Shown: in pieces, positions 1-60,665 of the stretch | How the letters are laid out: each line of letters begins with the position of its first letter | Numbering within the stretch: the stretch's first letter is position 1 | Source of the DNA: Bacteroidaceae bacterium | GTDB lineage: Bacteria; Bacteroidota; Bacteroidia; Bacteroidales; Bacteroidaceae | Length of the DNA: 60,665 nt | Direction: 5' to 3' | Assembly: GCA_017642425.1 (NCBI GenBank) | Contig: JAGCPB010000058.1 | Coordinates: 123,106-183,770 of the forward strand | Notes under the pieces: generated by a model | The model's database searches: none | What the model saw: the letters and a program-made list of their open reading frames with translations, nothing else | What the model was told of the DNA's origin: nothing | Program-made: the position numbers and the translations under genes

Positions 1-267
1 GTCCTTTTCTTTCTGTGCATTCTCTTCATCACTCATTCTATGCTTCTTAAAAAAACCGTCACTATTACCCTTAAGTTGAAGGCCCATAATATAGCCCGTT
101 GTCCCTAACTGATTGTATGTCTCAGTTAGTCCAATCTCTGTCTCATATGCATCTATGGACATGAATTCGCAGTAGAGCTTATCATAACGATTATTATCTA
201 CCGTTGCCTCCTTACCACAAGAAAGGATAGAAAGCAAAACCATTGATAATAACCAAATCCTTCTCAT
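1..267 (-). CDS. truncated lipoprotein gene, 5' part only
   Basis: An open frame on the minus strand starts at the ATG at 265-267 and runs off the left edge, giving 89 residues without a stop. The first 16 residues form a hydrophobic signal sequence ending in a lipobox (L-S-I-L-S-C, Cys16), so the product is expected to be an outer-membrane or periplasmic lipoprotein. The remaining visible sequence is polar, with a charged end, and I do not recognise a family. It lies 118 bp from the 3' end of the DUF349 gene on the same strand. Because only the N-terminal part is visible, its function cannot be given. Confidence 0.6.
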   Translation of the reverse strand, partial: MRRIWLLSMVLLSILSCGKEATVDNNRYDKLYCEFMSIDAYETEIGLTETYNQLGTTGYIMGLQLKGNSDGFFKKHRMSDEENAQKEKD

Positions 268-385
268 CTTTATTTGTTTACTGAATTATTGAATTTCGAT
301 TCTTAAAAATGCTTATCGCAATGTCCACTTGGTTCTGAATGAACATTTAAGCACCTCATCCCTGTACGAGTCCGACCCTATTATG

Positions 386-2206
386 TTATTCTTCTGCGTC
401 GAGGGATCTTATCTGGGCAAGCAGGTCGTCAGCCTCCTGCTTGAGAGTCTCAATCTTGGACTTGATGGCATCGACAAATCCGCTACCGGCTTTGCTGGAG
501 GCGTTCATGAATCCCAGGTTATTCTCATATGTCTGGAGCTCGCTCTTTTTCTGCTCATACTGGCGCTGCAGCTTTTCACGCGGTGAGCCTGCCTCACGGG
601 CGGCAACTCCACGCTGGGCCGGACGGCCGCGGCGAGTGCTTACCATGTTTGCAAAGGGCTCCATGGCAGCCTTGAACTGGGCGGCAATCTTGTCTTTCAC
701 CTTGAAGGGTACAAATCCTATGCCGTTCCACTCATCAACCAGTTGCTGGATGGCCTGGATATCATCATCGCTCAGGTTATCGGCATCAAACTCCTTGAGC
801 TTGGCCAAAATTTCCTTCTTGGCTGCAAGGTTGGTGTTCTCCTCACGTTTCTTTGATGAGGTGTTCTTGTCACGCTGCTCGTAGAAATAGTCACATGCAC
901 CAATAAAGCGCTTCCAGATTGAGTTGGTGTACTTTTTCTGAATGGGGCCAATCTCACGCCACTGTTTCTGGAGCTCTGCCATCTTATCGGCGGTCTCCTT
1001 CCAGTCTGTGCTCTCCTTGAGGGCCTCAGCCTGCTCACACAGGGCGGTTTTCTTTTCAAGGTTGGCCGTCATATCAGTCTTGGCCTGCTTAAAGAATTCT
1101 CCCTTGCGACTGAAGAATGCATCGCATGCGGCGCGGAAACGCTCAAATATCTTCTGGTTCTGCTTGGCTGGGGCAAAACCTATATCTTTCCACTTTTTCT
1201 GGAGTGCAAGCACCTCCTGAGTCTTGTCATTCCAGCTCTGGAATGTGGTAAGTTTGTCAAACTCTATGCCTTCCAGAAGTTCGCATATCACGGTCTTCTG
1301 GTCCAGATTCTCTTTCTCCTTTTCCTTGAGCAGCTCAAAATGCTGCTGATGACGCTTGTTGATTACGGTCGATGCAGCCTTGAACCTGGTCCATATCTCC
1401 TCTCTTGACTCCTTTGATACGGGACCTGTCTCACGGTAGTCCTGATGCAGTTTCTGGAGCTTGCGGAAAGCACCTACTATGTCAGGATCCTCTGCAAGTT
1501 TTTCGGCCTCCTCACAGATGGCAATCTTGGCCTCCATGTTCTTCTTGAAGTCATACTCGCGGAACTCGTTGTTCAGCTTCTGTATGTCATAGAACTGCTC
1601 GGCGTACTGCTGGTAGGCTTTCCAGAGTTCATTGGCCTTATCGGCCGGAACTTCTTTTATCTCTTTCCACTCCTGGAGCAGGGCCTTGAACTCATTGTAT
1701 GATGCACCCTCAGTATTGGCCTTCTCTATAAGAGCCTTGAACTGGTCAAGCAGAGCCAGTTTCTTCTTGTAGTTCTCTTTCTGGACAATCTCAAGAGCCT
1801 CCTGTGCGGCGGCTTTCTTCTCCTTGATGATATTCATCAGCTTGCGGTACTGCTCCTCTAGCGGATCGGGCTCGGGCTTGAACTCCTCGGCTGTGCCTCC
1901 GCCTGCTACAAATGCGGCAATCTGCTCCTCTTGGGCTGCTCTGTGCAACTTGTAGAAAGCCTGCTTGAGACTCTCCAACTCGGGACGCTTAGCTATATTG
2001 ATATCGCCTACCATCTCCTGCAGGCGTGCTATTATACTCTCTCTTGTAAGGGCGGTTTCTGGTACTGTTTCTTCCTGAACGGCCTCATCCACAACACTCT
2101 CCTGCTCAAGATCCTTTTCCTCCTGAACATCTGCCTCTACCTTAACGGGAGTCTGCTCTTCCTGCTTCACCTCCTGAATCATATCTTTCTTCTCTTCCTC
2201 TTCCAT
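386..2206 (-). CDS. DUF349 domain-containing protein
   Basis: The 606-residue product has a very acidic Glu-rich head (about residues 1-70). Tandem alpha-helical units follow between about 130 and 540 that repeat a pattern of W-K-x-I-G, R-F-x-A and a final W; these match the DUF349 family as I recall it. The C-terminus (about 545-606) is a lysine/glutamate-rich coiled coil. No signal peptide or membrane segment is visible, so it should be cytoplasmic. Proteins of this type are widespread in Bacteroidota and of uncertain function. The gene is 98 bp from mgtE on the same strand. The ATG at 2206 is the first start and opens directly into the acidic head. Confidence 0.8.
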   Translation of the reverse strand: MEEEEKKDMIQEVKQEEQTPVKVEADVQEEKDLEQESVVDEAVQEETVPETALTRESIIARLQEMVGDINIAKRPELESLKQAFYKLHRAAQEEQIAAFVAGGGTAEEFKPEPDPLEEQYRKLMNIIKEKKAAAQEALEIVQKENYKKKLALLDQFKALIEKANTEGASYNEFKALLQEWKEIKEVPADKANELWKAYQQYAEQFYDIQKLNNEFREYDFKKNMEAKIAICEEAEKLAEDPDIVGAFRKLQKLHQDYRETGPVSKESREEIWTRFKAASTVINKRHQQHFELLKEKEKENLDQKTVICELLEGIEFDKLTTFQSWNDKTQEVLALQKKWKDIGFAPAKQNQKIFERFRAACDAFFSRKGEFFKQAKTDMTANLEKKTALCEQAEALKESTDWKETADKMAELQKQWREIGPIQKKYTNSIWKRFIGACDYFYEQRDKNTSSKKREENTNLAAKKEILAKLKEFDADNLSDDDIQAIQQLVDEWNGIGFVPFKVKDKIAAQFKAAMEPFANMVSTRRGRPAQRGVAAREAGSPREKLQRQYEQKKSELQTYENNLGFMNASSKAGSGFVDAIKSKIETLKQEADDLLAQIRSLDAEE

Positions 2207-2304
2207 AACGGGAATGATTTACATTGTTAATATCTCAGCAAAAGATGCAAATAAAAACAATTATCCGCAAAACACCTAATTTCTAGACACTTTTCTGAAA
2301 GGGG

Positions 2305-3645
2305 CTAAATAATCAGCGTGATCACAAGCATGTAGATTCCCATACCCAACAGGTCATTGGTTATCTGGACAAAGGGGCCGGTGGCTATTGCAGGGTCAAT
2401 GTGGATTTTCTCAAATATAAGCGGCAGCAGAGTACCCCACAGGGTTCCTATAAGCACCAGCGCAAAGAGGCTTACGGGAACGGCGTAAGTAACGGTTTCA
2501 GAAAAACCGAACTGGTATATGTTATATCCCAAGACTATCAGTGACAGCACGATGGCGTTGAGCAGAGCCACAGCACTCTCCTTGAACACCTGTTTCCAGA
2601 TATTTGACGTGTTGAGCGAACCGTTGGCAAGACCCTGTACGACAATAGCCGATGACTGGGTGCCCACGTTGCCGCCCGTACCGCCTATAAGCGGGATGAA
2701 CAGCAGCAAACCCACATAACATTGCAACGTAGGCTCAAACTTACCCAGCAGCATGGAGTTGAGAATACCTCCCAGCATACCTATCAGCAGCCAGGGAATT
2801 CGCGCCCACATCTGACGGAACACGCTGTCATCGGTCTCTACGTCACTGGTAAGACCCGATGCCATCTGGTAGTCATGCTCCTGTTGTTCACGCAACTCAT
2901 CGATCACGTCATCAACAGTAATCTGTCCCTGCAGGCGGCCGATGCTGTCAATTACCGGAACCGATACCAGGTTATACTTCTCTATCATCTGCACCACATC
3001 ATCAATTGGTGTGTCAACCTTAGTGCTTATCACGTCCTCATCCATAACGTATTTTACCTTTGATACAGACGGGTTGGTAATCATCTTCTTGAGCGGGAAC
3101 ACGCCCTTAAGGCGGCCGTCATCATCTACTACATAGACGTTGTATATCTCATCCAGGTCCTCGGCCTGCTTGCGCATCTCCTGCAGACACTCCGGCATGG
3201 ACATGTTCTCATTCACCACCACCATCTCGGTGCCCATAAGACCACCGGCGGTATCCTCATCATACTGCATCAGGTCAACGATATCGCTGGCCTGCTCTAT
3301 ATCGCCTATATGGGCCAACACCTCCTCCTGCTTTTCTTCATCCAGGTCCTGAATGATATCAACAGCATCGTCGGTGTCCATGTTGTCGATGAACTTGCTG
3401 GCAATGAGTTCTGACGGGAGTTCATCAAGGAGTCGCTTACGGTTGTCCTCATCCATCTCAACCAGCACATCGGCAGCGGTCTCGTTGTCCAGCTGCCTGT
3501 ACACCAGGCGGGCCTCGTCAACGTCAAGCTCATCACACAGCTCGGCAATATCGGCGGGGTGCATATCCTCCAGGATGGCTTTCAGCTTTTCGGCATCCTG
3601 GTTCTCTATCACTTCAAGTATGTTATCCAGAAATTCCTTCTCCAT
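2305..3645 (-). CDS. mgtE: magnesium transporter MgtE
   Basis: The 446-residue protein has the standard MgtE order: a superhelical N-domain (about 5-125, with H-P-A-D-I-A-E-L near residue 30), a paired CBS domain (about 130-255) and a C-terminal membrane domain from about 280 with about five helices. The membrane part contains the glycine-rich stretch G-G-T-G-G-N-V-G-T-Q typical of the Mg2+ pore. The family forms a homodimeric Mg2+ channel that closes when the cytosolic domains bind Mg2+. Length and motifs are normal. It lies between rsmA and the DUF349 gene on the same strand. Confidence 0.93.
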   Translation of the reverse strand: MEKEFLDNILEVIENQDAEKLKAILEDMHPADIAELCDELDVDEARLVYRQLDNETAADVLVEMDEDNRKRLLDELPSELIASKFIDNMDTDDAVDIIQDLDEEKQEEVLAHIGDIEQASDIVDLMQYDEDTAGGLMGTEMVVVNENMSMPECLQEMRKQAEDLDEIYNVYVVDDDGRLKGVFPLKKMITNPSVSKVKYVMDEDVISTKVDTPIDDVVQMIEKYNLVSVPVIDSIGRLQGQITVDDVIDELREQQEHDYQMASGLTSDVETDDSVFRQMWARIPWLLIGMLGGILNSMLLGKFEPTLQCYVGLLLFIPLIGGTGGNVGTQSSAIVVQGLANGSLNTSNIWKQVFKESAVALLNAIVLSLIVLGYNIYQFGFSETVTYAVPVSLFALVLIGTLWGTLLPLIFEKIHIDPAIATGPFVQITNDLLGMGIYMLVITLII

Positions 3646-3723
3646 TGTTCTCTGAATATTTTGGCCATTGAAGTCTGGCCGGTCCTAAGATACGGTTTAT
3701 TGTTCTCTAAGGTGTCCCAATGG

Positions 3724-4503
3724 TCAGGCATCCCTGCCTTCAACCATGTTTGTCAGACGGATGAAATCCTCAACTGACAACTGTTCGGGACGTTTGTCCA
3801 GATACGGACAGTCCGCCGGTAGAGGGGAGTCTTTCTCGTAGACCTGTCTCAATGAGTTTCGCAACATCTTTCGGCGCATCCCGAACGTACATTTCACGAT
3901 TTTACGGAATAGAGCCTCGTTGCACCCCAGCTGGCGACGGCTGTTACGCTGTAGGCGTATCACGCCACTCTTGACCTTTGGAGGCGGGTCAAAGACGTTT
4001 TCATTTACGGTAAAAAGATATTCGGTGTCATACCATGCCTGTATGAAAACGCTCAGTATGCCGTAGTCCTTGTTTCCCGGACCGGAGCATATGCGTTGTG
4101 CAACCTCACGCTGAAGCATTCCGGTACAGCATGGTATGAGCTCCATGTTGTCCAGCATACTGAAGAATATCTGGCTGGATATATTGTAAGGATAGTTTCC
4201 TGTCAGTACGAACTGACGGCCGTTAAAGACCTCATTCAGGTCCATCTTGAGGAAATCGCCCTCAATAACGTTAAGTTCAGGGTAGTTCTCATGCAGGTAT
4301 GCAACAGACTCGGTGTCTATCTCAACCACCTTGAGTTCACGTTTTTTCTGACTTAGGAATTGTGTAAGAACCCCTGTACCGGGTCCTATTTCAAGAATCG
4401 GGAGGTCGGCGCGTGCATCAACAGTGCCGGCTATACGCTGAGCGATATCCATATCCCTCAGGAAATGTTGGCCTAGTGCCTTTTTGGGTCTTACTGTCCG
4501 CAT
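3724..4503 (-). CDS. rsmA: 16S rRNA adenine(1518/1519)-N6-dimethyltransferase RsmA (KsgA)
   Basis: RsmA dimethylates two adjacent adenines in the 3' hairpin of 16S rRNA during 30S maturation. The protein shows the family opening R-P-K-K-A-L-G-Q-H-F-L, the SAM-binding motif E-I-G-P-G-T-G (about residues 38-44) and the catalytic N-Y-P-Y (about 103-106). The open frame extends 33 codons further upstream, but conserved sequence begins at M-R-T-V-R-P-K-K, so I chose the ATG at 4501-4503 (259 aa, usual length). It is followed 78 bp later by mgtE and is divergent from the flippase-like gene at 4640. Confidence 0.93.
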   Translation of the reverse strand: MRTVRPKKALGQHFLRDMDIAQRIAGTVDARADLPILEIGPGTGVLTQFLSQKKRELKVVEIDTESVAYLHENYPELNVIEGDFLKMDLNEVFNGRQFVLTGNYPYNISSQIFFSMLDNMELIPCCTGMLQREVAQRICSGPGNKDYGILSVFIQAWYDTEYLFTVNENVFDPPPKVKSGVIRLQRNSRRQLGCNEALFRKIVKCTFGMRRKMLRNSLRQVYEKDSPLPADCPYLDKRPEQLSVEDFIRLTNMVEGRDA

Positions 4504-4555
4504 CAACGTCGTCCATATAGAATATGTTTGGTTAACAAATAAGCGAAAATAGTTG

Positions 4556-4563
4556 TATCTTCG
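4556..4563 (+). promoter_or_regulatory. candidate -7 element for the flippase-meaB operon
   Basis: TATCTTCG followed by CAC fits the Bacteroidota -7 consensus TAnnTTTG with one mismatch, 76 bp before the ATG at 4640. The best upstream TTTG is 25 bp away, longer than usual, so the -33 element is doubtful. Confidence 0.3.
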
Positions 4564-4639
4564 CACATTGAATGCAGACCTCCCGCCGCATTCGTACGGC
4601 AAAGGTAGGCAAAATCATCCATAGGGTGTACACTTTGTA

Positions 4640-5647
4640 ATGAAAAAGATAACTTCAACCACACTTAAGATAGCCATTCCGCTGCTCATATCGGCAGTGG
4701 TGCTCTATTATACCTACCGCGACTATGATTTCAGCCAGTTCCGGACAGATCTGGCAAGCATCAAATGGGGATGGCTTGCGGCTGCGCTCTCATTCAGCGC
4801 TCTGGGACCTCTGTTCCGCGGCTTGCGCTGGAACCTGCTGCTTGAACCCATAGGTTACGACGTGCCCAAGAAAGATACCGTACTGACCGTATTCACCGGT
4901 TATGCCGCCAATATCATCATTCCCCGTGTGGGTGAGATCTGCCGATGCGGGATGCTTGAACAGAACGCCAAGGTTCCTTTCAGCAAGGGTCTGGGCACAC
5001 TGGTGGCTGAGCGTGTGGTCGATGCAGTGCTGCTGGGACTGATCGTGGTGGCAGGCATATTGGTCTCCTGGAATGAGTTCCAACTGCTTCTTACACCCAC
5101 CGATGCTGATCTGGCTGCACCCGTGGCAGAGAGCATACCGCTTTTGCATAACCCCAAATTCTGGTTCTGGACTATAGGAATCATACTGTTTATTGCCGTC
5201 TGCTGGTGGGCTTGCGTAAAGTTCCGCCTGTGGGACAAGGTAAAGAGTTTTATCCAGGGATTCTGGGAGGGATTCCTGTCACTCAAGCAGATAAAGCGCC
5301 TGCCGCTGTTCCTGGCATACTCTATTGGAATCTGGATATGCTACTACCTTGAGCTCTATCTGGCATTCTATTGCCTGCCGTCTACCGCAACCGTCGGCCC
5401 GATAGGCGGATTGGCCTGTTTTGCAGCCAGCAGCGTGGCGGTACTGGTACCCACTCCCAACGGGGCCGGCCCCTGGAACCTGGCAATAGTAAAGATGCTG
5501 GGCATTTACGGAGCCAAGACCAATGAGGCCCAGATAATGTCATTCGTGCTGCATTTCTGCCAGACCATGATCTATCTGCTCTGCGGATTCATAGCCTGGA
5601 TTGCACTTAAAATAATACACCGCAATGGAACATCCCGAGAACAGTGA
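4640..5647 (+). CDS. flippase-like integral membrane protein (lysylphosphatidylglycerol synthase TM family, UPF0104)
   Basis: This 335-residue protein is mostly hydrophobic, with about eight membrane helices. It contains family-type features: an early R-G-L-R-W segment (about residue 55-60), a P-R-x-G-E-x-C-R stretch near residue 95, and a late V-P-T-P-N-G-A-G-P-W stretch near residue 275. The family includes the membrane half of MprF and stand-alone proteins thought to move or bind lipids. No catalytic lysyltransferase domain is present, so transport is more likely than aminoacylation, but the substrate is unknown. Its last 23 bp overlap meaB in another frame, implying co-transcription. Confidence 0.75.
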   Translation: MKKITSTTLKIAIPLLISAVVLYYTYRDYDFSQFRTDLASIKWGWLAAALSFSALGPLFRGLRWNLLLEPIGYDVPKKDTVLTVFTGYAANIIIPRVGEICRCGMLEQNAKVPFSKGLGTLVAERVVDAVLLGLIVVAGILVSWNEFQLLLTPTDADLAAPVAESIPLLHNPKFWFWTIGIILFIAVCWWACVKFRLWDKVKSFIQGFWEGFLSLKQIKRLPLFLAYSIGIWICYYLELYLAFYCLPSTATVGPIGGLACFAASSVAVLVPTPNGAGPWNLAIVKMLGIYGAKTNEAQIMSFVLHFCQTMIYLLCGFIAWIALKIIHRNGTSREQ

Positions 5648-6719
5648 AGAGTACAAAGGACTGGCCGTGAACAGCGGAGTAATCAGCCCGGGGTCAGTGA
5701 ACCCCTACCTTAAGGGCCGCAAGATATACCGCCCCACCCTGTCAGTGCAGGATTATGTGGATGGCATAGTCAAGGGTAACGTGACTGTGCTCAGCCAGGC
5801 TGTTACACTTGTGGAGAGCCTTAAGCCGGAGCATCAGGCCATAGCTCAGGAGGTGATAGAGAAATGCCTCCCATACGCAGGCAACTCCGTACGCATAGGC
5901 ATAAGCGGTGTTCCGGGTGCCGGCAAGAGTACCAGCATCGATGCTTTCGGCCTGCATGTACTCAAAGACGGCGGCAAACTGGCGGTACTGGCCATAGACC
6001 CCAGTTCCGAGCGCACCAAAGGCAGCATTCTGGGTGACAAGACCCGCATGGAGCGTCTGGCAGTGCATCCCAAGGCGTTTATCCGCCCCAGCCCATCGGC
6101 CGGTTCACTGGGCGGCGTAGCCCGCAAGACCCGTGAGACCATTGTGCTGTGTGAGGCTGCCGGTTTTGACAAGATATTCGTGGAGACCGTAGGCGTGGGC
6201 CAGAGTGAGACTGCGGTCCACTCAATGGTGGATTTCTTCCTGCTCATACAGCTGGCCGGCACCGGCGATGAACTGCAAGGCATAAAGCGCGGCATCATGG
6301 AGATGGCTGATGGCATCATCATAAACAAGGCCGATGGAGACAACGCCCCCAAGGCTGAGCTTGCAGCCAACTCGTTCCGCAACGCACTGCACCTGTTCCC
6401 GCCATCGGAGAGTGGCTGGACGCCCAAGGTTCTTACCTACTCCGGATTCTATGAGTACCGTATAAAAGAGGTATGGGATATGGTATGGGAGTATATAGAC
6501 TTTGTAAAGAAGAACGGCTACTTCCAGTACCGCCGCAACGAGCAGGCCAAGTATTGGATGTATGAGTCCATCAACGAATCCCTCAAGAACGGCTTCTACA
6601 ACGACCCCGAAATCTCCGCCCGCCTATCCGAGTTCGAGACCCAGGTTCTTGGAGGTCAGCAAACCTCTTTCGCCGCTGCCCACAAGCTGTTAGAGCTATA
6701 CTATTCCAAGAAAGGTTAG
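5625..6719 (+). CDS. meaB: methylmalonyl-CoA mutase-associated GTPase MeaB (ArgK family)
   Basis: A 364-residue G3E-type GTPase. Visible motifs are the Walker A G-V-P-G-A-G-K-S (about 95-102), L-A-I-D-P-S-S (switch region), E-T-V-G-V-G-Q-S-E and the guanine-specificity N-K-A-D-G-D. MeaB protects and reloads adenosylcobalamin-dependent methylmalonyl-CoA mutase, consistent with propionate/succinate metabolism in Bacteroidales. The mutase genes are not in this window. The N-terminus is about 35 residues longer than the most conserved part and begins inside the upstream gene. The C-terminal helical arm used for dimerisation is present. Confidence 0.92.
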   Translation: MEHPENSEEYKGLAVNSGVISPGSVNPYLKGRKIYRPTLSVQDYVDGIVKGNVTVLSQAVTLVESLKPEHQAIAQEVIEKCLPYAGNSVRIGISGVPGAGKSTSIDAFGLHVLKDGGKLAVLAIDPSSERTKGSILGDKTRMERLAVHPKAFIRPSPSAGSLGGVARKTRETIVLCEAAGFDKIFVETVGVGQSETAVHSMVDFFLLIQLAGTGDELQGIKRGIMEMADGIIINKADGDNAPKAELAANSFRNALHLFPPSESGWTPKVLTYSGFYEYRIKEVWDMVWEYIDFVKKNGYFQYRRNEQAKYWMYESINESLKNGFYNDPEISARLSEFETQVLGGQQTSFAAAHKLLELYYSKKG

Positions 6720-6746
6720 GGTCGGCTCACTTTGAAAGAGCATTAC

Positions 6747-6941
6747 GCCGTAGGATAGGGGTTGACGGAGCAGATTCCTCCGGGCTACTCCAGGCCCCTC
6801 CAGACCCTAAACGTCGAACTCGTCCTCATGGTCCCCTACGGGGCCCAACGTTCCTCAAACATGCGCCGTTCTTAACGGGATCTTCCGGGGCCTTCCGCTA
6901 TACGCCCTCCGCAAATGCTCCGTCAACCCCTATCCTACGGC
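6747..6941. repeat. 195-bp element bounded by a 26-bp perfect inverted repeat
   Basis: Positions 6747-6772 and 6916-6941 are exact reverse complements over 26 bases, separated by 143 bases. The interior holds smaller hairpins, for example CCCC-TAC-GGGG near 6830 and CCGTT-CTT-AACGG near 6870. No convincing ORF lies in it. It could be a MITE-like insertion, a dispersed intergenic repeat or a structured RNA. No target-site duplication is apparent at the edges. It follows meaB by 27 bp and may also stop transcription. Confidence 0.7.
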
Positions 6942-6952
6942 TCCATTCCTGC

Positions 6953-6988
6953 AACTGGAAACCTACAAAAAACTGGAAACCTACAAAA
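6953..6988. repeat. two tandem 18-bp repeats
   Basis: The 18-base unit starting AACTGGAAACCTAC occurs twice back to back (6953-6970, 6971-6988). It sits between the 26-bp inverted-repeat element and a 14-bp palindrome at 6996-7009. Confidence 0.75.
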
Positions 6989-7136
6989 AAAATGTTACGC
7001 ACGTGCGTACGTATCGGTGCGAGCGAATGCTTGGAGCGAGACCGCGGTCCCGGAGGGCCGCCAAGCGGAATGAAATGGAGCGCGTTTGCAGAGCAAACTA
7101 AAAAAAGGAAAGAGGGCGGAGCCTCAGCTCCGTCCT
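6989..7136. other. hairpin-rich intergenic stretch
   Basis: This stretch has no credible gene. It contains a perfect 14-bp palindrome (6996-7009). A nested helix lies around 7030-7070, where CTTGG pairs with CCAAG and encloses GCGG/CCGC. A near-perfect hairpin runs from 7107 to 7143 with a 6-base loop. The ORFs over it, including frames reading G-S-S-P-G-S-P, are translations of tRNA sequence and are spurious. Confidence 0.5.
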
Positions 7137-7165
7137 CCTTTCCTGGTTCGAGTCCGGGTAGCCCA
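7137..7165 (+). repeat. inverted 29-nt copy of the tRNA-Gln 3' end
   Basis: These 29 bases are identical to the variable loop, T arm and 3' acceptor strand of the tRNA-Gln gene at 7202-7272 but lie on the opposite strand. No matching 5' half exists upstream, so it is a partial duplication and not a tRNA gene. The discriminator position differs (A in place of G). Confidence 0.8.
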
Positions 7166-7167
7166 AC

Positions 7168-7194
7168 AAAAAAAAGAGACGCGTTTGCGTCTCT
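7168..7194 (-). terminator. intrinsic terminator of tRNA-Gln
   Basis: On the minus strand an 8-bp perfect stem (AGAGACGC/GCGTCTCT, 4-base loop) is followed by eight T residues, starting 8 nt after the tRNA-Gln 3' end. Confidence 0.8.
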
Positions 7195-7201
7195 CTTCTT
7201 G

Positions 7202-7272
7202 CTGGGCTACCCGGACTCGAACCAGGAAAGGCAGGACCAGAATCTGCAGTGTTACCATTACACCATAGCCCA
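7202..7272 (-). tRNA. tRNA-Gln(CUG)
   Basis: The minus strand folds as a cloverleaf. The acceptor stem is TGGGCTA/TAGCCCA, the D arm contains GGTGTAATGGTAACAC, the anticodon loop reads TTCTGGT (anticodon CTG), and the T arm contains GGTTCGAGTCC. The discriminator is G and CCA is not encoded. The U1 start and the CTG anticodon fit glutamine. The innermost anticodon-stem pair is an A-C mismatch. Confidence 0.93.
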
Positions 7273-7293
7273 GTACAATGCTCAAAAGCGGTG

Positions 7294-7322
7294 CAAATAT
7301 ACTGCTTTTTTATGGAACACAA
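7294..7322 (-). promoter_or_regulatory. Bacteroidota-type promoter of tRNA-Gln
   Basis: On the minus strand, TTG (7322-7320) and TATATTTG (7301-7294) are separated by 18 bp, upstream of the tRNA 5' end at 7272. Both elements and the spacing fit the -33/-7 pattern. Confidence 0.6.
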
Positions 7323-7401
7323 ATTTTTTGGCATATTTTTTGTGCTAACAACCTTTGAAAATAAACGTCATCAAAATGTCAAATCATTCTGAGGGATTTC
7401 T

Positions 7402-7409
7402 TATTTTTG
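7402..7409 (+). promoter_or_regulatory. candidate -7 element for rsfS-ftsH-cdsA
   Basis: TATTTTTG matches the TAnnTTTG consensus exactly, 30 bp before the rsfS ATG. No clear -33 TTG is seen at normal spacing. Confidence 0.4.
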
Positions 7410-7439
7410 CATTTTAAGAACAAATACAAAATCACCTGA

Positions 7440-7808
7440 ATGGCGAAAAAGAAAAAGAGAGAAAGCATAATAGAGAGCATCATTGAAGGAATTCAGGAGC
7501 GCAAAGGAGAGGGTATTACCGTAGTTGACCTTACAGGCATTGAGGATACCGTGTGCCGTTATTTCGTGATATGCCAGGGAGGCACGCCTAACCAGACGCT
7601 GGCAATTGAGGACTCCATTCGCGAGACTGTACGCATCAAGGAGGGCCGCAAGCCTGACTTTGTGGAGGGAGCACGCTACGCACATTGGATAGCGATGGAT
7701 TACGGTGACGTGATGGTACATATTTTCATACCTGAACTGCGCAAGTTCTATGACCTGGAGCACCTTTGGGCCGATGCCGTGACTGAGGAGATTCCTGACT
7801 TGGCATGA
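7440..7808 (+). CDS. rsfS: ribosome silencing factor RsfS (Iojap/DUF143)
   Basis: The 122-residue protein has the RsfS core: an early I-x-E-x-K-G-E-x-I-x-V-V-D-L-T segment, V-C-R-Y-F-V-I-C-Q-G, and D-Y-G-D-V-M-V-H-I-F near the end. RsfS binds ribosomal protein uL14 and blocks subunit joining under nutrient limitation. It begins with a lysine-rich head. It is first in a tight run with ftsH (40-bp gap) and cdsA, the usual Bacteroidales arrangement, so all three are probably one transcript from the TATTTTTG element upstream. Confidence 0.92.
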   Translation: MAKKKKRESIIESIIEGIQERKGEGITVVDLTGIEDTVCRYFVICQGGTPNQTLAIEDSIRETVRIKEGRKPDFVEGARYAHWIAMDYGDVMVHIFIPELRKFYDLEHLWADAVTEEIPDLA

Positions 7809-7848
7809 CACCTTGGCATAACCTGAACTGACATTACCAGCAACCAAT

Positions 7849-9816
7849 ATGGCAGACAATAAAAACAACAAACAGAACAACGGTTTCAGGATTCAATCCT
7901 GGATCTACATCATACTTTTCATAGGATTCGGATACCTGCTCTTTAAGGATGACGGTTCCGATCTGAGCGGAGAGGCCACATATACGGAATTCAAGGAGTA
8001 TATGAAGAAAGGGTATGTGAGTGACCTGGTCATTTACGCCAACGTAAACTCCATGGAGATGTATATCAAACCTGATTCGGCCAAATACGTATTCGGTGAC
8101 CGGGCTATGGCGCAGCCTTTGACCAAACCCATGCTCACCGTTGGCGTAGGCTCACTGGACAACCTGCAGGAGTTTATTGATGAAGCATGTGAGTCAGGCA
8201 TATTCACCGGCAACGTAGAGTACCGCAAGCGTTCGCACACGTTTACTGACATTTTTATCGGTGTGTTCCCGTTCGTGCTCATTATAGTGTTCTGGATACT
8301 GATAACCAGACGTATGAATGGCGGTGCCGGAGGTGGCGGCGGAGTGTTCAGCGTAGGCAAGTCAAAGGCCCGCGTCTATGAGAAGGGCAAGGCTGACCGC
8401 GTAACTTTCAAGGACGTGGCCGGACAGGCCGAGGCCAAGACTGAGGTTGAGGAGATAGTGGAGTTCCTCAAGAACCCCAAGAAATATACTGACCTGGGTG
8501 GCAAGATACCCAAGGGAGCCCTGCTGGTAGGCCCTCCGGGAACCGGTAAGACCCTGCTGGCCAAGGCTGTGGCCGGTGAGGCCGATGTGCCTTTCTTCTC
8601 TCTGTCAGGTTCTGATTTTGTAGAGATGTTTGTGGGTGTAGGTGCTTCACGCGTACGTGACCTGTTCCGTCAGGCCAAGGAGAAAGCGCCCTGCATAATA
8701 TTCATAGATGAGATTGACGCTGTGGGCCGCGCCCGCGGCAAGAATCCCGCCATGGGCGGCAATGATGAGCGTGAAAACACACTTAACCAGCTGCTCACTG
8801 AGATGGACGGATTCGGCACCAACAGCGGTGTAATCATACTGGCAGCCACCAACCGTGTGGATATACTGGACAAGGCTCTTCTGCGTGCAGGACGTTTTGA
8901 CCGTCAGATTCATCTGGACCTGCCTGACCTGAACGAGCGCAAGGCCGTATTCGGGGTTCACCTGCGCAACATCAAGCTGAGCAAGGATGTCGATGTGGAC
9001 CTGCTGGCCCGCCAGACTCCCGGATTCTCGGGTGCCGATATTGCCAATGTATGCAATGAGGCAGCCCTGATTGCAGCCCGTCACAACAAGAAGAAGGTTG
9101 AAAAAGAGGACTTCCTGGCGGCCGTTGACCGCATTGTGGGCGGACTGGAAAAGAAGACCAAGGTACTCACTGCCGATGAGAAACGTACCATTGCCCTGCA
9201 TGAGGCAGGTCACGCCACGCTTTCATGGTTCCTTGAATATGCAAACCCGCTTATAAAGGTCACCATCGTACCCCGCGGACGTGCATTGGGAGCCGCATGG
9301 TATCTGCCCGAGGAGCGTCAGATTACCACAAAGGAGCAGATGCTGGATGAGATGTGCGCCACTCTGGGCGGACGCGCCGCCGAGGAACTGTTCACAGGCC
9401 ATATCTCCACAGGCGCCATGAATGACCTGGAGCGTGTAACCAAGCAGGCTTACGGCATGATTGCATACGCCGGCATGAGTGACAAACTGGCCAACCTGTG
9501 CTACTACAGCAGTACCGATGAGTATGCTTTCCAGAAGCCCTACTCTGACAAGACCGCCGAACTTATTGACGCCGAGGTAAAGAAACTCATCGCCGAGCAG
9601 TATGAACGCGGCAAGAAACTGCTGCTGGAACATGAGGAGGGGCATCATCAGCTGGCTCAACTGCTCATAGAGCGTGAGGTAATCATGGCCGAGGATGTGG
9701 AGCGCATATTCGGCAAGCGCCCGTGGGCATCGCGCAGCGAGGAGATTCTTGAAGAGGATAAACCCGCTCCCGATACCGCTCCCGTAATAGAAAACCACGA
9801 CCACGTTGAACCATAA
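7849..9816 (+). CDS. ftsH: ATP-dependent zinc metalloprotease FtsH
   Basis: A 655-residue membrane-anchored AAA+ protease that degrades misfolded and regulatory membrane proteins. Two membrane helices (about 18-32 and 134-154) flank a periplasmic domain. A glycine-rich linker leads to the AAA domain with Walker A G-P-P-G-T-G-K-T (about 228-235), Walker B I-I-F-I-D-E-I-D and the second region of homology. The zinc site H-E-A-G-H is at about 451-455. All key residues are present and the length is normal. It lies in the rsfS-ftsH-cdsA operon. Confidence 0.97.
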
Positions 9817-9829
9817 AAGGTATTTCAAG

Positions 9830-10678
9830 ATGAAATCCAATTTTATTGTAAGGACTGTTACCGCCATAGTGTTCGCTTTCATAATGCTGTTCTGCATCCT
9901 TAAGGGAGCACCATGGTTTATTGGGCTGTTCGCAGTGTGCACCATTCTGACCACGATTGAATACACCGGACTGGCCAACAAGTTCAAGGAGTCTGACGCA
10001 AGCCGTCTCTGGGCAACCGTAGCCGCTTTCACATTCTATGCGGCCATAGTAGGGCTGTCAGTGATTCAGAGCAGCGCAATTCTGTTCCTGCCTTTTATAT
10101 TCACTCTGATTGTGATTATGGTACGTGAACTCTATTTCAAGAAGCCAAGCCCCATAAATGACTGGGTTCATACGCTGTTCCCTGTCATATATATAGCTTT
10201 GCCGTTTGCCTTGACATCACTGCTGGCTTTTGATGTACAGGGTCCCACAACAGGCTACAGTCCTGTCATTCCGCTTACCCTGTTCGTGTTCCTCTGGTGC
10301 AATGACGTGGGTGCATACTGCACCGGCTGCACCATAGGCAAGCACAAGCTGTTTGAGAGAATATCACCCAAGAAAACATGGGAGGGCAGCATAGGCGGTG
10401 CTGTCTTTACCATGCTGGCAGCTTTCCTGCTCCATCATTTCCTGCCTGACTGGTACAGTTTCATGCCTGTCTGGGTATGGATTGGCATGGCGCTTGTGGT
10501 AGTGCTGTTCGGCACTTGGGGTGACCTTATAGAGTCACTCATGAAACGTGAGATGGGAATAAAGGATTCCGGTAAGATCCTGCCCGGACACGGCGGTATG
10601 CTGGACCGTTTTGACAGCGCATTGCTGGCAATTCCGGCCACTGTAGTCTATCTAAGCCTGATAGGTTTTTACTTTTAA
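9830..10678 (+). CDS. cdsA: phosphatidate cytidylyltransferase CdsA
   Basis: CdsA makes CDP-diacylglycerol from phosphatidate and CTP and feeds the pssA/psd pathway encoded at 45.7-47.1 kb. The 282-residue product has several membrane helices and the C-terminal family signature: S-L-M-K-R, then K-D-S-G-K, then P-G-H-G-G-M-L-D-R-F-D-S. A longer frame would start at a TTG inside ftsH (9806). The ATG at 9830, preceded by AAAAGG, gives a better start. Its 3' end overlaps the convergent lpxB by 27 bp. Confidence 0.93.
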   Translation: MKSNFIVRTVTAIVFAFIMLFCILKGAPWFIGLFAVCTILTTIEYTGLANKFKESDASRLWATVAAFTFYAAIVGLSVIQSSAILFLPFIFTLIVIMVRELYFKKPSPINDWVHTLFPVIYIALPFALTSLLAFDVQGPTTGYSPVIPLTLFVFLWCNDVGAYCTGCTIGKHKLFERISPKKTWEGSIGGAVFTMLAAFLLHHFLPDWYSFMPVWVWIGMALVVVLFGTWGDLIESLMKREMGIKDSGKILPGHGGMLDRFDSALLAIPATVVYLSLIGFYF

Positions 10679-11782
10679 CAGCTCTATTATCTTTTCTGCG
10701 GCACGGTCAGGAGCTCCAGCCGGGCCCAGTATGCCTTTCATCTGGATGTAGCCGTCCAGTTGCATCCGGCGCTCGGTAGTATCTGAGAGCAACGGGACAA
10801 GGTGATCATGCACGTTTACGGCATTCATGTCACTGCCCAACAATTCAGGAACCACCTCAGAGAATGAGATCAGATTGACAAGTGATACAAAACGCACCTT
10901 GATGAACATTTTCTTAAAGAGTGAGGCCGCCCAACCGGCCGGTACCCTGTAACAAACCACCTGCGGAACATCAAACAATGCGGTCTCAAGGGTGGCGGTA
11001 CCTGATGTCACAAGCGCGGCGTATGCTGATTCAAGCACGCCAAAGGTGTTTCCGTAAATCTTTTCAATCTCTATGCCACCTGTAAGGCTGTCATAAAACT
11101 CACTTTCAATACCGGGAGCACAGGCCAGCACCGGACGGATATTGTCAATATCCTTTATCGACTCAAGCATAACCGGCAGGTTGCGGCTTATCTCCTGCCG
11201 ACGGCTTCCTGCAAGCAGGGCTACTACACGCCTTCCGTCATCCTCAAGAACCGGTTTACGGCTGCTGTCAGACCTGTATGCCTCTATCTCATCGACAGTG
11301 GGATTGCCCACATACCGTATATTGTAACTGTGACGTCTGAAATACTCCACCTCAAACGGCAGAATTGAGAACAGCTCATCAACGTCACGGCGTATGTTCT
11401 TTATCCGCCAGCTCTTCCATGCCCATATTTTTGGTGAGATATAGTAATAGACCGGAATACCCTGTTTGTGTACTTTTTTTGCAATAGAGAGATTAAAGCC
11501 CGGGTAGTCAACCAGTATCACAGCATCCGGTTTCCACTCCATTATATCCCTGAAACAGAGCTTTGCGCCCCCAAGTATGGTTCCCAGGTGTGTTACAACG
11601 GGCCAAAACCCCATGTAGGCCAGCTCACGATAGTGCTTGACCAGTGTTCCACCCGCCTCCTTCATCATGTCACCTCCAAAACAGCGGAACTGCGCCGAGC
11701 TGTCCCTGCGCGCAATCGCCCTGATCAGATTTGAGGCATGAAGATCGCCCGATGCCTCACCGGCCACAAAGTAGTATCTCAT
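10652..11782 (-). CDS. lpxB: lipid-A-disaccharide synthase LpxB
   Basis: LpxB condenses UDP-2,3-diacylglucosamine with lipid X in the inner leaflet to form the lipid A disaccharide. The 376-residue protein starts with Y-F-V-A-G-E-A-S-G-D-L-H-A and contains D-Y-P-G-F-N-L, Y-Y-I-S-P-K-I-W-A-W, L-L-A-G-S-R-R-Q-E-I and T-S-G-T-A-T-L-E, all standard for glycosyltransferase family 19. It is convergent with cdsA and divergent from parA. The length is normal. Confidence 0.95.
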   Translation of the reverse strand: MRYYFVAGEASGDLHASNLIRAIARRDSSAQFRCFGGDMMKEAGGTLVKHYRELAYMGFWPVVTHLGTILGGAKLCFRDIMEWKPDAVILVDYPGFNLSIAKKVHKQGIPVYYYISPKIWAWKSWRIKNIRRDVDELFSILPFEVEYFRRHSYNIRYVGNPTVDEIEAYRSDSSRKPVLEDDGRRVVALLAGSRRQEISRNLPVMLESIKDIDNIRPVLACAPGIESEFYDSLTGGIEIEKIYGNTFGVLESAYAALVTSGTATLETALFDVPQVVCYRVPAGWAASLFKKMFIKVRFVSLVNLISFSEVVPELLGSDMNAVNVHDHLVPLLSDTTERRMQLDGYIQMKGILGPAGAPDRAAEKIIELLKVKTYQA

Positions 11783-11868
11783 TCTGCTGTTTTAGAGATG
11801 TCAAAAATAGTATATTTTTCCCATATACCGATTTTTTGCAGTAACTTCACACCCTAAAACTGTAACGT

Positions 11869-12639
11869 ATGGGAAAAATCATAGCATTGGCCAATCAGAA
11901 GGGTGGCGTAGGCAAGACCACCACCACTATCAACCTGGCCGCATCACTCGCCACTCTTGAAAAGAAAGTCCTTGTAGTTGATGCAGACCCTCAGGCAAAC
12001 GCATCATCGGGCCTGGGCATTGACATCCAGTCTCTCAACTGTACCGTTTACGAATGTCTGGTCAACGGCAATGACCCCAAGGACGCCATACGCCAGGCCT
12101 GCATTGACGGGCTCTATGTGATGCCGTCACATATTGACCTGGTGGGAGCCGAACTGGAACTCATGAACATGGATAGCCGTGAGACCGTGATGAAGAAGAT
12201 GTTGGATAAAATCAGGAATGACTATGACTTTATACTGATTGACTGCTCTCCTTCACTGGGTCTGATTACGGTAAACTCACTCACTGCGGCAGACTCAATC
12301 ATCATTCCCGTTCAGTGCGAGTATTTTGCCCTTGAGGGCATAAGCAAGCTGCTCAATACCATACGTATCATCAAGACCAAGCTCAATCCCTCACTGGACA
12401 TAGAGGGATTCCTGCTCACCATGTATGACTCCCGTCTGCGTCTGAGCAACCAGATATATGATGAGATAAAGAAGCATTTCCAGGAGCTTGTCTTTGAGAC
12501 CATAATATCACGTAACGTCAAGTTGAGCGAGGCCCCCAGCTATGGTCTGCCCGCAATACTTTATGACGCAGACTCCAAGGGAGCACGCAACTACCTTGCA
12601 CTTGCACAGGAAATACTGAAAAAGAACGAACAGAAATGA
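11869..12639 (+). CDS. parA: chromosome partitioning ATPase ParA (Soj)
   Basis: A 256-residue ParA ATPase with the deviant Walker A N-Q-K-G-G-V-G-K-T-T (about 8-17), D-A-D-P-Q-A-N and D-C-S-P-S-L-G. It has no N-terminal HTH, so it is the chromosomal Soj type and not the plasmid type. With ParB it positions the replication origin. The stop overlaps the parB start by 4 bp. The ATG follows an intergenic stretch with a weak TAACTTCA -7 candidate at 11842-11849. Confidence 0.95.
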   Translation: MGKIIALANQKGGVGKTTTTINLAASLATLEKKVLVVDADPQANASSGLGIDIQSLNCTVYECLVNGNDPKDAIRQACIDGLYVMPSHIDLVGAELELMNMDSRETVMKKMLDKIRNDYDFILIDCSPSLGLITVNSLTAADSIIIPVQCEYFALEGISKLLNTIRIIKTKLNPSLDIEGFLLTMYDSRLRLSNQIYDEIKKHFQELVFETIISRNVKLSEAPSYGLPAILYDADSKGARNYLALAQEILKKNEQK

Positions 12640-13502
12640 CACCTACCAAGAAATCGGCACTGGGCCGCGGCCTTGATGCCCTGATATCGACTGAATTTGT
12701 AAAGACTCAGGGGTCTTCATCCATCAATGAGGTTCCCATAGACCAGATACACGCCAACCCTGACCAGCCCCGCCGTGACTTTGATCCCGAGAGCCTGCAG
12801 GAACTCTCTGACTCCATACGCGAGATAGGAATCATACAGCCCATTACCCTGCGCAAGATAAAGGAGGGTGACTATCAGATCATTGCAGGTGAACGCCGTT
12901 TCCGCGCCGCATCCATGGCCGGACTTGAAAGCATACCCGCCTATATACGCACGGCCGATGACGAGAACGTCATGGCAATGGCCCTCATAGAGAACATACA
13001 GCGTGAGGACCTTAACTCCATGGAAGTTGCGCTGGCATGCCAGAACCTGCTTGAGGTCTATAAAATGACCCAGGAACAGCTCAGCGCACTCATAGGCAAG
13101 AAACGAGCAACTATAGCCAACTACATACGTCTGCTCAAGCTGCCTGCCGAAATCCAGGTGGCACTCAAGAACAAGCAGATAGACATGGGGCACGCCCGCG
13201 CACTGCTGGCTATAGATGACCCCATGAAACAACTGCAACTGTTCCATGAACTTACCAGATACGGCTATTCTGTACGTATGGTAGAGTTGAAAGCCCGCCA
13301 GATGAATGCCGGCAGCCAGGCTGCAGACAAGAAGGAATCGGGCAAGACCCTGTCACCTATCGCCAGACAGCTGTCAAAGGTCCTGAACGCACCGGTCAAA
13401 CTCAAGACAAATGCCGGCGGAAAAGGCAGCATTAGCATATCATTCAGGAATGAAGATGACCTGGCACGAATAATGCAACTGTTTGACAGACTCAAGAAAT
13501 GA
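12636..13502 (+). CDS. parB: chromosome partitioning protein ParB
   Basis: This 288-residue ParB contains the N-terminal nuclease-like CTP-binding fold, with I-x-A-N-P-D-Q-P-R-R-D-F and the G-E-R-R-F-R-A-A arginine patch (about residue 85). The central HTH includes L-S-A-L-I-G-K-K-R-A-T-I-A-N-Y-I-R-L-L, and the C-terminal dimer domain follows. It overlaps parA and the following DUF5683 gene by 4 bp each, implying coupled translation. No obvious parS palindrome was found in this window. Confidence 0.95.
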   Translation: MTPTKKSALGRGLDALISTEFVKTQGSSSINEVPIDQIHANPDQPRRDFDPESLQELSDSIREIGIIQPITLRKIKEGDYQIIAGERRFRAASMAGLESIPAYIRTADDENVMAMALIENIQREDLNSMEVALACQNLLEVYKMTQEQLSALIGKKRATIANYIRLLKLPAEIQVALKNKQIDMGHARALLAIDDPMKQLQLFHELTRYGYSVRMVELKARQMNAGSQAADKKESGKTLSPIARQLSKVLNAPVKLKTNAGGKGSISISFRNEDDLARIMQLFDRLKK

Positions 13503-14329
13503 CCATCCGGAGCGGTTCTATAAGAAAAGTGCTGCTAACCATGCTTGCAGTTCTGGCCACCTGTACCTATCAGGCATGGTCACAGACCGGCGCAACCAGA
13601 CAGATAAGGGAAGACTCTGTCAGGAGCGCACGCATGGACAGCATTTACCGCACCCTTAATGACACTGCAGCCTGGCGGCAGGAACTTGATTTTGTCAGGA
13701 ACCTGCGTTTTGAGGAGATGAATGATTCTGACCTTATGATGCAAGACTTTGCAGAGGCCCCTGAGCAGACTCACAAGCGCTACAGATGGAAAGACCAGGA
13801 ACTTGACAGGATAGCGGAAATAGAGAGGAACTCTACGGAATGGGAACCTGAACCCCGGCTTGCAGTATGGTTCTCGCTGCTGTTTCCGGGAGGCGGCCAG
13901 ATATACAACCGCAAGCTCTGGAAACTGCCTATAGTCTACGGAGGCTACGTGGGATGTATCTACGCTCTCACCTGGAACCAATCCACATACAAGGATTATC
14001 AGAACGCATACGTGGATATCATGGATGATGACCCCAACACCAAGAGTTATGAGGATTTCCTGCCACCGCACTATGAGATAGACACCAGTATGGAAGACTG
14101 GCTTAAGGATGTGTTCAAGCAGCGCAAGAACAAGTACCGCCGTTACCGTGACCTGAGTATCTTTGCTTTTGCCGGAATGTATATAGTTGCGGCCATTGAC
14201 GCATATGTGGATGCCGAGCTCTCACACTTTGACATATCAACCGACCTTAGCCTCAGGGTTGAGCCGAACTTTATGATGGACCATATGGGAACCCCTACCG
14301 CGGGATTCTCTTTAGCGTTTAATTTCTAG
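13499..14329 (+). CDS. DUF5683 family secreted/membrane protein
   Basis: The 276-residue product has an N-terminal hydrophobic signal (about 8-29, ending near W-S-Q). A charged region follows, and then a hydrophobic segment containing F-P-G-G-G-Q-I-Y-N-R-K-L-W-K-L-P, the hallmark I associate with DUF5683. It lies between parB and the lytic transglycosylase in the conserved Bacteroidota parAB cluster, overlapping parB by 4 bp and abutting the next start. The function is not established; location suggests an envelope role tied to growth or segregation. Confidence 0.75.
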   Translation: MTIRSGSIRKVLLTMLAVLATCTYQAWSQTGATRQIREDSVRSARMDSIYRTLNDTAAWRQELDFVRNLRFEEMNDSDLMMQDFAEAPEQTHKRYRWKDQELDRIAEIERNSTEWEPEPRLAVWFSLLFPGGGQIYNRKLWKLPIVYGGYVGCIYALTWNQSTYKDYQNAYVDIMDDDPNTKSYEDFLPPHYEIDTSMEDWLKDVFKQRKNKYRRYRDLSIFAFAGMYIVAAIDAYVDAELSHFDISTDLSLRVEPNFMMDHMGTPTAGFSLAFNF

Positions 14330-15616
14330 ATGAAAAAGGGTAAGGGATTTTTGGCATTAGCATTATTGGCTCTGGCATCGGCACAGGGATTACAGGCACA
14401 GGAGGCTTACACTGACAGCACTGCGGTCTTTATGGACTCCACCGCTGTCTGTACGGACTCGCTGAGCATGGAGTTCCCGGAGAGCATGAGTTTTGATGTT
14501 GACAGCCTTATGGATATGTGGTTTGCCAAACAGTACATATCATATGATGAAGACTGTCTTGAGGGTTCTGTAAACCCCAAATTCAGCGACACGGTCTACG
14601 CACAGCGTCTAAGCGCTCTCCCCACTGTCGTTGATATGCCGTACAACTACGTGACGCGCAACTCTATAGACGCCTATATGGGCCGTAACCGCAAAGTCAT
14701 CTCATTTGCGTTAGGCATGTTGCCCATCTATGAGGACATTTTTGTTGAGGCGCTCATGAAATACAACGTGCCCATAGAACTCAAGTATCTGCCCATAGTT
14801 GAGTCCGCCCTAAAGCCCAAGGCATATTCACGTGCCGGAGCCGCCGGAATGTGGCAGTTCATTTACAGCACCGGACGCAAGTACGGTCTCTATGTGAACA
14901 GCCTGGTCGATGACCGCTATGACATAATAAAGGAGTCCGATGCCGCAGCACATCACCTTCGTGACCTGTATGAGATGTTCGGTGACTGGTCTCTGGCCAT
15001 ATCGGCCTACAACTGCGGTCCCGGCAACATTACAAAGGCCATAACCCGTTCGGGTGGCAAACGTGATTTCTGGGACCTCTACCCTTACCTGCCCCATGAG
15101 ACCCGCGGCTATCTGCCGGCATTCATCGCGGTCAATTACGCCATGAGCTATTACAAGGAGCATGGCATATGCCCAATGGAATCATCAGTTCCCGCACAGA
15201 CAGACACCCTGCATGTAAACCGCAACCTGCATATAGGGCAGATCATACATTACAGCGGTATCAGCAAGGATGAATTCAACGCACTGAACCCGCAGTATCT
15301 GACCGAGGTGATACCCGGAGCATACCGCACCTGCATACTCACACTGCCGCAACAGTATATCCGTCCGCTGGTGGAGGCAGGAGACTCACTGTATGAGTAT
15401 GACAAGGAAAAGTTCTTTCCCAAATCCAAACTGGCCTACATAGATGATGACATGAAGAACCGCATCACCTATGTTACCCATAAGATACAGCCCGGTGAGA
15501 CCCTTGGAGGCATAGCCATCAAGTATCACACCACGGTCAAGAACATAAAGAACTGGAACAATCTTAAGAGTGACAATATCAGGGCCGGCAAGACCTTGAG
15601 GATATATAACAGGTAA
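14330..15616 (+). CDS. membrane-bound lytic murein transglycosylase (MltD-like) with LysM
   Basis: A signal peptide (about 1-23) leads into an SLT family 1 domain. The catalytic Glu lies in the P-I-V-E-S-A-L-K-P segment (about residue 158). It is followed by the G-A-A-G-M-W-Q-F motif and A-Y-N-C-G-P-G-N. A single LysM domain closes the protein (about 380-427, with I-Q-P-G-E-T-L-G-G-I-A). This architecture cleaves peptidoglycan glycan strands to 1,6-anhydro products. It abuts DUF5683 and precedes rsh by 16 bp. The 428-residue length is normal for a one-LysM MltD. Confidence 0.9.
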   Translation: MKKGKGFLALALLALASAQGLQAQEAYTDSTAVFMDSTAVCTDSLSMEFPESMSFDVDSLMDMWFAKQYISYDEDCLEGSVNPKFSDTVYAQRLSALPTVVDMPYNYVTRNSIDAYMGRNRKVISFALGMLPIYEDIFVEALMKYNVPIELKYLPIVESALKPKAYSRAGAAGMWQFIYSTGRKYGLYVNSLVDDRYDIIKESDAAAHHLRDLYEMFGDWSLAISAYNCGPGNITKAITRSGGKRDFWDLYPYLPHETRGYLPAFIAVNYAMSYYKEHGICPMESSVPAQTDTLHVNRNLHIGQIIHYSGISKDEFNALNPQYLTEVIPGAYRTCILTLPQQYIRPLVEAGDSLYEYDKEKFFPKSKLAYIDDDMKNRITYVTHKIQPGETLGGIAIKYHTTVKNIKNWNNLKSDNIRAGKTLRIYNR

Positions 15617-15632
15617 ACTAAAGTGCAGCAAG

Positions 15633-17861
15633 ATGAGTGAAGATAATCTTTTTTCGCCCGATGAAGAGAGACTCATAGATGAGGCCTTCCAGCATCTTAT
15701 TGACTCTTATCTCCAGACCAAGCACCGCAAGAAGGTGGAGATAATAACCAAGGCTTTCCAGTTTGCGCGTCAGGCCCACAAGGGTGTGCGCCGCCATTCC
15801 GGCGAGCCCTATATCATGCATCCCCTTGCCGTGGCTCAGATTGTATGCTCTGAAATCGGGCTCGGATCAACATCAATCTGCTCCGCCCTGCTCCACGATG
15901 TGGTTGAGGACACGGATTATACCACTGATGACATAAAGAACGTATTCGGCCCCAAGATAGCGCAGATTGTTGACGGACTGACCAAGATTGCGGGCGGCAT
16001 TTTCGGTGACAAGGCATCGGCCCAGGCCGAGAACTTCAAGAAACTGCTTCTGACCATGAATGACGATATCCGCGTCATCCTGATCAAGATTGCCGACCGT
16101 CTGCATAACATGCGCACCCTGGAGAGTATGCAACCCCGCAAGCAGTACAAGATTGCAGGTGAGACTCTCTATATCTATGCACCCCTGGCCTACCGTCTGG
16201 GACTAAACAAGATAAAGTCCGAACTGGAGGACCTGAGTTTCAAGTATGAACATCCTAATGAGTACCGCGATATCCAGGAGAAGCTCTCATTCTCACGCGA
16301 GGAACTCAACAACATCTATGAGGACTTTACATCGCCCATAGTGGAGAAACTGGATGAGTTGGGCATAAAATACAATATGTTCGGCCGCATCAAGTCACCC
16401 TACTCCATCTGGAAGAAGATGAACAAGAACAACCTGACCTTTGAGGAGGTTTATGACATCCTTGCCGTCAGGATTGTATTTGACCCCACTTCACCCGAGC
16501 AGGAGCAGAACGAATGTTTCAACATCTATCTGGCGCTCACCAAGATCTACAAGTCACACCCCGACCGGCTACGAGACTGGGTGACACACCCCAAAGCCAA
16601 CGGATACCAGGCCCTGCACGTAACGCTAATGAGCAAGAGCGGACAGTGGGTAGAGGTCCAGATACGCAGCCGCCGCATGAACGACATAGCCGAGCAGGGA
16701 ATAGCCGCACACTGGAAATACAAGGAAGGTTCCAGCTATGAGGAGGATGAGACTGAACTGACTCACTGGCTTGAGACCATCAAGGAGATACTTGAGGATC
16801 CGCAGCCTGACTCAATGGATTTTCTTGACACCATCAAGCTGAATCTGTACTCATCCGAGATATTCATTTTCACTCCTAAAGGTGAACTGCGCACCATGCC
16901 TCAGGGCAGTACCGTCCTGGACTTTGCATTCACCGTTCATACCTATCTGGGCACAAATTGTATAGGTGCCAAGGTAAACCATAAGCTGGAGGCCATAAAC
17001 TATGAGCTCAAGAGCGGTGACCAGGTTGAGATTCTCACGTCAAAAAGCCAGAAGGTAAGTCCCGAATGGCTTGATTTTGCCACCACGGCCAAGGCCCGCG
17101 GCAAGATAAAACAGATGCTCCGCAAAGAGGAGCGCGCCAACCAGAAATTCGGCGAGGCCATATTCCACGAGTTCCTTGAGAAAGAGGATCTGGAGGTTGA
17201 CTCTGTCAAGATGGAGCGCATCTGCCGTCTTCACGGCATGAACAGCCGCGAAGAGCTCATGATTGCACTTGGACAGAAAAAGATCATTCTGGGCGATGCC
17301 GAACGCAATATCATAAAAGGTGAAAATGACAGCTGGTACAAGAGGTTCTGGTCATCGTTCTCATCACCAAAAGACAAGAAACCCGGTGGTGCGGACACGC
17401 CAAGCGTTGATGTCAAGAACACGCTTATAATCAACGATCTTGACATGCACAAATACACTTTTGCCAGTTGCTGCAATCCTGTTCCGGGTGACTCTGTGCT
17501 TGGATTTGTCGATGAGAACGGCCACATAACCATCCACAAGCGCAAATGTGAGGTGGCCAACAAACTCAAATCAGCCAACGGCAACCGCATCCTGACCGTT
17601 GAGTGGCAGATTGAGAACAGTCTGTTCCCGGTCACTATCTACATGAAAGGCCTTGACAGCATTGGAACCCTGGGTAAGATCACAGAGATCATCTCAAAGA
17701 AGATGAACGTGAACATGAACAAGCTGGTGATTGAATCCAAGGAGGGTCTGTTTGAGGGTACCATAAGCGTGATGGTTCACAACCTCAAGGATGTGGACAA
17801 GATTCAGAAAGAACTTAAGAAGATAAAGAACATCACAACGGTTGTCCGCAAGGAGGAGTAG
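15633..17861 (+). CDS. rsh: bifunctional (p)ppGpp synthetase/hydrolase (RelA/SpoT homologue)
   Basis: A full-length 742-residue RSH. The HD hydrolase domain is intact (H-P-L-A-V-A near residue 53 and L-L-H-D-V-V-E-D-T near 88). The synthetase domain (about 230-350, with Y-Q-A-L-H-V) is followed by TGS (about 400-460), a helical and zinc-like region with F-A-S-C-C-N-P-V-P-G-D (about 610) and a C-terminal ACT domain (about 665-738). An intact HD site suggests it both makes and degrades the alarmone. It is last in the parAB run and overlaps the convergent merR gene by 29 bp. Confidence 0.94.
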   Translation: MSEDNLFSPDEERLIDEAFQHLIDSYLQTKHRKKVEIITKAFQFARQAHKGVRRHSGEPYIMHPLAVAQIVCSEIGLGSTSICSALLHDVVEDTDYTTDDIKNVFGPKIAQIVDGLTKIAGGIFGDKASAQAENFKKLLLTMNDDIRVILIKIADRLHNMRTLESMQPRKQYKIAGETLYIYAPLAYRLGLNKIKSELEDLSFKYEHPNEYRDIQEKLSFSREELNNIYEDFTSPIVEKLDELGIKYNMFGRIKSPYSIWKKMNKNNLTFEEVYDILAVRIVFDPTSPEQEQNECFNIYLALTKIYKSHPDRLRDWVTHPKANGYQALHVTLMSKSGQWVEVQIRSRRMNDIAEQGIAAHWKYKEGSSYEEDETELTHWLETIKEILEDPQPDSMDFLDTIKLNLYSSEIFIFTPKGELRTMPQGSTVLDFAFTVHTYLGTNCIGAKVNHKLEAINYELKSGDQVEILTSKSQKVSPEWLDFATTAKARGKIKQMLRKEERANQKFGEAIFHEFLEKEDLEVDSVKMERICRLHGMNSREELMIALGQKKIILGDAERNIIKGENDSWYKRFWSSFSSPKDKKPGGADTPSVDVKNTLIINDLDMHKYTFASCCNPVPGDSVLGFVDENGHITIHKRKCEVANKLKSANGNRILTVEWQIENSLFPVTIYMKGLDSIGTLGKITEIISKKMNVNMNKLVIESKEGLFEGTISVMVHNLKDVDKIQKELKKIKNITTVVRKEE

Positions 17862-18198
17862 CCTCCAGCTCTGCAAGGATAGCCTTAAGCTCTTCTCTTA
17901 CAGCCTTTAGGCGCTCCACGACCTCATGAGTACCGGTGGCGGTCTGAGGATTGTCTTTCATACGGGTCTTGGCACCCTTTATGGTCAGGGACTTCTCCTT
18001 GACAAGATGATTCACAAGTTTTATCTGCTCAATATCAGCGGCCGTATAATGCCGTATGCCTTTGGCATTCTTCTTGGGCGATATCTCCTTGAACTCCTTC
18101 TCCCAATACCGTAAAGTGCTCTCAGGGATTTCAAGCATTTCAGACACCTCCTTGATGGAGTAATACTTCTTTAATACCTTGTTGGGATTAAGTGCCAT
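17833..18198 (-). CDS. MerR family transcriptional regulator
   Basis: The 121-residue protein carries a MerR-type winged HTH near the N-terminus (Y-Y-S-I-K-E-V-S-E-M-L, then S-T-L-R-Y-W-E-K-E-F). A second segment, R-H-Y-T-A-A-D-I-E-Q-I, precedes a basic helix and a leucine-rich coiled-coil tail. No cysteine-based metal site is seen, so the ligand is unknown. It lies 18 bp downstream of the M23 peptidase gene and is probably co-transcribed with it. Its last 29 bp overlap rsh on the other strand. Confidence 0.9.
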   Translation of the reverse strand: MALNPNKVLKKYYSIKEVSEMLEIPESTLRYWEKEFKEISPKKNAKGIRHYTAADIEQIKLVNHLVKEKSLTIKGAKTRMKDNPQTATGTHEVVERLKAVREELKAILAELEATPPCGQPL

Positions 18199-18216
18199 AG
18201 TCCGTAAATTGTTTTC

Positions 18217-19185
18217 TTAGTCAAATACTTTACCGTGATTCTCGGCCAGGTTTATCATCTCCTCATACTGATCGGCATCCAGGTCCATGAAATAGTAGTT
18301 GATGGGGTTTACGTCCTTGTTGCCTATCCAGACCTCATAATGTACATGGGGACCGGTACTCTTGCCTGTGGAACCGGCCTGACCAATCTCCTCACTGCGT
18401 ACCACCTGCTGCCCCTCTTTTACCAGTATCTTGCTCAAATGTGCATAGCGCGTCTTGTAACCGTATCCATGGTCTATCTCAACCAGATTACCATACCCCG
18501 TCTTCCACTTGGCATACACCACCTTGCCGTTACCCGTAGCGTAGACCGGAGTGCCTGTATCACAGGTAAAATCCATACCGTGATGGAAACGGCGCACATG
18601 ATATATCGGGTCATTGCGGTATCCGTAACCTGAAGCCGTACGTTTAAGGTCCTTGTTGGAGACCGGCTGTATGGCCGGCAGACAGGCCAGTTTGTTCTCC
18701 TGCTCACGTGACAGTTCCAACACCTCATTGAACGACCGGGTCTGCATGTAAAGCTTCTTGCTCAGCATATCCACTTTCTGCGCTGTATTGACTACAAGGT
18801 CGGCACTTGACATATCTGTAAGCTCGGCATACCTGTTTGTTCCGTTAAAACCGGCCTGACGTGTAGTCTCAGGAACAGGGTCTGCCTCCAGAAGCACACG
18901 GTACAGGTTGTCATCACGCTCCTCTATGTCATGAAGCACAAGCAGGGCGTCATCGACCTTACGTGAAAGCATACGGTATTGTGACTGCAAACGGCTGTTC
19001 TCCACAAGAAGTTCATCTACCTGAGGAGTATTGATTACAAACCAGTATATGATAAAGAATACTCCGCCCAACAGGACTGAAAGCAGAAAACGCCACAGCC
19101 AGGAGAGCAGCCTCTGACCCAAGGTGGGGAATACCCTGCGATAGACCCTGCGGTTGGGATCATACTGATAGTAAATCTTCCTCAT
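18217..19185 (-). CDS. M23 family metallopeptidase (peptidoglycan endopeptidase)
   Basis: The 322-residue protein has a short cytoplasmic head rich in Arg/Tyr, one membrane helix (about 29-50), a coiled coil and a C-terminal LytM/M23 domain. The zinc-site motifs are H-H-G-M-D-F and H-V-H-Y-E, so it is likely active. It is expected to trim peptide cross-links in the periplasm. The frame is open 22 codons further upstream, but M-R-K-I-Y-Y-Q-Y-D-P at 19185 is the credible start. It is transcribed divergently from alaS, with a TATTTTTG -7 candidate at 19210-19203. Confidence 0.9.
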   Translation of the reverse strand: MRKIYYQYDPNRRVYRRVFPTLGQRLLSWLWRFLLSVLLGGVFFIIYWFVINTPQVDELLVENSRLQSQYRMLSRKVDDALLVLHDIEERDDNLYRVLLEADPVPETTRQAGFNGTNRYAELTDMSSADLVVNTAQKVDMLSKKLYMQTRSFNEVLELSREQENKLACLPAIQPVSNKDLKRTASGYGYRNDPIYHVRRFHHGMDFTCDTGTPVYATGNGKVVYAKWKTGYGNLVEIDHGYGYKTRYAHLSKILVKEGQQVVRSEEIGQAGSTGKSTGPHVHYEVWIGNKDVNPINYYFMDLDADQYEEMINLAENHGKVFD

Positions 19186-19202
19186 AATCTTGATAGAACA
19201 CG

Positions 19203-19231
19203 CAAAAATAGTAAAAAAAGCCGTAAATTTG
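19203..19231. promoter_or_regulatory. divergent promoter pair between the M23 gene and alaS
   Basis: Two consensus -7 elements face outward in the 77-bp gap: TATTTTTG on the minus strand (19210-19203) for the peptidase, and TAAATTTG on the plus strand (19224-19231) for alaS. Clear -33 TTG partners are not seen at ideal distance. Confidence 0.45.
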
Positions 19232-19262
19232 CACCTCAAATTGAAACACAATTGTTTAAGAT

Positions 19263-21869
19263 ATGATGACAGCTAAGGAGATACGTGAATCTTTCAAGAG
19301 TTTCTTTGAGAGCAAAGAGCACCTGATAGTACCTTCCGCACCCATGGTGGTAAAGGATGACCCCACTCTTATGTTCACCAACGCCGGAATGAACCAGTTC
19401 AAGGACATCATTCTGGGCAACCGCGCCCCCAAGAGCCGCCGTGTGGCAGACTCGCAGAAGTGCCTGCGCGTAAGCGGCAAGCACAATGACCTGGAGGAGG
19501 TAGGTCACGACACCTATCACCACACCATGTTTGAGATGCTGGGCAACTGGTCATTCGGTGACTACTTTAAGAAAGAGGCCATAAGCTGGGCATGGGAGTA
19601 TCTGGTCGATGTTCTCAAACTTGACCCCAAGAACCTGTACGCCACTGTCTTTGAAGGCAGCAATGAGGAAGGTCTGGAGCGTGACAACGAGGCTGCCGCC
19701 ATTTGGGAGCAGTTCCTGCCCAAGGATCATATCCTGAACGGAAACAAGCATGACAATTTCTGGGAGATGGGCGATACCGGTCCCTGCGGCCCATGCAGTG
19801 AGATCCATATGGATTCACGCTCCGATGAGGAGAAGGCCAAGGTACCCGGCCGTGAACTGGTAAACAAGGACCACCCCCAGGTAATAGAGATATGGAACCT
19901 TGTGTTCATGCAGTACAACCGCAAGGCCGACCACTCACTCGAGCCCCTGCCCGCCAAGGTAATTGATACCGGAATGGGATTTGAGCGTCTGGTACGCACC
20001 CTGCAGGGCAAGCAGTCCAACTATGACACCGATGTATTCCAGCCCATCATCAAACAGATCGGCGCCCTTACAGGCAAGCAGTACGGTCAGGATGAGAAGG
20101 TTGACATAGCCATGCGCGTGGTGGCTGACCATATCCGCACCATCGCATTCAGCATCACCGACGGCCAGCTGCCTTCAAACGCCAAGGCCGGTTACGTGAT
20201 TCGCCGCATATTGCGCCGTGCAGTACGTTACGCCTACACGTTCCTGGGCCAGAAGGAGGCATTCCTTTACAAACTTCTGCCTGTACTGATTGACAACATG
20301 GGTGATGCTTATCCCGAACTCGGTGCTCAGAAGACACTCATAGAGAAGGTCATCATTGAAGAGGAAGAATCATTCCTGCGTACCCTTGATACCGGCATCA
20401 AACTGCTTGACAAGGTTATGGCCGATGCCAAGACTGCCGGTACAACCGTTATCAGCGGTGTGAACGCTTTTACGCTTTACGATACTTACGGATTCCCGCT
20501 TGACCTTACAGAGCTTATTCTGCGTGAGAACGGCATGACCGTAAACATAGAGGAGTTCAATGCCGAGATGGCCAAGCAGAAGGCCCGCGCCCGCAACGCT
20601 GCCGCCGTTGAAAACGGTGACTGGGTAGTACTCAAGGAGGGTGAGACTGAGTTTGTAGGCTATGACTTTACAGAATATGAGACCTCTATCCTGCGCTACC
20701 GCGAGGTCAAGCAAAAGAGCGGCGTAATCTACCAGATTGTACTTGACAAGACCCCGTTCTATGCCGAGATGGGCGGTCAGGTAGGTGACAAGGGAGTCAT
20801 AGTAAGCGAATTCGAGACTATAGAGATACTTGACACCAAGAAGGAGAACGGTCTGCCCATCCACATAACAAAGAAACTCCCCGAGCATCCCGAGGCTCCC
20901 ATGATGGCTTGCGTGGATACCGACAAGCGTCATGCCTGTGAGGCCAACCACACCGCAACCCACCTGCTTGATGAGGCTCTGCGTGAGGTTCTGGGTACAC
21001 ACGTTGAGCAGAAAGGTTCACTGGTAAGCCCTGACGGCCTTAGGTTTGACTTCTCACATTTCCAGAAAGTGACCGATGAAGAACTGCGTCAGGTAGAGCG
21101 TCTTGTTAATGAGAAGATACGTGAAGACCTGCCCCTGCAGGAGCACCGCGACCTGCCAATTGAGGAGGCCAAAAAACTTGGTGCCATAGCTCTCTTTGGT
21201 GAGAAGTATGGCGACAAGGTCCGCGTTGTCCAGTTCGGCCAGTCCATAGAGTTCTGCGGTGGTGTCCACGCCACATCAACCGGACGCATCGGACTGTTCA
21301 AGATCATATCCGAGAGTTCAATCGCAGCAGGAGTACGCCGCATCGAGGCCGTGACAGGTCAGGCTGTTGAGGAGATGATTTACGGACTCCAGGATACCAT
21401 CACCGCACTCAAGAACATACTGCCCGGCTCATCAATAGAGACAGCTGTAAAGAAAGCAATAGATGAAAACGCAGCCCTCAAAAAACAGATAGAGGAGTTC
21501 ATGAAAGAGAAGACTGTCCAGCTTAAGGACAAACTCATTGGGCAGGCACGCAATATCAACGGCATAATGGTTATCAGCGCTGTCATACCCGCTCCCGCCG
21601 CAGTGGTCAAGGACCTGGTGTTCGGCATCCGCGCCGAGAAGCCAGCCGGCACTCTGGTTATCATAGGAAGTGAGGAGAATGGCAAGCCCATGCTGACCGT
21701 AAGCGTAAGTGATGACCTGACATCACGCTTCAACGCAGGCCAGATGGTACGCGAAGCAGCCAAGCTCATCCAGGGCGGAGGCGGCGGCCAGCCCCACTAC
21801 GCCACCGCCGGCGGAAAGAACCCGGGGGGTCTTCAGGCTGCTGTGGAATCAATCATAAAGACTATCTGA
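19263..21869 (+). CDS. alaS: alanine--tRNA ligase AlaS
   Basis: An 868-residue class II synthetase with the N-terminal catalytic core ([17 protein letters not shown]). The editing domain shows the zinc ligands H-T-A-T-H and C-G-G-V-H. The C-Ala/DHHA1 region ends in a glycine-rich [14 protein letters not shown]. All elements are present and the length is usual. The start could be either of two adjacent ATGs (19263 or 19266). A TAAATTTG element lies 31 bp upstream. Confidence 0.96.
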
Positions 21870-21902
21870 GAGGAGTGAGTTAAATTAAAGATAAAAAAAG
21901 TA

Positions 21903-21941
21903 GTGGCCCACACGACTAAGGTGTGAGCCACATTTAATCCT
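21903..21941 (+). terminator. probable terminator after alaS
   Basis: An 11-bp stem with one mismatch (21903-21913 with 21921-21931, 7-base loop) is followed by an AT-rich tract ending in TTTT. It separates alaS from the convergent accessory island and could act on both strands. Confidence 0.55.
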
Positions 21942-21984
21942 TTTATAGTGTTAATGGTGCGACAAAGGCATCCGCTAGCACTTT

Positions 21985-22428
21985 CTAAATCAATTGATAT
22001 GAAGTCCTCTTTTCAATACTATCTGATGCAATGATAGGAAAAGGATATGGAGCGAGAGCGGTATCAGCCAGCTCTCGTGCAAAATAACCACGAGCAGTAC
22101 TAAACGCTATGCTGTTAAGCATAGGCAGGAAATTACTTTCAATACGGAACTTATCCTCTCCATCCTGCGCAGTGATGTATGACTTTAAATCTACGACATC
22201 AAATGCTATTGTCAGACTGCCAGAAAACAATGTCGTATTGTCCAGCAGATATGTCATTGTAACAATAACCTTAATCTGTGAATTATCTCTGTCCAGTATT
22301 ACCTGGTCATCATAGCGAATCTTTAAAGATGACACATCACCTTCAATCCTTGCGGGAGCGGTAGTATTAATAACCGGATTACCCACAAACGCCAAGCGTA
22401 TCTTAATATTATCGTCACTCATTGGCAT
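21985..22428 (-). CDS. SecB-like chaperone of a toxin-antitoxin-chaperone module
   Basis: The product, about 147 residues, has a beta-rich body (alternating strands from about 5 to 90) followed by a long helix ending in R-G-Y-F-A-R-E-L-A, then A-P-Y-P-F-P-I-I. This layout and the terminal proline-rich stretch resemble SecB. SecB-like proteins in TAC modules hold an antitoxin through its C-terminal tail. The frame extends 18 codons upstream inside the antitoxin gene; I chose the ATG at 22426-22428, which overlaps the antitoxin 3' end by 14 bp (a second ATG at 22422 is equally plausible). The family assignment is by fold pattern and context, so it is moderate. Confidence 0.55.
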   Translation of the reverse strand: MPMSDDNIKIRLAFVGNPVINTTAPARIEGDVSSLKIRYDDQVILDRDNSQIKVIVTMTYLLDNTTLFSGSLTIAFDVVDLKSYITAQDGEDKFRIESNFLPMLNSIAFSTARGYFARELADTALAPYPFPIIASDSIEKRTSYQLI

Positions 22429-23032
22429 AAATATATTCGTTATAAAGATTCTTCTTTGTGGTAGGTTTCTTAAAGCCGCCACCTAATAGTACACGTGCCG
22501 GGAATGAAGGAAAAAACGCCTCATAATCCCGCACCCTAATATCGATTATCTCATATAAAGCAGGATGCAATGACATCTCAATGGCACGATAGTACTTGTC
22601 ATACTGCTTGTCTGTAAATGCAAACCTTGCAGCTTTAAGCATCTCCTTCAGGTTTGCTGGTTCCATAGCCAGGGCAAGCAGATTACCTACAGAAAGCGTT
22701 GGAACTACTCCCTCTTCATACAACCCGAATTGGTTCTCACCTAAGCCCAATATCACAGACATTGCGACCGATGGAATACCGTAGCGTTCTCTCATCTGTT
22801 TCAATTCTTCTGCCAGTGGAATAGAATGCCTACGGCGATAAGTGTCATAGATTTGTTTAAGATTAGCATTATCCAGTTCCTCATCCGTAAATTCCGCACC
22901 GCTGTCAACGCAATGATAATAGCGCTTTTCAAAAGGAATAATCTCACCTCGATACTTTACCGATGACGATTCAGTACACAGTTCCAATTTTCCCCCTGTA
23001 AGTGGACTCGGTTTGTCAACAATCTGTTTCAT
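22415..23032 (-). CDS. MqsA-like antitoxin with C-terminal extension
   Basis: The 205-residue protein begins with a degenerate zinc-ribbon-like region (P-L-T-G-G-K, then Y-Y-H-C-V-D-S-G-A-E-F-T). An Xre-type HTH (about 75-125, including L-G-L-G-E-N-Q-F-G-L-Y-E-E-G) fits MqsA-family antitoxins. About 70 extra residues follow, rich in aromatics (Y-E-A-F-F-P-S-F-P near 170). In TAC systems such a tail is the chaperone-addiction segment. Only one of the usual ribbon cysteines is evident, so zinc binding is doubtful. Its ATG overlaps the stop of the full-length toxin frame by 4 bp. Confidence 0.7.
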   Translation of the reverse strand: MKQIVDKPSPLTGGKLELCTESSSVKYRGEIIPFEKRYYHCVDSGAEFTDEELDNANLKQIYDTYRRRHSIPLAEELKQMRERYGIPSVAMSVILGLGENQFGLYEEGVVPTLSVGNLLALAMEPANLKEMLKAARFAFTDKQYDKYYRAIEMSLHPALYEIIDIRVRDYEAFFPSFPARVLLGGGFKKPTTKKNLYNEYIYANE

Positions 23033-23412
23033 TTCTTTTCGGTTATGCCCTTTAACGGCAAGTACATATCATATTCAGCCAGGTGAAATGATATGCAATA
23101 CACATTAGGCTTTGGCAACAAATAAATCTATATATAGCACAACTTCCCTTCTATCCTTTTCCCAAACTTCCAGACCGGGTTAGCACCAGGCTTTTCATTT
23201 GGATCCGGCCCTTCATAATAATCCTCCGGTTCAAGTTTTAGTATCCATTCCTTCTTTTTATCGGCCTTATCCCAATCCATATCAACCATGAATTGTTCAT
23301 TCTTGTCTTTCTTTTCATATACAATGTAGCCGTTCAAAAACTCCAACCAGACTTTCAGCTGATCCAAGAACTGCTTGACTTCATCATATGTTGCAGTAGT
23401 TTTGTTTCCCAT
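23029..23412 (-). pseudogene. MqsR-like toxin gene interrupted by an in-frame TAG
   Basis: Translation from the ATG at 23412 stops at a TAG at 23128-23130 after 94 residues (ending K-L-C-Y-I). The same frame continues for 32 more codons, including C-I-S-F-H-L-A-E-Y, to a TGA overlapping the antitoxin ATG by 4 bp. The whole 127-codon frame has family-like features: D-Y-Y-E-G-P, then W-K-F-G-K, then the C-I-S-F-H tail. Related toxins, as I recall them, have Y-I-K-I at the stop position, so a single AAG/AAA-to-TAG change explains it. Without the tail the toxin is expected to be inactive. Confidence 0.72.
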
Positions 23413-23554
23413 CAGTCTGGTTATTCATAATTAAGTAATGGTACATTTCTCTGGCAAAAATAATAAAAAATATAGAAATCCCACGGATTCATTGAGAATC
23501 TCATAGAATTTCTCATAGATAATAAAAAATATCCTTATTGTGTCTTGTTTAAGC

Positions 23555-23833
23555 TTAGCAACTACCTGTAATCTTATTCTTCACCAGCTTCACAAAACCA
23601 ATCATTTCTCTTACTGCCGTTTGCAAGTAAAACCTGATGCTCATCCATATATTAGTTTTATAATACTGCGTACTGAAGTGATAACTTGACGTATCCTTGT
23701 ATAGTCGGTGTACTCTTATAAAAGGATTATCAGCCATAAGTTCATGCAGCACATGGCTAAACTTCTCCTTTGATATTCCAGGATGTACAAAAGCGTAGTC
23801 AGCAATAGCAGCACAAACTATTATAGTCCCTAA
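23555..23833 (-). pseudogene. orphan reading frame without a start codon
   Basis: On the minus strand an open frame of 92 codons lies between a TGA at 23834-23836 and the stop at 23555. It has no ATG; the only start is an internal GTG at 23752 (65 aa). The sequence is protein-like, with D-Y-A-F-V-H-P-G-I-S-K-E-K-F and a basic end, so it looks like the 3' part of a gene whose 5' end is lost. I do not recognise the family. It is 3' of the broken ligase-like gene. Confidence 0.35.
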
Positions 23834-24555
23834 TCACTTTTTTCTCCTCAATAATGGATAGCGGAACGGATATGAAAACAATGATAGCACACCTATTCCT
23901 GCCAAGACCGTTATTCCAACAAAAGACTCAGCATCAGGATTCTTGATGTAATGCCTTAAGGTTAATATGATTCCTGTCAACAAGACAGACATACCCAACA
24001 ACCCAAAGTTGACAGCCACCAGCGCATACTCGTTAAGAGGATGTGTGGTATTATCGGCAAGCATCGGCAGCATTTTGCTGGTGCATTGTTCCAGATATTC
24101 TTCCTGATAAAGCATATACTGACTGCGGAATCCGTGAAGTCCATGTCCAATAAAGCAAGGATAAAAGGCAATGATACTACCAGAGCCGATGCCACCCCTG
24201 CCGGGTTGTCAAATCCCGCCATGATACGGAATCCATTATTGGATTGTACGGGCACAATACCGATTATCTGTAGCAGAGAATGTGTTGCCACAACCAAACC
24301 TATGATAAAAAATGGAACATAAATGACCTTGGGGCTAATCAAATCTATCTTTTCATCATCGTGTATACAAAATAGTATCTGGGATATTAAGACTGTCGCA
24401 CAGATAGAGATGCCCATACCAATCCATTTCATGGTTATCTGACCGTCAAATAGATTCCCCGTAAATGGACTTACACTTAGCAACAAAACCAAAGAGAGTG
24501 CCAACAACATGACACTCTCTAAGATGGTATGCAAGCCTGATTTGGCTGAAATCAT
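23834..24555 (-). pseudogene. O-antigen-ligase-like membrane protein gene with internal deletion
   Basis: The N-terminal frame (24555 down to about 24150) has four or five membrane helices and F-D-N-P-A-G-V-A-S-A-L. It then runs out of frame. The other frame takes over with G-H-G-L-H-G-F-R, Y-Q-E-E-Y, L-A-D-N and H-P-L-N-E-Y, then F-S-Y-P-F-R-Y-P. These are landmarks of the Bacteroidota Wzy/O-antigen ligase-like proteins that carry TPRs at the C-terminus. The central cytoplasmic/periplasmic region and the TPR part are missing. The junction near 24146-24152 therefore marks an out-of-frame deletion, and the product should be non-functional. Confidence 0.6.
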
Positions 24556-24571
24556 AATATGATATTAGTTT

Positions 24572-25849
24572 TTAATCCTGTATATTGGGATCCCAGACAG
24601 GACGAATGCAATTCGAGCCGGTTTTGTTATCACCCTGTACCTCAATCCTTCCTGTATCCGGTATATAGCGTCCGGTGCTGGCATTAACGTTAGCATTAAA
24701 CTTAAAAGAATAAGGATTGTCATCACCGCCAGGTGTTCCACACCAGTATGAATGATTAAGGTTGAATAGAATCTCTTTTCCGTTGGCACCAATCACAAAA
24801 CCCACAGGGGCGTTAACCTCCCTTGCTTCGCCATTATAGTAATTTGTATGTTTTACATATTCCACTTTTGATAAGTCACAATTGGCTATAAGTTCATCAA
24901 CATCAGCTTTGGTCGGCATTCTCCATTTTCCTCCAAGAATCTGATTGGCAGCATCAATTGGTGATGTTGACTCCCACTGGTAATATTTAGCCCCCCATGC
25001 ATAAACAAACTCGTAATGGCCAAGATCGCAGTTGGCCCATCTTATACCACTTGGTAATTCCAGATCAACCCACATTTGATCAGATGTCATTGTTGAGAAC
25101 GAACTCTCCATACCGTACATATATTCGTCATTACCTCCAGCAGTTTTATATTTAACGAACGGACGGCAATAATAACTCTTGTCTGGTTTCAGACCTGTCA
25201 ATGATTGAGTAATACTTGACTCGTAGTCACCGGTATATTTAAAGACACCACTGGCGGTATTAAAGTCTATATTCGATGATTCTGATAGCATAACACCGTA
25301 CTCACAATACTCTGCATCCGATGCATCTATTCCAAATTCAACTTCTGCGTTTGCATCAATATAGTGAATATCCTTCAAATTGATGTTTTTAATTCCGGGC
25401 CTGAACTCTAGGGTCTTGAATGTATGTACATTACTTATTTCGCGTACACTATTGTCACTGTTTTGTGAAAACAGGCAGAAACTGTACTCGGTGTCTGGAT
25501 ACAATTTTCCGATAGTACCGCTGAACGACTCATCGTTCATACCGTACTTATTGATGAACATCTGGCATTCTGCATTGTCATTGCCATCCTTCCAAGACTT
25601 GAAGATGCTCTCTGCCTGGTCTGATTTGACACAATACAGCACTCCGTGTTTTCCTAAGGCTATATCCACTTTTGATATGCCCTTGAACTGCCCTTTCAAA
25701 GAAGATGTAAATGCTGTGGTACTGACACTCTCAATTTTCAAACTGCTTGAGAAATCCGAATCAGAATCCGGCTGCTTGTCTCCGCATGATATCATGAACA
25801 CACATATCAATGAGACATAAAAACCTTTTGCTAATACTCTGCTATTCAT
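24572..25849 (-). CDS. lipoprotein with Fn3-like modules and a Fib_succ-type C-terminal domain
   Basis: The 425-residue protein opens with a lipoprotein signal (M-N-S-R..., lipobox ending M-I-S-C). Two beta-sandwich-like modules of Fn3 character follow (about 30-125 and 130-235, each with a Y-P-D-T-E-Y or K-P-D-K-S-Y turn). The C-terminal domain (about 250-425) carries V-D-L-E-L-P-S-G-I-R-W-A-N and G-G-K-W-R-M-P-T-K, the pattern also triplicated in the protein at 54433. It should be exposed at the cell surface. A TTG start 21 bp upstream is less likely than the ATG at 25849. The ligand is unknown. Confidence 0.75.
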   Translation of the reverse strand: MNSRVLAKGFYVSLICVFMISCGDKQPDSDSDFSSSLKIESVSTTAFTSSLKGQFKGISKVDIALGKHGVLYCVKSDQAESIFKSWKDGNDNAECQMFINKYGMNDESFSGTIGKLYPDTEYSFCLFSQNSDNSVREISNVHTFKTLEFRPGIKNINLKDIHYIDANAEVEFGIDASDAEYCEYGVMLSESSNIDFNTASGVFKYTGDYESSITQSLTGLKPDKSYYCRPFVKYKTAGGNDEYMYGMESSFSTMTSDQMWVDLELPSGIRWANCDLGHYEFVYAWGAKYYQWESTSPIDAANQILGGKWRMPTKADVDELIANCDLSKVEYVKHTNYYNGEAREVNAPVGFVIGANGKEILFNLNHSYWCGTPGGDDNPYSFKFNANVNASTGRYIPDTGRIEVQGDNKTGSNCIRPVWDPNIQD

Positions 25850-25883
25850 ATTACCAGTTTTAAAATACAATCATCAATATATT

Positions 25884-26149
25884 TTAGAAGTTCCATCCTG
25901 AATCTGGCGCATACAAGCCCGAATTAAGATTATAGTAGAAACCTGCTCTTTCTATTTTGCATTTATTATCACCCCAAATATGATATTCATGTTTATCCAT
26001 CCATAAATTATAGGCGTTTACTCCTGGATTATCTGAATTGTAATATAATGGGTAATCATTCGTTCCAACCCCTAACCATAAGTAATAGGCAGAGTAAATA
26101 CAACTGCCAAAATCAAAAGGAAAATGTTCTTTTTTCTCATAAAACTACG
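25884..26149 (-). pseudogene. frameshifted small secreted protein gene
   Basis: An ATG at 26139 opens 22 codons of a clean signal peptide (M-R-K-K-N-I-F-L...) that stops at TAG. A second frame without its own start overlaps it and continues to a TAA at 25884-25886, encoding an aromatic-rich region (Y-N-L-W-M-D, H-I-W-G-D, A-P-D-S-G-W-N-F). Joining the two by one frameshift would give a secreted protein of about 85-90 residues. The gene lies 34 bp before the lipoprotein gene on the same strand, behind a TACATTTG promoter element. Confidence 0.5.
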
Positions 26150-26168
26150 TTTTAAAGTTTGCTGCCGA

Positions 26169-26257
26169 CAAATGTAATGTCAGTTTACAGCGTATCACTT
26201 TAAAACGTGTCCCAAGTATGTCCCAATATTTACAGACGATGTCCCAAAATGTCCCAC
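26169..26257 (-). promoter_or_regulatory. promoter with four helically phased TGTCCCA boxes
   Basis: Four copies of TGTCCCA(A/C) on the plus strand start at 26208, 26219, 26240 and 26250, that is 11, 21 and 10 bp apart, close to whole helical turns. On the minus strand they lie 32-81 bp upstream of a consensus -7 element TACATTTG (26176-26169) that lacks a clear -33 TTG. This layout suggests an activator-dependent promoter for the broken secreted gene and the lipoprotein gene downstream. The regulator is not known; the adjacent TPR membrane protein is a candidate. Confidence 0.5.
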
Positions 26258-26298
26258 AGGGGGGTATTATACTGATTTACAGATAGTTAGCAAACAAA

Positions 26299-27870
26299 TT
26301 AATCGAATACCATTTTATATGTGTTTTTGGGTAATTTATTAGACAGGCGCATCTTAAGATTTCTGCTACCGGAATGAGAGATTGCAAAGAAAAGATGAAA
26401 ATCCTTCTGCATGAATCCAAGCATAGTAAATATGCAATAATCAATATCCATATCATTCACCTTATTACCGGATTTCTTGATATAATCTCTGAGCACATTC
26501 ATTGAATTATGGAACTTTGTATCAATCTCTTTTCTTTTATCTTTGGTAAGAGGTTCCTGCTTATTGATTAAATCGCACATTTCTTTGTATAATTCACCTT
26601 CTTTGAAACTGTCAATAATAGGCTGGAACTCCTGCTTCTTTTTACGCCTTTCTCTATACCAGTTAATCTGTAGCGCAATGCCAGTAATAATTAATACAAC
26701 TGTTAGTATAATGATTGGTAAGACAAAATGCTTATATAGTCTGGATTGGGGGAGAATACCAATACCTCTATTATTTAGTATGGTTTTATATATGATATTC
26801 GGATTATATGCAATCATTGATGAATCCATCCACAGGTTGGCCTGTTTTATATAATAGGCAGCAGAATCCTTATTTCCTTTTACAGTTTGGATTTCAGATA
26901 ATCTCCGGTACGTATTACAAAAAGTATTAGGATCTGTTGTTTCAGTCAAAGATAAATGATAGTATAATTGCGCGGAATCCATTTGGTTTAAACCATAATA
27001 AGCATCTGCCTTAACGGAATAAGCAGCTCCATTTGAGACATTGTGCTGGTTTCTACTCAGAAAAGAATCAATGTATTCAATAGATTGGTTGTAATTCCCA
27101 TCTTTAAATTGAGAAATCTTAGATAATTGGATAAGAGGAATGTCCTTAGAGTCATCTGATAGCCATTTACTGTCTTTCAGCTCTAAGAACATGGTTTGTG
27201 CCTCATCAAATTGCTCACGATAAAGCAAAAAGTTGGCTATGTTATATTCACAGAATGCTATTGCAGCCGAATCTTTTAGGCGTTCTGCGTTGATATGACA
27301 TGCTTTTATCATCTGCATTGCCTCATCAGCAAGATCATGTTCAACATATATATGCGCAATATTCTGTTCACAAAGGGCATAATAACGCACTAGGGTATCA
27401 TTAAACAGTCTCATTGCTTTAAGATAGGCATCAACAGCTGTGCTGTCCAGGCCATTCAGTCCTGAAACACATCCCAGACTGTACCATGACATGGCCGCAT
27501 GATAATCTTTATATTTTGTCCCGTAATAATCTGTAGCAATACGTATAAGGCTGTCATTTGTAATGTCACGGTACATCTTGTAGTCAATTTGTGTCTTAAG
27601 CATGGCATAGAGCGCACTGTTTCGTTTACCGGTGGGCACATCCATAGAGTAAATAAGGGAGTCTGCTGTCAACAAATCACTATCCATCAGTTGTTCCACC
27701 TTAGACAGTCTGCTATCTACACATCCTGTCAGCAACCACCCAATCGCAATAAACATAAAGGCTAACCTTGCGAACTTTCTCGTCCCCAATAAACAACCTG
27801 GTCCTTTCCAAACACCATTGGCGGTTTTGCCATTTTCCACCATCCTGTAGGCCATCTTCTCTGCTGTCAT
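26299..27870 (-). CDS. TPR membrane lipoprotein, putative regulator
   Basis: The 523-residue protein has an unusually long hydrophilic head before a lipoprotein-like signal (about 33-50, lipobox ending L-T-G-C). Helical TPR-like repeats follow (about 60-340), then a membrane helix (about 380-402), a basic/charged linker and a C-terminal helical domain (about 430-523, ending with R-N-L-K-M-R-L-S-N-K-L-P). Related Bacteroidota proteins end in a DNA-binding-like domain and act as one-component membrane regulators; that role is inference here. A TATTTTTG -7 candidate (27889-27882) lies 11 bp before the start. Confidence 0.65.
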   Translation of the reverse strand: MTAEKMAYRMVENGKTANGVWKGPGCLLGTRKFARLAFMFIAIGWLLTGCVDSRLSKVEQLMDSDLLTADSLIYSMDVPTGKRNSALYAMLKTQIDYKMYRDITNDSLIRIATDYYGTKYKDYHAAMSWYSLGCVSGLNGLDSTAVDAYLKAMRLFNDTLVRYYALCEQNIAHIYVEHDLADEAMQMIKACHINAERLKDSAAIAFCEYNIANFLLYREQFDEAQTMFLELKDSKWLSDDSKDIPLIQLSKISQFKDGNYNQSIEYIDSFLSRNQHNVSNGAAYSVKADAYYGLNQMDSAQLYYHLSLTETTDPNTFCNTYRRLSEIQTVKGNKDSAAYYIKQANLWMDSSMIAYNPNIIYKTILNNRGIGILPQSRLYKHFVLPIIILTVVLIITGIALQINWYRERRKKKQEFQPIIDSFKEGELYKEMCDLINKQEPLTKDKRKEIDTKFHNSMNVLRDYIKKSGNKVNDMDIDYCIFTMLGFMQKDFHLFFAISHSGSRNLKMRLSNKLPKNTYKMVFD

Positions 27871-28196
27871 AATTTCAAAAACAAAAATAACTCATTTTTG
27901 CTTTGCCACCATCCTCCCACCGCAATAAAAAACCGCATGTCATCTAACATGTGGGCCGGCAGGTATTGAGTGCTTCAATGCAATTGGGAGCAGATCCCTT
28001 TTGCACATTTGTAACCAGAACAGTCTTGAATAACAATCACAAGGGCCGCAGCCTTCACCGTCACAGCCCAAAACTCAACTACCTGTCAGGCTCACATCCG
28101 CTATATTTCATTTACCTGATAATTTGGTTGCTTTAATTCATTTTTATTAAAATGTTTGATTGTTTCAAAAAATGCGCCACTTTTGCCACCACTAGA
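27871..28196. other. non-coding AT-rich gap in the accessory island
   Basis: No credible gene is visible. The stretch holds the -7 element of the TPR gene at its left end, a small hairpin (CATGT/ACATG near 27936-27952) and one REP-like palindrome (27979-28005). Confidence 0.5.
27979..28005. repeat. REP-like palindrome, copy 1
   Basis: TGCAATTGGGA and TCCCTTTTGCA form an imperfect hairpin. It shares TGCAATTGGG and CCCTTTTGCAC with the copies at 35659 and 35724. Confidence 0.65.
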
Positions 28197-28241
28197 ACCC
28201 GCCAAACCTCTCAACGATGCTCAAATGGCGGGTCGTTTTTT
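28197..28241 (+). terminator. GC-rich hairpin with T tract
   Basis: An 8-bp perfect stem (ACCCGCCA at 28197-28204, TGGCGGGT at 28226-28233) with a 21-base loop is followed by six T residues. It has terminator form on the plus strand, although no plus-strand gene precedes it, so it may belong to a lost gene. Confidence 0.45.
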
Positions 28242-28263
28242 ACTATGAGCAGCAAAATCCCAT

Positions 28264-28443
28264 TCAGAATTCGAACTGGATGGTTTGCTGCGGCAGGATG
28301 TAGTCGCTGACGATTTGGATATCGCTGCCGTTGGCATTTGGCGCGGCGGGAATCTGAACCGTGATTTCGTTGCCGGGCAGCAGACCTTTCAGGGAGGTGG
28401 CGGAACGGATATCGCCTATGCGGAACCGCAGTTGTGCCTCTTC
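28264..28443 (-). pseudogene. orphan 3' gene fragment
   Basis: On the minus strand a 59-codon frame between a TGA and a terminal TGA (28264-28266) reads like a real protein end: F-R-I-G-D-I-R-S-A-T-S-L-K, L-L-P-G-N-E-I-T-V-Q-I, and a final Q-F-E-F. It has no start codon. It is more GC-rich than the sequence on its left. The listed alternative frame over it (Arg-rich) is a shadow. I do not recognise the parent protein. Confidence 0.4.
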
Positions 28444-28537
28444 TCACTCTTCAATTCAACCTGACGCCACGTCAGGGCTTAACAGGATGTAAGCCATGTG
28501 GTCATCAGAATGACCGATAACATCAACTGTTTTTTAA

Positions 28538-29980
28538 TCACGCTTTTTCTTCCGGCCAGTTGACAAGGTAGACTGTCTGGGTGGCGCGGGTGAGGGCGGT
28601 GTAGAGCCAGCGGTAGTACTCTTCATCACGGCCGTCCTCCGGGATAAAGCCCTGGTCAATGAAAATGTTTTTCCACTGGCCACCCTGAGCCTTGTGGCAG
28701 GTTACCGCATATGCATATTTGATCTGGAGGGCATTGAAATATCTGTTATCACGCAGGTTTTCCATACGTTTTTTCTTGGACGGTATACCGGCATAATCCT
28801 CCATTACGCTGTTAAAGAGTTTGTCACTCTCCTCACGTGTAAGTGACGGTGACTCGCTGTGAAGCGTATCGAGCAGAAGTGTAACCTCCATTTCCAGGTC
28901 ATCATAGTCAGGAAATGAAAGAACTGCATCCTCAAAACGGAATCCGTACAGTTCCCGCTCACGTCTTACACGGCGTATGACCGCTATGTCGCCGTTGGCA
29001 ATGAAAGATGGTATATCGGCATAAGAATCTGCATCACCATCGGCAATCATATGCTCTGTCCAAAAATAATTGTTCTTTACAATCATTATGCTGTCACCCC
29101 GGCACAGCTCATCTTCCCGATCCAATATAGTGTTGCGTATTCCGTTGTTGTAAACGTTGGCACGCTTATTTGAGCGGCACAAAACCATTGTCTCATCTAT
29201 GCCGTCGCGACTGTAACAACCGTTGAGAGTTTCTATCAAGTCACTACCAGAAATCTTTACAACATCATTGAATCCGTCCAGCTTGAAACGGAACCCTCCC
29301 GGTTTACCCACTCCCCTGGCATAATCCCTCAGGGCGGTTGCGTTATGAAGTATGCCCGACTCCTGCATCTGCCGCATCACATTCTCCAGGCAGAATACAG
29401 ATACGTTCAGTCCGTATGAACTCAGGACCTGGGCCGACAGCCCCGGGCTCTCACGCTCTCCCACAGGAGGCAGCTGCGCCTGATCGCCCAGCATAAGAAG
29501 GCGGCAGTCTGTACCCGAATAAACGTATGATATCAAATCATCCAGAAGACGGCCTGTTCCGAAAGTTGAACCCGATAACCCTTCATTTGAGATCATTGAA
29601 GCCTCATCCACCAGAAAAACCGTATGCTCATGTATGTTACGGTCCAGCTGGAAGCTGCCCATATCAACTATTGATTTCTGACGGTATATCTTCTTGTGAA
29701 TGGTACAGGCCTGAAAACCGGACGTGTTTGAGAACACCTTTGCGGCACGTCCGGTAGGAGCCATAAGAACCACTCTTCTGTGCCGATGTACCAGTGCGCG
29801 TACAAGAGAGCTTATGATTGCCGTCTTTCCGGTGCCTGCATACCCTTTCATGAGGAATACCTGACGGGGTGCCGGATCATTGACAAATATGGCCAGACGA
29901 TTCATCGCCACTGCCTGTTCTGCGGTGGGTTCAAACGGGAATTGTGCGGCAATATCCTGGAAAAGAGGGTCAATCATCAC
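28538..29980 (-). CDS. RecD2-like ATP-dependent DNA helicase
   Basis: A 480-residue superfamily 1 helicase. Motif I is G-Y-A-G-T-G-K-T-A (about 46-54), motif II D-E-A-S-M (about 125), and G-D-x-A-Q-L-P-P (motif III) is present. The C-terminal UvrD_C_2 part includes Y-A-V-T-C-H-K-A-Q-G-G-Q-W, and ends in L-Y-T-A-L-T-R-A. It lacks the long N-terminal region of full RecD2, so it is the shorter type common in Bacteroidota. It likely acts in DNA repair or recombination. It is divergent from the gene at 30068. Confidence 0.85.
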   Translation of the reverse strand: MMIDPLFQDIAAQFPFEPTAEQAVAMNRLAIFVNDPAPRQVFLMKGYAGTGKTAIISSLVRALVHRHRRVVLMAPTGRAAKVFSNTSGFQACTIHKKIYRQKSIVDMGSFQLDRNIHEHTVFLVDEASMISNEGLSGSTFGTGRLLDDLISYVYSGTDCRLLMLGDQAQLPPVGERESPGLSAQVLSSYGLNVSVFCLENVMRQMQESGILHNATALRDYARGVGKPGGFRFKLDGFNDVVKISGSDLIETLNGCYSRDGIDETMVLCRSNKRANVYNNGIRNTILDREDELCRGDSIMIVKNNYFWTEHMIADGDADSYADIPSFIANGDIAVIRRVRRERELYGFRFEDAVLSFPDYDDLEMEVTLLLDTLHSESPSLTREESDKLFNSVMEDYAGIPSKKKRMENLRDNRYFNALQIKYAYAVTCHKAQGGQWKNIFIDQGFIPEDGRDEEYYRWLYTALTRATQTVYLVNWPEEKA

Positions 29981-30030
29981 ATTAAATAGTAAAAAAATGT
30001 TGATTTATGGATAAATACGGATAATTGTTC

Positions 30031-30038
30031 TATTTTTG
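30031..30038 (+). promoter_or_regulatory. candidate -7 element for the 30068-rsmD pair
   Basis: TATTTTTG matches the consensus exactly, 29 bp before the ATG at 30068. A TTG at 30000 is too far (28 bp) to be a good -33 element. Confidence 0.4.
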
Positions 30039-30067
30039 CGATGCGAAAATAAATAAAAACATCCGAT

Positions 30068-30838
30068 ATGAAAAAAGTCATCAACATTCTTCTTGCAATC
30101 TGTATCGTTGCAATGATTTACATTGTGTACGGAAGCATAATGGGCCCGATCAAGTTTGCAAATGAGAAAGGCATCCGTGACAAAGCTGTGATAAGCCGAC
30201 TCATGGATATAAAGGCTGCCCAGACTGAATACAACTATCAGCATGGCGGTTATTGTGATAACTTTGACTCACTTTCAGCATTCATCAAGACTGCACAGCT
30301 CCCCATCACCAAGAAAGTAGGAGAATTGACCGATGACCAGCTGGAGAACAACTGGACTGAGACCAAGGTCCTGACTCTCTACGCCAAGGCTCGTGCTGCA
30401 GAGCAGGATGCCGCTACACTGACAGGCCGTAAGGCTGCCAACAAGAAGATTGAGGCCGACACACTGTGGCAGAGAGCTGCAACAGAGGGCTTCATCATCC
30501 TCCATGAGGATGGCACCAAGGAGTTCCTTTTCAGCCGCGAGACAGAGTTTGTCAGCCTTTATGACTCACTCTATCACGGCAAGATTGATCCGGACTCACT
30601 GCGTTATGTTCCTTTCAGCAATCTTGAGAACGGCACATTCAAGCAGTTTGAGCTGACCACCGCATCCGATACTTCCAAGACAGGTATCATCACACACTCT
30701 TTCCAGGCACAGACACTGTTCATAGACTACCTTTACGGACTGGACAAGCAGGAGATCATCAATCTGCTTGAGGAGTGCGACGACCGTGGCCGTTACCGTG
30801 GAATGAGAGTTGACAACAACTCCGGAAACTGGGAATAA
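30068..30838 (+). CDS. conserved hypothetical protein with a pilin-like N-terminal helix
   Basis: The 256-residue protein starts M-K-K followed by one hydrophobic helix (about 5-24). The next region, V-I-S-R-L-M-D-I-K-A-A-Q-T-E-Y, then Y-C-D-N-F-D-S-L, resembles the alpha1-C part and first loop of pseudopilin-like proteins. An Ala/Lys-rich helix (about 100-145) and a mixed C-terminal domain follow. There is no clear prepilin peptidase site and no pilus gene nearby, so the similarity may be only structural. It is 4 bp ahead of rsmD and likely co-transcribed with it. The function is unknown. Confidence 0.6.
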   Translation: MKKVINILLAICIVAMIYIVYGSIMGPIKFANEKGIRDKAVISRLMDIKAAQTEYNYQHGGYCDNFDSLSAFIKTAQLPITKKVGELTDDQLENNWTETKVLTLYAKARAAEQDAATLTGRKAANKKIEADTLWQRAATEGFIILHEDGTKEFLFSRETEFVSLYDSLYHGKIDPDSLRYVPFSNLENGTFKQFELTTASDTSKTGIITHSFQAQTLFIDYLYGLDKQEIINLLEECDDRGRYRGMRVDNNSGNWE

Positions 30839-30842
30839 TACA

Positions 30843-31373
30843 TTGCGCGTAATAAGCGGAATATACAAACACAGGAGGTGGGACGTGCCTAGAACATTCA
30901 GTGCACGTCCCACCACTGATTTTGCCAAGGAGAGCCTGTTCAACATACTTGCCAACAGAATCGACTTGGAAGATGCCACTGCACTTGACCTGTTTTCAGG
31001 CACAGGCAGTATAAGCATTGAACTGGTATCCAGAGGATGCTCACATGTGGTAAGCGTTGAAAAGGATCCTGCCCATCATGCCTTTATCCGCAAGGTGATG
31101 GAGACTGTCAAGACAGACAAATGCATCCCCGTAAAAGGAGATGCATTCAAATATATTGCCGGATGCAGCACACAGTTTGATTTTATTTTTGCCGATCCTC
31201 CATATCAACTTGAGAATATCGCGGATATACCTGACCTGATTTTCGAGGCAAACCTACTGGCCCCCGATGGCATTTTCGTTCTGGAACACGGTAAGGCCAA
31301 TGACTTTTCGGCTCATCCCCGTTTTACCGACATGAAGGTGTACGGATCAGTACACTTCTCTTTCTTTAAGTGA
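30843..31373 (+). CDS. rsmD: 16S rRNA (guanine(966)-N2)-methyltransferase RsmD
   Basis: A 176-residue SAM methyltransferase with F-S-G-T-G-S-I-S-I-E (SAM site) and the catalytic D-P-P-Y near residue 118. It methylates G966 of 16S rRNA. Conserved sequence begins at L-R-V-I-S-G-I-Y-K, and no ATG is available there, so the TTG at 30843-30845 is the probable start; an upstream TTG at 30810 would overlap the preceding gene by 29 bp and adds only non-conserved residues. It ends 8 bp from the convergent TonB-receptor-like gene. Confidence 0.88.
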   Translation: MRVISGIYKHRRWDVPRTFSARPTTDFAKESLFNILANRIDLEDATALDLFSGTGSISIELVSRGCSHVVSVEKDPAHHAFIRKVMETVKTDKCIPVKGDAFKYIAGCSTQFDFIFADPPYQLENIADIPDLIFEANLLAPDGIFVLEHGKANDFSAHPRFTDMKVYGSVHFSFFK

Positions 31374-31380
31374 TTGTTCG

Positions 31381-34300
31381 TTAACGCGGTCCACCGCCAC
31401 GGCCACCCATGCCGCCGCCGGGGCCACCCATACCGCCACGCTGGCCGCCGCCGAATCCGCCACCGCCCATCATAGCTCTGTTATCCTGACGCATCTCCCT
31501 ACGGGCTGCACGTGTGCCGAATACGTTGGCACGCAGTATCAGGTGAACCATAATGTAGCTGTGTATGTTATTGTTCTTGGTATCGGTACGTCCTGTGGTT
31601 GATACGGTACGTGTTACATTACTCTCATCATTCAGGATATCGTAATACTGTATCTGTACTGTTGCTGCATTACCACGCAGGAAACTGAATGATGCATTGG
31701 CGTTCCAGATAAGGTCATTCCTGTTATAAGAGCCACTGTAACCACGACGGCTTTGCATTGTGATATCTGTTCCCAGATTCAGGTTACGCCATGGCAGACG
31801 GGCGTTGGCACGACCTCCGTAACTGAACGTATAGGTATCCATGTTCTGGTTCTGACGCTGGTTGTTCTCTGAGTGGCTGTAGTTGAAGCGCCCGTTTACG
31901 GTTGCCTCAAACCAGTCATTACGGTAGGTTACAGAGCCGTTCTCTCCGGCGCTCACACTCTCGGTAGTACTGAGCACGGCAGCACCTCCGGTTCCTGATC
32001 CGGGATTGTACTGGCCTATCCTACCGGTACTCATGTAGCTCTCCTGATGACGGAACTGTGCGGTAGCACTGGTTGAGTAACGCCATTTGGTGTTAGGTAT
32101 GGTCTGGTTGAACGACAGGTTCAGGTTTGTGCTCCAGTTGGTCCAGAAACCGTCCATATTCTTAGGTTGGGTCACTGATACACCTGTTGTGGGGTCGTAG
32201 TCTGTTCTCTGTGATATGTTTCTGAGTGAGTTCTCAAGTGATATACGCAGATTGATAGTCTTCTGGGTCTCCTGTATGTAATTCTGGTAATTGGCCTCGG
32301 CTGTATTTCTCAAAGTCGGCAACAGGCCCGGATTACCCTTACGGATATTGAGAGGATTACTGTCATCGGTGATATCCATCATATCCTCCATTGACGGCTG
32401 GCTTGTGTTGGTGCGCAGGGTAAACTGAATGCTCTGCTGACGGTTCCAGCGGTAACGGTAGTTGACGGAAGGACTCCAGTTGTATACCACGCGTGACGTA
32501 TCGCCTATAACCTTACCCATATACTGGAAGTTGTCCATTCCGGTGTATTGCGGCATCCAGTTGACACCTATGTTAAAGTTTGATTTCTCTCCGTTGTAGC
32601 GGAACTGTAACGTCAGGGTATGGTTGCGTGATACATTTGTAGCGGTGCGGCTCAAAGTGCTGTTCCTGTACTGCTGAAGCTCATAAGGCAAGTACCAGTT
32701 GTCATCCCAGTCATCATAGTATTCGCCGGTTGAAGGCAATACGTATGTCTCACGGTTCTGGTTACGGTTGTTTACCTGGATCTGATAGCTCAATTGCAGG
32801 TTTCCGCGTCCGGAATCAATAGGCTCGCTCCACATGATACGGCCGGACCAGTTGCTGTTATCAGTAGGACTTGCATTGTAGCGGTTCATGATGGTATCAC
32901 GTGAATGCATCTGATAATAGGTCTGCATTGAGTGCTGGTAACTGTCATTGGTGCCCTTGGTGGAACCGAATGTGAATCTCAGTGTAAAGTTACGTCCCAG
33001 ATCATTGAAGCGTTTGTTGAACTGAAATTCACCGCTTATCTGTTTGTTGGTGCTTTCGCTGTGATTGGCACTTATCTGCGAGTTCACACCAATGGAATCC
33101 ATGATAGAATCGACCAGGTTTTTATACTCGTCAAGAATGTTAACCATGTCAGTAGCGATATACGGGTCTGTATTGAATGTGACAGAACCGCTTGTGGAGT
33201 TGTTGTTGTTCTTGCTCAGCTGGAAACTAGGGCGGAAAATGATATTCAGTGATGAGTCCGGTTTCCACTCCATACGGAATTCACCATTCACGCTTCCGCT
33301 ACCGCTGTTGCTGTTGGAGCGGTTGTTGCGGAACGATGCTGACTGATATTGTGTTGTAAAGGTCTCTGATTCAGACTCACTCATGGAACGTGATGTGGAA
33401 CCGTTGAATCTGACGTTACCGCCCACTACCAACGGGAACTCGTTACGGCGGCGCGGGAACGGCTCACCAATGTTCTTTGAGAAGTTCACACCCAGCTGAG
33501 TGTTATAGCTCACACCGTTACCTCGGCCTGAGTTCTGTGAGTTTGCATTGACGGAGAACTGTGTATTGGCCTGGAAGCGGTTTAAGGTGTATCGGCCGGA
33601 CCAGAGGTATTTGATCCAGTCACCATAGTCATTATTGCCCACCGGCTTGCCTATGGCACCGTCAATGTTATGCAGCCAGCCGTTACGCATGTTGGGCTTT
33701 ATCTCAAGGTCCATCACGGTCTCCTCCTCTCCGTCATCTATTCCGGTGATACGGGCCAGGTCACTTTTACGCTGATATGTCTTGATCCTGCGGATAATGT
33801 TCACTGGCAGATTCTTGGTGGCCATCTGACGGTCATTGCCGAAATACTCCTGTCCGTCCACAAGTATCCTGGATACGGTACGGCCATTCACCGTTATGCC
33901 TCCGTTTTCATCGACCTCAACACCCGGCAGACGTTTTATGAGTTCCTCCAGGACCGAACCCTCAGGCACACGGAATGCGCTCACATTGAACATAAGGGTA
34001 TCATCAACAACTTGGGTGGGAGGAAGAGCCTCCTCAATCACAGCCTCTGTAAGCATTATACTGCTCTCATACAACTTGAACACGCCAAGCTGACGGTCGC
34101 GATCCTCTTTCAGTACCTTGAAATCAAAATCAACGGTACTGTATCCCATGAATGAATAACGCAGCAGGTATTCGCCCTCAGGCACCTTCTTTATGGTGAA
34201 CCAGCCCTCATTATCGGTTATGGTACCATACACGAATGAAGAATCAGACAGTTGCATGAGCTGAACTGTTACCTGAGGCATATACTCAGTTGTTGAACCG

Positions 34301-34440
34301 TCTATTACGCGACCGGTAACAGAAGTCTTTCCGGTAAGTTTTGATTTCTCCTTTTCCTTGTCATTGCCGTTTTTCTGGGCAAGACAGAACTGGGACGCCG
34401 ATAAAAGCAGTATTGTTAGTAACAGGAAAACTTTCTTCAT
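31381..34440 (-). CDS. TonB-dependent receptor-like outer-membrane protein with Gly-rich tail
   Basis: The 1019-residue protein has a signal peptide (about 1-21). A carboxypeptidase-regulatory-like beta-sandwich (about 38-120) and a plug-like region (about 155-255, with L-I-K-R-L-P-G-V and I-L-V-D-G-Q-E-Y-F) come next, followed by a long aromatic, Asn-rich beta-barrel. It ends in a glycine/methionine tail (about 985-1019). This matches the SusC-like fold family, but no SusD partner is adjacent and there is no clear N-terminal TonB box, so it may be a non-nutrient barrel. Transcription runs towards rsmD. Confidence 0.8.
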   Translation of the reverse strand: MKKVFLLLTILLLSASQFCLAQKNGNDKEKEKSKLTGKTSVTGRVIDGSTTEYMPQVTVQLMQLSDSSFVYGTITDNEGWFTIKKVPEGEYLLRYSFMGYSTVDFDFKVLKEDRDRQLGVFKLYESSIMLTEAVIEEALPPTQVVDDTLMFNVSAFRVPEGSVLEELIKRLPGVEVDENGGITVNGRTVSRILVDGQEYFGNDRQMATKNLPVNIIRRIKTYQRKSDLARITGIDDGEEETVMDLEIKPNMRNGWLHNIDGAIGKPVGNNDYGDWIKYLWSGRYTLNRFQANTQFSVNANSQNSGRGNGVSYNTQLGVNFSKNIGEPFPRRRNEFPLVVGGNVRFNGSTSRSMSESESETFTTQYQSASFRNNRSNSNSGSGSVNGEFRMEWKPDSSLNIIFRPSFQLSKNNNNSTSGSVTFNTDPYIATDMVNILDEYKNLVDSIMDSIGVNSQISANHSESTNKQISGEFQFNKRFNDLGRNFTLRFTFGSTKGTNDSYQHSMQTYYQMHSRDTIMNRYNASPTDNSNWSGRIMWSEPIDSGRGNLQLSYQIQVNNRNQNRETYVLPSTGEYYDDWDDNWYLPYELQQYRNSTLSRTATNVSRNHTLTLQFRYNGEKSNFNIGVNWMPQYTGMDNFQYMGKVIGDTSRVVYNWSPSVNYRYRWNRQQSIQFTLRTNTSQPSMEDMMDITDDSNPLNIRKGNPGLLPTLRNTAEANYQNYIQETQKTINLRISLENSLRNISQRTDYDPTTGVSVTQPKNMDGFWTNWSTNLNLSFNQTIPNTKWRYSTSATAQFRHQESYMSTGRIGQYNPGSGTGGAAVLSTTESVSAGENGSVTYRNDWFEATVNGRFNYSHSENNQRQNQNMDTYTFSYGGRANARLPWRNLNLGTDITMQSRRGYSGSYNRNDLIWNANASFSFLRGNAATVQIQYYDILNDESNVTRTVSTTGRTDTKNNNIHSYIMVHLILRANVFGTRAARREMRQDNRAMMGGGGFGGGQRGGMGGPGGGMGGRGGGPR

Positions 34441-34531
34441 ATCTCATGCTTGTGGTTTTTTTGACTGTCAAGGCAATAAATGGTTTAAACAATTGACTGT
34501 TATTTAATATCTTTTTTGATTTAGGCCCTAA

Positions 34532-34564
34532 TTGCCTATTTAAGCCGATAATTGCCTACTTTTG
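34532..34564 (+). promoter_or_regulatory. promoter of the 34572 gene with near-zero leader
   Basis: TTG (34532-34534) and TACTTTTG (34557-34564) are separated by 22 bp. Only 7 bp separate the -7 element from the ATG, so the transcript should be leaderless or nearly so. Confidence 0.5.
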
Positions 34565-34571
34565 TAACCGT

Positions 34572-34925
34572 ATGACAGAATTTGCCACAATATTGGGAGA
34601 AGCATTTGATAGGATTGCCGGTGAAAATGGCTTCTCATACATCAGAGGCGGTGCATATGCATGGGGCATTGCAGGTGCCGCTTATCTGTCATTCGCATCA
34701 TCGGGATTGACACCTGAGCAGCTGCGCGCCGCACAGTACAAGGCGCGTGATGAGTACGGACCTGTTATTTTGGAATGCAAATGGTATGACAGGCTTAAGG
34801 ACGAACTATTTAAAGGTAAAGACTCCGTTGACGCCTTGCTGCCTGATAAGGACGGCCTGATGCGCCTTTGCCCCGTTACCGCAGAACTGTTTCTTGAGAT
34901 GCTTGATTTCTGCCGCGAGGGTTAA
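34572..34925 (+). CDS. conserved hypothetical cytoplasmic protein
   Basis: This 117-residue soluble protein has no signal or membrane segment. It contains a small Ala/Gly-rich stretch (about 25-42), W-Y-D-R-L-K-D-E-L, and an acidic middle. I do not recognise the family. It lies upstream of a secreted protein gene on the same strand (63-bp gap) and is preceded by a good Bacteroidota promoter almost adjoining its ATG. Confidence 0.6.
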   Translation: MTEFATILGEAFDRIAGENGFSYIRGGAYAWGIAGAAYLSFASSGLTPEQLRAAQYKARDEYGPVILECKWYDRLKDELFKGKDSVDALLPDKDGLMRLCPVTAELFLEMLDFCREG

Positions 34926-34988
34926 AAGTCCCCATACTCTTGACAATGACAAATCTTTACATTATCTTTGGGATTACATAGATTCATA

Positions 34989-35495
34989 ATGCTTATGAGA
35001 AAGTGGTTTTCATTTTTATTGACTCTGCTGATTGCAGTTTCGGCCAATGCCCAATTCGTCAGTTTTCCAAACTTCGGAAAGAACCTCAAGATGAGCGGAG
35101 ATCCCGTTCTGGGGCTTGAAGGACTCCATGTGGGCGATGAGGGATATGTGACTTTTGAGGTGACAAATCAGGGGGACAGCATATATACAGGCCCCATTTT
35201 CCTGAGGATAGTGGAACGTGAGCACAGTGTCCAGGTTCTGGCCGTAAAGAAAATAAAGATCAAGCCCGGCAAGACCTATTCAATTACCACCGTATTCCCT
35301 ACAGACCGTCTGAATCCCATAGCCCGTTATTTTGTGGGTTTTGAATACAATGAGAACGGTCATACTGTACCTATGGGATTTACCGAGGCCAAGCCTCTGG
35401 AGAGTTTCATGTTGCTTCCTGAGGTCATAAACAGTCAGCCCAAGAAGGCTCCGGTAAAGGCTAAGGTCAAAGAGATAAAGAAATCCTCAAAATAA
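34989..35495 (+). CDS. secreted beta-sandwich-like protein
   Basis: The 168-residue product has a signal peptide (about 1-22, ending A-N-A-Q). A beta-rich domain follows (about 40-140) with G-D-E-G-Y-V-T-F-E-V-T-N-Q-G, typical of immunoglobulin-like or CARDB-like folds, and a lysine-rich tail. It is likely periplasmic. The frame could start at a TTG at 34968, but the ATG at 34989 gives a clean signal peptide. tRNA-Pro follows 80 bp downstream. The specific function is unknown. Confidence 0.6.
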   Translation: MLMRKWFSFLLTLLIAVSANAQFVSFPNFGKNLKMSGDPVLGLEGLHVGDEGYVTFEVTNQGDSIYTGPIFLRIVEREHSVQVLAVKKIKIKPGKTYSITTVFPTDRLNPIARYFVGFEYNENGHTVPMGFTEAKPLESFMLLPEVINSQPKKAPVKAKVKEIKKSSK

Positions 35496-35575
35496 AATGG
35501 GGATTTATTGGATAATATCATAAAAAGGAATACCTTTGCGCCGGTTTTGAAAGCCGAAAGGCCGGAAGCCGTCAG

Positions 35576-35651
35576 CGGGGTGTAGCTCAGCCCGGTTTAG
35601 AGTACGCGTCTGGGGGGCGTGTGGTCGCTGGTTCGAATCCAGTCACCCCGA
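35576..35651 (+). tRNA. tRNA-Pro(GGG)
   Basis: The cloverleaf has acceptor CGGGGTG/CACCCCG, an anticodon loop reading CTGGGGG (anticodon GGG) and T arm GGTTCGAATCC, with discriminator A. CCA is not encoded. Confidence 0.93.
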
Positions 35652-35658
35652 CTGAAAA

Positions 35659-35694
35659 AAATGTGCAATTGGGACAGACCCCTTTTGCACATTT
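35659..35694. repeat. REP-like palindrome, copy 2
   Basis: AAATGTGCAA (35659-35668) pairs perfectly with TTGCACATTT (35685-35694), with GGG/CCC inside. It lies just after tRNA-Pro and could act as its terminator. Confidence 0.75.
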
Positions 35695-35723
35695 GCTTTA
35701 TCTACCAACCTGAATCATTCTCA

Positions 35724-35762
35724 AAATGTGCAAAAGGGGTCTGTCCACAATTGCATCATTTT
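35724..35762. repeat. REP-like palindrome, copy 3 (inverted relative to copy 2)
   Basis: This stretch is nearly the reverse complement of copy 2, from which it is separated by 29 bp. It shares AAATGTGCAAAAGGGGTCTG. The pair forms a typical REP doublet. Confidence 0.75.
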
Positions 35763-35766
35763 TTTG

Positions 35767-35774
35767 TAACTTCG
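35767..35774 (+). promoter_or_regulatory. candidate -7 element for the porW-porX operon
   Basis: TAACTTCG followed by CAC fits the -7 consensus with one mismatch, 34 bp before the ATG at 35809. It abuts REP-like copy 3. Confidence 0.4.
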
Positions 35775-35808
35775 CACTTTTTGAGGGATATTTCCGTTAT
35801 CACTATAT

Positions 35809-36237
35809 ATGAACAATACTACATATATCATATGCGCTGTCGTTCTGCTGCTTATGTTCGTGCTGTATTATCTGGACCGGTGGAACAGGACTCACAAGAC
35901 AGACAGAACAAGTGCAAATAACGTGCAAGCTGAACAGGAAGCTCCAGCCGTTCCTGCGGGAGAATGCTGCGGCAAGCATGTAGTATGTGAAAAGCAGAAA
36001 CTGGCCGAGGCGCGTATGCGTAGTGCACAGTATTTTGATGATGAGGAGCTGGACCGATTCAAGGGACGCAGTTCCGACAGATACACTGACCAGGAGGTTG
36101 AGGAGTTCCGCTATGTGATGTACACCATGCGGCAGACTGAGGTAAGGGAATGGATGGAATGCCTCCAGGCAAGAGATATAGAACTGCCCGATGAACTGAA
36201 AGAGGAGTGTTACTCCATGATGAACGAGACGGAATGA
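35809..36237 (+). CDS. small membrane-anchored protein upstream of porW
   Basis: The 142-residue protein has one N-terminal membrane helix (about 6-24). A short linker carries G-E-C-C-G-K-H-V-V-C, whose clustered Cys/His could bind a metal. A soluble helical domain rich in Glu/Arg follows (about 65-140). Its stop overlaps the porW start (ATGATGA), implying translational coupling. Position suggests a link to T9SS assembly or regulation, but I know no function for it. Confidence 0.65.
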   Translation: MNNTTYIICAVVLLLMFVLYYLDRWNRTHKTDRTSANNVQAEQEAPAVPAGECCGKHVVCEKQKLAEARMRSAQYFDDEELDRFKGRSSDRYTDQEVEEFRYVMYTMRQTEVREWMECLQARDIELPDELKEECYSMMNETE

Positions 36238-39107
36238 TGAGACGCATTGGACTGACCGGATATGCCCTGTTACTGCTGCTGCTATTTGCAGTGGCCGGTT
36301 GTTCCACTAGCCGCAATACCGTCACATCCCGTCTGTATCAGTCCACGGTTACACGCTATAACGTATACTTTAACGGCAACGAGGCCTACAAAAGAGGATA
36401 TGAAGCCCAGGAGAAGGGAATGAAAGACAACCTGCTTGATATCCTTGACATGTACCCCATTGAAGAGGAGAGGATACGCAGCATAGGCAAGACTGACTTT
36501 GACCTGGCCATAGAAAAGTCGCAGAAAAGCATCAAACTCCACTCCATATCGGTAAAACCCAAGAAAAAGAAAGGCACTCCGTCTGAATCCGAGAAGCGCT
36601 ACCAGGAGAAGAATGAATACAATCCGTTCATGTGGCATGCATGGATGCTTATGGCCGATGCACAGAGGCAGAAAGGCGATTTCATAGAAGCTGCCAGCAC
36701 CTACTCATACATAACAAAACTCTACTTTGACGAGCCGGAGATAGTAGCCGAGGCACAATACAAGATGGCGCAGTGTTACTCACTGATGGGCTGGAACTAT
36801 GAATCCGAAGAGCTGTTCCAGCGCTCCGGACAGACCAAGACCAACCTTTCACGCAGGCTCGATTATCAGGCCCGTCTGGCATCACATCTGCTGCAGCAGG
36901 AACGTTTTGAGGAGAGTATACCCCCGTTGGAAAGCGCATTGAACCGCAAGGGTATAAGCAAGACCCAGCGCATAAGGGAGAGATACCTGCTTGCCCAGCT
37001 CTACAAGACTACCGGCCGTAACGATGATGCATACCGCATGTTCGGAAAGGTCATAAAGATGAGTCCGCCGCATGAGATAGCGTTCCACGCACGCATACAG
37101 CAGACCGAGACCATGGCGCAGGACGGCAATCTGCGCAAGATCATGAAAAAGCTCAGGCGCATGGAGAGGGACCCCATAAACAAGGATAATCTTGACCAGA
37201 TATACTACGCCATGGGCAATATCCACCTTATGAGAGGTGATACGGCCACTGCGCTTAAGCTCTACAATGACGGCGTGGAGAAAAATGAGAAGGCATCGCC
37301 CGAGAAAGGTATTCTGCTGCTTACCATGGCCAACCTCTATTGGGATATGAAAGAGTATGCCAAGGCCTCTCCCTGCTACTCCAAGGCGGTTGGCATGATA
37401 GGAGCCACGCATAAGGAGTACAAGACCGTGAGACTGCGCTCAGAGGTATTGGAGGAACTTACCGAATGCACCGAAACCATAAAGATGCAGGACAGCCTGC
37501 AATGGCTCTCCACACTTCCCGATGAGCAGCTCTATACCATAATAGACAAGGTCATTGAGGATCTGAATGAGCAGGAACGGTTGGAAGAGGAGCGCCGCAA
37601 GCAAGAGGAGAAAGAGGCGGCCCGGAAGGGGAATGCATCATCAATGGCTTTGGATGATGACCCCGGAGCGTCATCGGGCGGATGGTATTTCTACAATTCC
37701 AAGGTTGTGGAGCGCGGCAAGAAGGAATTCGCAAAGCAGTGGGGCGGACGCAAGCTTGAGGATAACTGGCGCAGGGCCAACAAGACCACCCTTGCCCCGA
37801 TTGAACAGAACCTGGCCTTACTGCCTATAGGTATGGACAGTCTGGCCATAGACACGCTTCTGGAGATGACAGTTGACTCACTTGTCCGGAACCAGGAGAC
37901 AGACCCGCACAAACGCGAATACTATATACAGCAGATACCCTACTCCGATGAGGACAAGGCCAAGTCAGACAAACTGATATCAGAAGCACTGCTTGAACAG
38001 GGAATCATCTATAAGGACAGACTTACCGAGTATAGCGACGCGGAACAATCACTGGTCCGCATCACCAATGACTATCCCCAATCGGCGGAGGCAGACAAGG
38101 CCATGTATAACCTCTACCTGATGTATTCGCTCTGGGGCAAGGATACAGAAGCCGACAGTTGCCGTGCCCGTATGAAAAGGCTCTATCCTGAAAGCGACTA
38201 TACCGTTATGGTATGCGACTCAGACTATATAGACAACGCCCGGTACGGCAAGCACCGTGAGGACTCCATCTACGCCGTGACCTACAACGCTTTCCGTGAA
38301 GGAAAACTTATAATGGTAAGAAACAACTGCCAGGTATCTGCAACAAAGTACCCCAAGGGGCAGCATCGTGCCAAGTTCATGTTCCTGGATGCGGCACTGG
38401 ACCTTCAGTACGGACAGGTTGACACTTTCCTGGTTAAGCTCAAAGAGATTGTAACCAAATATCCGCAGAACGAGATCAGCCAGTTGGCAGGTCTGATAGC
38501 GCAAGGCATACAGAACGGCAAGATACTGCAGTCCACATCATTCGGATCCATCTGGGACCGCCGCAACGGCACCGCCCAGGAGACACGGACAGACAGTCTG
38601 CTGCCCCAGTTCAGTGATAACCGCTATGAGCCTTTCATATTCGTGCTGGCATACCCCGAGGGTGAACTCAACCAGAACCAGTTGCTGTTTGAGGTTGCCC
38701 GCTACAATTTCACGAACTACATGATGCGCAACTTTGACATCACTTTTGAAAATGAGCAGGGTATAGGCATGATGATTGTCGGGGAATTCCTTAACTTTGA
38801 CGAGGCATACGTCTATAGCCGCAGTCTCTATAACGATGCGGAGATGGCCGGCAAGCTGAGCGGAATAAAAGCGGTAGTCATAACCAAGAAGAATCTTGAC
38901 CTGCTGTTCAAGCATTACAGCTTCAATGACTATCAGGATTTCTATGAGGAACACTTCCTTAACATTCCGGAATTTGACATAGACGGAGCCACACTGTTTG
39001 AGGAATATATCAAAGAGGAAACAGAGCCTGAAACAGAGGTGAATGATGATGAAGGTGATGTGAACGATGCTGAAGATGATGTGAATGATGGAGAAGACGG
39101 ACAATAA
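36234..39107 (+). CDS. porW: PorW/SprE-like TPR lipoprotein (T9SS)
   Basis: The 957-residue protein has a lipoprotein signal (lipobox A-G-C near residue 22). The family-type stretch Y-N-V-Y-F-N-G-N-E-A-Y follows, then many TPR-like helices (about 100-440) and an extended, charged C-terminal half ending in an acidic repeat-like tail. PorW in Porphyromonas and SprE in Flavobacterium are outer-membrane lipoproteins needed for type IX secretion, but homologues also occur in species without T9SS. The GTG at 36207 is a poorer start than the ATG at 36234. The 3' end overlaps porX by 23 bp. Confidence 0.7.
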   Translation: MMRRIGLTGYALLLLLLFAVAGCSTSRNTVTSRLYQSTVTRYNVYFNGNEAYKRGYEAQEKGMKDNLLDILDMYPIEEERIRSIGKTDFDLAIEKSQKSIKLHSISVKPKKKKGTPSESEKRYQEKNEYNPFMWHAWMLMADAQRQKGDFIEAASTYSYITKLYFDEPEIVAEAQYKMAQCYSLMGWNYESEELFQRSGQTKTNLSRRLDYQARLASHLLQQERFEESIPPLESALNRKGISKTQRIRERYLLAQLYKTTGRNDDAYRMFGKVIKMSPPHEIAFHARIQQTETMAQDGNLRKIMKKLRRMERDPINKDNLDQIYYAMGNIHLMRGDTATALKLYNDGVEKNEKASPEKGILLLTMANLYWDMKEYAKASPCYSKAVGMIGATHKEYKTVRLRSEVLEELTECTETIKMQDSLQWLSTLPDEQLYTIIDKVIEDLNEQERLEEERRKQEEKEAARKGNASSMALDDDPGASSGGWYFYNSKVVERGKKEFAKQWGGRKLEDNWRRANKTTLAPIEQNLALLPIGMDSLAIDTLLEMTVDSLVRNQETDPHKREYYIQQIPYSDEDKAKSDKLISEALLEQGIIYKDRLTEYSDAEQSLVRITNDYPQSAEADKAMYNLYLMYSLWGKDTEADSCRARMKRLYPESDYTVMVCDSDYIDNARYGKHREDSIYAVTYNAFREGKLIMVRNNCQVSATKYPKGQHRAKFMFLDAALDLQYGQVDTFLVKLKEIVTKYPQNEISQLAGLIAQGIQNGKILQSTSFGSIWDRRNGTAQETRTDSLLPQFSDNRYEPFIFVLAYPEGELNQNQLLFEVARYNFTNYMMRNFDITFENEQGIGMMIVGEFLNFDEAYVYSRSLYNDAEMAGKLSGIKAVVITKKNLDLLFKHYSFNDYQDFYEEHFLNIPEFDIDGATLFEEYIKEETEPETEVNDDEGDVNDAEDDVNDGEDGQ

Positions 39108-40653
39108 AATAGGCACACTGCTCTGGGTTGATGACGAGATTGACCTGCTCAGGGCTCATATCCTGTTCCTTGTAAACAAGGGGTATGAGGTGGATACCGT
39201 GACCAACGGCCATGACGCACTGGATATGTGCAGGGAGCGCCAATATGACCTGGTGCTTCTGGATGAGCACATGGTGGGCATGAGCGGTCTGGAGACCCTG
39301 CAGCACATCAAGGAGATAGACCCCAACATACCTGTGGTAATGGTAACCAAGAGTGAGGAGGAGAACATCATGGACCAGGCCATCGGCTCCAAGATTGCCG
39401 ATTATCTTATCAAGCCCGTCCACCCCAACCAGATTCTACTGTCGCTCAAGAAGAATATCCACAAGCGTGACATCGTGACCGCCGAGACAGACCGCAACTA
39501 CCAGCAGAACTTTGGCAAGTTGAGCATGCAGATAAATGATTCGCTTACCGCCGATGACTGGATTGAGGTCTACCGCCAGCTGGTATACTGGGAACTGGAG
39601 CTCAAAGAGGCTGACAGCTCCATGCACGATATGCTCAAGATGCAGAAGACAGAGGCCAACGCCGCATTCGCCAAGTTCATAAAGCGCAACTACATGAACT
39701 GGATGACAGACCGCAGCAAGAGCCCCGTCATGAGTCCTGACCTGTTCAAGCGGTTTATATTCCCTGCGTTGGACAACGGCGAGAAACTGTTCCTGATAGT
39801 GATGGACAATTTCCGTTATGACCAATGGCGCATACTGAGCCAGGAGCTTGCCGAACTCTTTACTTTCGATGAGCAGCTCTACTACAGCATACTGCCCACA
39901 GCCACCCAGTACTCACGCAACGCCATATTCTCCGGTCTCATGCCAGAGCAGATAAGCCGTATGTTCCCCCAGCTTTGGGTGGATGAGGACTCCGAGGAGG
40001 GCAAGAACCTGAACGAGTCACCGCTTATACAGACACACATAGACCGCTACCGCCGCAAGGACACGTTCTCATATAATAAGGTGAATGACTCAGCATCGGC
40101 CGAGAAGCTGATGAGCCAGTTCAACAATCTGCTGCAGAATGACCTGAATGTGGTGGTGGTCAATTTCATAGACATACTGTCACACTCCAAGACAGATTCG
40201 CGCATGATGCGTGAGCTGGCCAATGACGAGGCCGCCTACCGCAGCCTGATCCTGTCATGGTTCCGGCACTCATCGGTACGTGAGCTGTTCCGTTCCATGG
40301 CCGCCACAGGCCGCAAGGTTATGATTACCACAGACCACGGCAGCATCATGGTGAACCATGCCATCAAGATAGCCGGTGACCGTACCACCAACACAAACCT
40401 GCGCTACAAGCTGGGCAAGAACCTTGGATTCAACCCCAAGGATGTGTATGAGATCAGTGAACCGCTCAAGGCGCACCTGCCCTCGCCCAACGTGAGCACG
40501 TCATACATATTCTGCACTGAGGCTGACTACTTTGTATATCAGAACAACTTCAACAATTTTGCATCATTCTACAAGGAGACTTTCCAGCACGGTGGAGTAT
40601 CACTCGAGGAGATGATAATACCGTTCATAACACTTAACCCTAAAAAGAAATGA
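39085..40653 (+). CDS. porX: PorX-type response regulator with PglZ domain
   Basis: The 522-residue protein has an N-terminal receiver with acidic pair D16/D17, phosphoacceptor D60, T88 and K110, so it is phosphorylatable. A helical linker leads to a C-terminal PglZ/alkaline-phosphatase-like domain (about 210-510) with M-D-N-F-R-Y-D and T-T-D-H-G-S. PorX with the kinase PorY regulates T9SS genes, and its effector domain has been described as a phosphodiesterase. Neither PorY nor the secretion structural genes are in the window. It overlaps porW by 23 bp and tsaE by 4 bp. Confidence 0.85.
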
Positions 40654-41063
40654 CAATCACAATAAAGGACCTTGACCATATTGAAGACGCCGCCCGGGAG
40701 TTTATAGGAGAAATGGGCGATGATACCGTATTCGCATTCTACGGCAAGATGGGCGCCGGCAAGACCACATTCATCAAGGCGCTCTGCAAACTGCTGGGCG
40801 TAGAGGATGAGGTCAACTCCCCAACCTTTGCCATCATAAACGAATACCGCTCGCAGACCACCGCCGAACTCATATACCACTTTGATTTCTACCGTATCAA
40901 GAAACTGGAGGAGGTCTATGACCTGGGTTATGAGGATTACTTCTACAGCGGAGCGCTCTGTTTCATAGAGTGGCCGGAACTGGTTGAGGAACTCCTACCA
41001 TCGGACGCAAAAAAAGTAACCATCACCGAAAACAGTGATAGTTCACGTACAATAGTCATTTAA
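40650..41063 (+). CDS. tsaE: tRNA threonylcarbamoyladenosine biosynthesis ATPase TsaE
   Basis: A 137-residue P-loop protein with Walker [10 protein letters not shown] (about 32-40), [10 protein letters not shown] and H-F-D-F-Y-R, and the late F-I-E-W-P-E. TsaE supports the TsaBD enzyme making t6A37 in ANN-decoding tRNAs. Its ATG overlaps the porX stop by 4 bp, so it is the last gene of the porW-porX operon. A REP-like palindrome follows at once and may terminate the transcript. Confidence 0.93.
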
Positions 41064-41104
41064 AAAATGATACAAAAGGGGCCTGACCCCAATTGTATCA
41101 TTTT
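41064..41104. repeat. REP-like palindrome, copy 4
   Basis: AAAATGATACAA (41064-41075) pairs perfectly with TTGTATCATTTT (41093-41104), with a GGGG/CCCC inner stem. It sits between the convergent tsaE and 41108 genes and ends in T runs on both strands, so it may be a bidirectional terminator. Confidence 0.8.
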
Positions 41105-41107
41105 GCA

Positions 41108-41434
41108 CTATTCTCCCAGAGAATCAACGTATTCGGCTTCGGCCTGGACAATGAGTATTATCTCATCGGCAGGGAACGAGCCGATTTTGTCTTTCTTGGC
41201 CTCCTTGATGATGTACGCCACTATAGCATCATTGTCAATGTCTATGCAGCCGTCAGCATCGGGCTCCTGGTCCAGCACACCGCTTGTGGTGAAGTAATCG
41301 TTTATGACATCCAGAATATAGTATAGGGTGTCATCAGTATACTTCTCCTTTAGTTCCTGCGGCAGCGCGTTCTTGATGTACTCGACGGTCTTCTGATCGT
41401 CCAGGTCATCCTCAAGGAACTCATCCTGTGCCAT
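41108..41434 (-). CDS. conserved acidic hypothetical protein next to trxA-dnaE
   Basis: The 108-residue soluble protein is highly acidic, all helical by appearance, with D-D-T-L-Y-Y-I-L-D-V-I near residue 38 and D-I-D-N-D-A-I-V-A-Y-I near 70. I do not recognise a characterised family. It follows trxA by 2 bp and dnaE beyond it, suggesting one operon dnaE-trxA-this gene. Confidence 0.65.
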   Translation of the reverse strand: MAQDEFLEDDLDDQKTVEYIKNALPQELKEKYTDDTLYYILDVINDYFTTSGVLDQEPDADGCIDIDNDAIVAYIIKEAKKDKIGSFPADEIILIVQAEAEYVDSLGE

Positions 41435-41436
41435 AA

Positions 41437-41751
41437 TCAGAGCAGGGCGTTAAGTTTATCCTGATAGACGTTCTTCATGGCAAGGCCTACAACACGGTCA
41501 ACCTCCTTGCCGTCCTTGAGGAACACTACGGTAGGAACGTTCATGATGCCGAACTGCTCGGTAAGGTCATCATTCTCCTCTATGTCACACTTGCCTATGA
41601 TAGCCTTGCCGTCATATTCGGCTGCTATCTCCTCAATGATGGGGCCCAGACGCTTGCAAGGTCCGCACCATGTAGCCCAGAAATCAATCAGCACGGGCTG
41701 GCCCTGCTTCTTGACCTCTTCAAAATTCTGACTGGTGATTTCTAATTCCAT
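41437..41751 (-). CDS. trxA: thioredoxin TrxA
   Basis: A 104-residue thioredoxin with the redox motif W-C-G-P-C-K (about 28-33), the cis-proline region V-P-T (about 74-76) and no signal peptide, so it is the cytoplasmic form. It reduces disulfides in ribonucleotide reductase and others. It lies 10 bp downstream of dnaE on the same strand. Confidence 0.95.
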   Translation of the reverse strand: MELEITSQNFEEVKKQGQPVLIDFWATWCGPCKRLGPIIEEIAAEYDGKAIIGKCDIEENDDLTEQFGIMNVPTVVFLKDGKEVDRVVGLAMKNVYQDKLNALL

Positions 41752-41761
41752 AGTCTGATAT

Positions 41762-44700
41762 TTATTGATTGAATGAATAATTAATTGATTCTTTTGCTTT
41801 TATGTAATCCATAAGATCCTGGGTCACGGTAATCTTACGGCCGGCCGATGAGAGCGATACCCTGCTGTCAGGTGATGACAGGTCTGTAAAGACAAACTTA
41901 AGCGTAGTCTTTCCCTCTTTTGATGTAAGGGTGTCCAGATCACTTACAAACTCCTTGTCAAGTTCCGATAAGGGCATTGTGAGTGTCATGGTGCTGATTG
42001 CGGTATCCTTTACATCCTGCAGCAGTTCTATTGAGTTTATCACAAAATCTATCCTCTCAGGGTTGTAACGGAACGGCTCACATTTGGCCTTGATAAAGAG
42101 GAAGTTGCCTATCTTCATCATGTTGCTCCACTTGAGCCACGGCTCACCAAAGAGAGCTATCTCATGAGATCCGGTAAAGTCCTCAATGGTAGTGAAACCG
42201 CAGGGCTTGCCGTTTTTCATGCGCGACTCACGCACAGCGGTTACCACACCGCCCAGAATAAGGTCCTTGTTGAGCAGGGACGTACGGTCCTCAAGCTGGT
42301 TCATGCCTACCGTGCATACATTCTCCAGAATGACGCGGTATTCATCGAGCGGATGGGCCGACAGATAGATGCCCACCAGCTCCTTCTCCCTGTTAAGGCG
42401 CTCCAGCAACGGCCATTCGGGAGCCTCAGGTATTGAAGGTGTGGCAATCAGGTCTGTGTGTCCCATATCGCCGAACAGCGAGAACTGTGACTCCATCCTG
42501 TCAGTCTGGTACTTTGTGCCGTAACGTACCAGCACATCGGCAAATACCTCATTCTTGCCGCAGGGCTGCAGGAACTGCTCACGCCTTATCTCGGGGAAAC
42601 AGTCAAACGCCCCGGCCAATGCCAGATTCTCAATGTTCTTGCGGTTGCATGCACTCAAGTTCACGCGCTGCACAAAATCAAATATGCTCTTGTAAGGACC
42701 GTTCGCCTTGCGCTCGCTCACAATGGCCGATACCGCATTCTCGCCCACTCCCTTGACCGATGCCATGCCGAACCGGATATCACCCTTGGCGTTTACGCCA
42801 AACCGTGGCACGCTCTCGTTCACATCCGGTCCCAGAACGTTTATACCCATGGCCTTACACTCATCCATAAGCTTGGTAACCTCAGTGATATCGGCGGCAC
42901 GGCTCAGCACGGCGGCCATATACTGCGACGGATAGTTGGCCTTTAGATATGCAGTCTGGTACGCCACCCATGAATAGCATGTGGCATGAGACTTGTTGAA
43001 TGCGTACGATGCAAACTTCTCCCAGTCTGCCCAGATTTTCTCCAGAACCTGCGGGTCATGTCCGTTGGCCTTACCACCCTCAATGAACTTGGGCTTTAGG
43101 TGGTCCAGTTTGTCCTTGAGTTTCTTACCCATGGCCTTGCGCAGGGTATCGCTCTCACCACGGGTAAAGTTGGCCAGCAGACGAGACAGCAACATGACCT
43201 GCTCCTGATAGACCGTGATGCCGTAGGTATCCTTAAGGTATTTCTCCATGACGGGGATATCATACTCAATGGGCTTGCGGCCCTGCTTGCGGTCAATGAA
43301 ATCGGGAATATAATCCATGGGGCCCGGACGGTACAGGGCATTCATTGCTATCAGGTCCTCAAATACGGTAGGCTGCAGTTCACGCAGGTATTTCTGCATG
43401 CCGGGCGATTCAAACTGGAACGTACCTATGGTGCGGCCGTCACAGTAAAGCTTGAAAGTCTTCTTGTCATCAATGGGAATATTATCAATATCCACATCAA
43501 TGCCCAGGCTGTTCTTTATGTTCTCAACCGCCTCCTTTATGATTGACAGGGTCTTCAGACCCAGAAAATCCATCTTGATAAGGCCGGTATCCTCAATCAC
43601 ACTGCCCTCATACTGGGTTACCAGCAGACGCTCGCCGGTGTCCTTATCGGTAGCCCAAGATACGGGTACCCAGTCTGTAATATCATCACGGCAGATTATG
43701 GTTCCGCAGGCATGAACGCCGGTTCCGCGCACATTACCCTCAAGCATCCTGGCAAACTTGATGGTGTTACGCAGACGCTCATTGTCCGATGCCGCAGCCT
43801 GCTGAATCTCGGGCACGCACTCCAGCACATTGGTAAAATTAGGCTTTCGGGGGCTGCCGTCGGGTTTATCAGGCAGACGGTCCGGAATAGCCTTGCATAG
43901 ACCATTTGACACATCAAGCGGAACCTCAAGCACGCGGGCCACATCCTTGATGGCCATCTTGGTCTGCATGGAACCATAGGTTATGATGTGGGCCACCTTC
44001 TCCTTGCCGTACTTATCGGTCACCCACTGGAGCACGCGGCCACGGCCGTCATCATCAAAGTCAACGTCTATATCAGGCAATGATATGCGGTCAGGGTTGA
44101 GGAAACGCTCAAACAGCAGGTCATACTTGATGGGGTCTATCTGAGTTATGCCCAGACAGTATGCCACAGCTGATCCTGCCGCCGAACCACGGCCCGGACC
44201 TACCGATACGCCAAGCTCGTTGCGGGCCGCGTTGATAAAGTCCTGCACAATGAGGAAATAACCCGGAAAGCCCATGGTCTTCATTATGTGCAGTTCAAAC
44301 TTGAGCAACTCCATCACACTGTCAGGGATGGGGTCTCCATAGCGTTTCTTTGCCCCCCGGAACGTTAGTTCTGCCAGATAATCAGCCTCCAGTTTTATGC
44401 GGTACAGTTTGTCATAGCCGCCCAGCTTCTTGATTTTCTTGTCAGCCTCCTCCTTGCTCAATACCGTCTCACCATGCTCATTGCATGTAAATTCCTTGAA
44501 AAGGTCATCCTCAGTCAGGCGCTGACGGTACTCCTCCTCGGTCCCGAACTCCTCCGGTATGTTGAAGTTGGGCATGATGGGGGCGTGGTTGATGGAGTAC
44601 TCCTCAACCTTGTCCAGAATCTCAACCGTATTGGCAAGTGACTCCTGCTCATCCTCAAACAGCCGGTTCATCTCTTCTGTGGACTTGAACCACTCCTGCT

Positions 44701-45475
44701 TGGAATAACGCATCAGGTTGGGGTCATCGGGAGTGCGGCCCGTGGACAGGCAGATCAGCAGTTCGTGGGCATCGGCATTATCCTCATCCAGGAAATGGAC
44801 ATCGTTGGTACAGATGGTCTTTATGCCGAACTTGGCCGACATCTGCTTGAGATGAGCGTTTACGTTCATCTGCAACGGATAGGCCTCATGATTTGCATTT
44901 TGTACAGTGGCCTTGTGACGCTGCAGTTCCAGATAGTAGTCATCGCCAAAAAGGTTATGAAACCACTGCACCGCCTGCTCCGCCTCATCAATCTTACCTG
45001 CCGTAATCAACTTGGGGACCTCACCGCCCAGACAGGCCGAGCAGCAGATTATTCCCTCGTGATATTTTTCCAGGTCATATTTGTCGGTACGGGGATGGAA
45101 GTAGAAACCATCGGTCCAGGCACGGGACACTATCTTGATGAGGTTGTGGTAACCTTTCTCATTCTTGGCCAGCAGTATGAGGTGGTAATTGGCTGCGTCC
45201 AGCTCCTTGCTCTCACGCTGCTCTTTGCGGCGTGGTGCCACATAGACCTCACAGCCTATGATAGGCTTAAAGTGCCTGTTCTCTTTCTCCAGTTTCTCAT
45301 TTACCTTGTCGCAGTAGTTCTTGAACTCCTTTATGCCCATCATGTTGCCATGATCAGTCACGGCAACGCCCCGCATACCATCGGCTATGGCCTTGTCTAC
45401 CATCTTCTTGATGTTAGTCTGGCCGTCCAGCAGAGAGTACTGCGTATGGACATGGAGATGTACGAATTCCTGCAT
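41762..45475 (-). CDS. dnaE: DNA polymerase III subunit alpha DnaE
   Basis: The 1237-residue replicative polymerase starts with a PHP domain whose metal motifs look intact (H-V-H-T-Q-Y-S, then V-T-D-H-G-N-M, about 7-45). The polymerase core holds two catalytic aspartates in P-D-I-D-V-D-F (about 466-472) and G-P-G-R-G-S-A-A-G-S. The helix-hairpin-helix, OB and C-terminal parts follow. Length and motifs are normal. It heads a group with trxA. Confidence 0.97.
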   Translation of the reverse strand: MQEFVHLHVHTQYSLLDGQTNIKKMVDKAIADGMRGVAVTDHGNMMGIKEFKNYCDKVNEKLEKENRHFKPIIGCEVYVAPRRKEQRESKELDAANYHLILLAKNEKGYHNLIKIVSRAWTDGFYFHPRTDKYDLEKYHEGIICCSACLGGEVPKLITAGKIDEAEQAVQWFHNLFGDDYYLELQRHKATVQNANHEAYPLQMNVNAHLKQMSAKFGIKTICTNDVHFLDEDNADAHELLICLSTGRTPDDPNLMRYSKQEWFKSTEEMNRLFEDEQESLANTVEILDKVEEYSINHAPIMPNFNIPEEFGTEEEYRQRLTEDDLFKEFTCNEHGETVLSKEEADKKIKKLGGYDKLYRIKLEADYLAELTFRGAKKRYGDPIPDSVMELLKFELHIMKTMGFPGYFLIVQDFINAARNELGVSVGPGRGSAAGSAVAYCLGITQIDPIKYDLLFERFLNPDRISLPDIDVDFDDDGRGRVLQWVTDKYGKEKVAHIITYGSMQTKMAIKDVARVLEVPLDVSNGLCKAIPDRLPDKPDGSPRKPNFTNVLECVPEIQQAAASDNERLRNTIKFARMLEGNVRGTGVHACGTIICRDDITDWVPVSWATDKDTGERLLVTQYEGSVIEDTGLIKMDFLGLKTLSIIKEAVENIKNSLGIDVDIDNIPIDDKKTFKLYCDGRTIGTFQFESPGMQKYLRELQPTVFEDLIAMNALYRPGPMDYIPDFIDRKQGRKPIEYDIPVMEKYLKDTYGITVYQEQVMLLSRLLANFTRGESDTLRKAMGKKLKDKLDHLKPKFIEGGKANGHDPQVLEKIWADWEKFASYAFNKSHATCYSWVAYQTAYLKANYPSQYMAAVLSRAADITEVTKLMDECKAMGINVLGPDVNESVPRFGVNAKGDIRFGMASVKGVGENAVSAIVSERKANGPYKSIFDFVQRVNLSACNRKNIENLALAGAFDCFPEIRREQFLQPCGKNEVFADVLVRYGTKYQTDRMESQFSLFGDMGHTDLIATPSIPEAPEWPLLERLNREKELVGIYLSAHPLDEYRVILENVCTVGMNQLEDRTSLLNKDLILGGVVTAVRESRMKNGKPCGFTTIEDFTGSHEIALFGEPWLKWSNMMKIGNFLFIKAKCEPFRYNPERIDFVINSIELLQDVKDTAISTMTLTMPLSELDKEFVSDLDTLTSKEGKTTLKFVFTDLSSPDSRVSLSSAGRKITVTQDLMDYIKAKESINYSFNQ

Positions 45476-45643
45476 TTTACCTTTAATCCGAAAAAGTTTT
45501 TAAAGTTAGTTCCATTCCGTAAGAGAGACAACCATGCGCATCCTAAAGTTTTCAACAAATAATCCGCAATGGTTTTGAGCGCCACTTTTTCCTTTTACAC
45601 AAAATACAATACAATAAGTATGCCATTATTGACATAATTGTCA

Positions 45644-45651
45644 TACCTTTG
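45644..45651 (+). promoter_or_regulatory. candidate -7 element for psd-pssA
   Basis: TACCTTTG matches the consensus exactly, 23 bp before the psd ATG. No TTG lies at the ideal -33 distance. Confidence 0.45.
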
Positions 45652-45674
45652 TAGTTCAATACATACAGAAAGAT

Positions 45675-46364
45675 ATGTCCCAAAACAACGGAAAGCATAC
45701 CGCAATAAATCCCGAGGGAAAGACCACACTCACCATAGTGGCAATACTTTTCTTTGCCATAAACCTGCCGTTGTTCCTCATTCACTCCATCTATGGATGG
45801 TGGTCATACGCGGCACTTGGCATTACGCTTCTGTTTGTATGGTTTTTCCTGCATTTTTTCAGGAACCCCGTAAGACATTTCCCCAACGAGGATCAGGAGA
45901 AGGTGGTTGTATCGCCTGCCGATGGTACGGTTGTGGCCATTGAGGAGGTTGACGAACCTGAATATTTCCAGGACCGCCGCATAGTAATCTCCATATTCAT
46001 GAGCGTTTACAGCGTCCACGCCAACTGGTTCCCGGTAAACGGCACCGTGACCAAGGTTGAACATCAGGAGGGTAATTTCCATGCCGCTTTCAAGCCTAAG
46101 GCCAGCACGGAGAATGAACGCTCACTCGTGGTCATAAAGACGCATGAAGGCAAGGAGATAATGCTACGTCAGATTGCCGGGGCCCTGGCACGCAGGGTAG
46201 TGACATACTGCAAGCCCGGTGATGAGGCACGCATAGACCAACACATGGGATTCATAAAATTCGGTTCCCGGGTTGACATCTATCTGCCTGTTGATTCTCT
46301 TGTATGTGTCAAGATGAACCAGAAGGTAACAGCCGATATATCTATTCTGGCAAAACTATCTTAA
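45675..46364 (+). CDS. psd: phosphatidylserine decarboxylase proenzyme (Psd family)
   Basis: The 229-residue protein has two N-terminal membrane helices (about 20-60), the P-A-D-G-T-V segment, and the C-terminal F-G-S-R-V-D. There the Gly-Ser bond is cleaved to make the pyruvoyl cofactor. It converts phosphatidylserine to phosphatidylethanolamine. This is the short Psd type common in Bacteroidota. It is 4 bp upstream of pssA, its substrate supplier. Confidence 0.92.
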   Translation: MSQNNGKHTAINPEGKTTLTIVAILFFAINLPLFLIHSIYGWWSYAALGITLLFVWFFLHFFRNPVRHFPNEDQEKVVVSPADGTVVAIEEVDEPEYFQDRRIVISIFMSVYSVHANWFPVNGTVTKVEHQEGNFHAAFKPKASTENERSLVVIKTHEGKEIMLRQIAGALARRVVTYCKPGDEARIDQHMGFIKFGSRVDIYLPVDSLVCVKMNQKVTADISILAKLS

Positions 46365-46368
46365 AGCA

Positions 46369-47061
46369 ATGGCAAACCGCATAACAAAACATATTCCAAA
46401 TACCATTACCTGCTGCAACCTGCTTTCAGGCTGCATGGCGGTTATGGCTGCATTCAACGCCGATGCATGGCACACCCTGCTCTGGGTGGTGGCCGGTGCG
46501 CTTTTTGATTTCTGCGACGGTCTTTCGTCACGCCTGCTCAATGCATACTCACCCATTGGCAAGGAACTTGACTCTCTGGCAGACCTTATCACATTCGGAC
46601 TGGCTCCCGCCATGCTCTGTCTTATGACTCTGCGTGGTTTTGACTATGGCTGCAGCACCGCTGCCTCATTATATCCGTACATAGGATTGCTGCTGGTAGC
46701 ATTCGCTGCCCTGCGTCTGGCCAAGTTCAACACTGATGAACGTCAGACTTCATCATTCCTGGGCCTGGCAGTCCCTGCCAACGCACTCTTCTGGTGCGGC
46801 CTGTTCCAGAAAGACTGGACTGACGTAACCTTAGCGCCCTGGATTATCGGAGTTCTTGTACTGCTGTTTGCATGGCTTATGGTAAGTGAGATTCCCATGT
46901 TCTCACTCAAGTTCAAGAATCTCAAGTGGGCCGACAACAAAGTCAGGTTCATGTTCCTTGTGATATCGGTCGCTATTCTTATCTCCATGCGCGAGAAAGG
47001 CCTGTCGGCCGTAATTGCCTGGTACATTATCCTGTCAATTCTGACAAAAGGTCAGCATTGA
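46369..47061 (+). CDS. pssA: CDP-diacylglycerol--serine O-phosphatidyltransferase PssA
   Basis: A 230-residue membrane protein with the CDP-alcohol phosphotransferase signature D-G-x2-S-R-x8-G-x3-D-x3-D (about 57-79; the usual Ala is Ser here). It joins CDP-diacylglycerol from CdsA to serine, giving substrate for Psd. It follows psd closely and precedes the DUF4834 gene, the standard cluster. Confidence 0.92.
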   Translation: MANRITKHIPNTITCCNLLSGCMAVMAAFNADAWHTLLWVVAGALFDFCDGLSSRLLNAYSPIGKELDSLADLITFGLAPAMLCLMTLRGFDYGCSTAASLYPYIGLLLVAFAALRLAKFNTDERQTSSFLGLAVPANALFWCGLFQKDWTDVTLAPWIIGVLVLLFAWLMVSEIPMFSLKFKNLKWADNKVRFMFLVISVAILISMREKGLSAVIAWYIILSILTKGQH

Positions 47062-47108
47062 TACAACAAGGCAAGCTTTTTGCCGTCTATATTTGAAAAA
47101 AGACACTG

Positions 47109-47351
47109 ATGGTTACATTAGCACTCATAGTTCTGTTCATTCTACTGTTTGTACTGCTGGCAGTACTCACCTTTGCGCGTGACCTGCTGGCCTCATTCCT
47201 GAGTGCCATAGTGGGCATATTCCGTAAGGGTGACCGCATGCAGAAAAACAACGAGGGCCGCCAGACCATTCGCCGGCGCGAACGCAAAAAGAAGAAAGTC
47301 TACTCCGATACTGACGGTGAATACGTGGATTTTGAAGAGGTAAAGAAATAA
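47109..47351 (+). CDS. DUF4834 family small membrane protein
   Basis: An 80-residue protein with one long hydrophobic helix (about 3-36), then a very basic stretch (R-R-R-E-R-K-K-K-K) and an acidic end containing Y-V-D-F-E-E-V. This pattern and its place after psd-pssA fit DUF4834, a family of unknown role. A strong hairpin terminator begins at its last base. Confidence 0.8.
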   Translation: MVTLALIVLFILLFVLLAVLTFARDLLASFLSAIVGIFRKGDRMQKNNEGRQTIRRRERKKKKVYSDTDGEYVDFEEVKK

Positions 47352-47392
47352 AAAGAAAGGGGGCGGTGCCGCAGCACCGCCCCCTTTCTTTT
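47351..47392. terminator. bidirectional intrinsic terminator
   Basis: A 19-bp perfect stem (47351-47369 with 47374-47392, 4-base loop CGCA), with a GC core GGGGGCGGTGC and flanking A/T runs. It serves DUF4834 on the plus strand and pyrH on the minus strand. Confidence 0.92.
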
Positions 47393-47394
47393 CT

Positions 47395-48105
47395 TTATTT
47401 ATGTACTAACGTGCCTATCGGCTCACCCGCTATTACCTTCTTCAGGTTGCCTGGAACGTCCATGTTGAACACGTAGATAGGCAGGTCATTCTCCTTACAC
47501 ATGGTGGTGGCAGTAAGGTCCATCACCTTGAGGTTGCGGTTGTATATCTCATCGAAAGTGATTTCATCAAACTTGACGGCTGTGGGGTCCTTCTCGGGAT
47601 CGGCGGTATATACGCCATCCACACGGGTACCCTTGAGCATGACATCGGCCTCAATCTCAATGCCGCGCAGGGATGATCCGGTATCGGTAGTGAAATAGGG
47701 ATTGCCGGTGCCGCCCACCAGGATTGCAACCTTGCCCTGCTTCATGGCGTCAATTGCTTTCCACTTGCTGTAAAGCTCACCTATGGGCTCCATGCGGATT
47801 GCGGTAAGCACTATGTTGGGGCAATCTACCGATGTAAGTGCGGAGCTCAGTCCCAGACCGTTGATTACGGTTGCCAACATGCCCATCTGGTCACCCTTGA
47901 CGCGGTCAAACCCCTTGCCTGCGCCCTTGAGACCGCGGAAAATATTGCCGCCGCCTATCACGATGCCTATCTCCACGCCCATGTCGTGAATCTCCTTGAT
48001 CTGCTGTGCATACTCACCCAGACGCTTCTCGTCTATTCCGTAACGCTGCTCACCCATCAGGCTCTCGCCGCTGAGTTTGAGCAATATCCTTTTAAATCTT
48101 GCCAT
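47395..48105 (-). CDS. pyrH: UMP kinase PyrH
   Basis: The 236-residue amino-acid-kinase-fold enzyme phosphorylates UMP to UDP. It shows K-L-S-G-E-S-L near residue 10, G-I-V-I-G-G-G-N-I-F-R-G, and T-G-N-P-Y-F-T-T-D-T. Length is usual. Its 3' end lies 2 bp from the terminator stem. Confidence 0.95.
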   Translation of the reverse strand: MARFKRILLKLSGESLMGEQRYGIDEKRLGEYAQQIKEIHDMGVEIGIVIGGGNIFRGLKGAGKGFDRVKGDQMGMLATVINGLGLSSALTSVDCPNIVLTAIRMEPIGELYSKWKAIDAMKQGKVAILVGGTGNPYFTTDTGSSLRGIEIEADVMLKGTRVDGVYTADPEKDPTAVKFDEITFDEIYNRNLKVMDLTATTMCKENDLPIYVFNMDVPGNLKKVIAGEPIGTLVHK

Positions 48106-48133
48106 CTCTGTATTTATTTTTTTGCGAAGTTAA

Positions 48134-48898
48134 TCATTTTCCCGGCAGGATGAACTGTACCTGCTTGAATTCATATACCCGATGTTCACCGCCTATGGTT
48201 TGGAGCATTAGACAGCCGTTAGGGCGGATTCCCTCAATGCAAGCTTCAAAACATCCGTTTGCATCACGGAACTTATAATAACCTTCGCGGCGATACAGAC
48301 GCTCACGGTACAGGCGGTCAACTTCTGCCCTCTCCTGTTCCGATGAACGTTCCATATAACCTATAAAACGGTCCACGATGTCACCCAGCAGGGCATCACG
48401 GTCAAAATCACGTCCGGTAATGTTCTTGAGAGATATAGGATTGGGGGCATCGCTCAGGAATACCTCCTGATTCACGTCAAGGCCCACGCCAGCCACGGTA
48501 TCCAGGATCCTCTCACCCTGCAGGGTGTTCTCAATCAGTATTCCGGCCATCTTGAAGTCTTTCCAATAGACATCATTAGACCACTTGACCGATACCCCGC
48601 TTGCAAACTCCGGCCCAATGACTGCAATCACGGCATCCGATACCGCCAATGCTATGGCCTCGGAAATATAGAACTGTTCCTGGACCTTGAGGTTGTGGGG
48701 ATGCGCCAATATACTGAACAGCAGGTTCTTGCCCTGCTCGGACTCCCAAGTGTTGCCTTTCTGTCCGCGGCCGGCGGTCTGGAAATCGGCCACCGCAACT
48801 TCATAATCAGAATCAGGGTCACCCCCGTTCAGTTCACGCAGATAGGTGTTGGTGGAACCTATGCTGTCACTCCTGTGCCATTTTATCCTGCTCATCAT
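48134..48898 (-). CDS. birA: biotin--[acetyl-CoA-carboxylase] ligase BirA
   Basis: The 254-residue protein has the biotinyl-AMP binding motif A-G-R-G-Q-K-G-N-T-W (about residue 43) and K-W-S-N-D-V-Y (about 104), ending with the small C-terminal domain. There is no N-terminal HTH, so it is an enzyme and not a repressor. Its ATG overlaps the YraN-family gene stop. Confidence 0.93.
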   Translation of the reverse strand: MMSRIKWHRSDSIGSTNTYLRELNGGDPDSDYEVAVADFQTAGRGQKGNTWESEQGKNLLFSILAHPHNLKVQEQFYISEAIALAVSDAVIAVIGPEFASGVSVKWSNDVYWKDFKMAGILIENTLQGERILDTVAGVGLDVNQEVFLSDAPNPISLKNITGRDFDRDALLGDIVDRFIGYMERSSEQERAEVDRLYRERLYRREGYYKFRDANGCFEACIEGIRPNGCLMLQTIGGEHRVYEFKQVQFILPGK

Positions 48899-49260
48899 CC
48901 TACAGGCGGAAAGAACGCCTGCTCTATATGTTCAACTTTGAATTCACCTGACTCTGCCACAATTGACACAATATCAAACCTTACATCCATATCAACCTGA
49001 TTGAAACGGAGATAAGCATCGGCCGAATTAACTATGCGGCGTATTTTCCTGTCATCAATAAAATCATGCGGGTCACCCCAATCAGTACTTGTACGTGTCT
49101 TCACCTCTACGAATACAATCGTATCGTCTTTGGTTACCACCAGGTCCAGGTCCTTGTGTCCGCAATGCCAGTTCCGGTCCTGAACGGTATATCCCTTCTG
49201 TTCCAGGTACCTGGCGGCAATATCCTCACCTCTTTGACCCAATATGTTATGTTTTGCCAT
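48895..49260 (-). CDS. YraN family protein (UPF0102, nuclease-like)
   Basis: A 121-residue protein with G-x-x-G-E-D-I-A-A-R-Y-L, D-L-D-L-V and F-V-E-V-K-T-R, the restriction-endonuclease-like core of UPF0102. Its cellular role is not clear. The frame is open further upstream, but M-A-K-H-N-I-L-G at 49260 is the family start. A TATTTTTG -7 element lies about 20 bp upstream on the minus strand. Confidence 0.88.
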   Translation of the reverse strand: MAKHNILGQRGEDIAARYLEQKGYTVQDRNWHCGHKDLDLVVTKDDTIVFVEVKTRTSTDWGDPHDFIDDRKIRRIVNSADAYLRFNQVDMDVRFDIVSIVAESGEFKVEHIEQAFFPPVG

Positions 49261-49321
49261 GTATGTCAGAGTTATTATTGCAAAAATAGTCATAAAATGC
49301 GGTATATTGACTTAAAATCAA

Positions 49322-49329
49322 TACCTTCG
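49322..49329 (+). promoter_or_regulatory. candidate -7 element for the 49348-tadA pair
   Basis: TACCTTCG fits the -7 consensus with one mismatch, 18 bp before the ATG at 49348. Confidence 0.4.
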
Positions 49330-49347
49330 TGTCATCAGCCGGTTATT

Positions 49348-49554
49348 ATGGACAAGAAGCAGCACCCAACCAGAAGCGAACGCTATAGTTTCCTGGTCAA
49401 TTCTGACGAGAGGCAGACGATTGAGAACTATCTGCGCAAATACAAGATAAGAAACCGCAGCCGTTGGATGAGAGAGACTCTCATCACATTCATTATCAAG
49501 AATCTGGATCAAGATTATCCCACCTTGTTCAACGAGCAGGAGATGCGCCGATGA
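49348..49554 (+). CDS. small conserved protein upstream of tadA (RHH-like)
   Basis: The 68-residue protein (M-D-K-K-Q-H-P-T...) starts at the ATG at 49348; a longer in-frame reading from 49066 is only a shadow of the neighbouring YraN gene. Its pattern, R-Y-S-F-L-V-N-S-D-E-R, a helix, then R-S-R-W-M-R-E-T-L, resembles a ribbon-helix-helix fold. DNA binding is inference only. Its TGA overlaps the tadA ATG. Confidence 0.65.
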   Translation: MDKKQHPTRSERYSFLVNSDERQTIENYLRKYKIRNRSRWMRETLITFIIKNLDQDYPTLFNEQEMRR

Positions 49555-49994
49555 CTCAGCAGGAGCAGGACATCAGATTTATGAAACTCGCCTTGGATGA
49601 GGCAAAAGCCGCTGCGGCAGAGGGCGAGATTCCTGTAGGCGCGATAGTGGTTTGCAAGGGTATGGTCATAGCACGCGCCCACAACCTGACCGAGACTCTG
49701 ACCGATGTCACCGCCCATGCCGAAATGCAGGCCATAACTGCCGCCGCCTCATACCTGGGAGGCAAATATCTGGACCAATGCACCCTCTACGTAACGCTTG
49801 AGCCCTGCACCATGTGCGCCGGTGCTATCGGCTGGTCACAACTTCAACGCCTGGTTTATGGTGCATCGGACCCCAAACGCGGATACACAATCTACGCTCC
49901 GGGGGCTCTCCACCCCAAGACAGAAATCACATCGGGCATTCTGGCTGATGAGTGCGCTGCAATTGTTCAGGATTTCTTCAAAAAGAAACGCTAA
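49551..49994 (+). CDS. tadA: tRNA adenosine(34) deaminase TadA
   Basis: The 147-residue zinc deaminase converts A34 to inosine in tRNA-Arg. It shows the catalytic H-A-E and P-C-T-M-C (about residues 56-58 and 86-90). The frame is open to 49464, but that overlaps the preceding gene and its extra residues are not conserved, so I chose the ATG at 49551. It ends 4 bp into the convergent rsgA. Confidence 0.93.
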
Positions 49995-50926
49995 TTCTCT
50001 TTACGATATTTGTCCTCGGTTTCATCTTCCAGCATGCTGAGGTAGCTGGTGTAGCGGGACAGATGGATGGCACCGGTCTCTACGGCACGTTTTACGGCGC
50101 AGTCGGGCTCGGTGGTGTGCAGGCAGTTGCCGTAGCGGCAATGGGCCGAGTATTTGAAAATTTCGGGGAAGTAGTGGCTTATCTCCTCGTGCTCCATGTC
50201 AAAGGTGCCAAAGCCTTTAATGCCCGGGGTATCAATGATCCAGCCTCCCTCTGGCAGGGGGAACATCTCGGAGAAAGTGGTGGTATGCATTCCTGTATCG
50301 TGCTTCTCGGATATCTCCGAAGTGCGCTGGTTCAGCTCCGGCAGGATGCGGTTTACAAGAGTGCTCTTACCCACACCGGAATTACCTGCTATCAGTGAGA
50401 CCTTCCCTTTGAGCAGAGCGCGAACAGCGTCAACGCCGTCTCCGTGCAGGGCATCACACTCAACGCACTCATAGTCTATTGCGCGATACAAGGTGATAAG
50501 TTCATCGGACACAGCCTTGTCATCAGCAGACAGCAGGTCTGATTTGTTGAACACCAGCACCACAGGTACGCGGTATGCCCAGGCCGATGCCAGAAATCTA
50601 TCGATGAAAACGGTAGATGTAACGGGATGATTTATTGTCACCACAAGCAGGCACTGGTCCAGATTGCAGGCCAGTATATGTGACTGCTTGGAAAGATTAG
50701 AGGAACGCCGGATAATATAGTTCCTGCGCTCCTCTATATTTGTTATGTATGCCGGCTCACCTTCACGTGCCGGACTGAACTCCACATAGTCACCCACGGC
50801 TATGGGATTGGTGCTCTTTATGCCTTTTATGCGGAACGTTCCCTTTATGCGGCACTCCTGGTCACGACCGTCATCGGTCCGTACCAAGTAACTGCTTCCG
50901 GTGTTGCGTATTACGAGTCCGCGCAT
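49991..50926 (-). CDS. rsgA: ribosome small subunit-dependent GTPase RsgA
   Basis: The 311-residue circularly permuted GTPase has an OB domain, N-K-S-D (G4), G-N-S-G-V-G-K-S-T (G1), D-T-P-G (G3) and a C-terminal zinc knuckle C-R-Y-G-N-C-L-H with a later Cys. It acts late in 30S maturation. It is co-directional with frr, 7 bp upstream. Confidence 0.95.
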
Positions 50927-50933
50927 GGAGAGT

Positions 50934-51494
50934 TTAGACGGTCATGATCTCCTTTTCCTTCTCGGCAAAGAGCTCGTCGGCCTTCTTTATGTACTTGTCA
51001 TGCAGTTTCTGCAACTTCTCCTCTGCATCCTTCTCTGCATCCTCGGGCAGACCGTCCTTCTGGGCTTTCTTGAGTGCATCAATGGTTTCACGACGGGCAT
51101 TGCGGATTGAGACCTTGGTGCTCTCGTTAACCTTACCGCTCTGCTTAACCAGGTCACGGCGGCGTTCCTCGGTAAGTGGCGGAATGGCCAGACGGATAAT
51201 CTCACCATTATTTGTAGGCATGATTCCTACCGATGAATCAATGATGGCCTTCTCTATAACCTTGATCATATTCTTGTCCCATGGACGGATGGCAATGGTG
51301 CGTGCATCGGGGGTGGAGAGTGCAGCCACATTGTTCAGGGCTACCATTGATCCGTATGAATCAACACGGATATCATCCAGAATACGCACATTGGCCTTAC
51401 CGGCACGGATATGGGCAAACTCATCCTCCAGGTGCATGATGGCCATTTCCATCTGCTCCTCAGCCTCGCTGAGACAATTGTTTACATCGAACAT
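50934..51494 (-). CDS. frr: ribosome recycling factor Frr
   Basis: The 186-residue protein has the usual RRF length and motifs: H-I-R-A-G-K-A-N near residue 30, R-P-W-D-K and P-P-L-T-E-E-R-R. It splits post-termination ribosomes with EF-G. It is likely transcribed with rsgA. Confidence 0.96.
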
Positions 51495-51560
51495 AAGTCT
51501 GTTGTTTTGTGTTTGAGCAAAGATAATCCATTTTTATTCAATTAACCACATAATATTTAG

Positions 51561-51568
51561 TAAATTTG
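51561..51568 (+). promoter_or_regulatory. -7 element of the VTC-DUF4956 operon
   Basis: TAAATTTG followed by CG matches the consensus exactly, 21 bp before the ATG at 51590. It overlaps the TTG at 51566 that would otherwise give a longer ORF, so that TTG is not the start. Confidence 0.55.
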
Positions 51569-51589
51569 CGTCACAAAAAATTTGGCCCG

Positions 51590-52360
51590 ATGCTGACCGA
51601 TTGTTTACAAATACTTGACGGATTCAATCCCATCTCACTGGATGAGATGTCATCCATACGTCTGATGAACAGGATTGACTGCAAGTATCTGGCCAATGAG
51701 GATCAACTGATGAGGCTTCTGGAGATGGCCCATGATGACTACATGGTACAGTCTATCAACGGAATCCGCCAGTCAGAGTACCGCACATTATATCTTGATG
51801 ACAGGTACAACACCATGTACCTGAACCATCATAACGGACGGCTCACCCGCCAGAAGGTGCGCATCCGCACATACGTGGATACCGGCGACAATTTCTTTGA
51901 GGTCAAGCTCAAGAACAATCACGGCCGCACCAAGAAAAAACGTATCCACCTTACAGGCGCAGACACATTAGTTCAGGACGGAGCGGCTCAGTTCCTTGAA
52001 GAGAACGCCCTGCTCTCAATCCCCTTGAGTGATTTGAGCCACAAGGTTGCCAATCATTTCAAGCGCATCACGCTGGTCAACAACGCCAGGACCGAACGGC
52101 TTACAATAGACCGTCAGCTCTCATTCCACAACAACGAGAGCGGTTTGGACCGCACAATGGACAATCTGGTGGTGATAGAGGTAAAGCGTGACGGCAATTC
52201 GTACTCGCCCATACAGGACCTATTGAGGGAATTGCGCATTTTCCCCAGCGGATTCAGCAAATACTGCATCGGCATGGCGCTTACCACTCCGGGAATAAAG
52301 CGCAATATGTTCAATGAAAGAATCAGAAAAATAGAAAAACTTACATCAATATGTTTCTAA
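51590..52360 (+). CDS. VTC-domain polyphosphate polymerase-like protein
   Basis: The 256-residue protein shows VTC-family features: R-I-D-C-K-Y near the start, R-T-L-Y-L-D, the R-Q-K-V-R-I-R strand, F-F-E-V-K-L-K, V-V-I-E-V-K and a final K-Y-C-I-G. These line the tunnel of CYTH-type polymerases. The yeast enzyme makes polyphosphate from ATP. Bacterial VTC proteins often sit with DUF4956 membrane proteins, as here (10-bp overlap). Whether the bacterial enzyme makes polyphosphate in this context is inferred. Confidence 0.8.
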   Translation: MLTDCLQILDGFNPISLDEMSSIRLMNRIDCKYLANEDQLMRLLEMAHDDYMVQSINGIRQSEYRTLYLDDRYNTMYLNHHNGRLTRQKVRIRTYVDTGDNFFEVKLKNNHGRTKKKRIHLTGADTLVQDGAAQFLEENALLSIPLSDLSHKVANHFKRITLVNNARTERLTIDRQLSFHNNESGLDRTMDNLVVIEVKRDGNSYSPIQDLLRELRIFPSGFSKYCIGMALTTPGIKRNMFNERIRKIEKLTSICF

Positions 52361-53109
52361 ACTTTTTAGCCCCGCTTGCAAGCGGACTCAGCCAACTGGC
52401 AGCAACCGTATCAGAAGAGGAAGAACTTTTCGGCGATGAAGCCGAAGGTCTTTTCAGCACTCTTGGAGCTACTCCGTTCTGGCCTGTCTGGTCAAACATC
52501 TGGGAGATGGTAATACGCCTTATCATCAACGTAGTAACCATTGGAATAATAGTCCACGCATTCTACTACCCCAAGGCCAAGAGGCGTGACTACTACTTTA
52601 CCTTCTCCATCATTGGAGTAAGCATTTTCCTGCTTATCTACCTGATGGGTGGCGTCAAGCTCAAAATAGGGTTTGCCCTGGGCCTGTTTGCCATATTCGG
52701 CATCATCAAGTACCGCACAGAGCAGGTTCCCATCCGTGAGATGACCTATATGTTCGTTATCATTGCCGTAGCAGCAATCAACGGACTGGCCACCAGCGTA
52801 AGTTACTTTGAACTGCTTGGCACCAACCTGATTTTCATCATCGCCCTGGCCATCTGCGAGAACACCAAGTGGATGAAACACGTGCCGTCCAAGCTCATCA
52901 AGTATGACAACGTGAAGCTGATTGCACACGGAAAGGAGGATGAACTCAAGGCCGACCTTGAAAAGCGTCTTGGCCTCAAGATCATCCGCATCGAGGTGGG
53001 CAACGTGGATTTCCTCAAGGATTCCGCAATCATAAAGATCTATTACGAGCCCATAATGGATGAGTTCGGCACCATAGATACTGTAATGAAAACCGGCAAG
53101 ATAAGATGA
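52351..53109 (+). CDS. DUF4956 integral membrane protein
   Basis: The 252-residue protein has about four membrane helices (between about 50 and 170) and a soluble C-terminal domain (about 175-252) with a ferredoxin-like beta-alpha pattern ending K-T-G-K-I-R. A G-L-F-A-I-F-G-I-I-K-Y-R stretch lies near residue 110. The family's partner is usually a VTC protein, so it may form the membrane port for the product. It overlaps the genes on both sides. Confidence 0.8.
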   Translation: MFLNFLAPLASGLSQLAATVSEEEELFGDEAEGLFSTLGATPFWPVWSNIWEMVIRLIINVVTIGIIVHAFYYPKAKRRDYYFTFSIIGVSIFLLIYLMGGVKLKIGFALGLFAIFGIIKYRTEQVPIREMTYMFVIIAVAAINGLATSVSYFELLGTNLIFIIALAICENTKWMKHVPSKLIKYDNVKLIAHGKEDELKADLEKRLGLKIIRIEVGNVDFLKDSAIIKIYYEPIMDEFGTIDTVMKTGKIR

Positions 53110-53933
53110 GACGTTCATTCTTCATAGCATTATTTGCCATCCTGATGCCTCTGACCGCAACGTCGGAGACCAACTGGGGACTGCGCAGCAACATTGGGGT
53201 TGAGAAGGGTATCTCCAAGGGCTTTGACGCAAGCCTTGACTTCCGATACCACCAGACTGACAACTTCAAGAATACAGACCGCTGGAGTGTGGGTGTATCG
53301 GTCGATAAGCGCATCTACCGCAACAAGGCCAAGACATTCAATGTCAAGGCTGGCCTGGGATATAAGTTCATGAACGTATGTAACGGCTGGACCACCAAAT
53401 ACAAGGGTGATGATACCGGCGTTGAAAACAACCTGGATCCCCAATATTACATTGACAATGTATATAACTTCAACCTGAACAACTCATACGTTGACAACCG
53501 TCATCGCGTCACCGCGTCAATTCAGGCATCGATGGAACTGGGTCGGTTCAAGATATCTTTGCGCGAAGCATATCAGTATACCCACACCGACAGTGCTGAG
53601 TACTCAAAAGACAAATACCGTTTCAAGAATGATGCGTGGACTGTAACCACTGAACCTGACGGCAAGCCGGCATCGGACAAGACTATACTCCGTTCCAAGA
53701 TAAACATAGACTATAACATTCCCAACTGGAAATATGACCCGTTCGTGTCATATGAACTGTTCAACAGCATCAATGACAGCTTTAAGTCGGAGAAATCAAG
53801 AATAACCGCAGGAGTAGAGTTCAGTTTCAACAAAAAACATAACTTTGAAGTGGCGTACATGTGGCAGAACCAGCATGACGATGACGAGCCTGCCGGTTCT
53901 TTCATCTGCCTTGGCTATAAGTTTGAGTTCTGA
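53106..53933 (+). CDS. DUF2490-like outer-membrane protein
   Basis: The 275-residue protein has a signal peptide (about 1-20) and alternating amphipathic strands rich in aromatic residues, ending in G-Y-K-F-E-F, the terminal-Phe signature of an outer-membrane barrel. It shows the W-x-x-R-S/N-I-G and F-R-Y-H features I associate with DUF2490. It overlaps DUF4956 by 4 bp and is 5 bp before the CTD mini-protein, so it could be the outer-membrane part of the same pathway. Confidence 0.7.
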   Translation: MRRSFFIALFAILMPLTATSETNWGLRSNIGVEKGISKGFDASLDFRYHQTDNFKNTDRWSVGVSVDKRIYRNKAKTFNVKAGLGYKFMNVCNGWTTKYKGDDTGVENNLDPQYYIDNVYNFNLNNSYVDNRHRVTASIQASMELGRFKISLREAYQYTHTDSAEYSKDKYRFKNDAWTVTTEPDGKPASDKTILRSKINIDYNIPNWKYDPFVSYELFNSINDSFKSEKSRITAGVEFSFNKKHNFEVAYMWQNQHDDDEPAGSFICLGYKFEF

Positions 53934-53938
53934 CAACA

Positions 53939-54340
53939 ATGAGAAGGCTCATCTATCTGACATTGTCCATACTTCTGGCTGTACCGGCATTCAGTCAGGA
54001 TAAGGGCATTGCCGGTAATGACAGCCTCACTCAAAGCCTGCAGCTTGACAACCTGCGCAAGATTGCATTCAAGGACGGCAGCGTTGTAACCACCTATTCT
54101 GACGGCTCCACCCGCAGCCAGAAACTCTCCCAATCAAACAAACTGCAGTTCACATCAACCGACAGGCAGGATGAAGGCATAACCCAGGATGAGGAGACAT
54201 ACACCATCTATGACTTGAGCGGCCGCCCCGTAAAGACCCACACGGACCGCAGCTGCGACCAGCCGTTTGACCTGAATGACCTGACATCGGGCATCTACCT
54301 GCTCAAAACCGGCAACCGCACCATCAAGATCGTAAAATAG
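53939..54340 (+). CDS. short secreted protein with a T9SS type A sorting-domain-like C-terminus
   Basis: The 133-residue protein has a signal peptide (about 1-20), a short strand-rich region (K-I-A-F-K-D-G-S) and a C-terminal beta-sandwich. The latter has I-Y-D-L-S-G-R-P-V (90-98), S-G-I-Y-L-L-K (117-123) and a terminal K-I-V-K. This is the pattern of type A CTDs, which direct cargo through the type IX system. Little sequence is left for any other domain. It is the last gene of the VTC operon. Confidence 0.75.
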   Translation: MRRLIYLTLSILLAVPAFSQDKGIAGNDSLTQSLQLDNLRKIAFKDGSVVTTYSDGSTRSQKLSQSNKLQFTSTDRQDEGITQDEETYTIYDLSGRPVKTHTDRSCDQPFDLNDLTSGIYLLKTGNRTIKIVK

Positions 54341-54381
54341 TGCCAAAGCTTTAAATGCAACAGTTTTGCAGCGCTGTTTTG

Positions 54382-54413
54382 TTGTTCTGATATGTCCCGC
54401 ATGCTTACATTTG
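54382..54413 (+). promoter_or_regulatory. promoter of the 54433 surface-protein gene
   Basis: TTG (54382-54384) and TACATTTG (54406-54413) are 21 bp apart, 19 bp ahead of the ATG. TGTCCC boxes at 54393 and 54412 resemble those at 26208-26257, in the opposite orientation relative to the gene. Confidence 0.6.
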
Positions 54414-54432
54414 TCCCAAAAAGCAATAGGGA

Positions 54433-56742
54433 ATGAATAAGATATTCTGTTTTGTCCTGTCGGCCGCTCTGTTTCTGCAGGCAGTTGCAGCATCCGTGTT
54501 TGCCCAGAATGATTATGTAGACCTGGGGTTGAGCGTGCAGTGGGCTACATGTAATCTGGGGGCCGACAAGCCTCAAGACTACGGCAATTACTACGCTTGG
54601 GCAGAGACTGAACCCAAGAAGAGTTATACATGGGAGAATTACCGATATTACGATCCTTCCGCCCAGGATTCAGTAAGCAAATATCATATAGGAGAGGTTA
54701 CTTATCAGCGTTTTGATTATATCGGTACCTATAAGCAAAAGGAGTATATTCCGGCCGATAAGAACACCAAGCGTTTTGAGCCTATGGATGACGCCGCCAC
54801 CGCACTTATGGGCAATGATTGGCGCATTCCCACATCGGCCGAATTCCATGAACTGTATATAAACTGCCATTATGATACCATAACAGTGAACGGCATTGTG
54901 GGCATAAGATATACAAGCCGTATTGCAGGTTATGAGGACCGAAGCATTTTCATTCCATACGGCGGATATATAAAAGGCAGTGAACATAAGGATCTGGGAC
55001 TGAGCTGCTGGGTGTGGACATCGGCACCCCAGGATGAAGGTGATGCTGATGCCATGAGCACAAGCAGGTCAATGGATAATGACTTTGCCCGGGCAAGAGG
55101 CGAGGCTATTACTGATACCATAGGAACTACTCCCCGATATTATGGCCAATACCGATATGCCGGACTGAACATACGTCCGGTCAAAGTTTATCATACAGAA
55201 TCAATCAGCGCATTTGAACTCTCCAAGACAGATGTGGTTCTCAAATACGGTGAGATTAAGAAAGTAAAGGCTGTAGATAAAGTTTCACGGCGTCCGTTGG
55301 ATGGCAGCAAGTTTACATGGAGTTCATCAGAGCCCGGGGTGGCAACAGTGAGTACAGACGGTACAGTAACGGCTACTGGTTTGGGTAAGTGCGTCATTAC
55401 GGCTAATTATGATGACCGTGAGGCACAAATGAATGTTACCGTCACTCTGCCCGTACCTGAGGCTGTTGATCTGGGACTGAGTGTCAAGTGGGCATCGGCC
55501 AATCTGGGCGCATCAAAGCCGCATGAGTCCGGAGCCTATCTGGCGTGGGGTGAGACAAGCCCCAAGGATGGTCTTTATACTATTGACAGATATAAATTCG
55601 GACAATCGTCAAATGAGTACAGAAAGTATAATTTCGGGTTAATAGGTCATCCTTATTACCCGCTTGATTACAAGGCAACTCTAGAGCCCCAGGATGATGC
55701 AGCCGCCTTACTGCTGGGAGGCAATTGGCGCATGCCTACGGCCGATGAGCTGTGGGAACTCAAGAATCTGTGTGAATGGCAGTATATAAACAGGATTGAC
55801 AGTTGCGGTTACATCATTACCAGCAAGGTACCGGGATATGAGGGACGAAGCATATTCCTGCCTGCAGCAGGTTATAAGGACTCATACAATCTGGAGCGTT
55901 CCATGAACACTATTTCAGGAGGAGGTGCAAATTACTGGACAGCCACCTTGGGTGAGTCATTAGGTAATGACAGCAGGTGGAACGGCAATACCATTAGGCC
56001 TGTAATGGATCTGCCACAATCAGAGGCCAAGCGCAGAGAGATAAAACCAGACCCTGTAAAACCGTTGAAACATGCGGCCCAAGTGGATCTGGGGCTGAGT
56101 GTATGCTGGGCGGACTGTAATGTGGGAGCAGACAACCCCGAGGAGAGAGGCGCCCGTTTTGCATGGGGCGAGACTACAGTCAAGACCTATTATTCCCGGA
56201 TAAACTATAAGCATATGAAAGCTTATAAAGACGATAACAGATGGTGGTACTCAAAGTATTCCGATAAAATTGACCTATGGAACGGTAACTCATTCATGGA
56301 CGGCAAGACCAGACTTGACCCTGAGGATGACGCTGCCCATGTTAATTGGGGCGGAAGTTGGCGCATGCCCACCAAGGAGGAGTACGCTGAACTGTTTGAA
56401 AAATGCGAGTGGACAGATACAACCCGGAACGGTGTAAGAGGCTATCTCATTACCAGTAAGGTACCGGGATATACATCAAACTCCATATTCCTTCCGTATA
56501 CAAATGCAAGCACTAATAATGCCATGTATCTTACATCGGACTTAAGCAGCAGATATGTTAATAGCTGCGTGGCATTGTATTTCAGCGAATATGAAGTTGG
56601 AACCAGCGATGATGAGGTTGAACTTAACACCGGATGGGTAGACAACAGAGGTATACTTGATGGAATGAAATGGGCTAAAATACACATAGAGGCGTTCAAC
56701 AGGGAAAGCGGAGCCTTTGTCCGTGCGGTCTGCCCAAAATAG
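54433..56742 (+). CDS. secreted protein with three Fib_succ-like repeats and a Big_2-like domain
   Basis: The 769-residue protein has a signal peptide (about 1-24). Three homologous units begin at about residues 27, 343 and 549, each opening V-D-L-G-L-S-V and carrying a W-R-(I/M)-P-T box. A Big_2-like domain (about 255-340, with V-A-T-V-S-T-D-G-T-V-T) sits between units 1 and 2. It is likely an adhesin or surface protein. The unit type also occurs in the lipoprotein at 24572. No T9SS CTD or lipobox is seen, so its anchoring is unclear. Confidence 0.75.
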   Translation: MNKIFCFVLSAALFLQAVAASVFAQNDYVDLGLSVQWATCNLGADKPQDYGNYYAWAETEPKKSYTWENYRYYDPSAQDSVSKYHIGEVTYQRFDYIGTYKQKEYIPADKNTKRFEPMDDAATALMGNDWRIPTSAEFHELYINCHYDTITVNGIVGIRYTSRIAGYEDRSIFIPYGGYIKGSEHKDLGLSCWVWTSAPQDEGDADAMSTSRSMDNDFARARGEAITDTIGTTPRYYGQYRYAGLNIRPVKVYHTESISAFELSKTDVVLKYGEIKKVKAVDKVSRRPLDGSKFTWSSSEPGVATVSTDGTVTATGLGKCVITANYDDREAQMNVTVTLPVPEAVDLGLSVKWASANLGASKPHESGAYLAWGETSPKDGLYTIDRYKFGQSSNEYRKYNFGLIGHPYYPLDYKATLEPQDDAAALLLGGNWRMPTADELWELKNLCEWQYINRIDSCGYIITSKVPGYEGRSIFLPAAGYKDSYNLERSMNTISGGGANYWTATLGESLGNDSRWNGNTIRPVMDLPQSEAKRREIKPDPVKPLKHAAQVDLGLSVCWADCNVGADNPEERGARFAWGETTVKTYYSRINYKHMKAYKDDNRWWYSKYSDKIDLWNGNSFMDGKTRLDPEDDAAHVNWGGSWRMPTKEEYAELFEKCEWTDTTRNGVRGYLITSKVPGYTSNSIFLPYTNASTNNAMYLTSDLSSRYVNSCVALYFSEYEVGTSDDEVELNTGWVDNRGILDGMKWAKIHIEAFNRESGAFVRAVCPK

Positions 56743-56770
56743 TGCCAAAGGGGACGGTTCCGTTTGGCAC
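56742..56770. repeat. palindrome of the GTGCCAAA/TTTGGCAC type
   Basis: GTGCCAAA (56742-56749) and TTTGGCAC (56763-56770) form an 8-bp perfect stem with a GGGGACGGTTCCG centre. It overlaps the stop of the preceding gene and may end its transcript. It resembles the other REP-like copies in plan, but the stem is different. Confidence 0.7.
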
Positions 56771-56865
56771 CGAATCTTCCCCGGTATCCTTGCATATGAC
56801 AGGGATATTCCCGTAATTTGCAGAAACTAATCCTTTTCTGACCGTTATAAACCAGATTCAAAAAA

Positions 56866-58506
56866 ATGAAAAAGCTTCTTTTAGTCCTAACCTACATCAT
56901 CCTGTTCAGTTTGCAGATAGGTTGCATCAACCAGTCAGACAGCACTAAGACTCCCAAATTCAGCGCTGCAGAGTTGCAGCAGGCAGAACAGATACGCAAC
57001 AACCTTTTCACCCCCGGTTCAGTAACAATACGCGGTACCATAAAAGGATACAACAGTAAGTTGGGTGTCAAGACCTACCAGTTATACTATTGCAATTATT
57101 TTGACGATATACATAACTCAAAGACGCTTGACATTGATTCCCTCGGTCACTTTGAGATATCTTTTGATGTTCCCTTTACCATAGGTGGCTGCATAGTTGA
57201 CAGTCATGACAAATGGCACAATTTCATTGCCCAGGCTGGCGATACGCTGCTTGCCGAGTTCAGCCTGCTGGGTAACTGCACGTTCTCCCTGTCCGATGGC
57301 CGCCCGTATCTTCTGGAACATATTGACCAGGTGTCCCGCAGCGGGCTTAAGTTTGATAACAGCATGTTCCGGTATGATGACTCCCACAACATAACTCAGG
57401 TAGTGGAATATGCGCGTCAGTGCAAGGAGCGTTGCCGTGAAATCCTTAACAACAATGCCCGCAAGTATCACTATACCGCTTTTGAATATCAGTATGAGAG
57501 CCTGATGGATGACATGGAGTTAATCACCTGCCTCCTTAGCTATCGCAATCAGGTGAGGGATATGGCAGACCAGCATTACCTCCGCTTCGGTACTTCCGAT
57601 ATGGACAGATATCATCAACTGGATTCCATCTCAAAAGCCTATCTCACCGATACCACCTTTTACAGCCTAATGCGTGAATTCCCGTATAATGACACGCTGA
57701 TGCTGGCTATGCCTTACAAATGGGCTCTCTTTAACAGGTACAAATATGATCCGGTTTATTATAGGGATTCTGTCTCAAGAGTGTGGGATAATGACCGTGT
57801 GATATACGCCAATACCAGCTGTGATGTGGATATCATCAACGGAGCATACCACCTTGCCAATGACAGTCGTCTCTTTAATACCCCGGAACCGTCATTGATG
57901 GGTAAGATATGCTTTATCCAGTGGATAGGTGATATTATCGAATGGTATGCAAGCATACTTAAAGACGAACCGTCAACTACGGCCGATGAGGTTATAGCAC
58001 GCTACTTTACGTCTGCCCGCAGCCGGATAAATGACAAGCGCCTTGAATCAATGGCCAATGCCGTGTATGAGCAGTTCAACTTGAGCCGCGTCCCCTACAA
58101 AGAACTGCCCGATTGCACCGGAAAGAGAGTCCTTCAGACCATCCTTGACAAATACCCCGGCAAGTATGTCTATCTGGACTTCTGGTCCACCACCTGCGGC
58201 CCCTGCATCTCAGGCATTAAGAATACTTTCAATAACCGCCATTATATAATGACCAATAAATATGATAAGTTTGTTATGGTCTTTATAACCGATGATTCAC
58301 AAAGCCGGTATGAACCGTTCCGCAAGGAATGGCTTGAAGGTGCGGAATCATATCGTATATCAACTGATGATTACAATGCTTTGAGCGGCCTCTTCAACTT
58401 CACTGCAATACCGCATCACGAGCTTATCACTCCCGATGGCCGTGCCTTGACCCGGGTTCCCGAAATGTTGGAAGTTGATCCCAATAACCCTGACCCTGAA
58501 TCCTAA
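56866..58506 (+). CDS. lipoprotein with C-terminal thioredoxin-like domain (TlpA/DUF4369-like)
   Basis: The 546-residue protein has a lipoprotein signal (lipobox I-G-C near residue 20). A beta-rich N-terminal module follows (about 50-150; G-x-I-K-G-Y, I-A-Q-A-G-D-T-L-L-A), then a helical middle. The C-terminal thioredoxin fold has the redox motif C-G-P-C near residue 443, in D-F-W-S-T-T-C-G-P-C. It should be periplasmic, with disulfide exchange as a likely but untested function. The final residues after the fold are acidic and proline-rich. It lies 22 bp ahead of the next lipoprotein. Confidence 0.75.
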   Translation: MKKLLLVLTYIILFSLQIGCINQSDSTKTPKFSAAELQQAEQIRNNLFTPGSVTIRGTIKGYNSKLGVKTYQLYYCNYFDDIHNSKTLDIDSLGHFEISFDVPFTIGGCIVDSHDKWHNFIAQAGDTLLAEFSLLGNCTFSLSDGRPYLLEHIDQVSRSGLKFDNSMFRYDDSHNITQVVEYARQCKERCREILNNNARKYHYTAFEYQYESLMDDMELITCLLSYRNQVRDMADQHYLRFGTSDMDRYHQLDSISKAYLTDTTFYSLMREFPYNDTLMLAMPYKWALFNRYKYDPVYYRDSVSRVWDNDRVIYANTSCDVDIINGAYHLANDSRLFNTPEPSLMGKICFIQWIGDIIEWYASILKDEPSTTADEVIARYFTSARSRINDKRLESMANAVYEQFNLSRVPYKELPDCTGKRVLQTILDKYPGKYVYLDFWSTTCGPCISGIKNTFNNRHYIMTNKYDKFVMVFITDDSQSRYEPFRKEWLEGAESYRISTDDYNALSGLFNFTAIPHHELITPDGRALTRVPEMLEVDPNNPDPES

Positions 58507-58527
58507 TCAATCCTTTTCATACAGATA

Positions 58528-59655
58528 ATGAAACAGAATTTATTCCTCATTGCGATAATCTTTCTGGCAGTATCATGTAAAAAAGCCACTTCTTTATATG
58601 ATGTGCATGAAGTTGACTGTGTAAATAAATCAGAAGTTACCATTAAAGGCGTTCCGGTTAGTGTTGAGCTGCCTCTGGACATAAGGGATATCGCCGTATG
58701 TGATTCGTTCCTGATAGTAACAGGTCATGATGATGACGCCAGGATGAGTGTTTATTCATCTGATTGGAAATATCTGGGCAGATACTGCTTTATCGGTAGG
58801 GCCAGAAACGAATTTCTCCATGATCCCGGAATGGTATCGGGGCAAATACTCAGGGGCAAGGATGGACATGCTCTGATTCCGCTCAAAGATGGCTTGGAGT
58901 GTGTCAGGGTTGTTGATTTGCAGCGATCATTGGAGGCCGGCAGGACAGTAATCTCTAACGAGTGCAGCTACAAGCCCTATAAGGAAGCTGTGATAGAGGA
59001 GGAGTTCGGGACCGTAACTGCAAGAAACGATATCAATTTCGTGTTCATAGACAATGACATAAGGCATCAGTTTGAATGGTGCAGACCGATGCTTATGAAC
59101 GGAACTGTCCGTATTGATCCTTATTATGCTGTCATGAATGATACAACTGTAGTGAGAAATGTCAGCACTCTGAGTCTGTTTAATGAGGAACAATTCAAAT
59201 TCATACACGGGGATCTGTTCAAACATCCAAGCCGTAACCTGGTCATCTTCCCGCTGAATTATATTGATTACATATTGATGATTGACGTGGACAATGACAG
59301 GATAACGGCAATACATCAGCAAGGCTCACTCTCTTTTGACGACCAGCTTCCTTATGTTGACTTCACAACCACTCACTTTGGCCAGGCAGTATGTACTGAA
59401 TCGTATTTTATGGTTCTGTATTGCGCAGGTGATATCAACAAGGATGCATCGGAATCAAAGGACGTGAAACCGGAACTCATGTTCTTTGACTGGGAAGGCA
59501 ATTTCATCCGTTCAGTGATACTGGATACCAGGGTGTACAGGATTGCGTTCGATGAAAAAAAGCAGATTCTTTACGGTGTGGACAGTGATAATGACCGCAT
59601 CATCAGCTTTGACCTCTCATCAGTAATGACAGACACTAACGATTCCAACTCATAA
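58528..59655 (+). CDS. BF3164-like / six-bladed beta-propeller lipoprotein
   Basis: The 375-residue lipoprotein (lipobox A-V-S-C near residue 17) consists of repeated beta-hairpins of propeller type, for example L-I-V-T-G-H-D-D-D-A near 70 and I-L-Y-G-V-D-S-D-N-D-R near the end. It resembles the BF3164-like/TolB_like lipoproteins of Bacteroidota, which have no assigned function. It is between the thioredoxin-fold lipoprotein and a small membrane protein, all on one strand. Confidence 0.7.
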   Translation: MKQNLFLIAIIFLAVSCKKATSLYDVHEVDCVNKSEVTIKGVPVSVELPLDIRDIAVCDSFLIVTGHDDDARMSVYSSDWKYLGRYCFIGRARNEFLHDPGMVSGQILRGKDGHALIPLKDGLECVRVVDLQRSLEAGRTVISNECSYKPYKEAVIEEEFGTVTARNDINFVFIDNDIRHQFEWCRPMLMNGTVRIDPYYAVMNDTTVVRNVSTLSLFNEEQFKFIHGDLFKHPSRNLVIFPLNYIDYILMIDVDNDRITAIHQQGSLSFDDQLPYVDFTTTHFGQAVCTESYFMVLYCAGDINKDASESKDVKPELMFFDWEGNFIRSVILDTRVYRIAFDEKKQILYGVDSDNDRIISFDLSSVMTDTNDSNS

Positions 59656-59669
59656 TCAGCCCCACATCT

Positions 59670-59894
59670 ATGGAAAAGAATCACTCAAAACGCAATCTAA
59701 TCATATCTATCGTCATATATATACTCGTCACCGTCTTTGTCGTCTTTATGGGAGACTTGGGAATCAGTATGGCAGGAGGTTATATCGTCATACTCGCCAT
59801 AGGCTCTGTCTTAATATCCATCCAGTGCTATTTCGTTAGAAAGAACAAGTCCAGACGTAAAGACCAGGACGGTTCAAGTGATAATGGGACGTGA
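59670..59894 (+). CDS. small two-helix membrane protein
   Basis: A 74-residue protein with two hydrophobic helices (about 10-28 and 33-52) and a highly charged tail (K-N-K-S-R-R-K-D-Q-D). It follows the propeller lipoprotein by 14 bp. I see no family-defining motif. Confidence 0.55.
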   Translation: MEKNHSKRNLIISIVIYILVTVFVVFMGDLGISMAGGYIVILAIGSVLISIQCYFVRKNKSRRKDQDGSSDNGT

Positions 59895-59914
59895 TTTGGT
59901 AATTCATGTTTATT

Positions 59915-60274
59915 TCATAGCACAGAAGCGTGCTTCAAGGCATTTTTTATTGCTTTGTTTATAAAATCATTAATGGTGGTACCCGATGAAGATGCAGCCT
60001 CAGCAACACGCGAATGGAGTTCCGATGACATCCGGAGATTTAGCTTTCCACTGTAGGGTTTAGCCGGTTCAACACCATCAGCCTTGCAGCCCTCCAGGTA
60101 GCTGTCAATACCGTTTTCAAAATCCTTGCGCAACTCCTCTAAAGTTTGTCCCTCATACAGAATCAGCGCCTTGTTCAAGCCCTGAACCTTACCACATAGG
60201 CAGTCATCCTCTTTACTATATTCAACACTGCCCTTATAGCCCTTGTACTCTAAATAATCCATATCATCTATCAT
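59915..60274 (-). CDS. hicB: HicB-family antitoxin with RHH domain
   Basis: The 119-residue protein has the partial RNase H-like HicB fold (Y-K-G-S-V-E-Y-S-K-E-D-D-C-L-x-G-K-V, about 12-30; L-E-E-L-R-K-D-F near 45). The C-terminal ribbon-helix-helix has L-N-L-R-M-S and the T-I-N-D-F-I-N-K-A-I helix, making it a DNA-binding antitoxin. The ATG overlaps the stop of a hicA remnant by 4 bp. An 18-bp palindrome lies within its promoter (see 60373-60404), as expected for autorepression. Confidence 0.85.
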   Translation of the reverse strand: MIDDMDYLEYKGYKGSVEYSKEDDCLCGKVQGLNKALILYEGQTLEELRKDFENGIDSYLEGCKADGVEPAKPYSGKLNLRMSSELHSRVAEAASSSGTTINDFINKAIKNALKHASVL

Positions 60275-60366
60275 ATTAATTTCTTGTCATTTAGATGCTG
60301 ATAAACAGCTTTCAACATCCACTCTTTCATAACACTCCCCGGATGAGGCCGATGAATATCTATATA
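60271..60366 (-). pseudogene. 3' remnant of a hicA toxin gene
   Basis: In frame and overlapping the hicB start by 4 bp (ATGA), 31 codons encode Y-I-D-I-H-R-P-H-P-G-S-V-M-K, ending in K-K-L-I. This matches the end of HicA-type toxins as I recall it (H-R-P-H-P-G followed by a helix). Upstream codons in the same frame are promoter/operator sequence, so the catalytic N-terminal part with its histidine is missing. A 19-codon mini-ORF starts at the internal ATG at 60330. It could only serve to couple translation to hicB. Confidence 0.55.
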
Positions 60367-60372
60367 CGTCGC

Positions 60373-60404
60373 CAAAGGTACTAAATTTAGTACTAAATTT
60401 CCAA
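60373..60404 (-). promoter_or_regulatory. hicB promoter with palindromic operator in the spacer
   Basis: On the minus strand, TTG (60404-60402) and TACCTTTG (60380-60373) are 21 bp apart. Within the spacer are an 18-bp perfect palindrome (60383-60400) and an overlapping 16-bp perfect palindrome (60378-60393). The layout suits binding of the HicB ribbon-helix-helix. Confidence 0.65.
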
Positions 60405-60449
60405 ATAAATCTTTGAAAAATATGCTATAACCACCCCTACGACGGGTGA

Positions 60450-60530
60450 TCCGCTCGGGAGAAGTACATTAGGGCTGACAAACTGGAGGTAGCGCAGAAG
60501 CTGGTGCTTCAGTATGATTACTTTAAGTAG
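60450..60530 (+). pseudogene. short orphan 3' coding fragment
   Basis: After a TGA at 60447-60449, 26 codons run to a TAG at 60528-60530. They read S-A-R-E-K-Y-I-R-A-D-K-L-E, ending Q-Y-D-Y-F-K, which looks protein-like but has no start codon. It could be a gene relic from the event that removed hicA. I do not recognise it. Confidence 0.25.
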
Positions 60531-60598
60531 AAATGCTTTAGATTACCCTTATAGACAGGGAAATAGGTGCCTGTTTCTTTAAGAAAAGGACTGTTTTC

Positions 60599-60629
60599 TT
60601 GCCATTTCGCCTAAAATATTGTAATCTTG
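60599..60629 (+). promoter_or_regulatory. candidate promoter of the right-edge gene
   Basis: TTG (60599-60601) and TAATCTTG (60622-60629, one mismatch) are 20 bp apart, 20 bp before an ATG at 60650. Confidence 0.45.
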
Positions 60630-60649
60630 CAGCTGAAAATACAGTGAGC

Positions 60650-60665
60650 ATGAATAAATCTTTCT
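60650..60665 (+). CDS. start of a gene cut by the window edge
   Basis: An ATG at 60650 opens M-N-K-S-F and continues off the right edge. Only the promoter-like sequence upstream supports it; the product is unknown. Confidence 0.3.

What the first reader, a model, noticed from the sequence alone, without database searches (positions are those of the whole stretch)
21985..23412. Toxin-antitoxin-chaperone (TAC) module whose toxin has a single in-frame stop
The order toxin (23412) -> antitoxin (23032) -> SecB-like chaperone (22428), with 4- and 14-bp overlaps, matches TAC systems such as HigBA-SecB of Mycobacterium tuberculosis, but with MqsR/MqsA-like components. The toxin frame stops at TAG 23128-23130 after 94 codons, yet continues in frame for 32 codons with a conserved-looking C-I-S-F-H tail to a stop that overlaps the antitoxin ATG by 4 bp. 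The simplest reading is one AAG/AAA-to-TAG change that killed the toxin recently, while the antitoxin and chaperone stay intact.
Basis: partly seen in the sequence, partly recalled or inferred. Interest (0 to 1): 0.75.

Follow-up and report, generated by a model that had tools for sequence, protein, structure and literature searches.

The report
Toxin-antitoxin-chaperone operon with interrupted toxin
A Bacteroidales bacterium carries a three-gene toxin, antitoxin and chaperone module of a known phage-defence kind whose toxin gene is cut short by one in-frame stop, so it is probably a disarmed module.

The parts
23128..23412 (-). toxin frame, first 94 codons and the in-frame TAG (23128-23130); MqsR-like N-terminal three quarters
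   Evidence: 49.2 bits to the profile of 23 intact relatives, model positions 3-87
23032..23127 (-). 32 in-frame codons after the stop, homologous to the toxin family's conserved C-terminus
   Evidence: 18.3 bits alone, model positions 97-115; best of 2000 shuffles 9.1
23029..23032 (-). ATGA overlap of the toxin frame's natural stop with the antitoxin start
22415..23032 (-). antitoxin, 205 aa, MqsA family (N-terminal domain plus HTH)
   Evidence: NCBIfam TIGR03830 E 8.9e-17, 61.1 bits against a cut-off of 61.8; Pfam MqsA_antitoxin E 5.1e-4, below its cut-off; 16 of 16 aligned members match it at E 0.1 or better
22418..22576 (-). C-terminal extension of the antitoxin (about residues 153-205), candidate chaperone-addiction region, where relatives have the Panacea domain
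   Evidence: alignment A4; Panacea in 15 of 16 members, not found here; role inferred
21985..22428 (-). SecB-like chaperone, 147 aa
21903..21931 (-). terminator-like hairpin (11 pairs) followed by T run, about 50 bases after the chaperone
   Evidence: 1 found in the 2.2 kb scanned; shuffles mean 1.2, so the pattern alone is not significant

Best explanation
This is an MqsR-MqsA-SecB (MqsRAC-like) toxin-antitoxin-chaperone operon whose toxin has been disarmed by a nonsense codon. In the intact state (inferred from published MqsRAC, PanAT and HigBA-SecB work) the MqsR-like ribonuclease is held by the N-terminal part of MqsA, the HTH represses the operon, and a C-terminal tail makes the antitoxin depend on the SecB-like protein, so loss or capture of the chaperone, for instance in phage infection, frees the toxin. 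Here the toxin stops after 94 codons and lacks the C-terminal region; 7 of the 20 positions invariant among 23 relatives lie at or after the stop, so an active toxin is unlikely (inferred). The antitoxin and chaperone frames remain open and may persist as a relic, as an autorepressor, or as protection against related MqsR toxins arriving on mobile DNA. The early stop lies 95 bases before the antitoxin ATG, which would loosen the translational coupling that the 4-bp overlap implies (inferred).
For: Frames, overlaps and stop. Both toxin pieces match the family apart and in order. The scan of the window's own genome with the relatives' profile gives one place, with 1 TAG inside. MqsA assignment, SecB fold, PDC-M64 chaperone family. 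None of the 23 intact toxins stops there. Interrupted or shortened toxins beside long open antitoxins recur in L007, L021 and L031 (of 29 loci with a toxin match among 36 scanned) and in L125 and L144 (of 82 more, 12 of which share their place with earlier loci). A toxin without internal stop beside a broken antitoxin was seen in none of these; in L030 and L122 both are broken; L180 has only a toxin remnant. MqsRAC from E. coli protects against T2 and its toxin is countered only with both A and C (PMC9519451, passages).
Against: No reads: the TAG may be an assembly error or a minority allele (assembly of 114 contigs, 87% complete). The truncated protein was not tested. Direct Pfam and NCBIfam scans of the window's pieces found no MqsR hit; the Pfam MqsR match of the relative whose table was shown is below the cut-off (14.2 against 26.2 bits). 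The tail also departs from one further invariant position beside the stop (by eye), which may mean a divergent lineage or later drift. Antitoxin and chaperone could be decaying too; with no close relative, selection on them could not be measured. Chaperone dependence of this antitoxin is inferred only. The plasmids that carry related toxins are all predicted non-mobilizable, which weakens the protection role.
Confidence: 0.72

Rival explanations
1. The stop is an assembly or sequencing artefact, or one allele in a mixed population; the module is intact in most cells.
For: The genome is an assembly of 114 contigs, 87% complete. Both sides of the stop look family-like.
Against: A plain in-frame substitution, not an indel, which is the less typical assembly error (general knowledge). 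Toxin interruptions occur in other genomes too. No second copy in the assembly.
Confidence: 0.17
2. The 94-residue product is itself functional, as a milder toxin, a decoy or a regulator that still binds the antitoxin.
For: 10 of 13 family-invariant positions before the stop are kept (by eye); divergence of the N piece from that expected by the antitoxin is small (residual -0.073, while the intact toxin of L010 has -0.075).
Against: None of 23 intact relatives is that short; 7 of 20 invariant positions lie at or after the stop. The tail downstream keeps its motif, which a recent loss predicts and a long-lived truncated form does not.
Confidence: 0.06
3. The whole locus is a passive remnant in a decaying, horizontally acquired island; antitoxin and chaperone do nothing. 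(This overlaps with the best explanation, which leaves their present role open.)
For: The locus lies in an AT-richer stretch (GC 0.37-0.42 for 22000-23999 against 0.50-0.53 for 19000-21999) next to frames at 23555-24555 that look broken.
Against: Two long overlapping frames stay open with a conserved MqsA half and SecB fold.
Confidence: 0.3
4. TAG is read through or recoded, so full-length toxin is made at low level.
For: The frame after the stop keeps the conserved motif.
Against: TAG is the natural end of a relative's toxin in the same family (L009).
Confidence: 0.03

Closest known systems
MqsRAC toxin-antitoxin-chaperone system (E. coli C496_10, PMC9519451; V. cholerae MqsRA with SecB, PMC5105189; passages of both seen)
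   Same: Gene order and kinds: MqsR-like toxin, MqsA-like antitoxin with C-terminal extension, SecB-like chaperone.
   Different: Toxin interrupted; antitoxin shares the linker of MqsA-Panacea proteins; no tblastn match of the chaperone on 72,556 plasmid records. The published proteins themselves were not aligned here; activity untested.
MqsR-PanA (MqsA half plus SocA/Panacea domain; PMC10440598, PMC8832971, passages of both seen)
   Same: Nearest sequence relatives found for both toxin and antitoxin; MqsA half homologous to about residue 152.
   Different: No Panacea domain found here; a SecB-like gene follows instead.
HigB-HigA-SecB-like modules of Bacteroidales, PADLOC candidate defence system PDC-M64
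   Same: The chaperone belongs to this family; same toxin-antitoxin-chaperone order.
   Different: Toxin piece and antitoxin have no PDC-M64 match, and no MqsA or MqsR match was found at those loci.
M. tuberculosis HigBA1-SecB(TA)
   Different: HigB/HigA toxin and antitoxin; functional there.

Membership tests
MqsRAC (toxin-antitoxin-chaperone) | operon order toxin, antitoxin, SecB-like chaperone, overlapping | tested here: met
MqsRAC (toxin-antitoxin-chaperone) | MqsR-family toxin | tested here: inconclusive
   17 of 23 relatives hit MqsR_toxin at E 0.1 or better, best 2.1e-4; the window's pieces hit no MqsR family directly
MqsRAC (toxin-antitoxin-chaperone) | full-length toxin | tested here: not met
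   TAG after 94 codons of a 127-codon frame
MqsRAC (toxin-antitoxin-chaperone) | MqsA-family antitoxin | tested here: met
   TIGR03830 E 8.9e-17, 61.1 bits, just under the cut-off of 61.8; aligns with 15 relatives
MqsRAC (toxin-antitoxin-chaperone) | SecB fold of the third protein | tested here: met
MqsRAC (toxin-antitoxin-chaperone) | antitoxin C-terminal extension that imposes chaperone dependence | tested here: inconclusive
   extension of about 53 residues present; dependence needs an experiment
MqsRAC (toxin-antitoxin-chaperone) | toxicity neutralised only with antitoxin plus chaperone | not testable with these tools
   bench work
MqsR-PanA (PanAT) | Panacea domain in the antitoxin | tested here: not met
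   15 of 16 members of A4 hit PF13274, the window's does not at E 0.1 nor at E 10
HigBA-SecB / PDC-M64 | PDC-M64 toxin and antitoxin | tested here: not met
   no PDC-M64 hit of toxin N piece or antitoxin at E 10, while the genes before the chaperones of L016 and L018 do hit
HigBA-SecB / PDC-M64 | PDC-M64C chaperone | tested here: met
   profile PDLC04763, E 6e-7; same profile hits the chaperones of L016 and L018

The most novel reading that the evidence does not exclude
A Panacea-bearing MqsR-PanA module lost its Panacea domain and took on, from a HigBA-SecB-like (PDC-M64) module of its own order, a SecB-like chaperone plus a chaperone-dependent tail: one sensor module exchanged for another on the same antitoxin. 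This would make Panacea and chaperone addiction interchangeable sensing parts, and would be testable by grafting.
Probability: 0.3. Interest if true: 0.55.

Novelty: new member of a known kind. Interest (0 to 1): 0.3.

Why it matters
It adds a MqsRAC-like module from Bacteroidales in which the Panacea domain usual in its relatives is absent and a SecB-like chaperone of another toxin-antitoxin family stands beside it. The role of Panacea in MqsR-PanA antitoxins is left open in PMC10440598 (passages), where in the one such pair dissected the MqsA-type zinc domain alone neutralises the toxin; a natural swap of Panacea for a chaperone-dependent tail would support the idea that both are sensors. 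The interrupted toxin itself is an ordinary fate: orphan antitoxins are reported as common (PMC7192599, PMC10790755, passages).

Tried and rejected
Close relatives: the antitoxin alone gave none in genome contigs and viral contigs, and 7 plasmid and 3 phage records, all under 60% identity; so no intact allele of the same species and no selection test. Tree of 101 MqsA halves: the window sits on a very long branch (2.64) next to another long branch (L012), place unresolved. PDB sequence searches: the chaperone profile gave 9 chance-level hits (best E 0.3), the toxin profile none. The PADLOC Cas12a hit of the toxin piece (E 0.0018) covers about 50 of 950 positions and was rejected as chance; so was NCBIfam RHE_PE00001 (E 0.088). 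A repeat search upstream gave only an AT-rich two-copy direct repeat and a 9-nt palindrome. The divergence test for relaxed constraint on the toxin was inconclusive. The fold of an intact relative toxin could not be had, so its active site was not mapped.

Full report
Observation. The minus strand carries a toxin frame from ATG 23412 to TAG 23130-23128 (94 codons), 32 more in-frame codons to TGA 23031-23029, an antitoxin 23032-22415 (205 aa) and a third gene 22428-21985 (147 aa), with overlaps of 4 and 14 bp as reported. A terminator-like hairpin follows at 21931-21903, though as many are expected by chance in the stretch scanned.

Toxin. Neither piece hits a curated family at a meaningful score. 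By phmmer on fetched loci the N piece finds toxins directly upstream of MqsA-family antitoxins. Twenty-three relatives without internal stop were aligned (A3; 20 invariant positions). 17 of 23 match Pfam MqsR_toxin at E 0.1 or better, best 2.1e-4, and of four plasmid matches two are annotated as MqsR family toxin. Against the profile of the 23, the N piece scores 49.2 bits over model positions 3-87 and the tail, alone, 18.3 bits over 97-115; the best of 2000 shuffled tails scores 9.1. So the frame on both sides of the stop is the homologous toxin, and the stop is internal. By eye 10 of the 13 invariant positions before the stop and the five of the CISFH motif after it are kept; one invariant position coincides with the stop and one more, close to it, is changed. 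All 23 run on past this point, to about 114-127 residues in all.

Is it a lone accident? In a six-frame scan of 36 MqsA-family loci, window included, 29 have a toxin match. Internal stops occur in four: the window, L007 (same genus), L031 (near the start, so a restart is possible) and L030; L021 has lost the C-terminal half and L012 matches only from model position 19. In L007, L031 and L021 the antitoxin frame is long and open (329-333 aa); in L030 it is broken too. Seven of the 36 have no toxin match, one of them (L004) cut by the contig end. Among the 82 loci brought in by the toxin profile (which favours intact C-termini), 4 have internal stops (L117, L122, L125, L144) and 2 viral ones match only in part; 12 of the 82 share their place with earlier loci, L117 with L031. 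L125 and L144 have MqsA and Panacea in one frame, L122 has its antitoxin split. So five relatives besides the window have an interrupted or shortened toxin and a long antitoxin, and in none of the loci scanned does a toxin without internal stop stand beside a broken antitoxin. This asymmetry is what addiction predicts and makes the window's state ordinary. Orphan antitoxins are reported as common (PMC7192599 and PMC10790755, passages).

Antitoxin. NCBIfam TIGR03830 (MqsA family) E 8.9e-17, just under its cut-off. Relatives, the own genome counted each time: 14 of 101 near genomes, 5 of 37 of the genus, 28 of 393 of the order, 15 of 345 of the class. In the order search 23 of the 27 other matches have open frames of 329-383 aa and 4 are short or hold stops; in the class search 13 of 14 are 334-379 and one (162) ends near a contig end; none resembles the window's 205 aa. 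In alignment A4, 16 of 16 members match MqsA_antitoxin and 15 of 16 SocA_Panacea; the window's is the one without. Of the 82 loci just named (80 genome contigs, the best of 412 confirmed, and 2 viral contigs), 79 have MqsA and Panacea in one frame, L122 in two, L180 (viral) MqsA alone, L114 none (the toxin runs into the contig end); none has a chaperone match in the stretch fetched, up to 2.5 kb on each side. Homology of the window's antitoxin with these runs past the HTH through the linker to about residue 152, perhaps further, and then a tail of about 53 residues takes the place of Panacea.

What it is. Gene plan, antitoxin family and chaperone fold equal the published MqsRAC type: V. cholerae MqsRA with SecB and a C-terminal ChAD (PMC5105189, passages) and E. 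coli MqsRAC, which protects against phage T2, needs both A and C to counter the toxin, and loses protection when C is oversupplied (PMC9519451, passages). The toxin's interruption disarms it in all likelihood. In the MqsR-PanA pair dissected in PMC10440598 (passages) the MqsA-type zinc domain neutralises the toxin and Panacea alone does not, so loss of Panacea need not cost neutralisation; that makes the swap reading (novel case) plausible, but direction and donor are unproven, since the tree cannot place the window's long branch. The alternative is an old Bacteroidota MqsRAC lineage that never had Panacea.

How old is the stop? Unknown. N-piece identity to 23 relatives averages 0.311 against 0.384 expected from antitoxin identity, residual -0.073, next to the lowest of 24; an intact toxin (L010) shows -0.075. 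So there is no clear sign of long decay, and no proof of recency. No read data were available. No second MqsR-like place was found in the 87% complete assembly, so I found no other resident target for the antitoxin; related MqsR modules occur on plasmids of Bacteroides and other genera, all predicted non-mobilizable.

Print check. Searches for TAC with MqsA, Panacea with SecB, TAC with MqsRA, and TAC with Bacteroid- listed no paper whose title or abstract start tells of a Bacteroidales MqsR-MqsA-SecB locus; only open-licence papers are held, and I saw passages of eight, none whole.

Noticed in passing
window 23555-24555 (-): Frames upstream look broken: 23977-24555 and 23834-24115 overlap in different frames and may be pieces of one membrane protein (weak TfpM hit, E 0.059), and 23555-23752 is an unmatched 65-aa fragment.
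   Followed up: partly
window 22000-27500: AT-richer stretch (GC 0.33-0.42) between alaS (0.50-0.53) and the helicase gene at 28.5 kb, suggesting an inserted island.
   Followed up: no
L180:2468-3131: A viral contig carries a 166-aa MqsA without Panacea beside a 40-aa toxin remnant: a second solitary antitoxin of this family.
   Followed up: partly
L007:1142-1486; L031:1713-1958; L021:787-1008; L125; L144: Interrupted or shortened MqsR-like toxins with long open antitoxins in five other genomes.
   Followed up: partly
L122:2854-3846: MqsA and Panacea halves lie in two separate frames (178 and 147 aa), and the toxin there has an internal stop too.
   Followed up: partly
genome G152 contig C110, 94202-97609: An MqsA-Panacea locus and a SecB-like chaperone match lie within about 3 kb of each other on opposite strands, a setting in which such modules could exchange parts.
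   Followed up: no
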